From assembly GCA_945873195.1 (NCBI GenBank), contig CAMCDA010000021.1, forward strand, positions 1-35,122: a DNA stretch of 35,122 nt, read 5' to 3'. The stretch's first letter is position 1. Each line of letters begins with the position of its first letter. Both the position numbers and the translations under genes were made by a program. The notes beneath the pieces are model-generated. The model did not search any database. It worked only from the letters and a program-made list of their open reading frames with translations, and was not told the origin of the DNA. Source of the stretch: Asaia bogorensis. GTDB lineage: Bacteria > Pseudomonadota > Alphaproteobacteria > Acetobacterales > Acetobacteraceae. Below are positions 1 through 35,122 of this stretch, one piece after another.

Positions 1-115
1 CATGGGGCGACCTCCAGTGATATTGCAGTGCAACATGGCGGGTGTGACCGGATCAAGCCCCCAAGGCCGAGGAACTCGGCGAACATGCGCTTGAATCGCG
101 CACTTGTCCGGTTTA
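1..115. other. Window edge, no feature recognised
   Basis: I see no convincing coding frame, RNA gene or repeat before the Pho box. In many alphaproteobacteria phoR precedes pstS, but nothing of phoR is readable here; if present it lies outside the window. Confidence 0.4.
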
Positions 116-133
116 CTGTCATCGAACCTTCAT
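116..133 (+). promoter_or_regulatory. Pho box (PhoB operator) before pstS
   Basis: Two 7-base direct repeats, CTGTCAT (116-122) and CCTTCAT (127-133), are separated by four bases (cgaa). This is the 11-base period of the PhoB consensus CTGTCAT-N4-CTGTCAT: the first half matches fully and the second 5 of 7. An AT-rich stretch follows (cataaaattgaaacatag), where a -10 element would fall, and pstS starts 78 bases beyond the box. The motif is seen directly. PhoB binding is inferred, helped by phoB itself being the last gene of this gene set. Confidence 0.8.
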
Positions 134-210
134 AAAATTGAAACATAGCCGTCTCCGGTCGTGCATAGGTTCCGCCTCGCAATCAGACCCGAATCCCGAA
201 GGCGAACATA

Positions 211-1242
211 ATGCTTTTCAAAACCACCGCGCTCACCGTCACCCTGGCCAGCCTTGCCTTTGCGGCCCAGGCCCAGCAGATCACCGGTGCTGGCGCGACA
301 TTTCCCGCACCGATCTATGCGAAGTGGGGAGAGGCCGCGAAGGCCGCGATCGGCCTTGAGCTGAACTACCAGGCCATTGGCTCGGGCGGCGGTCAGACCC
401 AGATCGTCAATCGCACGGTCGATTTCGGCGCGTCCGACGCGCCCATGACTGCCGATCGGATGGAGAAGGCCAACCTCCACCAGTTCCCCTCCGTGATGGG
501 TGCGGTCGTGGTGATCGTGAACCTTCCGGGCGTCGAAACCAACCAGCTCAGGCTGGACGGACCGATGGTGGCCGAGATCTACCAGGGCAAGATCACCAAG
601 TGGAATGATCCGCGCATCCAGGAGATGAACAAGGGCGTCGCCCTGCCGAACCGCGCGATCGCGCCGGTCTATCGCGCCGATGGCTCCGGCACGACCTACG
701 TGTTCGCGTCCTACCTGTCCGCCATCGACCCGACCTGGAAGTCCAAGGTTGGCGCCGCGACCTCGGTCAAGTGGCCGACCGGCCAGGGCGCGCGCGGCAA
801 TGACGGCGTCGCGGCGACGGTCCAGAACACGCCGGGCGGCTTCGGCTATGTCGAGTTCACCTATGCCAAGCAGAACAAGCTCGCGACCGCGGCGCTCCGC
901 AACAAGGCCGGCAGCTTCGTCATCCCGTCGATGGAGACGTTCACGGCCGCCGCGTCGAACGCGGATTGGGCGAGCGCCAAGCATTTCGCCGTCGACCTGA
1001 TCGACCAGCCGGGCGAAAAGAGCTGGCCGATCGTGTCCGCGACCTTCATCCTGCTGCCGGAGGACCCCAAGGACACGGTACGTAGCGCCAACGTGATGAA
1101 GTTCTTCGACTGGGCCTACAACAGCGGTGACAGCCTGGCCATCAGCCTCGACTACGTGCCGCTGCCGAACGCCGTGAAGGCCGCCGTGCGCAGCTCCTGG
1201 ACCGCCCAGATCAAGGGGCCGGACGGCAAGCCGATCCGCTAA
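211..1242 (+). CDS. pstS: Phosphate ABC transporter substrate-binding protein PstS
   Basis: This is the periplasmic phosphate-binding protein that delivers phosphate to the PstCA permease. The first 22 residues form a signal peptide (MLFKTTALTVTLASLAFAAQA, probable cut after AQA). The mature protein begins with the PstS hallmark ITGAGATFPAPIYAKW, followed by IGSGGGQTQI and DFGASDAPM, and later YRADGSGTTYVF, which are phosphate-contacting loops of the family. At 343 residues it has the usual length. GAAGG at about 198-202 serves as ribosome binding site. It lies directly behind a Pho box and ahead of pstCAB-phoU-phoB, so induction in phosphate starvation is expected. A 333-base gap before pstC allows separate, higher expression of this abundant component. 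Confidence 0.96.
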   Translation: MLFKTTALTVTLASLAFAAQAQQITGAGATFPAPIYAKWGEAAKAAIGLELNYQAIGSGGGQTQIVNRTVDFGASDAPMTADRMEKANLHQFPSVMGAVVVIVNLPGVETNQLRLDGPMVAEIYQGKITKWNDPRIQEMNKGVALPNRAIAPVYRADGSGTTYVFASYLSAIDPTWKSKVGAATSVKWPTGQGARGNDGVAATVQNTPGGFGYVEFTYAKQNKLATAALRNKAGSFVIPSMETFTAAASNADWASAKHFAVDLIDQPGEKSWPIVSATFILLPEDPKDTVRSANVMKFFDWAYNSGDSLAISLDYVPLPNAVKAAVRSSWTAQIKGPDGKPIR

Positions 1243-1314
1243 GACGGACCGCCCCAGCCATGAAGGCCGCGCCCGTCATGCCGAACTCATTTTCGTCATG
1301 CGGGCGCCTCCTCG

Positions 1315-1354
1315 TGATGCTGGGCCTGTTCTTATGATGCCGGGCCTGTTCTTA
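1315..1354. repeat. 20-base tandem duplication
   Basis: Two adjacent copies of tgatgcYgggcctgttctta, at 1315-1334 and 1335-1354, differ at a single base (T or C at position 7). They sit inside the REP-like stretch between pstS and pstC. Confidence 0.8.
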
Positions 1355-1398
1355 TAACGCGGGGGCCCTGATCTTCATGTCGGGTCCCTCATCGTCAT

Positions 1399-1416
1399 GC
1401 CGGGCGAAGGCCCGGC
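1399..1416. repeat. REP-like hairpin, perfect 7-base stem
   Basis: gccgggc (1399-1405), loop gaag, gcccggc (1410-1416), preceded by cgtcat. This is the architecture of common alphaproteobacterial REP-like elements. There is no T-run after it, so it is not a classic terminator, though it could shield or attenuate the pst message. Confidence 0.6.
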
Positions 1417-1575
1417 ACCCACGATTTCCCTGTGTTCTCAACAGGACTTCGTGGACAGCCGCCCGGAGCCTTTCCCCGGGCGATAGCGCGGCACGATCAC
1501 GGGACACCGCCAGCCCAGGTGTCCAACCGCCTACACTCCACCGTTACCGCCGACCCCAGCGACAGGAAGTAAGCC

Positions 1576-2526
1576 TTGCAACAAGCAGCGGTTCTCGCCG
1601 GTAAACGGCACGCCAATCTGGGGGATCGGCTCTTCGCCGGTCTTGCCACGGCGTCGGGTGTGTTCGTCCTCGTGCTTCTCGGGGCGATCATCATCGGGCT
1701 GGCAATGGGCGGCGCCTCCGCCTTCCACGCCTTCGGGCCCTATTTCATCATCGATACCGAATGGGACCCGGTGCAGGAGCTGTTCGGCGCATTGGTGCCC
1801 GTCTACGGCACCATCGTCACCTCGATCCTGGCGCTGGTCATCGCCGTCCCGCTGGCCTTCGGCATCGCCTTCTACCTGACCGAGCTCGCGCCCGCCTGGC
1901 TGCGCCGCCCGGTCGGAACAGCGGTGGAGCTTCTGGCCGCGGTGCCATCCATCATCTACGGCATGTGGGGCTTCTTCGTGATCGTGCCGATCATGGCAAA
2001 GGTCGTGCAGCCCTGGGCGATCGAGACCATCGGTGAAGTGCCGCTGATCGGCTTCCTGTTCGCGGGCCCGCCCTTCGGCACCGGCATCCTCACGGCCTCG
2101 CTGATCCTGGCCGTCATGATCATCCCCTTCATCGCCGCCACGATGCGCGACGTGTTTGAAACCGTCCCCCCCGTCTACAAGGAGTCCGCCTACGGGCTGG
2201 GCTGCACGACGTGGGAGGTCATGCGCTCGATCGTCATCCCCTACACCCGCGCGTCGGTCGTCGGCGGCATCATGCTGGGGCTGGGCCGAGCGCTGGGGGA
2301 GACGATGGCGGTGACGTTCGTGATCGGGAATACGAACCGGATCACGACATCTTTGTTCGGACCGGGCAACACCATCGCGTCCATCGTCGCGCTGGAATTC
2401 CCGGAGAGTGAGTCTGACAGTCTGAAAATGTCATCACTGCTGGCGCTTGGGTTCATCCTGTTCGTGATCTCCTTCATCGTGCTGGCGATTTCCCGAATGC
2501 TGCTGCGGCCGAGGACCAAGGCATGA
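1576..2526 (+). CDS. pstC: Phosphate ABC transporter permease PstC
   Basis: One of the two inner-membrane permeases that form the phosphate channel with PstA. The 316-residue protein has about six membrane segments, the first near residues 22-44 ([19 protein letters not shown]). The permease signature with the conserved Glu-Ala-Gly-type loop appears as [16 protein letters not shown], followed by [18 protein letters not shown], the typical PstC stretch. The start is a TTG: AGGAAG at 1564-1569 lies six bases upstream, and the next in-frame Met would remove the first membrane helix. The stop overlaps the pstA start (ATGA), so the two are translationally coupled. Confidence 0.94.
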
Positions 2527-3449
2527 GCGCGACCACCGCAAACGCCCCGGGGGGATTGCCCGGGGGAATGACCGATGGGGCAATTCCTGGTCCGGCCAAG
2601 GACCTACGCGTATCCCAGGCACTGGGGCGCAGCCGCCACCGCCGCAATATGATCGTGAAGATCCTGTGCCTCGCGGCAACGGCGATCGGGCTGCTGTTCC
2701 TGGCCTCGATCCTGGCCACGCTGCTGTGGCGCGGCACGGCGGGGCTGAGCCTGACGGTCTTCACGACCTCCACCCTTCCCCCCGGATCCAACGGCGGTCT
2801 GCTGAATGCGATCCTGGGCAGCATCATCCAGACATTGATCGGGGCCGCCATCGGCACGCCGATCGGCCTGATGGTCGGCACCTACCTCGCCGAATATGCC
2901 CGTGACTCCACGCTTGGCAATTCGGTCCGCTTCGTCTCCGACGTCCTGCTGTCCGCGCCGTCGATCCTGATCGGGTTGTTCGTCTACCAGTTGGTCGTCA
3001 ACCCCTTTGGCGGATTTTCCGCCATCGCCGGCTGCCTGGCACTGGCCGTGATCGTCATCCCCATCGTCGTCCGCACGACCGAGGATATGCTGCGGCTGAT
3101 CCCGGCGACCTTGCGAGAGGCCGTGATCGGCCTCGGCGCGCCGAGGTGGAAGATGATCACCCTGGTCTGCTACCGCGCGGCGCGGGAAGGGATCATGACC
3201 GGCGTGCTGCTGGCGATCGCCCGTGTCGCCGGTGAAACGGCCCCGCTGCTGTTCACCAGCCTTGGCAACCTCAACATGTCGACGGACCTGACCGCGCCGA
3301 TGGCGAGCCTGCCCGTTACCATCTACCAGTATGCCGGATCGGCCTTTCAGGACTGGATTGATCTCGCCTGGGCCGGCGCGCTGCTGATCACTCTTGGCGT
3401 CCTGGCCATCAACATCATCGCGCGCCTTGTACTGCGCCGGGGAGTATAG
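2523..3449 (+). CDS. pstA: Phosphate ABC transporter permease PstA
   Basis: The second permease of the Pst complex, 308 residues. After a 40-residue cytoplasmic N-terminus rich in Gly, Pro and Arg, the first membrane helix is about residues 46-68 ([22 protein letters not shown]). Family landmarks are [44 protein letters not shown], the coupling loop [15 protein letters not shown] and [12 protein letters not shown]. Its ATG overlaps the pstC stop by four bases, and pstB starts five bases after its end. The N-terminus is somewhat longer than in E. coli PstA, and a later start is possible. Confidence 0.94.
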
Positions 3450-3453
3450 GTTC

Positions 3454-4275
3454 ATGAGCGTGACAACCCAGACACCCCAGGGCCTTGCCGGGCTGAAGAC
3501 CAGCCCCACCGAGGCACTGAACACCGCGAAGATCGCCGCCCGCGGGCTGGATTTCTACTACGGTGACAACAAGGCGCTGAAGGGGATCGACCTCGATTTC
3601 CCGAACCGCCAGGTCACCGGGCTGATCGGCCCGTCCGGCTGCGGCAAGTCGACGCTGCTGCGGGTGCTGAACCGGATGTACGACCTGTATCCGGGCCAGC
3701 GCGCGACCGGAGAGGCGATGATGGACGGCATCAACCTGATCGGGCCGGAGGTCGATCTGAACGCCCTGCGCGCCCGCGTCGGCATGGTGTTCCAAAAGCC
3801 GACGCCGTTCCCGATGACGATCTACGAGAACATCGCATTCGGCGTGAAACTGCACGAGAAACTGTCCAAGGCCGAAATGGATGAGCGCATCGAATGGTGC
3901 CTGACCCGTTCGGCCCTGTGGGGAGAGGTGAAGGACCGCCTGCATACCTCCGCCATGGGCCTGTCCGGCGGACAGCAGCAGCGCCTGTGCATCGCCCGCA
4001 CCATCGCCGTGCGGCCCGAGGTCATCCTCCTCGATGAACCGACCAGCGCGCTTGATCCCATCAGCACGCTGAAGATCGAGGAACTGATCGACGAGCTGAA
4101 ATCGGATTTCACCATCGCGATCGTGACCCACAACATGCAGCAGGCCGCCCGCTGCGCCGACCAGGTCGCGTTCTTCTACCTCGGGGAAATGGTCGAATGC
4201 GCGCCCGCCGCGCAGTTGTTCACCGCGCCGCGCGAAAAGCGCACACAGGAATACGTCACCGGCCGCTTCGGCTGA
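3454..4275 (+). CDS. pstB: Phosphate ABC transporter ATP-binding protein PstB
   Basis: The ATPase that powers PstCA, on the cytoplasmic face of the membrane. In the 273-residue product the Walker A motif GPSGCGKST, the Q-loop ([21 protein letters not shown]), the ABC signature LSGGQQQR, Walker [14 protein letters not shown] and the switch His in IVTHNMQQA are all intact. The [13 protein letters not shown]-like stretch is specific to PstB. I chose ATG 3454 because GGGGAG (3439-3444, inside the end of pstA) is a well-placed ribosome binding site; the frame is open upstream only because it runs through pstA. phoU follows 19 bases later. Confidence 0.95.
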
Positions 4276-4294
4276 TCCGCGAGGAAACAGAAAC

Positions 4295-5014
4295 ATGAGC
4301 GACCAACCGGACCACCTTGTCCGCAGCTTCGACGCTGAACTCAATCGCCTGCGCGCCATGATCACCGAGATGGGTGGCATGGTGGAAACCCAGGTCGCCC
4401 TGGCCACCCAGGCGATCCTGCAACGCGATCCCGCCGCCGCTACCCGCGCGGTGGAGGACGACATGAAGGTCGATGCGCTGGAGCGCACGATCGAACAGCT
4501 CGTCATCCAGTTGCTGGCGCTGCGCCAGCCGATGGCGGCCGACCTGCGCCACATCGTCGCCGCGCTCAAGATGACCGGCGACCTGGAACGTATCGGCGAC
4601 TACGCCGCCAACGCCGCCAAGCGCAGCATCGTGCTGTCGCAGTACCCGATGGGGTATTCCTTCAGCGGGCTGGCGCACATGCTGCAACTCGTGCAGGCGC
4701 AGTTGAAGGCGATCATCGACGCCATCGGCAACGCCGACGCCGAACAGGCGATCGCGGTGTGGAAGGGCGACGCGCGCATCGACGACGTCTACAACACCGT
4801 GTTCCGCGAACTGATCACCTACATGATGGAAGACCCGCGCAACATCACGTCCTGCGCGCATCTGCTGTTCATCGCCAAGAACCTGGAACGGATCGGCGAC
4901 CACACGACCAACATCGCCGAGACGGTTCACTATGCCGTCACCGGCCAGGTGCTGATGGATGCCCGTCCGAAGTCAGACAACTCGGCCTATGCGGTTGTCC
5001 ACCCGCCAGCATGA
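4295..5014 (+). CDS. phoU: Phosphate signalling regulator PhoU
   Basis: PhoU links the Pst transporter to the PhoR/PhoB two-component system and keeps the Pho response off when phosphate is plentiful. The 239-residue product shows the two tandem three-helix PhoU repeats. The first holds LRQPMAADLRHIVAALKMTGDLERIGDYAANAAK and the second holds MMEDPRNITSCAHLLFIAKNLERIGDHTTNIAE; the repeated ERIGD-N/T motif binds metal in the family. GAGGAAA lies just before the ATG. It sits between pstB and phoB, its usual place in alphaproteobacteria. Confidence 0.95.
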   Translation: MSDQPDHLVRSFDAELNRLRAMITEMGGMVETQVALATQAILQRDPAAATRAVEDDMKVDALERTIEQLVIQLLALRQPMAADLRHIVAALKMTGDLERIGDYAANAAKRSIVLSQYPMGYSFSGLAHMLQLVQAQLKAIIDAIGNADAEQAIAVWKGDARIDDVYNTVFRELITYMMEDPRNITSCAHLLFIAKNLERIGDHTTNIAETVHYAVTGQVLMDARPKSDNSAYAVVHPPA

Positions 5015-5046
5015 CGTTTCGATTGATACAGTAAAAAGGACGCTCC

Positions 5047-5763
5047 ATGCCTGATGGTGGAACAGACACATCGAAGCCCCTGATCCTGATCGTCGAGGAT
5101 GAACCCGCGGTTGCGACCATGCTGCGCTACAACCTCGAAAAGCAGGGCTTCCGTGTCGATGAGGCCGGCGACGGTGGGGAGGCGCTGAGCCGCATCACCG
5201 AATCCCGGCCCGACCTGGTGCTGCTGGACTGGATGCTGCCGATCATGTCCGGCATCGAGGTGTGCCGCCAGGTGCGCCGCAATCCCAGCACCAGCGACCT
5301 GCCGGTGATCATGCTGACCGCACGCGCCGACGACCAGGACGCCGTGCGCGGCCTGAACACCGGCGCCGACGACTACATCACCAAGCCGTTCAATATCGAG
5401 GCCCTGCTCGCCCGCATCCGCGCCATCCTCCGCCGCTCGGGCGGGTCGTCGGAAAAGGGGCAGATCAGCTTTCACGACATCGAGATCGACCTCTCCGAAC
5501 ATCGCGTGACCCGCAACGGGCGGCGCGTGCACCTGGGTCCGACCGAGTTCCGCCTGCTCGCGTGGTTCATGCGCCATCCGCGGCGCGTGTTTTCCCGCGA
5601 GGATCTGCTGGATGCCGTCTGGGGCCGGGATATCCATGTCGAACCCAGGACGGTGGACGTGCATATCAGGCGGCTGCGGAAGGCGATCAACGGCGAGGGC
5701 GAACTCGACATCGTGCGCACCGTCCGCGCCGCGGGCTATGCGCTCGATACCGATCCGGTCTGA
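5047..5763 (+). CDS. phoB: Phosphate regulon response regulator PhoB
   Basis: An OmpR-type response regulator that, once phosphorylated by PhoR, activates promoters carrying Pho boxes such as the one at 116-133. In its 238 residues the receiver has the acidic pair E17/D18, phosphoacceptor D61 (LVLLDWMLP), and K113 (ITKPF). The winged-helix DNA-binding domain covers roughly residues 140-235 (LGPTEFRLLAWFMRHP, FSREDLLDAVWG, VEPRTVDVHIRRLRKAI). AAAAGGA precedes the ATG. It ends the Pho operon and converges with the minus-strand methyltransferase gene, with only six bases between the stop codons. The partner phoR is not in the window. Confidence 0.95.
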   Translation: MPDGGTDTSKPLILIVEDEPAVATMLRYNLEKQGFRVDEAGDGGEALSRITESRPDLVLLDWMLPIMSGIEVCRQVRRNPSTSDLPVIMLTARADDQDAVRGLNTGADDYITKPFNIEALLARIRAILRRSGGSSEKGQISFHDIEIDLSEHRVTRNGRRVHLGPTEFRLLAWFMRHPRRVFSREDLLDAVWGRDIHVEPRTVDVHIRRLRKAINGEGELDIVRTVRAAGYALDTDPV

Positions 5764-5769
5764 TAGGGG

Positions 5770-6552
5770 CTAGGCAACCCGCCCCACGATGAAGAGCCGG
5801 CGGAATGGCAGCAGCGTCGAGCCATCCGCCCGCCGCGGGTAATGCGGGGCCAGCGCGGCCGAGTAGGCGGCGCGATAGTCCTCCCGCAACCCCGACGGCA
5901 GCTTGTCGAGGAACGGGCGCAGGCTGCTCCCCGCCGCCCATTCCGTGACCGCGTCCGGCCCCTGCAGGACGTGCAGGTAGATCGTTTCCCACATGTCCAG
6001 TTCGGCGAAGCGCGGGCGGAGCATGTCGTAGTACTCCCCGACCGGCAGCAGGCCGCGCGCGAACCCGGCCTCGGCCAACAGCGGTGCCCAGGGGCCTTTC
6101 GCCGCGACCTCATTCTGCAAGGCCCGCAAGGGTTCGTTGTGCATCGCCGGCATCTGCACGGCCAGCACGCCGCCGGGGGCCAGCAGCGAAACCAGGCGGG
6201 GGAACAGCGTCTCGTGATCGCCGGACCAGTGCAAGGCGGCGTTGGAGTAGATCAGGTCGGGCGGCGTCGCGGGCGTCCAGGTGCCGAAATCCGCTGTCTC
6301 GAACCGCGCGCCAGGCACGCTGGTCCGCGCCTTGGCCAGCATGTCGTCGGACCCGTCGACGCCCAGCACGTCAGCCTCGGCATAGCGCTGGCGCAGGATG
6401 GCGGTGACGTTGCCCGTGCCGCAGCCCAGATCGACAACACGCGCCGCGTTCTCCAACGGCACACGGCCCAGAAGGTCGATGGCGGGGCGCAAACGCTCAC
6501 CGGCGAAGCGGAGATATTGCGCGGGGTCCCAGCTTGCGGCGGTGATGGCCAT
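5770..6552 (-). CDS. tam: Trans-aconitate 2-methyltransferase
   Basis: A cytosolic SAM-dependent methyltransferase that esterifies trans-aconitate, a spontaneous by-product of the citric acid cycle that inhibits aconitase. The 260-residue product starts with WDPAQYLRFAGERLRPAIDLL, close to the family's W-P-x-x-Y---ERxRPxxELL opening. It continues with SAM motif I (VVDLGCGTGNVT), motif II (GVDGSDDMLAKA) and DLIYSNAALHW, LLAPGGVLAVQMP. I chose the ATG at 6552 because homology starts right after it; 25 further codons upstream are open but low in similarity. It stands alone, convergent with phoB. Confidence 0.88.
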   Translation of the reverse strand: MAITAASWDPAQYLRFAGERLRPAIDLLGRVPLENAARVVDLGCGTGNVTAILRQRYAEADVLGVDGSDDMLAKARTSVPGARFETADFGTWTPATPPDLIYSNAALHWSGDHETLFPRLVSLLAPGGVLAVQMPAMHNEPLRALQNEVAAKGPWAPLLAEAGFARGLLPVGEYYDMLRPRFAELDMWETIYLHVLQGPDAVTEWAAGSSLRPFLDKLPSGLREDYRAAYSAALAPHYPRRADGSTLLPFRRLFIVGRVA

Positions 6553-6616
6553 GACGGTGCCTCCGGGTGATGACGGGACCTCGGCTATAGGACGGGGCGG
6601 GGTGCGGGGGAAGGGA

Positions 6617-6846
6617 TGGGGCTCCACCCCAAACCCCGCTCAGGGGCTTTGCCCCCTAGACCCCCACCAAAGGCCTCGGGCCTTTGGAAACCATTGGTTG
6701 GGGGGAATGCGGGAGGGGCCTACTCGGACCTTGATGGGTCCAGGTTGGCCCCTCCCGCATTCCCCCCAATGAGCGGTTCCAGGGGCTGTGCCCTTGGCAG
6801 GGTCCAGGGACAGCATCCCTGGTCGGGGCCTGGGGTGAAACCCCAG
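6617..6846. repeat. Intergenic block of consecutive hairpins
   Basis: The 297 bases between tam (start 6552) and the flavoprotein gene (stop 6850) hold no gene but a chain of inverted repeats: tgggg/cccca (6617-6631), aggggc-ttt-gcccct (6642-6656), ccaaaggcc-tcg-ggcctttgg (6667-6687), a 23-base long-armed repeat (6698-6769), an imperfect ccaggggc/gcccttgg, ccaggga/tccctgg (6804-6822) and ctggggt-gaa-accccag (6830-6846). The order and style resemble intergenic hairpin elements I associate with Roseomonas-like Acetobacteraceae. It lies downstream of the minus-strand flavoprotein gene and could act as a terminator or message-stabilising block. Confidence 0.75.
6698..6769. repeat. Perfect 23-base inverted repeat with nested stem
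   Basis: The left arm 6698-6720 (ttggggggaatg...gaggggcc) and right arm 6747-6769 are exact reverse complements. The 26-base loop contains its own stem, ggacc (6726-6730) with ggtcc (6737-6741). No transposase or target duplication is visible. The long perfect arms suggest either a recent palindromic element or a selected RNA hairpin. Confidence 0.9.
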
Positions 6847-6849
6847 CCT

Positions 6850-8277
6850 TCACCCCAGCATTCCCAGCCACCGCACCAGCATCCGCGTCCGATCCGTAAA
6901 CAGTTTCGCCCCGAAATAGGCCCCGACCGCCCGTTTCCCGATCTCCGCCCGTGTTGGATAGGGTACGATCATCCCCGCCAGCGCCGACAGTTTCACCTTT
7001 TGGGAGATCGCCAGCGTCCAGGTCCCGATCATCTCCCCCGCGTTTGTGCCCAGGATGCCGGCCCCGACCACCCGGCCTTTCGCGACCACGATCTTGACCA
7101 GACCCGCCGTGTCCCGTTCGGTGATCGCGCGATCATTCTCCGCCAGCGGCCAGCACAGAACCGTGACATCCATGCCAGCCGCCCGCGCCTCCGCCTCGGT
7201 CATGCCCACCTGCGCAAGTTCCGGCTCCGTGTAGGTCACCCGCGGCAGCGCCGAGTAGTCGATCCGCGCCGGCAGCCGGAAAAGCGCCCGCCGGATCACG
7301 ATCCCCGCATGGTAGCTCCCGACATGGGTGAACGCGCGCGGCCCGATGCCGACCGGATCGGCGATGTCTCCCACCGCGAAGACCCGCCGGTTCGACACGC
7401 TGCGCAGCCCGGCATCCGTCCTGATCCCCGCCCGCGTCGCCGTAACGCCCCCTTTTTCGAGGTCCAGCCCCTCCAGATTCGGCTGCCGTCCGGTCGCGAC
7501 CAGCAAATGGCTGCCGCCGATCCGCCGCCCGTCCGCCAGCACCAGCACGGGGCCGGGCTCCACCGCCGTCACGTCCACGCCTTCTTCAATGGTCACGCCA
7601 CGCGCCAGCAGCGCCGTCCGCAGGACGTCCACCAGCTCCGGGTCCTCCCGGTTGGCGATCCGCGACGATTGCACCACCGTCACCCGCGCCCCAAGGCCGA
7701 CGAAGGCGTCCGCCATCTCCAGCCCGATCGGCCCGCCGCCCAGGATCAGCAGATGATCCGGCCGCGTCGCCAGCCCGAAGATCGAGGCATTCGTCAGATA
7801 CCCCGCCGTCTCCAACCCCGGTACACTCGGCACCGCCGCTCGGCTGCCCGCCGCGACAACGATCCGGCGGGCCGAGAGCACGCGCCCGTCGACCGCCACC
7901 GAATCCGGCCCGACAAACCGCGCCTCCCCCCGGATGACGGTGGCGCCCAGGCCGCGGAACCGTTCCTCCGAGTCCATGGGCGCGATGGCATCGATCACGC
8001 CCTGGACATGCGCGTTCACGGCCCCCCAATCAATGCTGGGCGCGGGGAAGCGGATGCCGAACCGAGCCGCCTCCGCCCCCGCGCGGACGGCGTGGGCGGC
8101 CGCCAGCATCGCCTTGCTGGGCACGCAGCCGGTGTTGAGGCAGTCCCCGCCCATCCGTTCCCGCTCGATCAGCGCCACCCGCACGCCAAGCTGGGCCGCG
8201 CCGGCGGCGACCGACAGGCCCGCGGCGCCTGCCCCGATCACGATCAGGTCGAAGCGGTCCACGTCAGACGGGGCCAT
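6850..8277 (-). CDS. FAD-dependent pyridine nucleotide-disulfide oxidoreductase (MerA/Lpd-like)
   Basis: A 475-residue flavoprotein of the dihydrolipoamide dehydrogenase/mercuric reductase fold. The FAD dinucleotide motif is VIGAGAAGLSVA (residues 13-24), and the redox-active disulfide is C46/C51 in GGDCLNTGCVPSK. The NAD(P)H motif is LILGGGPIGLEMA, and the second FAD motif VFAVGDIAD. In the dimerisation domain, where Lpd has His-Pro-Thr-x-x-Glu, this protein has VPYPTRAE: Tyr replaces the catalytic His. It also lacks the C-terminal Cys pair and N-terminal heavy-metal domain of true MerA. Substrate unknown. Its start overlaps the end of the TVP38-family gene by 14 bases, so the two are co-transcribed. 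GGA-type ribosome binding sequences lie inside that gene. Confidence 0.85.
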   Translation of the reverse strand: MAPSDVDRFDLIVIGAGAAGLSVAAGAAQLGVRVALIERERMGGDCLNTGCVPSKAMLAAAHAVRAGAEAARFGIRFPAPSIDWGAVNAHVQGVIDAIAPMDSEERFRGLGATVIRGEARFVGPDSVAVDGRVLSARRIVVAAGSRAAVPSVPGLETAGYLTNASIFGLATRPDHLLILGGGPIGLEMADAFVGLGARVTVVQSSRIANREDPELVDVLRTALLARGVTIEEGVDVTAVEPGPVLVLADGRRIGGSHLLVATGRQPNLEGLDLEKGGVTATRAGIRTDAGLRSVSNRRVFAVGDIADPVGIGPRAFTHVGSYHAGIVIRRALFRLPARIDYSALPRVTYTEPELAQVGMTEAEARAAGMDVTVLCWPLAENDRAITERDTAGLVKIVVAKGRVVGAGILGTNAGEMIGTWTLAISQKVKLSALAGMIVPYPTRAEIGKRAVGAYFGAKLFTDRTRMLVRWLGMLG

Positions 8278-8959
8278 CGGATTTTCTCCAGTAGCGCCAG
8301 GCGACCGGCAGCAGCGACAGCAGCGCGAGCGCGATCAACGGCCCCAGCACCGGCAGCGACACGATGATGGACAGATCCGGCCGCCCGCCCCCGGCCAGCA
8401 CGCTGCCGATCCCGGCGCCGATCGAGGCAAACACGAAAGTTCCCGGCGCGATGCCGATCACCGTGGCCAGGACATAGGGCAGCAGCCGCATGCCGCCGAG
8501 GGCCGCGGCGAGATTGACGAGCCAGAAGGGAAATACGGGGATCAGCCGGATCGCCAGCAGATAGTTGAAGCCATCGCGCTGCAGACCGGCCCGGACCGTC
8601 TGCACGAAGGTCCCGCCGCGCGCCGCCAGCGAATCGCCGAACGCGGTGCGGGCGAGCAGGAACAGGATCACCGCCCCCAGGCTCGCGCCCAGCACGGCCA
8701 GGGCGCCGCCCAACAGGGTGCCGAACAGCAGCCCGCCCGTGATCGTGACCACCACCGCCTGCGGCAGGGACAGCGCGACGAACACCGCATAGCCCGCCAC
8801 GTAGGCCACCGGCGCCAGCACCGGCCAGGCCGCGACCGTTGTCAGTAAGCTGGCCTGGTGGCGGGCCAGCGACTCCCACCCCAGATAGTCCGTCAGCCCG
8901 CTGAACCAGACCGCCAAGGCGAGTCCCGCCAGCGCCAAAAAGGGGATGACACGCTTCAT
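8264..8959 (-). CDS. TVP38/TMEM64 family membrane protein
   Basis: A 231-residue inner-membrane protein of the SNARE-associated/DedA-like superfamily, whose members may act in lipid scrambling or transport. It has about five to six hydrophobic segments, beginning with residues 5-22 ([18 protein letters not shown]). The core family motif is visible as [26 protein letters not shown], followed by [23 protein letters not shown]. It overlaps the downstream flavoprotein gene by 14 bases. This membrane-protein plus MerA-like-oxidoreductase pairing recurs in proteobacteria as far as I recall, suggesting a joint but unknown role at the membrane. Confidence 0.86.
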
Positions 8960-9072
8960 GCCGGATCACCGGTACGCGTTCGGAAGCCGGGTAATCCGGC
9001 GGTTTTGCGGGACATGGGGCTGCTCATGATGGGGTCCGGTGTTAGACATGCCACATCGGTGGGCGTTACGCG

Positions 9073-9101
9073 TTGACGTTTATGGCCCTCCCCCCTATAA
9101 G
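9073..9101 (+). promoter_or_regulatory. Sigma-70-type promoter for rpmH-rnpA
   Basis: -35 TTGACG (9073-9078) and -10 TATAAG (9096-9101) are separated by exactly 17 bases. Transcription would start near 9108, leaving a leader of about 75 bases before rpmH. Each hexamer differs from consensus at one position, the best promoter I can see in the window. It fits a highly expressed ribosomal-protein operon. Confidence 0.75.
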
Positions 9102-9181
9102 CCGCCCCCTGCGACGGGCCGCCCGCAAGGGCGCGCCCGCCCCGTGCTGTTACGGGTTCGCAGAAATCTCGGAGAGAAGTC

Positions 9182-9316
9182 GTGAAGCGCACCTATCAAC
9201 CGTCGAAGCTGGTCCGCAAGCGCCGGCATGGCTTCCGCGCCCGCATGGCCACCGTCGGCGGCCGCAAGGTGCTGGCAAACCGCCGCGCCAAGGGCCGCAA
9301 GCGCCTTTCGGCCTGA
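9182..9316 (+). CDS. rpmH: 50S ribosomal protein bL34
   Basis: A 44-residue, strongly basic protein of the large ribosomal subunit. The translation [20 protein letters not shown]...[19 protein letters not shown] is the universal L34 sequence. It starts with GTG, with GGAGAG (9171-9176) five bases upstream. The conserved order rpmH-rnpA-yidD-yidC follows. It is the first gene behind the promoter at 9073-9101. Confidence 0.97.
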
Positions 9317-9342
9317 GCGCTGCCCAGGGCTGGTATGATCCC

Positions 9343-9714
9343 ATGCCAGCAATCCCGGATCGCGAATCAATGCCAGCCGCTCCGCCCGGCCGCCTGAAAA
9401 AGCGGGCGGAGTTTCTGCGCGTGGCGGCCAAGGGCAAGAAGGCACCCCTGCCCGGCCTGGTGCTGCAAGCCATGCCACGGCAAGATGACCAACCCGCGCG
9501 TCTGGGGTTCACGGTCACCAAGAAGGTCGGCAATGCCGTGGTGCGCAATCGCACCCGCCGCCGCCTCAAGGAAGCCGCTCGGCTGCTGCTGCGGGAACAA
9601 CCGGTGACCGGCGTCGATCTGGTGTTGATCGGCCGCGACGGAACCCGGGCCCGTCCGTTCGAGGCGCTGCGCCAGGACCTGGTCAAGGCCCTGAAACGCA
9701 CGGGCGTGACATGA
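9343..9714 (+). CDS. rnpA: Ribonuclease P protein component
   Basis: The protein subunit of RNase P, which helps the catalytic RNA cut tRNA precursors at their 5' ends. The product is 123 residues from ATG 9343, or 114 from ATG 9370. The family is recognised by RLKKRAEFLRVAAKG near the N-terminus and the RNR motif region VTKKVGNAVVRNRTRRRLKEAAR, followed by GVDLVLIGRDGT. The usual homology begins only at RLKKRAEF, so both starts are possible; neither has a strong ribosome binding site. The stop overlaps the yidD start (ATGA). Confidence 0.92.
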   Translation: MPAIPDRESMPAAPPGRLKKRAEFLRVAAKGKKAPLPGLVLQAMPRQDDQPARLGFTVTKKVGNAVVRNRTRRRLKEAARLLLREQPVTGVDLVLIGRDGTRARPFEALRQDLVKALKRTGVT

Positions 9715-10013
9715 CACCGGCCGCCCATCTCGCTGTCGGCCTGGTCCGCACCTATCAATGGACCATCCGGCCCATGATCGGTGCGAATTGCCGATTCTGG
9801 CCAAGTTGCAGCGAATACGCGATCGAGGCCTTCCGCATCCACGGCGCGCTGCGCGGCGGCGGGCTGACCACGCGGCGCATCCTGCGCTGCAATCCCTGGC
9901 ATCCTGGCGGAGTCGATCTCGTGCCGGATGGCGGCGTCAAGAATCGGCCGGTGCCGGATCGCGGAACCACATTCGACCCAGCGCCGGGTCGCGACAGTCA
10001 AACGGGGCATTGA
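9711..10013 (+). CDS. yidD: Membrane protein insertion efficiency factor YidD
   Basis: A small inner-membrane-associated protein that assists YidC-dependent insertion. The 100-residue translation carries the family core: YQWTIRPMIGANCRFWPSCSEYAIEAF, followed by HGALRGGGLTTRRILRCNPWHPGG, with the conserved Cys residues (C-x5-C and RC-NPW). The C-terminal 25 residues after GGVDLVP are lineage-specific. It overlaps rnpA by four bases upstream and shares its last base with the yidC start, so rnpA, yidD and yidC are coupled. Confidence 0.94.
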   Translation: MTPAAHLAVGLVRTYQWTIRPMIGANCRFWPSCSEYAIEAFRIHGALRGGGLTTRRILRCNPWHPGGVDLVPDGGVKNRPVPDRGTTFDPAPGRDSQTGH

Positions 10014-11755
10014 TGGACCAGAAGCGGCTCTTCCTGGCGATCGCGATTTCGCTCGCCATCATGATCGGCTTCCAGACGCTGATCTCGCCCCAGGTGCCAC
10101 CGCCCTCGGCGAAGCAGGCCACGACCGAGGCCGCCAAGACCGCTGCCGGCGGGTCCGGCGCGGTGCCAACGCCTGGCGCACCCGCCGCCGCGGCCGTGGC
10201 CACGGTGCCCAGGGACGTGCCCCGCGTGCAGATTGACGCTCGCCGCGTCCGGGGCTCCATCAGCCTTCTCGGCGGCCGGATCGACGACCTTGTGCTGACC
10301 GACTACCGGGAGACGATCGACCCCACCTCCCCGTTCGTGCGGCTGCTGGAGCCTCGGTCCGAGCGCAAGCCCTTCTACGCCCAGTACGGCTGGACCGCCC
10401 CGGCCGGGGAAACCACCAAGGTCCCGGACAACGACACCATCTGGACCAGCTCGGGCGACACCCTGTCCGAGAAGAACCCGATCACCCTGTCATGGGACAA
10501 CGGCGCCGGCCTGACGTTTGAAATCGCGCTGACCATTGATGAAAACTACCTGTTCAGCGTGAACCAGTCGGTGAAGAACACGACCGGCGCGCCGGTGCGG
10601 CTGTTCCCCTGGTCCCGCATCCGCCGCGACTACAAGCCGGATGTCCTTGGCTACTATATCCTGTTCGAGGGGCTGCTCGGCGTCGTCGACGGCAAGCTCC
10701 AGGAAGTCACCTACGATGCCGCGAAAAGCGATGCGCCAAAGAAGAAGGGCATCGCCTTCGAGTCGCCGGCCGTGGGCGGATGGGCGGGAATCACCGACAA
10801 ATACTGGCTCGCCGCCCTGATCCCCGATCAGCAGATGCCCTCCAAGATCTTCTTCCGCTACCTCGGCGACAACGGCGACCACTTCCAGGTCGACACCATC
10901 ACCCAGGACCCGAAGGTCATCCCCGCGGGCGAGACAAGCACGCTCGCGTCGCATCTGTTTGCGGGCGCCAAGCAGGTCCACCTGCTCGACCTGTACCAGG
11001 AACAGCTGAACCTGCCGAACTTCGACAAGGCTGTGGATTTCGGCTGGTTCTACTTCCTGACCAAGCCGATCTTCACGGCCATCCACTACCTGAACAACCT
11101 GCTGGGAAATTTCGGCCTCGCGATCATGGTGTTCACCGTGGCCGTCAAGCTCGTGTTCTTCCCGCTCGCCAACTACTCCTACCGCTCCATGAGCAAGATG
11201 AAGCTGCTCGCGCCGAAAATGCAGGAGATGCGGGAGCGCCTGAAGGACAACCCGCAGGAAATGCAGCGGGAAATGATGGCGATGTATCGGGCGGAAAAGG
11301 TCAACCCGGCCTCGGGCTGCCTGCCCATCCTGGTGCAGATTCCGGTCTTCTTCGCGCTCTATAAAGTGCTGTTCGTCACCATCGAAATGCGCCAGGCGCC
11401 GTTCTTCGGCTGGATCAGGGACCTTTCGCAGGTCGATCCGACGAACGTGTTCAACCTGTTTGGCCTGCTCCCCTTCGATCCGACCGTGGTGCCGCTGTTC
11501 GGGCCGTTCCTGCACATGGGCGCCTGGCCGTTGATCATGGGCGTCACCATGTTCCTGCAGCAGAAGCTGAACCCGCCGCCGCCCGACCCCGTTCAGGCCA
11601 AGCTGTTCCAGTTCATGCCCATCGTCTTCACCTTCATGCTGGCGGGCTTCCCGGCGGGGCTCGTCATCTATTGGAGCTGGAACAACCTTCTCTCGATCGG
11701 ACAACAATGGCTGATCATGCGCCAGACCACCTTGACGAAGCCGAAGAATGGCTGA
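10013..11755 (+). CDS. yidC: Membrane protein insertase YidC
   Basis: The inner-membrane insertase working alone or with SecYEG. It is 580 residues, as expected for Gram-negative YidC. The first membrane helix is residues 6-24 (LFLAIAISLAIMIGFQTLI), then an Ala/Pro-rich linker and the large periplasmic beta-sandwich domain (about 70-350). The insertase core has NLLGNFGLAIMVFTVAVKLVFFPLANYSYRSM, the positively charged cytoplasmic hairpin with KMKLLAPKMQEMRERLKDNPQEMQREMMAMYR, the NPASGCLPILVQIPVFFALYKVL stretch, and a final WSWNNLLSIGQQWLIM. The start ATG shares its A with the yidD stop. Confidence 0.97.
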   Translation: MDQKRLFLAIAISLAIMIGFQTLISPQVPPPSAKQATTEAAKTAAGGSGAVPTPGAPAAAAVATVPRDVPRVQIDARRVRGSISLLGGRIDDLVLTDYRETIDPTSPFVRLLEPRSERKPFYAQYGWTAPAGETTKVPDNDTIWTSSGDTLSEKNPITLSWDNGAGLTFEIALTIDENYLFSVNQSVKNTTGAPVRLFPWSRIRRDYKPDVLGYYILFEGLLGVVDGKLQEVTYDAAKSDAPKKKGIAFESPAVGGWAGITDKYWLAALIPDQQMPSKIFFRYLGDNGDHFQVDTITQDPKVIPAGETSTLASHLFAGAKQVHLLDLYQEQLNLPNFDKAVDFGWFYFLTKPIFTAIHYLNNLLGNFGLAIMVFTVAVKLVFFPLANYSYRSMSKMKLLAPKMQEMRERLKDNPQEMQREMMAMYRAEKVNPASGCLPILVQIPVFFALYKVLFVTIEMRQAPFFGWIRDLSQVDPTNVFNLFGLLPFDPTVVPLFGPFLHMGAWPLIMGVTMFLQQKLNPPPPDPVQAKLFQFMPIVFTFMLAGFPAGLVIYWSWNNLLSIGQQWLIMRQTTLTKPKNG

Positions 11756-12375
11756 CCGAGGAAGCGCTGGAAACCGGCCGCAAGATGTTTGCGGCCGAGT
11801 GCCAGTTCTTCTTCGGCGCCCAGAAGCTGGAACAGATCCCGCCCTCCACCCGGGCGGAGATCGCCTTCGCCGGCCGCTCCAACGTCGGTAAATCGTCCCT
11901 GCTCAATGCCCTGACCGGGCGGCGGGCGCTGGCGCGGGCGTCGTCCGAGCCAGGCCGGACCAAGCAGCTGAACTTCTTCGACCTCGGCGAACGGCTGATC
12001 CTGGTGGACATGCCGGGCTATGGCTACGCGCGCGCCGCGAAAGAGGTGAAGGCCGACTGGCAGGGGATGATGTTCGAGTACCTGCGCGGCCGCCCCTGCC
12101 TGCGCCGCGTCCTGCTGCTGCTGGACTCGCGGGTCGAGATCAAGGCGTCCGACACCGCGGTGATGGACTTGCTGGACCGTGCCGCCGTCACCTATCAGCT
12201 CGTGCTGACCAAGGCTGATGCCCTGAAGCCGCCGGCCCTGGAACGCAAGATCCACGAGATCGAGCAGCTTGCCCGCGCCCATCCGGCCGCCCATCCGCGC
12301 ATCGTCGTCACCAGCGCCGAGAATTTCCAGGGCATCCCCGAATTGCGCGCGGAATTGGCGACCCTTGCCGATTGA
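11707..12375 (+). CDS. engB: Ribosome biogenesis GTP-binding protein EngB (YihA/YsxC)
   Basis: A GTPase needed for large-subunit assembly. In the 222-residue product G1 is GRSNVGKSSL, G2 lies around SSEPGRTKQLNFF, G3 is LVDMPGYGYARA, and G4 is LTKADAL. The upstream part FFFGAQKLEQIPPSTRAEIAFAG is typical for alphaproteobacterial EngB. I chose ATG 11707, which overlaps yidC by 49 bases; an earlier in-frame start at 11671 would add 12 residues. The overlap places it in the rpmH-rnpA-yidD-yidC transcript. Confidence 0.93.
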   Translation: MADHAPDHLDEAEEWLTEEALETGRKMFAAECQFFFGAQKLEQIPPSTRAEIAFAGRSNVGKSSLLNALTGRRALARASSEPGRTKQLNFFDLGERLILVDMPGYGYARAAKEVKADWQGMMFEYLRGRPCLRRVLLLLDSRVEIKASDTAVMDLLDRAAVTYQLVLTKADALKPPALERKIHEIEQLARAHPAAHPRIVVTSAENFQGIPELRAELATLAD

Positions 12376-12473
12376 TCCAGGGGGCATCAGCCGGCCCTTA
12401 GCCAGCCGCGGCGGTTCCGGCTAACCTTACACCACCCGTCACCCGGAATCGCCTTCGGCGCAGGAGCCAGATC

Positions 12474-14591
12474 ATGGGAAAACCCCCGCGTACCCCGCGT
12501 CCCGACAAGACGAACGAGGCGCTGCTCGACCTGGCGGAAACCCTGCTGGACGAGATGTTCATCGATCCTGACAACCAGGACGCCTACGAAAAAGCCCGGC
12601 GGGCTCGGCGTGGGGCGCCGCGCAAGATCGTAGAATGGGAAATGTCGGATGACGGCGTGGTGCGGATTTTCGCGCAACCGGGAACGCCCGTCCTCTCGAT
12701 CCATTTGCAGCACGACAAGTTCCAGGCCGAAGTCAGCGCCCAATATGAAATCGAAACCGCGATAATCTCCGAGGCCCAGGTCGTCGCCTTCACCGGTGAC
12801 CGCAGGAAGGCCGCCAAGGTCGCGGATCAGTGGTTCGACGAACAAGCTGATCTCGATTTGGACGACGACATGACCGAGGAACTGATGAAGCTCATGCTCG
12901 GCGATGCGGCGGACGGGTTCGAGAGTGACGGCGACAACGACGACGACTCGGAAGACCCCGGGGAACCACCCCCGCCCACCGCGGAGGACGCGGCCGTGGT
13001 CAAGAAGCTCGCGACCAAGCTCGCCCGCCTGATGAAACGGCGCGATCCCGACATGATGGAGATCGCCGACGACATGATGCAGTTGGAGGAACGGCCGCAG
13101 GCGCTGTGGCCGATCCTGGATGCGCTGGTTGATGCCTGCGCGGCGAAGAAGCGCGACTCGGCGATGGTCGATGCCTGGCGCTTCCTGTTCGCGTCACACC
13201 TCACCATGATCCGCTATCGGATCGACCGCGGCTGGCCCTGGGCCGCCCGCATGGCGGAGCAATGCCAGGCGCGCCTGATCGAAATCGGTGAGGAAGGCCG
13301 GATCCCGTCCGAGGATTTCACCGCCCTGATCGGCGCCTTTGGCGAGGCACGCATCGACATGACCGCCGATACCAAGGCGGCGCTGGCCAACGCGGGGATG
13401 GACCTGGGGGAGGAGGTAACCGAGGACGACCTCCGCGATGTGATGACCCGCGTGCTGAGCCAGATGGCGGAAACCGTGTCCGACCCGTTCGATGTGTGCG
13501 AGGGGCTGGGCGACGCGGTACGTGCGATGCCGGCGGAAGTCCGCAGTTTCATGGCGCATGAATTCGCCCTGTCGCCGCATATGGTGCTGCGTGACGCGGT
13601 GCCGTTGCTGCTGCTGGCGGAGGACCAGGAGGTGCGACGCTCTGCTGTCGCCGCGCTGGAACAGATCGCCGTCCCCGACACCATGTCGCCCGAGACGCTG
13701 CGGCGCATGATCGCGATCCGCAACTGGATCCCTCTCGCGGATCGCGCGCCGCTCGATCAGGCCATCCGCAAGGCTCGGCTGAAAGGCGTGGCCTGCGCGC
13801 AATGGCCGCAGCCCATTGAACTGGCCATCTCCGCCTCGACCATCGATGGCGCCGGCGCATGCAGCATCGTTGTCAGCAGCCGCGGCACCGGCAAGGGCGT
13901 GATCGCCGGCATGCTGCTCAAGCTCGCGTCCGGCGTCGTCGATAGCTGGTGCCATGTCGACATGCCCCGGCGTGAGATCAATCGCATGCTGGAGCGGGTG
14001 CGCGAGGCGACCGAGGCCAGCGAGGTCGGACGCCATTTCCTGGACCTGATGGTGCAGCACGTGATCGCCGCGGGAACGGCGGCCGGGCAGCCTCCCAGTG
14101 TCGTCCTGCTGCGGATCGCGGAGCTTGCCGGCGGATCGGACTGGCAGGATCGGCGGGTCGATATCGCGGCCGAGGCGGAAGCGTTGGTGCACGCCCTGCC
14201 CGGCCCCAAGCGCACGCCCTCCGCGATCGAGGCCTCTCTGAAGCGTTCGGGGGGATGGATCGGCAAGCCTGGATTCTCCGAATCCTGGTTCCTCGACGAT
14301 GCCGACACACGTGCCGAACTGGCTGACGCCCGCAAGAACAAGGACCCCGACCCGGGCGGGCGGCTGCTGGCCAACGTGATGCCGAAGCATCGGGCGCAAT
14401 GGGCGGAACGCTTCCTGCTGCTGGCGGTGCGGGCGGCGTCGGCGAAGGACAAGACGCAGCACGACGCGGCCGGGGACTACGCGATCCTGGCGCATGTACT
14501 GTGCGGCGACCGTGCGCTGGAGACCATTCCGATCATGCGCGCGATCGTCGATCACACGACGCTGATTGGACGGCTGAGCCGGCGCGGCTGA
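12474..14591 (+). CDS. Uncharacterised 705-residue acidic protein
   Basis: I do not recognise this protein. Residues 1-120 form an alpha/beta-looking segment, beginning with a basic Pro-rich tail. Residues about 122-160 are highly acidic (DLDLDDD, SDGDNDDDSEDPGE) and end in PPPP. Residues 170-300 and 370-420 are largely helical, with a HEAT-like pair at about 372-405 (VLRDAVPLLLLAEDQEVRRSAVAALEQIA). A segment SSRGTGKG near residue 470 resembles a P-loop but lacks the first Gly and the Ser/Thr, so I do not call it ATP-binding. No signal peptide or membrane segment is seen. It is a single uninterrupted frame with codon use like its neighbours, following engB at 98 bases, and a minisatellite lies directly downstream. 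Confidence 0.8.
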   Translation: MGKPPRTPRPDKTNEALLDLAETLLDEMFIDPDNQDAYEKARRARRGAPRKIVEWEMSDDGVVRIFAQPGTPVLSIHLQHDKFQAEVSAQYEIETAIISEAQVVAFTGDRRKAAKVADQWFDEQADLDLDDDMTEELMKLMLGDAADGFESDGDNDDDSEDPGEPPPPTAEDAAVVKKLATKLARLMKRRDPDMMEIADDMMQLEERPQALWPILDALVDACAAKKRDSAMVDAWRFLFASHLTMIRYRIDRGWPWAARMAEQCQARLIEIGEEGRIPSEDFTALIGAFGEARIDMTADTKAALANAGMDLGEEVTEDDLRDVMTRVLSQMAETVSDPFDVCEGLGDAVRAMPAEVRSFMAHEFALSPHMVLRDAVPLLLLAEDQEVRRSAVAALEQIAVPDTMSPETLRRMIAIRNWIPLADRAPLDQAIRKARLKGVACAQWPQPIELAISASTIDGAGACSIVVSSRGTGKGVIAGMLLKLASGVVDSWCHVDMPRREINRMLERVREATEASEVGRHFLDLMVQHVIAAGTAAGQPPSVVLLRIAELAGGSDWQDRRVDIAAEAEALVHALPGPKRTPSAIEASLKRSGGWIGKPGFSESWFLDDADTRAELADARKNKDPDPGGRLLANVMPKHRAQWAERFLLLAVRAASAKDKTQHDAAGDYAILAHVLCGDRALETIPIMRAIVDHTTLIGRLSRRG

Positions 14592-14605
14592 GGTTTCTCC
14601 GCCGG

Positions 14606-14703
14606 TCTGATTTCCCGCCTCTGATTTCCCGCCTCTGGTTTCCCGCCTCTGGTTTCCCGCCTCTGGTTTCCCGCCTCTGGTTTCCTGGCCCTGGTTTCCT
14701 GGC
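14606..14703. repeat. 14-base tandem repeat (minisatellite), about 7 units
   Basis: Units of tctgRtttcccgcc start at 14606, 14620, 14634, 14648 and 14662 without interruption. Two more diverged units (tctggtttcctggc and cctggtttcctggc) run from 14676 to 14703. The first two units have A and the next three G at position 5, an ordered decay typical of slippage growth. The period is not a multiple of three, and the array lies between the stop of the 705-residue gene and nfuA, so it is non-coding. Confidence 0.93.
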
Positions 14704-14827
14704 CACGCCGAATTCTTGCGCGGGCTGGAGTCTGGCCCTTGCCAGACGGGGCAATCCGACCGATGTAGCGGCTATACCCGACCGGACCGTGGTGGTCCGG
14801 TTTCATCCCAACCGCGCAGGCTCCGCC

Positions 14828-15391
14828 ATGTTCATCGAAACCGAAGGCACGCCGAACCCCGCGACGCTGAAGTTCCTGCCTGGACAGGACGTCATGGGCC
14901 TGACCACGGCGGACTTCGCCTCCGCCGCCTCGGCCGAACGCAGCCCCCTGGCCACCGCTCTGTTCACCCTGCCGGGCGTCGCCCGGGTGTTCCTGGGCGG
15001 TGACTTCGTCACGGTCACCAAGTCCGACCAGACCACCTGGGCCGATCTCAAGCCCTTGGTCCTCGGCGCGATCATGGAGCATTTCGTCACCGGCCGCCCG
15101 GTAATGAATGCCGACGCCTATGAGGAAATGTTCGAGGAAGACGTCGATCCCGCCGACCGGGAGATCGTCGACCAGATCAAGGAACTGCTGGAAACGCGCG
15201 TGCGCCCGGCAGTGGCCGGCGATGGCGGCGACATCGTCTTCCGCGGCTACCGCGAAGGCATCGTGCGGCTGACGATGATGGGATCCTGCTCGGGTTGCCC
15301 GTCGTCTCGCGCCACGCTGAAGCATGGTGTCGAGAACATGCTGCGCCATTATGTCCCCGAGGTCGTGGCGGTCGAGCAGGTCGAATACTGA
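14828..15391 (+). CDS. nfuA: NifU-like iron-sulfur carrier protein NfuA
   Basis: An Fe-S cluster carrier that hands clusters to client enzymes. The 187-residue product has an N-terminal Nfu_N domain (MFIETEGTPNPATLKFLPG...) and a C-terminal NifU domain (ELLETRVRPAVAGDGGDIVFRGY) with the cluster-binding C-x2-C in GSCSGCPSS. ATG 14828 is chosen because the family's MFIQTE-TPNP opening starts exactly there; the open frame upstream runs through the minisatellite and is not coding. In many alphaproteobacteria nfuA sits beside tsaB and rimI, as here apart from the rutE-like gene between. Confidence 0.94.
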   Translation: MFIETEGTPNPATLKFLPGQDVMGLTTADFASAASAERSPLATALFTLPGVARVFLGGDFVTVTKSDQTTWADLKPLVLGAIMEHFVTGRPVMNADAYEEMFEEDVDPADREIVDQIKELLETRVRPAVAGDGGDIVFRGYREGIVRLTMMGSCSGCPSSRATLKHGVENMLRHYVPEVVAVEQVEY

Positions 15392-15408
15392 TCCCCACCG
15401 GTTGACGC

Positions 15409-15436
15409 GCGGTGCGGCAAGCTTACGCTGCACCGC
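15409..15436 (+). terminator. Possible terminator hairpin after nfuA
   Basis: gcggtgc (15409-15415) pairs perfectly with gcaccgc (15430-15436) across a 14-base loop, followed by accattttct with four Ts. It lies 18 bases after the nfuA stop. A TTGACG sequence (15402-15407) with TACGCT 16 bases later overlaps it and might instead be a promoter for the rutE-like gene, so the site may be a promoter, a terminator, or both. Confidence 0.4.
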
Positions 15437-15463
15437 ACCATTTTCTGTGAATCGGAGATCGCA

Positions 15464-16051
15464 ATGGCTCTCGACGCCGCCGGCCTCGACCTGATTTTTC
15501 GTGAAGCCCGCAGCCACAACGCGTGGCTGGACAAGCCGATCCCCAACGAGACCCTGCGGGAGCTGTTCGATCTGGTGAAGTGGGGGCCGACCTCGGCCAA
15601 CTGCGCGCCCGCGCGGTTCGTGTTCATCCGCACGAAGGACGGCAAGGAACGGCTGGCGCCCGCGCTGTCGTCGGGCAACATGGCCAAGACGATGTCGGCG
15701 CCGGTGACGGTGATCGTGGCCTATGACCCGAAATTCCATGAGAAGCTGCCGAAGCTGTTTCCGCACAACCCGGACGCCGCAAGCTGGTTCACCAGCAACG
15801 AGTCACTGGCCGCGACCACGGCGTTCCGCAACGGCACGCTGCAGGGTGCCTACCTGATGCTGGCCGCCCGCTCGCTCGGGCTTGATTCGGGCGGCATGTC
15901 GGGCTTCGACAATGCCAAGGTGGATCAGGAATTCCTGGCCGATCGCGGCTGGCGTTCCAACTTCCTGGTCAACCTCGGCTATGGCGATCCGGCCGCGCTG
16001 TTTGGCCGTCACCCGCGCCTCGACTTTGATGAGGCATGCGTCCTCCTCTGA
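15464..16051 (+). CDS. rutE: Malonic semialdehyde reductase / nitroreductase-family protein RutE
   Basis: An FMN-dependent nitroreductase-fold enzyme which in uracil catabolism reduces malonic semialdehyde to 3-hydroxypropionate. The product has 195 residues, nearly the length of E. coli RutE (196). Recognisable stretches are [73 protein letters not shown] and [14 protein letters not shown] precedes the ATG. It stands alone between nfuA and tsaB, not in a rut operon; a rutA gene is at the far end of this window. A general quinone/nitro reductase role cannot be excluded. Confidence 0.83.
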
Positions 16052-16081
16052 CCCCACCGAACCCCGGGCGGCGATCGGCCG

Positions 16082-16741
16082 ATGCGTATTCTAGCGCTTG
16101 ATTCCGCGCTCGCGCGCTGCTCCGCGGCCCTGGTCATCGACCAGGTGCTGATCGCGGAGCGGCACGTCGATACCGCGCGGGGCCAGGCCTCGGCTTTGCC
16201 GGTGATGGCACGAGACATCCTGGCCGAGGCCGGTGTCGACCCGCTCAGCCTGGATGCCATCGCGGCGACGGTTGGGCCGGGTAGCTTCACCGGTATTCGC
16301 GCCTGCCTCGCGCTGGCCCATGGCCTGGCGCTGGGCGCCGGCATTCCAGTGGTCGCGGTGACGGTGCCCGAGGCGATGGCGAGTTCACTGCCCCATCTGG
16401 GCCATCGCCGACTTTGGACGGCGATCGACAGCCGACGCGGCCGCGTATTCCTGGATCGCGGCGCGGGGCCGGTTCCCTGCAATCTGGACGATCTGCCCCG
16501 GCCGGACGGGCCGGTCGCGGTGGCCGGCGACGCGGCGATCGCGGTGATGGGATACCTCGCCGCGCGCGGGGTGAATGTCATGCTGACCGATGCGCGCTAT
16601 CCGGCCGGCCGCCACATCGCTGTGGTGGCCGAACAGCGGCTGGCTGGCCAGATCGCCCCGCTCGCGGCCCAGCCGTTGTATGTCGATCCGCCGGAAGCGC
16701 GCCCACCGGCGGGTGGGCTGCGACCGCCTCCGATTGGGTGA
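16082..16741 (+). CDS. tsaB: tRNA threonylcarbamoyladenosine biosynthesis protein TsaB
   Basis: A partner of TsaD and TsaE in making the t6A base 37 modification of ANN-decoding tRNAs. The 219-residue product starts MRILALDSALARCSAALV and has the family signature AATVGPGSFTGIRACLALAHGLALG at about residues 62-86. The C-terminus is Pro-rich (PLYVDPPEARPPAGG), as usual in alphaproteobacteria, where the family motif is LYLRxPDA. It is followed by rimI ten bases downstream, the standard pairing. Confidence 0.93.
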   Translation: MRILALDSALARCSAALVIDQVLIAERHVDTARGQASALPVMARDILAEAGVDPLSLDAIAATVGPGSFTGIRACLALAHGLALGAGIPVVAVTVPEAMASSLPHLGHRRLWTAIDSRRGRVFLDRGAGPVPCNLDDLPRPDGPVAVAGDAAIAVMGYLAARGVNVMLTDARYPAGRHIAVVAEQRLAGQIAPLAAQPLYVDPPEARPPAGGLRPPPIG

Positions 16742-16751
16742 GCAGGATCGC

Positions 16752-17201
16752 GTGAGCACGATCGCACCGGTTGACCGAGAATCGGCGCGCGCGCTGGCGC
16801 TGCTGCACGCCAGCAGCTTCGCCCCGGATGAGTGCTGGAGCGCCAATGTGATCGCCCTGCAACTGGGCGCGCCGGGTGGCTTCGGCTTCCTCGACTCGCG
16901 CGGCGGCATGATCCTGGGCCGAGCGGTGGCGGATGAGGCGGAAGTGCTGACGTTGGCGGTGGAGCCGGAGTTGCGTCGGATGGGAATCGGGGCCGGCCTG
17001 CTGCGCGCCGCGCTGGCGCGGGCGGCGACCATGGGCGCGCAGCGGATGTTCCTGGAAGTCGCGGTGACCAACGACCCGGCGATTCGGCTGTATCGCGCGG
17101 TCGGATTCGAGCCGGTCGGGGAACGACGCCGTTATTACGCGGACGGGACGGATGCGCTGCTCATGCGGGCGCGCTTGGCCGCCCCCCCGACCGAATCCTA
17201 G
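16752..17201 (+). CDS. rimI: Ribosomal protein bS18 alanine N-acetyltransferase RimI
   Basis: A GNAT acetyltransferase, 149 residues. The acetyl-CoA loop is VEPELRRMGIGAGLLRAALARA (R-R-x-G-I-G-x-x-L). The family's later motif appears as FLEVAVTNDPAIRLYRAVGFEPVGERRRYYADGTDALLM, with the substrate Glu and Tyr residues. GTG 16752 is the start that follows tsaB closely, with AGCAGGA as a weak ribosome binding site. The last four bases overlap the stop of the convergent TusA-like gene. Confidence 0.92.
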   Translation: MSTIAPVDRESARALALLHASSFAPDECWSANVIALQLGAPGGFGFLDSRGGMILGRAVADEAEVLTLAVEPELRRMGIGAGLLRAALARAATMGAQRMFLEVAVTNDPAIRLYRAVGFEPVGERRRYYADGTDALLMRARLAAPPTES

Positions 17202-17443
17202 CCGCCCCGGCGCAGCAGCAGCCGCGTCACGCCATCGTCGTCGGTTTCCAGGCTGAGCACTTCGTGCCCTTGTTCCTTTGCCGTCCTGGGAACATTGCGC
17301 AGGGGTTCCTCGCCCTTGAGCCGCACGAGGAGTGTCTGACCGGGCGCCATGCGATCCAGCGCGAGACGTGTCCTGACGAAGGTCATCGGACAAACTTCTC
17401 GTGTAATATCCAGTTCGCGGTCGGCGGATTGCAAATATGTCAT
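17198..17443 (-). CDS. TusA-family sulfurtransferase-like protein
   Basis: An 81-residue protein of the SirA/TusA fold, a family that carries persulfide sulfur for tRNA thiolation and cofactor synthesis. The hallmark segment is LDITREVCPMTFVRTRLALDRM with C18, then GQTLLVRLKG and NVPRTAKEQGHEVLSLE. The classical Cys-Pro-x-Pro motif is Cys-Pro-Met-Thr here, so the second Pro is absent; that variant is frequent in alphaproteobacterial paralogues as I recall. It is convergent with rimI (four-base overlap) and divergent from mucR, sharing a 90-base upstream region with it. Confidence 0.82.
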   Translation of the reverse strand: MTYLQSADRELDITREVCPMTFVRTRLALDRMAPGQTLLVRLKGEEPLRNVPRTAKEQGHEVLSLETDDDGVTRLLLRRGG

Positions 17444-17475
17444 GAAGCTATTGCTCTCCGATGTTCAAATAACCA

Positions 17476-17503
17476 TTGCAAGATATCCGACTCCATCTAT
17501 ACT
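17476..17503 (+). promoter_or_regulatory. Promoter for mucR
   Basis: -35 TTGCAA (17476-17481) and -10 TATACT (17498-17503) are 16 bases apart in a locally AT-rich stretch, 30 bases before the mucR start. The -10 differs from consensus at one position. MucR/Ros proteins often repress their own gene through AT-rich sites, so this stretch is also a candidate operator. Confidence 0.55.
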
Positions 17504-17533
17504 AGCTAAGTCTCCGGATAGAAAGGGAAACCG

Positions 17534-17944
17534 ATGGCCGATACAGCGGGTAGCAACACTGTTCTCAGCTTGACCGCGCAAATCGTCTCGGCCCATGTCT
17601 CCAACAACGCCGTCGCGTCTGACGCGCTGCCGTCGCTCATTCAGGATGTCTTCCGGACCCTGAGCGGAATCGGCACGGAAGTTGTCGAGGCAGAACGGCC
17701 GCAGCCGGCAGTGCCCATCAATCGGTCGGTGTTCCCCGACCACATCATCTGTCTGGAAGACGGCAAGAAGCTGAAGATGTTGAAGCGCCATCTCAAGACA
17801 GCCTACAACATGACTCCCGAACAATACCGCGAACGCTGGGGCCTGCCGTCGGAATACCCCATGGTCGCGCCGAACTACGCCGAACGGCGTTCGGTCCTGG
17901 CCAAGGAAATTGGCCTCGGCACCAAGGGGCGCGCGGGGCGCTAG
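17534..17944 (+). CDS. mucR: MucR/Ros-family transcriptional regulator
   Basis: A prokaryotic zinc-finger-fold regulator, typically a repressor of exopolysaccharide, motility and cell-cycle genes through AT-rich DNA. The product has 136 residues. The N-terminal part (residues 8-50, LSLTAQIVSAHVSNN...LIQDVFRTL) is the oligomerisation region, and the DNA-binding domain is about residues 62-125, with CLEDGKKLKMLKRHLKTAYNMTPEQYRERWGLP in two overlapping halves. Of the four Ros zinc ligands, C73 and H86 remain, while positions 2 and 4 are D76 and Y91; metal-free folding of such variants is known in Mesorhizobium Ml proteins. AAGGGA precedes the ATG. It stands just upstream of fur. Confidence 0.93.
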   Translation: MADTAGSNTVLSLTAQIVSAHVSNNAVASDALPSLIQDVFRTLSGIGTEVVEAERPQPAVPINRSVFPDHIICLEDGKKLKMLKRHLKTAYNMTPEQYRERWGLPSEYPMVAPNYAERRSVLAKEIGLGTKGRAGR

Positions 17945-18126
17945 GGCCTGACGGTGGGCAGCCTGTCGTCCACCGAACGACCTCTGGGGCCACTCGCCCG
18001 CCATGGCCAATCTCTGTTGGACAGGTTCCCCCTGATCAACTAGGCGAGGGCCACCATATACCAGCGACCGGCCGGCCAGAAGCCGAACCGGGCGTCGCAA
18101 CAATCGGGTGCTTGGCAAGGGAACCG

Positions 18127-18621
18127 ATGGAATCGCGCATTGAGCGTCTGTGCATCGACCGCGGGGTCAAGATGACCGGGCAGCGCCGAGTCGTCGCTCT
18201 CGTCCTGTCCGAGGCCGAGGATCACCCCGACGTCGAGGAACTCTACCGCCGAGCGGCCGTGCTGGACCCGCGCATTTCAATCGCGACCGTGTACAGGACC
18301 GTTCGCCTGTTTGAGGAAAAAGGCATCCTCGAACGCCGCGACTTCGGCGGCGGACGCGCCCGCTACGAACCCACCGAGGATAGCGGCGCCCATTACCATC
18401 TGATCGACATCGAAACCGGCAAGGTCGTCGAATTTCAGGATGAACGGCATGAACGCCTGATGCGCGATATTGCCGCCAGCCTCGGCTTCGACCTCGTGTC
18501 CCTGCGCCTGGAACTCTATGCCAAGCGCCGCGACACCGCAGTTCCCCCACGCGACAGCGCGGGCCACCATGATGGCCTGGGCGGGCCGTCCACCGGGGTC
18601 GTCGTTAGCGGGCACTGCTGA
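18127..18621 (+). CDS. fur: Fur-family transcriptional regulator
   Basis: A metal-responsive repressor; in alphaproteobacteria this branch can respond to iron or manganese (Fur/Mur). The 164-residue product has a winged-helix part at 1-85 (MTGQRRVVALVL, ISIATVYRTVRLFEEKGILE) and a dimerisation/metal part after HYHLIDIETGKVVEF. The usual HHDH is AHYH here: His89 and His91 stay, while the Asp ligand is Tyr90. No Cys zinc site is seen in the C-terminus, as usual in Mur-like proteins. I chose ATG 18127 with AAGGGA just upstream over a TTG at 18112. The stop overlaps the start of olsB (ATGA). Confidence 0.9.
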   Translation: MESRIERLCIDRGVKMTGQRRVVALVLSEAEDHPDVEELYRRAAVLDPRISIATVYRTVRLFEEKGILERRDFGGGRARYEPTEDSGAHYHLIDIETGKVVEFQDERHERLMRDIAASLGFDLVSLRLELYAKRRDTAVPPRDSAGHHDGLGGPSTGVVVSGHC

Positions 18622-19451
18622 TGTCAGAATCCGCCCCCGCCGACCGGGATCTGCCCTTCCCCGAGGTTCGGGCCGGCAATCTGGGGGTTCGCATCGCGCG
18701 CGCCGCGGACGAAATCGATGCCGTCCAGGCGCTACGCTACCGCATCTTCTACCAGGAAATGGGTGCCAAACCCGACGCCGAGGCGACCGCCACATCCCGC
18801 GACAAGGATCGCTACGACGCCGTCGCCGACCACCTTCTGGTCATCGATCACACCCTGGGCAGCGGTGCGGAGGGCATCGTCGGCACCTACCGTCTGATCC
18901 GACGCGCCGCCGCCGACCGCATCGGGCAGTTCTACTCGGAAGACGAATACGACATCGGCCCCATCCTCGCGCAGGAAGGCCAGATACTGGAGCTCGGCCG
19001 GTCCTGCGTCGCCGCCGACTACCGCGGCAAGATGGCGATGCAGTTGCTGTGGCGCGGTATCTCCCACTATGTGTTCCATCATAAGATCGATCTGATGTTC
19101 GGGTGCGCGAGCCTGCCCGGCATCGATGCCGACGCGATCGGCGCCGAACTCAGCTATCTTTACTATAACCACCTCGCGCCGCGCTTGGTCCGCCCGCGCG
19201 CCTTGCCGCATCGCTATATCGAGATGCGGCGCGTGGACCGCGATACGCTGGACGCGCGCCGGTCGCTTGCGAAGCTGCCGCCGCTGATCAAGGGCTATCT
19301 CCGCCTCGGCGGGTTCGTCGGTGATGGCGCGGTCATCGACCCGCAGTTCAACACCACCGATGTCGCCGTCGTGGTGAAGACCGACCTGATCACCGACAAA
19401 TACATCCGCCACTATGAGCGGCAGTCCCGCGACGAGCCGGAGACGCCCTGA
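18621..19451 (+). CDS. olsB: L-ornithine N(alpha)-acyltransferase OlsB
   Basis: A GNAT-fold acyltransferase that joins a 3-hydroxyacyl chain from acyl-ACP to ornithine, the first step of ornithine-lipid synthesis. The 276-residue product shows the family run ALRYRIFYQEMGA, DRYDAVADHLLVID, GTYRLI, ILELGRSCVAADYRG, LLWRGISHYVFHHKIDLMFGCASLPGIDADAIGAELSYLY, then PPLIKGYLRLGGFVGDGAVIDPQFNTTDVAVVVKTD. Its start overlaps the fur stop and lnt follows five bases after its end. The partner acyltransferase OlsA is not in the window. Ornithine lipids commonly rise in phosphate starvation, but I see no Pho box near this gene. Confidence 0.85.
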   Translation: MSESAPADRDLPFPEVRAGNLGVRIARAADEIDAVQALRYRIFYQEMGAKPDAEATATSRDKDRYDAVADHLLVIDHTLGSGAEGIVGTYRLIRRAAADRIGQFYSEDEYDIGPILAQEGQILELGRSCVAADYRGKMAMQLLWRGISHYVFHHKIDLMFGCASLPGIDADAIGAELSYLYYNHLAPRLVRPRALPHRYIEMRRVDRDTLDARRSLAKLPPLIKGYLRLGGFVGDGAVIDPQFNTTDVAVVVKTDLITDKYIRHYERQSRDEPETP

Positions 19452-19456
19452 TCCCG

Positions 19457-20980
19457 ATGACGGAGGCGATCCGCCACCGCTGGCGCGCCTGCCTGGGCAA
19501 CGCGCGGGGTGTGCGTGCCGATGGAATGGCGCTGGGCCTGGGTATGCTCGCGGCGTTGGCTTTGCCGCCCCTGCACCTGATCCCCTTCCTCGTGGTCGCC
19601 TTCCTGGGGCTGCTGACACTGATGGACGCGGCCGCGACGCCGGTTGAGGCCGGACGCCGCGGCTGGTGGTTCGGCTTCGGCCTGAACCTGATCGGTCTCT
19701 ACTGGGTAACCGAGGCGATCCTGTTCGAGGCCGCCCGGTATTGGTGGCTGGTGCCTCTGGCGGTGCCGGCGCTGTCCGTGGTCATGGCCGTGTTCATCGG
19801 CATCCCGGTCTGGATCGCCCGCCACGCGCCGGCGGGGCTGCCCCGCGTGCTGGCGCTGATCGGCGCCTGGACGCTGTTCGACATGGCGCGCCAATTCGTG
19901 GCGACGGGCTTCCCCTGGAACCCGCTGGGCAGCGTCTGGGCGATCCCGGGCCTGGCCGGCGACGTCATGATCCAACCGGCCGCCTGGGTGGGCGTGCATG
20001 GTCTGACGCTGCTGACGATCCTGCTGGTCTGCCTGCCGCGTCTTGGCCGATCGGGGTGCATCGCCGGCCTGGCCGGCCTTGCACTCTGGGCCGGGCTGGG
20101 CACTTATCGCCTGAGTGCCCCCCTGCCCGAAGCCCCCAACCTCGCCGTCGTCCTGGCGCAGGGCAATATCCCCCAGGGCGAGAAATGGAGCCGGGACCGG
20201 GCAATCGGCATCTTCGAGCGGTACCTGGCGTTGTCGGCAGCGGGACTGCGCGAGGCTGGCGACCGTCCCGCCGTCGTCGTGTGGCCTGAAACCGCGTCTC
20301 CGTTCATGCTCGAAACCGACACCGCCGCGCGGGAAGCGATTGCCACAGCCATCGAGGGCCAGACCGCGCTGGTCGGATCGGTGCGGTTCGGGCCGGATGG
20401 CCGTCCGCGCAACGCGTTGTTCGCACTACTTGCGGGTGGTGTTACCGCCGCCATCTATGACAAATGGCATTTGGTTCCTTTTGGCGAGTATCAGCCGACG
20501 TGGCTGCCCTTGGGCATACAACTGGTGCCTGGCGGCGGCTTCGGCGCGGGCCCTGGGCCACGGACGCTGCACGTTCCGGGCCTGCCTCCGCTGGGTGTAC
20601 TGATCTGCTACGAAACGATCTTTCCCGGTCAGGTGGTGGATCCAGATGATCGCCCTGCCTGGCTGGTCAACATCACGAATGATGCGTGGTTTGGCAACTC
20701 TAGCGGGCCGCGACAACATCTGTCGTCTTCTCGCTTGCGTTCTGTCGAGGAGGGACTACCATTGGTACGCGTCGCGAACACAGGCATCTCTGTGGCATTC
20801 GACGCGCGTGGACACGAATTGGGGCGTGTCGGCCTGAACGCGACAGGGACCCTTACAGTCTCGCTCCCCGCCGCCCTGCCTCCGCCCCTTTTTGCTCGGC
20901 TGGGACTTTGGGTGCCTTTATTCGTTTCGGTTTCTGTTCTATCAGGCGCGTTCGCCGCAAGGGCACGCGGGCGGAATTAA
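19457..20980 (+). CDS. lnt: Apolipoprotein N-acyltransferase
   Basis: An inner-membrane enzyme that adds the third acyl chain to the N-terminal Cys of lipoproteins, making them ready for Lol sorting. It is 507 residues, with about six N-terminal membrane helices (to residue about 220) and a nitrilase-fold periplasmic domain. The catalytic triad is visible as E278 (VVVWPETASPF), K336 (YDKWHLVPFGEY) and C384 (GVLICYETIFP), and the family's WLVNITNDAWFGNSSGPRQH is present. A single C-terminal helix follows. It sits five bases after olsB with only a weak ribosome binding site, so coupling is likely. Confidence 0.95.
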   Translation: MTEAIRHRWRACLGNARGVRADGMALGLGMLAALALPPLHLIPFLVVAFLGLLTLMDAAATPVEAGRRGWWFGFGLNLIGLYWVTEAILFEAARYWWLVPLAVPALSVVMAVFIGIPVWIARHAPAGLPRVLALIGAWTLFDMARQFVATGFPWNPLGSVWAIPGLAGDVMIQPAAWVGVHGLTLLTILLVCLPRLGRSGCIAGLAGLALWAGLGTYRLSAPLPEAPNLAVVLAQGNIPQGEKWSRDRAIGIFERYLALSAAGLREAGDRPAVVVWPETASPFMLETDTAAREAIATAIEGQTALVGSVRFGPDGRPRNALFALLAGGVTAAIYDKWHLVPFGEYQPTWLPLGIQLVPGGGFGAGPGPRTLHVPGLPPLGVLICYETIFPGQVVDPDDRPAWLVNITNDAWFGNSSGPRQHLSSSRLRSVEEGLPLVRVANTGISVAFDARGHELGRVGLNATGTLTVSLPAALPPPLFARLGLWVPLFVSVSVLSGAFAARARGRN

Positions 20981-21060
20981 CGATAGATTACTGTCAGACG
21001 TATCAATTCATGACCAATGTTTCATGTGACGTGATTTATCGGCGCGCTGTCACCGGGATA

Positions 21061-21089
21061 TTGACAATTCAGGGTTGTCTCGTTAAATG
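21061..21089 (+). promoter_or_regulatory. Candidate promoter for the XRE regulator gene
   Basis: A perfect -35 TTGACA (21061-21066) is followed after 17 bases by TAAATG (21084-21089), a weak -10. The 214-base region between lnt and the regulator gene (20981-21194) is clearly more AT-rich than its surroundings and codes for nothing I can support. A leader of about 100 bases would result. Confidence 0.5.
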
Positions 21090-21194
21090 TTTGCTAACGG
21101 CGCCGGTGAAGGCGTTGGAACAGAAACGGCTCCGGTAGGCCATTTTATGAACGGGCTGAAGGCGCCATAGATCGAGTGAGAGGGGGCAGACCGC

Positions 21195-21653
21195 ATGGCT
21201 GGTCCGAACCAAGCCGTTGGATCTGAGCGCGAGAGCAGACCGAGCCCGATCGACGTGCATGTCGGCACGCGTATCCGCCTGCGTCGTGCTCTCATGGGTA
21301 TGTCACAAGAGCGGCTCGGCGAAGCCCTCGGCCTGACATTTCAACAGGTTCAGAAGTATGAGCGCGGCGTGAACCGCGTTGGTGCGTCTCGCCTGTTCGA
21401 TCTGTCCCGCGTTCTCGACGTTCCCATCAGCTTCTTCTTCGACGACATGCCGGACAGCCTGACATCGTCGTTGGGTGGTCCCGGTGGCCGCCGCACCACC
21501 AGCCTGTCCGAGTCCCCGGATCCGTTCGGCGATGAGACTCTGAACCGCCGGGAAACCCTGGAACTCGTGCGCGCCTATTACCGGATCACCGATCCGTCCG
21601 TGCGCAAGCGCGTGTTCGACCTGATCAAGTCGATGGGGCCGGCCGACGCCTGA
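21195..21653 (+). CDS. XRE-family helix-turn-helix regulator (PraR-like)
   Basis: A 152-residue DNA-binding protein. The HTH is at residues about 23-77: VGTRIRLRRALMGMSQERLGEALGLTFQQVQKYERGVNRVGASRLFDLSRVLDVPISFFFDDM. This form (GLTFQQVQKYERGxNRVxAxRL) is the widespread alphaproteobacterial PraR/SinR-like type, which in Rhizobium represses adhesion and quorum-sensing genes. The C-terminal part (ETLELVRAYYRITDPSVRKRVFDLIKSM) resembles the family's usual tail. In related genomes it lies between lnt and metK; here lnt precedes it but metK does not follow. Confidence 0.9.
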   Translation: MAGPNQAVGSERESRPSPIDVHVGTRIRLRRALMGMSQERLGEALGLTFQQVQKYERGVNRVGASRLFDLSRVLDVPISFFFDDMPDSLTSSLGGPGGRRTTSLSESPDPFGDETLNRRETLELVRAYYRITDPSVRKRVFDLIKSMGPADA

Positions 21654-21660
21654 TTGAAAC

Positions 21661-21689
21661 CGGGCCTCGACCGGAACTGGGTCGGCCCG
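21661..21689. terminator. Bidirectional hairpin between convergent genes
   Basis: cgggcctcgacc (21661-21672) pairs with gggtcggcccg (21679-21689) with one bulged T and a six-base loop. The hairpin fills almost exactly the 36-base gap between the stops of the XRE gene and the DUF2244 gene. On the minus strand it is followed by GTTTC. Position between two converging stops supports a shared terminator; the T-tract is poor on both sides. Confidence 0.55.
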
Positions 21690-22205
21690 TCAGTCGCGCA
21701 ATTGAGGGTTGTCGAACCGTGGGTTGCGCTGGGCGTCGACAGCCGAGCGTAGGGCTGTAGCGAGGGAACGCTTTTCATCCTCCCCCAGGACGGTGGCAAT
21801 TTCGACCCGCCTGGAGCGATTGCTCAACCATAGGCGCGGCACGCGGTTGGCGTTTTCGTCCAGTTCCACGGTCAGCCAGGCGGTGGAAATCGCGGTTTCC
21901 CGCCTGACACCCGTAGGGGTCGTGCGGACAATTTGCGCCTTATCCTCATAGAGCGTGACCAGTTCAACCGCCCGGGCCGACCGGTGATTGAGCCATAGCA
22001 GAACGCCGGCCAGCACCACCTCGGCCACGGTGAATGCGATCACCGGCCAGGCGCCCAGAAGCCAGAACCGGAATGCGACCACCCCGGCCAGAACCGCGAT
22101 CGCCGCGAGCAGCCAGCGCAACCCGTTCGGCGACAGGCTGCGATGCGGCGTTATGACGGCGTTGAACAGCGCGGCGTCGTCCGCCACCGTGTTGGGACCA
22201 TTCAT
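21690..22205 (-). CDS. DUF2244 domain membrane protein
   Basis: A 171-residue inner-membrane protein of unknown function. An N-terminal tail with ITPHRSLSPNGLRWLL, the typical DUF2244 entrance, leads to two close membrane helices at about residues 31-48 and 51-71. A soluble C-terminal domain follows, with VELVTLYEDKAQIVRTTPTG and AWLTVELDENANRVPRLWLSNRSRRVEIATVLGEDEK. The family is often found next to nth in alphaproteobacteria; here nth is divergent, 89 bases away, which fits. I infer no specific function. Confidence 0.85.
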   Translation of the reverse strand: MNGPNTVADDAALFNAVITPHRSLSPNGLRWLLAAIAVLAGVVAFRFWLLGAWPVIAFTVAEVVLAGVLLWLNHRSARAVELVTLYEDKAQIVRTTPTGVRRETAISTAWLTVELDENANRVPRLWLSNRSRRVEIATVLGEDEKRSLATALRSAVDAQRNPRFDNPQLRD

Positions 22206-22294
22206 CCCGGCATATTAACCCGGATTGGCTGATCTCGAAATGCTCTCGTGCGAGGCCTCTTGTCGGGAGCGGGGCCGAGCCGCAGAGTCGCGCG

Positions 22295-23047
22295 ATGCCC
22301 AGCCCCCCTGCCCCCGCCCGCAAGCGCGCCCGCAAGACGCCCACGATGTCGGCCGCCGATGCCCGTTCATTCATCGAGGCGCTGGCCGCCGCCAACCCCG
22401 CCCCGGAAACCGAGCTGTCCTTCGCCGACCCGTTCACCTTGCTGGTGGCCGTGGTGCTCTCGGCGCAGGCGACCGACGTTTCGGTGAACAAGGCGACCGC
22501 GACGCTGTACCAGGAAGCGGCGACGCCCGCCGCCATGGTCGCCCTTGGCGTGGAGGGTGTGGCTCGGCATATCCGATCAATCGGGTTGTGGCAGGGCAAG
22601 GCGCGGAATGTGGTCGCCCTGTCGGAACGGCTGATCGAGGCGTATGGCGGCGAGGTCCCGCGCGACCGGGCGGCGCTGGAGGCTTTGCCCGGCGTTGGCC
22701 GCAAGACCGCGAACGTGGTCCTGAACGTGGCGTTTGGTGAGAGCACGATGGCGGTGGATACCCACATCTTCCGCATCGGCAACCGGACCGGGATCGCGCC
22801 CGGCAAGACGACCCGCGCGGTGGAGGATGGGCTGGTGAAGCGCATCCCCACGGAATTGCTGCGCGATTCGCACCATTGGCTGATCCTGCATGGGCGCTAT
22901 GTCTGCAAGGCGCGCCAGCCGGAATGCTGGCGCTGCGTCGCGGCCACTTGGTGCAAGTTTCCGGACAAGGCGACGCCTCCAGTCGCCAAGCCGCCGAAAA
23001 AGATCGTGGTCAGGCCGCGCGTTGTCGGGCGGGCGCCAGCCGACTGA
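22295..23047 (+). CDS. nth: Endonuclease III
   Basis: A DNA glycosylase/AP lyase that removes oxidised pyrimidines in base-excision repair. The 250-residue product has the helix-hairpin-helix LEALPGVGRKTANVVLN with catalytic K137 and D155 (MAVDTHIFRIGNR), both intact. The [4Fe-4S] cluster ligands C204, C211, C214 and C220 show exact C-x6-C-x2-C-x5-C spacing. An N-terminal Lys/Arg-rich extension (about 18 residues) precedes the usual start, and an in-frame ATG at 22349 could be used instead. The last 38 bases overlap the convergent small gene. Confidence 0.95.
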   Translation: MPSPPAPARKRARKTPTMSAADARSFIEALAAANPAPETELSFADPFTLLVAVVLSAQATDVSVNKATATLYQEAATPAAMVALGVEGVARHIRSIGLWQGKARNVVALSERLIEAYGGEVPRDRAALEALPGVGRKTANVVLNVAFGESTMAVDTHIFRIGNRTGIAPGKTTRAVEDGLVKRIPTELLRDSHHWLILHGRYVCKARQPECWRCVAATWCKFPDKATPPVAKPPKKIVVRPRVVGRAPAD

Positions 23048-23297
23048 GGCTGAACACGCCGACCAACTGCCGCAGGTTGCCTTCGACGAGATGCGCCTCC
23101 TCGGCCGTGATGTCGTCCAGCGCCAGCTCGACCCTCATCCGGTCGGCCGACCGGCGGACGCTGACATGATCGGGGATCAGGCCGCGGCGCGCGAAAGGTT
23201 GCAGCAGGCGCGGCAAAAGGCAGGGGGTGGGATCGGCTTCCAACACGAAACAGGCGGCGTATTCGGATTGGGATTGCGGGCGGGATGAGGCCTGCAT
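23010..23297 (-). CDS. Small ACT-like protein
   Basis: A 95-residue protein. From residue about 13 it reads YAACFVLEADPTPCLLPRLLQPFARRGLIPDHVSVRRSADRMRVELALDDI, followed by EGNLRQLVGVFSL. This is a beta-alpha-beta pattern like the small regulatory ACT domains of acetolactate synthase (IlvM/IlvN type). I cannot assign a partner; no ilv gene is in the window. Its 3' end overlaps nth by 38 bases on the opposite strand. It could be an ACT-fold regulator of another enzyme. Confidence 0.6.
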   Translation of the reverse strand: MQASSRPQSQSEYAACFVLEADPTPCLLPRLLQPFARRGLIPDHVSVRRSADRMRVELALDDITAEEAHLVEGNLRQLVGVFSLSRLAPARQRAA

Positions 23298-23462
23298 GGC
23301 GGCATACTCCAGACATACGAATCAGCAAGGGACGAACCGGCCGTCAGGTGGCCGGGGTGCTAATTCGTGTGCTCTGAACTGAATGGCGCATGCGGGAAAC
23401 CTAGGCACGCGCGTCGGCGGAAGCAAGAATTTCGGCCTGATGCGCCATGCGTGGCCCGGGTG
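23298..23462. other. Intergenic stretch with no clear feature
   Basis: Between the small ACT-like gene and the nnr stop I see no gene. An 8-base inverted repeat tggcgcat (23384-23391) / atgcgcca (23440-23447) spans 48 bases, probably chance. Confidence 0.4.
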
Positions 23463-24887
23463 TCAGCCACCCGCCGCGTCGGCCCAGGCGGCTGGCATCG
23501 CGGGCAGCAGGTCCTCCACAACCATGCCCCTGCCCGCATGCACCGCGGCCCGCCCGTGCAGCCAAGCGGCGGCGCAGGCGGCATCCCAGTCGGTCATACC
23601 CTGGGCCAGCAGGCCGGCGATCATCCCGGCCAGCACGTCGCCCGCCCCGGCGGTGGCCAGCCACGGCGGAGCCTGGTCGTTGATCGCGGCCCGTCCGTCC
23701 GGGGCGGCGATGATCGTGTCCGGTCCTTTCAGCAGTACGACCGCGCCGGTCCGTCTGGCAGCCGCGCGCGCGGCCGAAAGGCGGTCGGTGGGGGTACCGA
23801 AGACCCGCGCGAACTCCCCGGCATGCGGCGTCAGGACGGAGGCCCCGCGCAGCCCGTCGGGATTGCCGGCGCAGGCCGAGAACACATCCGCGTCCCCGAC
23901 GATCCGCCGGCCCGAGGCCAGCAGCACCGGCAAGGCGGCGCGCGCGGTGGCCTCTCCCAGGCCCGGGCCGCAGACCCAGACCGTGCGGCGGGGATCGGCC
24001 AGCAGGTGTGCGATGGGGGCTTCCGTCACCAGGGCGCCCGGTGCCCCCATGCGGTAGATGTCGGCGCGCCCCTCGGCCGCGATGGTCACGAGGCCGGCGC
24101 CGATCCGACGGGCGGCCTCGGCGGTGAGGCGCGCGGCCCCGGTCATCTCCGCCCCGCCCAGGATGGTGACATGGCCGCGGGTGTATTTATGGGCCTCGGT
24201 CGGCAGGGCCGGCAGGGTCCAGAGGCCGGGGGCGTTCAGGAACGTGTCGGGCGCGATCGCGGGCAGGACGGCGGCGGGCATGCCGATATCCGCCAGTACG
24301 CAATCCCCGCAGAGGGTGCGGCAGGGCAGTAGCAGATGGCCGGGCTTGAGGCGGAAGAAGGTCACGGTCAGGTCGGCCTGGGGGGCGTATCCACGGACCA
24401 GGCCCGTTGCGCCGTCGAGGCCGCTCGGGACATCGACGGCGACGATGCGGCGCGCGGCGCGCAGGGTCTCCGCCACGATCCCACCGACATCGCGGGCCAG
24501 GCCGGCTCCGAACACCGCATCGATGACGAGTTCGGCGCGGGCGGCTTCCTCCGGCGTGAAGGCGGCCGAGGGTCCGGTCCAGCGTGCGGCCGCCAACGCG
24601 GCGTCGGAGCCGGCCCTGGGTGGCGCGAGGGCGGCCAGGGTTACCGGCCAACCGGCCTGGGCGAGCAGGCGCGCGGCGACATACCCGTCGCCGCCGTTGT
24701 TTCCCGGCCCGGCCAGCACCAGCGTCCGACACGGGCGAAACCGTTGCACCACCGCGCGCGCGACCGCCCGGCCCGCCGCGTCCATCAGGACGGGTCCAGG
24801 GACGCCGAACCCGGGCGCGGCGGCGTCGGCCTGCGCCATCTGGTCGGGGGTGAGGAGTTCGAGGGGGCGGGCGTGCGGGCTGGTCAT
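23463..24887 (-). CDS. nnr: Bifunctional NAD(P)HX epimerase / NAD(P)HX dehydratase
   Basis: Repairs damaged, hydrated NADH and NADPH: the N-terminal half (YjeF_N, residues about 10-215) interconverts the epimers and the C-terminal half dehydrates the S-form using ADP or ATP. The 474-residue product shows VLAGPGNNGGDGYVAARLL, VIDAVFGAGL, VDVPSGLDG and TVTFFRLKPGHLL in the first half. The second half has YTRGHVTILGGAEMTGAARLTAEAA, CGPGLG, LTPHAGEF, VLLKGPDTIIA and LATAGAGDVLAGMIAGLLAQG. The ATG at 24887 fits the family length. It is a housekeeping gene that does not obviously belong to the gene set upstream of it. Confidence 0.94.
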   Translation of the reverse strand: MTSPHARPLELLTPDQMAQADAAAPGFGVPGPVLMDAAGRAVARAVVQRFRPCRTLVLAGPGNNGGDGYVAARLLAQAGWPVTLAALAPPRAGSDAALAAARWTGPSAAFTPEEAARAELVIDAVFGAGLARDVGGIVAETLRAARRIVAVDVPSGLDGATGLVRGYAPQADLTVTFFRLKPGHLLLPCRTLCGDCVLADIGMPAAVLPAIAPDTFLNAPGLWTLPALPTEAHKYTRGHVTILGGAEMTGAARLTAEAARRIGAGLVTIAAEGRADIYRMGAPGALVTEAPIAHLLADPRRTVWVCGPGLGEATARAALPVLLASGRRIVGDADVFSACAGNPDGLRGASVLTPHAGEFARVFGTPTDRLSAARAAARRTGAVVLLKGPDTIIAAPDGRAAINDQAPPWLATAGAGDVLAGMIAGLLAQGMTDWDAACAAAWLHGRAAVHAGRGMVVEDLLPAMPAAWADAAGG

Positions 24888-24900
24888 CGTCCCCGTCCCC

Positions 24901-24979
24901 CGTCATCCCAGGCCTTGTGCCGGGGACCAATCGCGGCACGGTGCTGGGGTTGATCCCCGGCACAAGGCCGGGGATGACG
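24901..24979. repeat. Inverted REP-like pair upstream of nnr
   Basis: The arms 24901-24928 (cgtcatcccaggccttgtgc and on) and 24952-24979 are reverse complements at 26 of 28 positions, with a 23-base spacer. The right arm carries its own perfect hairpin, ccccggc-acaag-gccgggg (24955-24973). This is the CGTCATCCCCGGCCTTGTGCC type of element common in alphaproteobacterial intergenic DNA and related in form to the hairpin at 1399-1416. It lies in the 138-base gap between the GMC oxidoreductase stop and the nnr start. Confidence 0.85.
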
Positions 24980-25025
24980 AGGGGGAGATACGCTCACACC
25001 CTCCCCTCCACTCCCGGTCACCCCC

Positions 25026-26735
25026 TCAAACCCGTCCCTGGATAAGATCCGCCACCCGCTCCCCGATCATGATGGACGGCAGGTTCGTGTTCGTCCGCGT
25101 CACCCGCGGCATGATCGAGGCATCGGCGATGTGCAGGTTCCGCACCCCGATCACCGCGGCACGCGGATCGGTCACCGCCAGCGGGTCGGACGCATCCCCC
25201 ATCCGGCAAGTACAGGACGGGTGCCAGGCGCTGCGGACGGCGGAGCAGACATATTCCTCGGTCGCCTTCGGATCAGCCATCAGCTTGGCCAGTTTCGGGG
25301 CCTCGCTGATGATCTTCTCGATCAGGAATTTCCGCACGGGCGCCGCCGAATCCAGCATCGCCGCCGCGACATTGGTCAGGATCAGGTTCAGCCCGGTCGG
25401 CTTGCTGATCGCCGCCACCCGCTCCGAGAAGCTCGAAGGAAACGGATCGAGCGCATAGGTCTTCACAGGCTCGGTCGTGAACATCCCGGCCATCCGCAGG
25501 AACGCCTTCACCAGGCGCTTGCGGTCACGCTCATCCTCCAGCCAGTTGAAGTCGATCACCGGCTGCACATCCGGATCGGCAGACCCCAGCCGCACCGTCC
25601 CGCGCGAGTATGGCAGCGAGATATAGGTCGACAGCGTACCGATCCGTTCGCCCACCGCGTGCCACATCGACTGGCAGACGGCCATCATGATCATGTCCGC
25701 CGGCTCACAGCCTTCCACCTCGGACGAGTAGCGCAGATACGAATAGTTCCGGCGGATCACATGCTTTTCCCGCGCGATCGGCGGCAGGTAGGCGGACACC
25801 GAGATCAACGGATGGTCCTGCAGGTTGGCGCCGACGCCGCGCCGGTCGGCCACGACCTCGATCCCGAACTGGCGCAGATGATCGGCCGGCCCGACGCCCG
25901 ACAGCATCAGCAGCTTGGGCGAATGGAAGGCGCCGGCGCTGATGATGGTCGTGTCGCCCTCGATCCGGATTGTCCGGCCGGCGCGCACGACCTCCACCCC
26001 GATGGCGCGATTGCCCTCGAACAGGATGCGGCGGACCTTGGTTTCCGGCATCAGGCGGAGGTTGGGGCGACGGCGCACCTCATCGGACAGATGCGAGTTC
26101 GACGTTGACCGGCGTTCCTTGCCGTCGTTCGAGGTCGGCAGCGGGGAATATCCCTCCTGGAATTCCCCGTTCATGTCCGGCACCAGTTCGTGGCCCTGCG
26201 AGTCCCAGGACCTGGCGACGGCGTTGGTGAAGTCATCCCACTGGTTGCGGGGGATGCGGCGGATCGTGATCGGGCCGGTGGACCCGTGATACTGGTCGGT
26301 GTAGTCGGTGTCGGTTTCCAGTTTGCGGAAATAGGGCAGCACGCCGTTCCAGTCCCAGCCCTTGGCGCCCGCCTCGGCCCAGCCGTCGAAATCACCCGGC
26401 GATCCGCGCAGCGCCACCTGGCCATTGACGGTCGAGCCGCCGCCCATCACTCGGCCCTGGTAGAAGAAATACGGCTTCCGCCCGGCCGGCGGGATATGCG
26501 CGTGGCTACCGCGGGAGACCTGCAGCGCCGGCCAGAAATAGGTCGAATTCGTCATCGCGCGGTGCGCGTACGTGTCGGTCAGATCATCGGGGATATTGGC
26601 GGTGCCGTAGTCGGGACCAGCCTCGATCAGCAGGACCTTGTTCGCGGGGTTCTCAGACAGACGAGCCGCCAGAGCACAACCACCCGAGCCGCCGCCGGCG
26701 ACGATATGGGTTGGGCGGTCGGTTGTTTCGGACAT
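25026..26735 (-). CDS. GMC-family FAD-dependent oxidoreductase (choline-dehydrogenase-like)
   Basis: A 569-residue flavoprotein that oxidises an alcohol; the exact substrate is not evident. The FAD motif is IVAGGGSGGCALAARLSE (residues 11-28). GMC signature 1 reads GRVMGGGSTVNGQVALRGSPGDFDGW and signature 2 ISAGAFHSPKLLMLSGVGP. The C-terminal active site has the His in WHPSCTCRMG and Asn in TRTNTNLPSIMIGERVADLI. The ATG at 26735 is chosen because the FAD motif follows 11 residues later; a 44-residue upstream extension in frame lacks similarity. It is the third gene of a minus-strand run with crotonase and lyase, separated from the crotonase by a hairpin. Confidence 0.88.
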   Translation of the reverse strand: MSETTDRPTHIVAGGGSGGCALAARLSENPANKVLLIEAGPDYGTANIPDDLTDTYAHRAMTNSTYFWPALQVSRGSHAHIPPAGRKPYFFYQGRVMGGGSTVNGQVALRGSPGDFDGWAEAGAKGWDWNGVLPYFRKLETDTDYTDQYHGSTGPITIRRIPRNQWDDFTNAVARSWDSQGHELVPDMNGEFQEGYSPLPTSNDGKERRSTSNSHLSDEVRRRPNLRLMPETKVRRILFEGNRAIGVEVVRAGRTIRIEGDTTIISAGAFHSPKLLMLSGVGPADHLRQFGIEVVADRRGVGANLQDHPLISVSAYLPPIAREKHVIRRNYSYLRYSSEVEGCEPADMIMMAVCQSMWHAVGERIGTLSTYISLPYSRGTVRLGSADPDVQPVIDFNWLEDERDRKRLVKAFLRMAGMFTTEPVKTYALDPFPSSFSERVAAISKPTGLNLILTNVAAAMLDSAAPVRKFLIEKIISEAPKLAKLMADPKATEEYVCSAVRSAWHPSCTCRMGDASDPLAVTDPRAAVIGVRNLHIADASIMPRVTRTNTNLPSIMIGERVADLIQGRV

Positions 26736-26802
26736 GGCGGTTTCCCCCTGGCGTTGCTGCCGGGGATGGTGGCCCGGTTCAAGGGGGATGGAAAGGGTCG
26801 AC

Positions 26803-26825
26803 CCAGGGGGCGCGAGGCCCCCTGG
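26803..26825 (-). terminator. Hairpin after the crotonase gene
   Basis: ccaggggg (26803-26810) and ccccctgg (26818-26825) form a perfect 8-base stem with a 7-base loop, eight bases after the crotonase stop on the minus strand. No T-run follows. It may trim or attenuate transcription between the crotonase and GMC oxidoreductase genes. Confidence 0.4.
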
Positions 26826-26832
26826 TGGGTTG

Positions 26833-27606
26833 TCAGCGTCCCGGCCAGATCGGCTTGCGCTTCTCATTGAACGCCCGCAGCCCTTCCTCGGCGTCCTCGG
26901 TCAGGGCCAGCGTGCCGATGTGTCCTTCCATGAACACCGCGGCCTGGTCGAAGTTCAGTTGCTCCGTCACCCGCATCGCATACTTGCCCTTGCGGATCGC
27001 GGTCGGGCTTTTGTCCATCAGCCGCGACAGCAGCCATTCGACCTTGGCATCGAGTTCGGCGGCCGGCACGACATAGTTCAGCAGCCCCAGTTCCAGGGCC
27101 TCCCGCGCGTCGATCGGCTCTCCGGTCAGCGCCATTTCATAGCATTTGCGCGACGGGATCAGCCGTTGCAGCACCGCCATGATCTGCATCGGGAAGACGC
27201 CGACCTTCACCTCCGGCATGCCGAAGATCGCGTGATCGGCGGCGATTGCCATGTCGCACATGCCGAGCAGCCCCATGCCGCCCGCCATCGCATGCCCGTT
27301 GACGCGCGCGATCAGCGGCACGGTCAGGTCGCGCGCCTGCTTCATCACTTTCACAAACGGCAGTCCGACGCGGGAGTAGTCATATTTGAACGACCCCGCG
27401 CTGGCTGACAGGTCGGCCCCGGCGCAGAACGCCTTGGAGCCAGCCCCGGTCAGCACCACCGCCCGCACCGAGGGATCGTTGCTCGCCTGGGTTAACCCGG
27501 CCGAGATGCCCGACGTCACCGCGTCGTTCATAGCGTTGCGGCGTTCTTCCCGGTTGATGATGATCCACAGCGCCGGTCCGCGCTGTTCGAGCAGGACCTC
27601 GCTCAT
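26833..27606 (-). CDS. Enoyl-CoA hydratase/isomerase-family protein (crotonase)
   Basis: A 257-residue crotonase-fold enzyme acting on acyl-CoA. The oxyanion-hole segments are KAFCAGADL and GHAMAGGMGLLGMCD. Of the two catalytic Glu of mitochondrial enoyl-CoA hydratase, the one in FGMPEVKVG is kept and the other is Gly (GGMGLL). A Gly here is also found, as I recall, in methylglutaconyl-CoA hydratase (LiuC) and related isoprenoid enzymes. The start overlaps the stop of the HMG-CoA-lyase-family gene (ATGA), so the products likely act in one pathway. ATG 27606 follows the family start. Confidence 0.88.
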   Translation of the reverse strand: MSEVLLEQRGPALWIIINREERRNAMNDAVTSGISAGLTQASNDPSVRAVVLTGAGSKAFCAGADLSASAGSFKYDYSRVGLPFVKVMKQARDLTVPLIARVNGHAMAGGMGLLGMCDMAIAADHAIFGMPEVKVGVFPMQIMAVLQRLIPSRKCYEMALTGEPIDAREALELGLLNYVVPAAELDAKVEWLLSRLMDKSPTAIRKGKYAMRVTEQLNFDQAAVFMEGHIGTLALTEDAEEGLRAFNEKRKPIWPGR

Positions 27607-28559
27607 GCGTGGCCTCCCTTGCGGAACTTCGACAGGCTGCCGCCATGCATGATCTTGCCCGGCAGTTGGTGGCCAACGATGTCCTCGGCCATGCGGGCGC
27701 ATTCGATCAGGGCGTCGAGGTTGATGCCCGTCTCGATCCCCATCTCCTCACACATGAAGACCAGGTCTTCGGTGCAGATGTTCCCCGCCGCGCCCTTGTG
27801 GCCGGCAAACGGGCAACCGCCGAGGCCAGCGCAGGAGCTGTCGAAGCTCTCGATCCCCATCTGCAAACCCATCAGCGCGTTCGCCATGCCGGTGCCGCGC
27901 GTGTCGTGCAGATGCAGGCCGAGGCGCAGATCGGGCCATTTTTCCCGCACCATGCCCACGACGCGCTGCACCTGCGCGGGGCTCGCCCAGCCCACAGTGT
28001 CGGCGAGGCGCACGCGGTCGAGCTTCACGCCGAACTCATCGGCGATCGTCAGAAGATCACCCACGCAGTCACGCACGGTTTCCGGCGCGATGCTGCCCTC
28101 GAAGTTGCAGCCGAACGCGGTCATCACGATCGCGGATTCAACCGGGATGCCACGCTCCCGGAAGAACGCCATCTGGCGCCGCTGCTCGTGCAGGGTCTGG
28201 GCGTTGTCCTTGTTGGTGTTGTGCATCGAGAACGTGTTCGACGCGCTCATTTGAATGCCGCCGGTGATGTGCAGCGGCGATTCCACCGCGCGCTCGTAGC
28301 CGCGCAGGTTGAGCGCGATGGCGGTGTAGTGCACGTCGGGGCGCCGGCGGATCCCCTGCGCGACTTCCATCGCGTCCGCCATGCCCGGCACGCGGCGCAC
28401 GTCGACGAAGGACACGCATTGCACCTCGTGCAGGCCGGTATCGGCCAGAGCCTCGCAGAAACGGACCTTGTCCGCGGTGCTGATCGGACCAGCCTCGATC
28501 TGGAAGCCCTCGCGCGGGCCTTCCTCGTGAATGTCCACCCGTTTCGGCAGATCGCTCAT
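27603..28559 (-). CDS. HMG-CoA-lyase-family protein
   Basis: A TIM-barrel enzyme of the DRE-TIM metallolyase superfamily, 318 residues. HMG-CoA lyase splits HMG-CoA to acetoacetate and acetyl-CoA, ending leucine breakdown. The C-terminal signature GLGGCPFAGHKGAAGN keeps the catalytic Cys and Asn, and HLHDT keeps both metal His. But the N-terminal motif is EGPREGFQ in place of GPRDGLQ, so the metal-binding Asp is Glu, and the Glu of IETTSFV is Gln (VQCVSFV). The related acyl-CoA lyase or a citramalyl-type lyase role is therefore possible. ATG 28559 is chosen from homology. It is coupled to the crotonase gene. Confidence 0.85.
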   Translation of the reverse strand: MSDLPKRVDIHEEGPREGFQIEAGPISTADKVRFCEALADTGLHEVQCVSFVDVRRVPGMADAMEVAQGIRRRPDVHYTAIALNLRGYERAVESPLHITGGIQMSASNTFSMHNTNKDNAQTLHEQRRQMAFFRERGIPVESAIVMTAFGCNFEGSIAPETVRDCVGDLLTIADEFGVKLDRVRLADTVGWASPAQVQRVVGMVREKWPDLRLGLHLHDTRGTGMANALMGLQMGIESFDSSCAGLGGCPFAGHKGAAGNICTEDLVFMCEEMGIETGINLDALIECARMAEDIVGHQLPGKIMHGGSLSKFRKGGHA

Positions 28560-28721
28560 GGTTCCCTCCAATGCCTCGCGCCGAGCATGGGCGCCCGAGG
28601 AGTGTCTATCGCGGCGGGTCGGCGGAGGCGAGTCTGACGCCGGATGGGCCGGATATGTTTGACATACCAACCTTTGACGTCGAACGGGCGGCGCCGATCA
28701 GGCACCGCCCGCCGATGGTCC

Positions 28722-29813
28722 CTACACCACCCCGAAGTTGATCAGGTTCCGCACCGGCGCCCCTGATTTCAGCATATCGAAGCCTTCATTGATCTCATCG
28801 AGTTTGATATGGCCCGAGATCAGCGTGTCCAGCTTCAACCGCCCCTGCCGCCACAGTTCCAGCAGCCGCGGCATGTCGACACGGAAACGATTGCCGCCCA
28901 TTGACGTGCCCTGGATCTTCCGGTCGCGCAGGAAGTCCGCGCCATGCAGTTCGATCTTCGTGCCGAAGGGGATCATGCCGATGATTGTCGCCACGCCACC
29001 CGGGGCCAGCATCGCGAAGCATTGTTCGGCGGTCTTCTTCAAGCCGATCGCCTCGAACGAGTAAGGCACGCCGCGTCCGCCGGTCAGGTCCTTAACAGCT
29101 TCGACCGGATCGACGTTGGAAGCGTTGATGATGTCGGTCGCCCCCATTTCGCGGGCCTTTTCCAGCTTCGACGGATTGGTATCAATCGCAATGATCCGCG
29201 AGGCGCCGGCAAGCGCGGCACCGTTCACCGCCGACAGCCCGATTCCGCCGCAACCGACGACCGCGACCGTCGAACCGGGCTCCACCTTCGCCGCATTGAA
29301 CACGGCGCCGACGCCGGTCATGACGCCGCAGCCCACCAGGGCGGCGCGGTCCAGCGGGATGGATTTGTCGATCTTCACGATCGCGTGTTCATGGACCAGC
29401 ATGTTCTCGGCGAAGACCGAGAGGTTGAAGGCCTGGTGCAGCGTCTGCCCCTTCCACTTCAACCGGCGAGCGACGCCGGGCATCAGCTTGACCTCGGTGT
29501 TGTCGCACAGATTGGTGTGGCCGGTGGTGCAGTAATGGCATTCACCGCAGAAGACCGACAGGCAGGTGATGACGTGGTCACCCGGCTTCACATAGGTCAC
29601 GTCCTCGCCCACCGCCTCCACCACGGCCGCGCCTTCATGGCCCAGGATCGCGGGCACCGGATAGGGATAGAGGCCTTCCATGAAATGAAGGTCCGAATGG
29701 CACAGCCCAGCAAAGGCCGTGCGCAGCAGCACTTCGCGCCGCTTCGGCTTTTCGATCTCGACCGTTTCGATCGTTAGGGGCTGGTGCGGGGCGTGGAAAA
29801 TGGCGGCCTTCAT
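28722..29813 (-). CDS. Zinc-dependent alcohol dehydrogenase
   Basis: A 363-residue medium-chain dehydrogenase. The catalytic zinc site comprises Cys in GLCHSDLHF, His in GHEGAAVVE and Cys in GCGVMTGVGAVFN. The structural zinc site is CGECHYCTTGHTNLC with four Cys. The NAD fold is VAVVGCGGIGLSAVNGA, with Asp in IIAIDTNPSKLEKA, so NAD rather than NADP is likely. The closest in style are class III/aryl or acetoin-type alcohol dehydrogenases with RKLKWKGQTLHQAF; the substrate is not certain. It lies upstream of the lyase gene on the same strand at 163 bases, so a shared transcript is possible. Confidence 0.88.
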   Translation of the reverse strand: MKAAIFHAPHQPLTIETVEIEKPKRREVLLRTAFAGLCHSDLHFMEGLYPYPVPAILGHEGAAVVEAVGEDVTYVKPGDHVITCLSVFCGECHYCTTGHTNLCDNTEVKLMPGVARRLKWKGQTLHQAFNLSVFAENMLVHEHAIVKIDKSIPLDRAALVGCGVMTGVGAVFNAAKVEPGSTVAVVGCGGIGLSAVNGAALAGASRIIAIDTNPSKLEKAREMGATDIINASNVDPVEAVKDLTGGRGVPYSFEAIGLKKTAEQCFAMLAPGGVATIIGMIPFGTKIELHGADFLRDRKIQGTSMGGNRFRVDMPRLLELWRQGRLKLDTLISGHIKLDEINEGFDMLKSGAPVRNLINFGVV

Positions 29814-29897
29814 TGTTTCCTCCTGGGCAGATGCCCGGAGTTTACCGCCCGCCCGACGGCCGGGGCAATCACCCTTGCCCCAGCCTTTCCGGAAGGT

Positions 29898-30878
29898 TCA
29901 GCCGATGCCTTCGAACAGCACCGACGTGATGTAGCGTTCGGCGAAGGACGGGATGATCGCCACGATCCGCTTGCCCGCCATTTCCGGACGGGCACCGACG
30001 ACCAGGGCGGCGTGCAGGGCGGCACCGGAGGAAATGCCGGCCGGAATGCCTTCGGTCGTCGCCAGACGGCGGGAGGCGGCGATGGCATCGGGCGGGGCGA
30101 CCTGCACGATCTCATCGATCGCGGAGGTATCCAACACGGGCGGAATGAAACCAGCGCCGATGCCCTGGATCGGATGCGGCGCGGGGCTGCCACCGGACAG
30201 GACGGGGCTCAGCGTCGGCTCCACCGCGATCATCTTCAGGCCAGGACGACGGGGCTTCAGCGCCTGGGCGAGGCCGGTCAGCGTGCCGCCGGTGCCGACG
30301 CCCGAGATGATGGCGTCCACCTCTCCGGCCGTGTCGTACCAAATTTCCTCGGCCGTCGTCTTGCGGTGGATTTCGGGGTTGGCCGGGTTCTCGAACTGGC
30401 CGGCGATGACCGAACCCGGGATTTCGGCGGCGAGTTCCTTGGCGCGCGCGATGGCCCCGTTCATGCCCTTTTCGCGCGGGGTCAGGTCCAGCTTGGCGCC
30501 GAGGAAGGCGAGCATCTTCCGCCGCTCGATCGACATCGATTCCGGCATGGTCAGAATCAGCGTGTAGCCCCGCGCGGCGCACATGAACGCCAGGCCGATG
30601 CCCGTGTTGCCCGATGTCGGTTCGATGATCGTGGCACCCGGGGCGAGCTTGCCCTGCGCTTCCAGGTCGAGGATCATGTTGACACCGATACGGTCCTTGA
30701 CGGACGAAATCGGATTGAAGAACTCCAGCTTCAGGCAGATATCGGCCTTGATGCCGTCCTGCGCCGTGATGCGCGGAATGCGCACGAGCGGCGTGTTGCC
30801 GATGGTCTCGGCGATGCTGTCGTAGATCCGCCCGCGCAGGGGGCGATCGAATACGAGCGGTTTCAGGGCATTGGGCAT
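29898..30878 (-). CDS. cysK: Cysteine synthase A (O-acetylserine sulfhydrylase)
   Basis: The PLP enzyme that makes cysteine from O-acetylserine and sulfide. The 326-residue product has the PLP-Lys K61 in LEFFNPISSVKDRIG, the substrate loop TSGNTGIGLAF, the phosphate-binding loop SGVGTGGTLTG and a C-terminal SSGAALHAALVVG. The opening SIAETIGNTPLVRI is the family hallmark. It starts at ATG 30878; an in-frame extension upstream lacks similarity. The ADH gene is 84 bases downstream, without a visible terminator. Confidence 0.94.
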   Translation of the reverse strand: MPNALKPLVFDRPLRGRIYDSIAETIGNTPLVRIPRITAQDGIKADICLKLEFFNPISSVKDRIGVNMILDLEAQGKLAPGATIIEPTSGNTGIGLAFMCAARGYTLILTMPESMSIERRKMLAFLGAKLDLTPREKGMNGAIARAKELAAEIPGSVIAGQFENPANPEIHRKTTAEEIWYDTAGEVDAIISGVGTGGTLTGLAQALKPRRPGLKMIAVEPTLSPVLSGGSPAPHPIQGIGAGFIPPVLDTSAIDEIVQVAPPDAIAASRRLATTEGIPAGISSGAALHAALVVGARPEMAGKRIVAIIPSFAERYITSVLFEGIG

Positions 30879-31362
30879 GGCCGGTCTCCTACTTTCAAAC
30901 GACGTTCGGCGCAGAGAGACGGATTTTCTGCGCGGAGGCAAGGTGGGGGGTGTCGGCTGCCGATTTCGTCCCCGGAATGGCGCACACACATAAAATTATC
31001 GTTCCCGGCCGACCCACGGGAGGTGAACTGCCCATGGGCCCCGATCATCAGCGTCAACGGGCCGCGGGCCTGAATACCGGCGCGTGGCAATTATCACAGT
31101 GCCCGCAGCACGCGACGATTACGAACAAGACATGGTTCGACATCATCCATTCGGACCGGTCACGCCGACGGGAGATCAACCATGCTGAACAGTCGAACCT
31201 TCAACCCAGCCAAATCACCGACAAACCCTGCCTGACTCCGCGACCGCACTGAACAACGCCGAGCGATCGTCGACCATGCGGGGATTCCACGCCACGGTGA
31301 TCGGGACAGCCGCATCAAACAATCCGTCTAAACAACGAAAAATCATACGGAGAGAACACACC
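30879..31362. other. Divergent intergenic region between cysK and the PEP-CTERM gene
   Basis: These 484 bases are lower in GC than the flanks. On the minus strand GATAAT (31000-30995) is a possible -10 for cysK but without a matching -35. On the plus side a short ORF with a ribosome binding site (31182-31235) precedes the PEP-CTERM gene. I see no repeat, RNA gene or longer coding frame that I can support. Confidence 0.45.
31182..31235 (+). CDS. Possible 17-residue upstream ORF
   Basis: ATG at 31182 follows GGAGA (31171-31175, six bases upstream), giving MLNSRTFNPAKSPTNPA and a TGA. It ends 127 bases before the PEP-CTERM start. It could be a leader peptide or chance; the only support is the well-placed ribosome binding site. 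Confidence 0.2.
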   Translation: MLNSRTFNPAKSPTNPA

Positions 31363-32034
31363 ATGCCTCGCTCAACAATCGCCTTGACCGCGGGCCTCAT
31401 ACTCGGTCTGACCAGTGGTATCGCGAACGCGGTGCCTGTGGCGCTTACGAACGCCGGCTTCGAGGATCCGGTAACGTCAGGCATCGTCATCCAGAACACA
31501 ATCCTCACGCCCGTCACGGCAAATGGCTGGGAGTGGATTGGAAGCACGGGAATCCTCAACGGTACCGATTTCAATATATTCGACTCGTTTCGAGTGGGGG
31601 CGATCCCCAACCTCGTCGGTGAGAATCATGCGTACCTGCAAAACGGAGGCTCCCTGATCCGCCAAAACTTCACGCTCACCTCGGCGGGAACGGTCACCAT
31701 TTCCTGGAGAGACGCCGGCCGCTCCGCATTCGGGGGCTTTGACGGGGAAACAGACTACACCGTCACAGCGGGCAGCCTGTCCACGACGGGATCGACCACG
31801 AGCTCCTCGGACTTCACCACAAGGTTCTTATCGGGCTTTCTCGCCGCCGGAGCCTACACGCTGAGCTTCAACAACACATCAGGAGACGGCGACCACTCGA
31901 TGTATCTCGACAACGTCAACATCGACGTGCCCGAACCCCGCGCGCTCGGCATGCTCGGCCTGGGCCTGATCGGGCTGGCGGGATTCCGGTTCATGGGCCG
32001 GAACAAACCCCAGCAGACCGCCGCCGCGGCCTGA
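31363..32034 (+). CDS. PEP-CTERM sorting-domain protein
   Basis: A 223-residue exported protein. The signal peptide is residues 1-23 (MPRSTIALTAGLILGLTSGIANA). The mature part, rich in Thr, Ser, Gly and Asn, looks like a beta-sandwich (LTNAGFEDPV..., TSAGTVTISWRDAGRSAFGGFDGETDYTVTAGSL, YTLSFNNTSGDGDHSMYLDNVNI). It ends in the PEP-CTERM tripartite signal: VPEPRALG, a membrane helix (MLGLGLIGLAGFRFM) and a basic tail GRNK. Such proteins are cut and transferred to the surface or biofilm matrix by an exosortase (EpsH), which is not in this window. GGAGAG (31350-31355) precedes the ATG. Base composition is lower in GC than its neighbours. Confidence 0.9.
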   Translation: MPRSTIALTAGLILGLTSGIANAVPVALTNAGFEDPVTSGIVIQNTILTPVTANGWEWIGSTGILNGTDFNIFDSFRVGAIPNLVGENHAYLQNGGSLIRQNFTLTSAGTVTISWRDAGRSAFGGFDGETDYTVTAGSLSTTGSTTSSSDFTTRFLSGFLAAGAYTLSFNNTSGDGDHSMYLDNVNIDVPEPRALGMLGLGLIGLAGFRFMGRNKPQQTAAAA

Positions 32035-32157
32035 CCACGCAGCAACCTCCCTGGCGGGCGACAGGTTCGCCCGCCATCGGCTTTGGCACGAAACCATCGC
32101 TTTACGATCGACGCGCGACGACACTACGGTTCCCCGAACCAGCCGGAATCGCACACC

Positions 32158-33549
32158 ATGCAACCGTCCTTTCTGCCACTTCACGAACTCATCCCCGCGC
32201 TCGCAAGCCGTCGCCTGTCACCGGTTGATCTGGTGGACGAATGCCTGTCCCGCATCGACCGGCTGGAACCGCAACTGCAAGCCTTCGTCTCGGTCGATCG
32301 CGCCGGTGCCCGCCTGGCGGCCGAGGCCGCCGACAAGGCGATCCGCGCCGGTCATCAGGTCGGCCCGCTGCATGGCATCCCCATCGCGGTGAAGGATCTG
32401 GTGGAGATCGAGGGACAGGTCGCCACCGGCGGCACCGCGGCCTGGCGCAACCGGATCGCCCAGACCACCGCAACGTTGCAAAAGAAACTGACCGCGGCCG
32501 GCATGATCACCATCGGCAAGACCCACACGGTGGAGTTTGCCTATGGCGGCTGGGGCACGAACCAGCATCTCGGCACCCCGCGCAACCCGTGGGACGCAAC
32601 GACGCATCGCGCGCCGGGCGGATCGTCCAGCGGATCGGGCGTCGCGGTGGGCGCTCGACTGGCCCCGGTCGCGATCGGCACGGATACCGGCGGCTCGGTC
32701 CGCGTGCCGGCGGCCTGGAACGGGATTACCGGCCTGAAGACCACGATCGGGCGGATCAGCACACATGGCGTCTTGCCGCTCAGCCCCACGCTGGACACGC
32801 CCGGCCCGATCACGCGATCGGTCGAGGACGCGGCCATCATGCTGGAATTGCTGCAAGGTTTCGACCCGCTCGATCCCCTTACCCGAGGGCGGGAGGCTTC
32901 GCGGCCGATGCCGATGCTGCGGCGCGGGGTGAAGGGTCTGCGACTGGCCCGCATGCCGGCCTCGGAACGTTCCGGCGTCGATCCTGCGGTTCTGGCGGCA
33001 TTCGACGCGTCCGTCGATGCCCTGGCCAATCTGGGCGCCGAGATCGTCGACCTGCCCTTGCCGCTGCGCTTCGCCGACCTTGGCGCCACAAATGGCCGCA
33101 TCATGTCGGCCGAGGCCTATGCCGCGCTCGCCGCCCTGGTCAACGATCCGACGTCCCCGCTGGATGAAGCGGTGCGGCCACGCGTGCGGGCCGGCGCCAC
33201 CATATCCTCCCACGACTATCTGACAGCCCTGGCGGCGCGGGAGGCCTTGAAGCGCACATTCGCCGCCGCGACAGCCGATGTGGATGCGATCCTGACGCCG
33301 ACAACGATGACGCCGGCCGTTCCGATCGCAACGATCGACCAGAACACGACGCCGGCGATGTTCACGCGCTGGGTCAACTACCTCGACCTGTGCGCCCTGG
33401 CCGTGCCCAACGGCGCGACGGCCGAGGGACTGCCGTTGTCCCTACAGATCGTCTGCCGCGGCTATGACGAGGCAACCGCGCTGCGCATCGGCTGGGCGTA
33501 CCAGAACGCCACCGACTGGCACACGCGCGTGCCGCCGATGGTGGTCTGA
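32158..33549 (+). CDS. Amidase-signature family hydrolase
   Basis: A 463-residue hydrolase of the GatA/amidase-signature fold that hydrolyses an amide. The catalytic triad Lys-cis-Ser-Ser is readable as K79 (IAVKDLVEI), S156 (PGGSSSGSG) and S180 (TDTGGSVRVPA). Substrate is unknown. It is too short and without the GatB/C neighbours to be the tRNA amidotransferase subunit. ATG 32158 is the first start with similarity (LHELIPALASRRLSPVDLVDECLSRI). It converges with the rutA-like gene, with four bases between the stop codons, so amide hydrolysis in pyrimidine breakdown is an attractive guess. Confidence 0.85.
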   Translation: MQPSFLPLHELIPALASRRLSPVDLVDECLSRIDRLEPQLQAFVSVDRAGARLAAEAADKAIRAGHQVGPLHGIPIAVKDLVEIEGQVATGGTAAWRNRIAQTTATLQKKLTAAGMITIGKTHTVEFAYGGWGTNQHLGTPRNPWDATTHRAPGGSSSGSGVAVGARLAPVAIGTDTGGSVRVPAAWNGITGLKTTIGRISTHGVLPLSPTLDTPGPITRSVEDAAIMLELLQGFDPLDPLTRGREASRPMPMLRRGVKGLRLARMPASERSGVDPAVLAAFDASVDALANLGAEIVDLPLPLRFADLGATNGRIMSAEAYAALAALVNDPTSPLDEAVRPRVRAGATISSHDYLTALAAREALKRTFAAATADVDAILTPTTMTPAVPIATIDQNTTPAMFTRWVNYLDLCALAVPNGATAEGLPLSLQIVCRGYDEATALRIGWAYQNATDWHTRVPPMVV

Positions 33550-33553
33550 ACCG

Positions 33554-34618
33554 TTACGACCGGCTTTTCATCAGCGGCTGGATGTACCGGCCGAAATTCT
33601 CCACGCCGCTGATGAATTCGTCGAAGCTGAGCATCACGCCATCCACGCCGGGGATCGCCGCGAGTTCGTCAAGCATCCGCGCGACCGAGGCAAAAGACCC
33701 CACCAGCACCCCGCCCACCGACGGCAGCCGCGTGGTGCCGAAGGTCTTACGCTTGTTCGGACCGGCGAGCGGGTCGCGGGTCGGATCGTCCTCGGCCTGC
33801 GCTTCCCGCCACGCGATGGCTTCCAGGTCGATGCCATCCTTGTAGTGTTCCCACTTGGCGAAGGCGGCTTCGTCGGTTTCGTCCGCGATCACCTGGATCG
33901 ACACCAGCGCATTGCAGTGCCGCCCGGTTTCCGCGGTTGCTTTCACAAGCCGAGCGATTGGGGCTTCCAGCGCCTGGGGCATGTTGACGCCGAAGCTGGA
34001 GCAGAAGTTGTAGTCCGCGTATTCAGCGGCATAGCGGGTGCCGGCGTCGCTCTGCCCCGCGCAGATGATCGAGATGGGGGCGGAGGGCAACGGCAGGCAG
34101 CGGCAATCATCCATCTGGAAGAAGTCGCCCTTGTGGTCGGAATGACCGGTTTCCCACAACTGGCGCATGACCGTGACGTATTCGGCGCAGTACTCGTAGC
34201 GGCGGTTGTAGTGATCCGATCCGGGCCACAGACCCATCTGCGCATATTCGCGCCGTTGCCAGCCGGATACCATGTTGATCCCAAATCGACCCGGCGCGAT
34301 GCTGTCGATCGTCACCGCCATGCGCGCCGTGATCGCCGGCGGCATGGTCAGCACCGCGCAGGTCGCGAACAGCTTGATCCGATCGGTCACCGCCGCCAGG
34401 CCGGACATCAGGGTGAAGGACTCGAGATTGTAGTCCCAGAATTGTGAAGGTCCGCCAAACCCGTGCAGCTTGATCATCGACAAAGCGAAATCAAATCCGA
34501 ACCCCTCGGCCTTCTGAACAACCGTCTTGTTCAGCGCGAAGCTCGGCTTGTACTGCGGCGAGTTCGTTGAAATCAGCCAGCCGTTGTTGCCGATCGGAAT
34601 GAAGACTCCTAGTAACAC
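33554..34618 (-). CDS. rutA: Pyrimidine monooxygenase RutA
   Basis: An FMN-dependent (LLM-class) monooxygenase that opens the uracil ring between N3 and C4, the first step of the Rut pathway. The 354-residue product matches E. coli RutA closely throughout: [164 protein letters not shown]. The start at 34618 gives the standard N-terminus. rutB, C, D, F and G are not next to it; rutE-like is at 15464. The downstream neighbour is a convergent amidase, the upstream neighbour an MFS gene. Confidence 0.93.
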
Positions 34619-34672
34619 CGCGCGCTCTCCTGCCTGCTTGTGACACGATAGCGCGGAAAGGGCGCTCCGTGT

Positions 34673-35122
34673 CTACGGTGCCCGGGCGCGATAGGTTTCA
34701 GGCGCGAACCCGGCGAACAAAGCGCCCATCACGACCAGCAGGCCGGCCGCGACCACCAGGGATGCCTCGGGTCCATACAGGTCCATGATCAATCCCAGAA
34801 CCAGCGGGCCGGCGATGTAGCCGATGTCGCCGGTCATGCGAAACACGCTGACCGTGGTTGCGTTCATTCCGGGTGGCGCACTATCGGCGGCATAGACCGA
34901 CGGCGCCGCGCCACCGATGGAACTCGCCACGCCCCAGGCGACGCTGGCCGCGATGAACCAGGGATAGGAGGGCGCCCAGCAGAACAGCAGCATCGCCGTT
35001 CCCGACAGGACCGTGGCCGGGGCAATCACCGCCTTGCGACCGAAATGATCCACCAGCATGCCGCCCGGATAGGCGGCGAGCAGCCCGACCACGGTGCCAA
35101 CCGCCAGGCCAAACCCGATCTC
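34673..35122 (-). CDS. MFS transporter, C-terminal part (cut by window edge)
   Basis: The last 149 residues of a major facilitator superfamily protein; the reading frame stays open to the window edge, so the start is outside. It has about four hydrophobic segments, and the conserved intracellular loop GGMLVDHFGRKAVI (G-x-x-x-D-x-x-G-R-K) that lies between helices 2-3 or 8-9 of MFS carriers. Further on is GPLVLGLIMDLYGPEASLVVAAGLLVVMGALF. It precedes rutA on the same strand by 54 bases, so it could be a pyrimidine or related solute carrier in the same transcript. That is inference. Confidence 0.8.
   Translation of the reverse strand, partial: EIGFGLAVGTVVGLLAAYPGGMLVDHFGRKAVIAPATVLSGTAMLLFCWAPSYPWFIAASVAWGVASSIGGAAPSVYAADSAPPGMNATTVSVFRMTGDIGYIAGPLVLGLIMDLYGPEASLVVAAGLLVVMGALFAGFAPETYRARAP

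Follow-up and report, generated by a model that had tools for sequence, protein, structure and literature searches.

What is encoded by the long reading frame that lies between engB and nfuA in this window, the whole analysed stretch of 35,122 nucleotides, and what might its product do? A preliminary description made from the letters alone presented the frame as an acidic, partly HEAT-like protein of 705 residues with no recognisable domain and with a possibly lineage-specific function. The analysis reported here turns this one 'hypothetical protein', henceforth X, into a definable family that has set boundaries, recognisable motifs and a fold predicted with confidence.

A gene under purifying selection

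X and its surroundings are laid out as follows.

11707–12375, forward strand: engB/yihA GTPase gene (Pfam MMR_HSR1), the upstream neighbour, 98 nt ahead of X
12474–14591, forward strand: X, a 705-residue protein composed of module A, linker and module B (open reading frame, homologues, dN/dS)
14592–14699, no strand: 14-bp tandem repeat, 7.5 copies (repeat search)
14828–15391, forward strand: nfuA (Nfu_N and NifU in Pfam), the downstream neighbour

In the list of open reading frames of the window X opens with ATG and extends for 705 residues, and the identity of both flanking genes is confirmed by Pfam. When 59 genomes in 27 genera were searched, 22 contained a match to X (the window's genome counted), all of them in the window's own genus. 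With the window's own copy set aside, the full-length matches share 34–52% identity with X, and no internal stop occurs in the 24 matches listed. The dN/dS ratio is 0.10–0.19 in five close pairs and 0.24–0.26 in three transposon pairs. To judge from these comparisons X is a real gene under purifying selection; the reading frame, its homologues, dN/dS and the Pfam-assigned neighbours together uphold the initial view of a full-length gene between engB and nfuA. That X is a spurious or decaying frame, a notion for which patchy presence and nothing more can be cited, is practically discounted, and a chance frame was rejected, as it is already refuted by the dN/dS values of 0.10–0.26 in all eight pairs and the lack of internal stops in the 24 matches listed.

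The protein is acidic, with a pI of 4.9 and a net charge of −33. Among stretches of 40 residues the most acidic one begins at residue 122 and holds 19 aspartates or glutamates, a density equalled in none of 2000 shuffles of X. The acidic linker proposed at about 122–160 is supported. The 14-bp repeat, with the consensus GGTTTCCCGCCTCT, starts at the base that follows the X stop codon and takes up part of the gap between X and nfuA.

Domain anatomy and predicted structure

An AlphaFold2 model of X, built on a 31-sequence alignment, has a pLDDT of 88.6 and a pTM of 0.71, with pLDDT below 50 at residues 1–7, 129–133 and 141–159. Helices occupy residues 170–436, four strands follow at 450–498 and mainly helices continue up to residue 701. 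The following parts are distinguished.

12474–12857, forward strand: module A, residues 1–128, predicted alpha-alpha-beta5-alpha (AlphaFold2 model, profile, alignment)
12858–12968, forward strand: acidic linker, predicted to be disordered, residues 129–165, net charge −15 (model, mostly of low confidence; composition)
12969–13790, forward strand: predicted HEAT-like helical solenoid, residues 166–439 (model; VIA rows; Pfam HEAT_2 below cut-off)
13791–14588, forward strand: C-domain, residues 440–705, predicted four-stranded sheet plus helices (separate model)
13806–14009, forward strand: predicted WGR-like sheet, residues 445–512 (fold matches; conservation in 47 sequences)

Module A, which is missing in paralogues of the B-only form, is predicted to be an alpha/beta domain of its own, tethered to the rest by the acidic linker, and module B is predicted to consist of a HEAT-like solenoid with a cap made of a WGR-like sheet and helices. 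The C-domain looks self-standing, because residues 436–705 modelled alone reach a pLDDT of 93.6 and a pTM of 0.90. HEAT-like helices had been anticipated in the C-terminal half: the helices exist, but they are placed in the middle of the protein, at about 166–440, and the last 265 residues form a separate sheet-plus-helix domain in the AlphaFold2 model.

Comparison with known families and folds

The expectation that no recognisable domain would be found has held. X has no match above cut-off in Pfam, in NCBIfam (nothing at E 10), in PADLOC-DB 2.0.0 (nothing at E 0.01) or in PHROGs (nothing at E 0.1). The phage records searched contain no match, and Rfam returns none on window positions 9000–18000. 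The lack of a PADLOC match at E 0.01 led to rejection of a known anti-phage defence system; of eight proteins compared with PADLOC only one relative (L055) was matched, inside its UPF0149 part. The family is uncatalogued, but it is not a novel type of system, as the parts predicted for it are of known kinds.

The solenoid is the first of these parts. The only Pfam entry reported for X is HEAT_2 (PF13646), at residues 345–403 with 15.5 bits and E 0.022, short of the curated cut-off of 27.7 bits; a relative (L043) scores 18.3 bits, also below it. A PDB sequence search with alignment A1 returns designed alphaRep and similar chains over 355–410 (best E 0.0024), and searches with A3 and A5 give one chance-level match each. 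The fold search with the full model retrieves HEAT and armadillo proteins over 168–441, with a best VIA Z of 9.6, a level to be read with caution, as a Z under about 13 may mean a common arrangement only for helical repeats. VIA re-ranks Foldseek's own matches only, and its lists speak only for the fold families among them. The possible likeness to HEAT-repeat proteins such as alphaRep and Escherichia coli YibA (1oyz; Z 8.3, rmsd 3.0 over 91 residues) lies in the predicted solenoid of helical pairs at 166–440; X differs from them in remaining below the Pfam cut-off and in joining the solenoid to N- and C-domains of other folds.

The sheet of the C-domain is the second part. Foldseek finds nothing in the PDB at E <0.001 with the C-domain; a PARP1 chain containing WGR and HD heads the list (E 0.18), and PARP1, PARP2 or ARTD2 make up 13 of the 50 rows listed. 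After VIA re-alignment these proteins account for nine of 50 rows, with Z 3.5–4.8 over the sheet, and three rows from the SAGA complex have Z 3.8–4.8; no row reaches a Z of 5. The sheet, at about 445–521, superposes on PARP1 and PARP2 with Z 4.4–4.8 and an rmsd of 2.5–3.3 over 70–79 residues, in chain ranges that we take to be the WGR part, and a bacterial WGR profile matches the same PARP chains. In a viral fold library the C-domain has no match at E <0.001. Row 2 there is a viral ADP-ribosyltransferase (E 0.035), row 6 an unnamed 74-residue protein (rmsd 2.3, TM 0.76 of its own length) and row 26 a named WGR protein (E 0.75).

Membership of the WGR family was rejected on motif and profile tests, and the fold resemblance alone is kept. 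Across 47 sequences the turn of the WGR motif has G in 33 and R in 24, the window having T-G, and no conserved W precedes the G-R. PF05406 is not reported for any of the 47 members at E 1, and hhalign against 14 bacterial WGR domains gives a probability of 0.1. The D-G-x-G-A signature of the X family is, in turn, absent from the WGR alignment A7. The sheet is called WGR-like in fold, and weakly so in the predicted structure, and not a WGR member, because of the profile probability of 0.1, the lack of PF05406 and the unconserved W.

Two further families touch module B. DUF7401 (PF24134) is matched by nine of the 47 C-domains at E up to 1, with a best E of 1e-4; the window (E 0.13 over the sheet, 12.9 bits) and L055 (21.3 bits) both stay under the cut-off of 27. 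The DUF7401 profile has no match in 142 genomes of the class and 200 of the phylum, a search in which the controls were also silent. UPF0149/YgfB-YecA (PF03695, TIGR02292) forms the C-terminus of module-B relatives from Paracoccus, Marivita and an alphaproteobacterial MAG, with matches above the Pfam cut-off in the three fusions scanned (L053–L055), and certain plasmid relatives are annotated 'UPF0149 family protein'; protein X of the window has no such match in Pfam. Within the set of papers surveyed, word co-occurrence found nothing joining UPF0149/SecA/YecA, Rhodopila/HEAT, DUF7401, bacterial WGR/HEAT or Tn3/NGR234.

Distribution and phylogeny

A 24-row profile was used to survey 33 genomes of a Rhodopila-like genus, the window's own counted. 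Two MAGs bear the titles Nitrosovibrio and Asaia, which conflict with the genus to which their contigs are assigned; these titles are probably misnomers. Matches occur in 22 of the 33 genomes, and in 15 of the 23 that are well assembled. The full-length A+B form is present in 20, the window's included; two genomes (G007, G028) have the B-only form alone, which is without residues 1–160, and 11 have no match at all. Both forms coexist in the window's genome and in G008, and G004 has an additional fragment of 44 positions. As genus members without X exist, the gene is accessory. Among the relatives that bear a name are Rhodopila globiformis DSM 161 and strains of Acidisphaera, and a distant one is Geomesophilobacter (Geobacteraceae). 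A contig scan with the single protein gave 28 pattern matches and no relative, and the alignment-based scan that followed gave 33 loci.

In a sample of the family 17 of 249 genomes match (12 of 102 genera), and one of those from outside the genus, G913, has module A too, to judge from its translation. A 22-row profile of module B matches 22 of 398 Pseudomonadota genomes (10 of 213 genera), or 19 after setting aside three that had supplied rows to the profile (the window's genome, G317 and G378), and module B is matched in 42 plasmid records as well. The N-terminal regions vary between the module-B groups of Pseudomonadota, and copies of the Rhodobacterales type end in UPF0149. The suggestion of a lineage-specific protein is supported in part: A+B was found in the window's genus and in G913, from another genus of the same family, but the HEAT-plus-C-domain core recurs sparsely in Pseudomonadota and, judged by these profile matches in genomes, Geomesophilobacter and plasmid records, is not lineage-specific. 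The family is common to chromosomes, plasmids and a Tn3 transposon.

A single genus (g348; L103–L111, L114) supplies 10 of the 22 Pseudomonadota genome matches, with a different N-terminal region, and its five loci with flanks (L141–L145) have chromosomal neighbours in common. In the Geomesophilobacter relative (L052, 7305–9455) a cysteine-rich N-terminus (C-x-C...C-x-C) without Pfam match replaces module A.

Module A was sought in 289 genomes of the class and gave four matches counting the window; the profile already contained these rows, which inflates the E-values. With a profile lacking them, it appears as short stand-alone frames in three other genomes of the class (E 1.1e-10, 8.8e-8 and 9.6e-5), two of which adjoin a divergent flaF (Pfam E 2.5e-27 and 1e-29). 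At L061 (926–2884) and L062 (932–2843) a trio is seen of divergent flaF, stand-alone module A and a frame that resembles a periplasmic binding protein by eye and has no Pfam match at E 0.001.

The tree contains 48 rows, L122 being left out. Nineteen A+B and seven close B-only rows form one group (100/100), inside which the seven B-only rows are one clade (100/100); three further copies from Acetobacteraceae (L126–L128) fall outside it. Four UPF0149 fusions form a clade (100/99), as do three Tn3 rows (100/100), and these two clades join at 100/100. The closest row to the window copy is its sister L025 (100/99), a copy unlinked to engB, and the engB-linkage label requires four changes. L090, L052 and L059 sit on long branches and their placement is unsure.

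Proposed role

The comparisons establish, at the level of sequence, a conserved core (about 160–705) with an exchangeable N-terminus, presence or absence of the whole gene and purifying selection. On this basis the preferred reading, in which belief and doubt weigh equally, is that X belongs to an uncatalogued family of accessory, modular proteins that act as protein-binding adaptors or scaffolds. The solenoid and the sheet would together offer a surface for binding, centred on the nearly invariant R416, W418, R424, D428, R432, R435, D458, D490, R499 and E550. Choice of the partner would fall to the N-terminal domain, which is exchangeable, or to UPF0149 at the C-terminus in relatives of the Rhodobacterales type. 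If a terminal domain chooses the partner, X could act as an adaptor that holds it or, by binding, regulates it. Expression of X would be growth-linked through read-through from engB.

The adaptor reading draws support from the domain anatomy, the HEAT-like region, domain shuffling, the engB neighbour and purifying selection, and also from the finding that no catalytic family lies above cut-off for X. A possible precedent by analogy is the UPF0149 protein YgfB, which works by binding the regulator AlpA in Pseudomonas aeruginosa (PMC9998450). The reading may be weakened by the HEAT matches of the predicted structure, which are of the common-arrangement kind with a best Z of 9.6.

Association with a rhizobial transposon

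An unlikely alternative is that module B is an accessory of mobile elements, regulating transposition or resolution for instance, and that the Rhodopila-like clade domesticated it behind engB. The case for it comes from rhizobial plasmids. A Sinorhizobium protein is matched by 44 plasmid records, with at least 60% identity at the best place in 33 of them, some matches being partial, and 12 loci of the rhizobial group were fetched for comparison. In 11 of the 12, tnpA sequence, either complete or decayed, stops 18 nt short of the ATG of the module-B gene, which puts this ATG 15 nt beyond the position of the tnpA stop codon, and in 10 a resolvase gene or its remnant follows. L198, with 66% identity, has neither tnpA nor resolvase, and L092 has no resolvase match. 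The rhizobial Tn3-family transposons carry a module-B gene of 521–522 amino acids about 140–145 nt ahead of the resolvase gene, and their transposase is a Tn3 DDE protein (Pfam E 6e-133). In four loci long inverted repeats bound tnpA, the module-B gene, the resolvase gene and a small frame over 5.7–5.8 kb, at the following coordinates.

L200, 955–6739: rhizobial Tn3 copy
L093, 2570–8360: rhizobial Tn3 copy
L096, 1559–7345: rhizobial Tn3 copy
L201, 953–6691: rhizobial Tn3 copy

The 45 repeat bases shown are identical in three copies and differ at two places in L201. A 5-bp target duplication was not seen at the four copies, whose ends are uncertain by 1–3 bases. Because the inverted repeats enclose the module-B gene, it is part of the rhizobial Tn3 element. 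In copies with a degraded tnpA, such as L097, L199 and L202, the X-family gene keeps an open frame. The transposon copy, lying between tnpA and resolvase, gives experiments a tractable way into a function that stays hidden in the chromosomal copies.

A second setting that speaks for mobility is found in the window's own genome, where a module-B paralogue (L023, 1–4355, contig C137) lies between a recombinase gene (PF07508) with a frame of 138 amino acids and hsdM. These surroundings are island-like. In L160 a recombinase from this cluster stands ahead of the gene, separated from it by a small frame of similar size, and in L153 such a recombinase is the adjoining gene. Against a general mobile role, however, the three Tn3 copies in the tree form a single clade among unlinked copies, and therefore the association with Tn3 may be a single capture. 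Furthermore, the window has no match to tnpA or resolvase near X (L001, window 10974–16088), and no transposase neighbour recurs in 20 loci, the exceptions being two recombinase-like and one transposase-like cluster member. The window copy also differs from the transposon genes in its extra N-domain and its chromosomal place beside engB.

A more specific version, improbable and a shade more so than the general one, would make module B an undescribed, broadly dispersed family that joins a HEAT solenoid to a distant WGR-type sheet that senses nucleic acid, serving DNA or RNA transactions in mobile elements, as a core gene in the rhizobial Tn3 transposon, and captured behind engB with a new N-domain.

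The engB neighbourhood

Location rather than mobility is the starting point of the next alternative, which is distinctly improbable: X would be a biogenesis factor for ribosomes or membrane insertion that acts directly with EngB or YidC. X lies behind engB on the same strand, with a gap of 10–248 nt, in 17 of the 20 A+B genomes (98 nt in the window); the linkage is present even in the early-branching pair L040/L041, and yidC and rnpA are found upstream wherever the contig reaches. Of the three that break this pattern, G004 has engB on a different contig, G017 gave no close match to engB and G032 lies outside the engB-survey sample; in their loci (L025–L027) no engB is seen within 12–18 kb. In L026 and L027 a frame resembling mutS by eye is upstream of X, and the frame after X is of the same kind as that directly after X in L031, L037 and L044; the downstream gene varies among relatives.

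The absence of X from relatives that bear engB is what led to the rejection of an EngB-specific factor as first choice. A close engB match is found in 29 of 32 genomes of the genus (G017, G020 and G025 having weak matches alone), but 11 of 33 have no match to X and two more have the B-only form. Co-occurrence with engB, put forward as a check, is thus positional in 17 of the 20 A+B genomes but not obligatory, with engB in 29 of 32 against X in 20 of 33. In two loci without X engB directly precedes a frame that, by eye, resembles those following X elsewhere (L237, like L031, L037 and L044; L238, like L040 and L041, in translation), and in L240 a frame of the post-X kind stands one gene further on. 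G014, with the closest engB (81% identical), has a methyltransferase-like frame as the next gene, in a genome that is 64% complete. Since the genes after engB in genomes lacking X resemble those after X elsewhere, X behaves as a single-gene presence/absence unit. X is moreover away from engB in L025–L027, and the relatives in other lineages have different neighbours.

X diverges faster than its neighbours: identity to the window in L025–L050 is 33–50% for X, 63–77% for engB and 61–66% for yidC where present. Co-expression of X with engB is probable from the gene order. As neither a sigma-70-like promoter nor a terminator-like site was detected at 11600–15000, where 0.3 and 1.7 respectively would be expected by chance, it is position that argues for a common operon.

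Conserved residues and the possibility of catalysis

C-domains were usable from 76 of 82 loci (L049, L051, L056, L057, L125 and L132 were left out), and 46 of these with the window make up the 47-sequence alignment; alignments A2–A6 leave out L051, which has runs of N, L056 and L057. The conserved residues that are assigned above to a binding surface could equally, on sequence grounds, be an active site. The corresponding alternative, which is very doubtful, is that X is an enzyme with an active or ligand site near the sheet formed by R416, W418, R424, D428, D458, D490, R499, E550, W557 and D563. In its favour, conservation reaches 97% or more at 34 positions across 27 rows of the Acetobacteraceae type, 15 of these positions lying between 410 and 500, and one member has a weak match to the RES domain (E 0.0055); but one such match among 47 is within chance, Pfam and NCBIfam give no enzyme family above cut-off and the C-domain has no fold match with E <0.001. 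The adaptor reading accommodates the same residues as a contact surface.

Five residues, D458, G459, L481, G487 and W643, are invariant over the 47 C-domains. The signature of the family sheet is D-G-x-G-A, with D458 and G459 invariant, together with L481, G487 and D490. A few residues of the window copy depart from the family pattern, for example C463, where 37 of the 47 sequences have Q.
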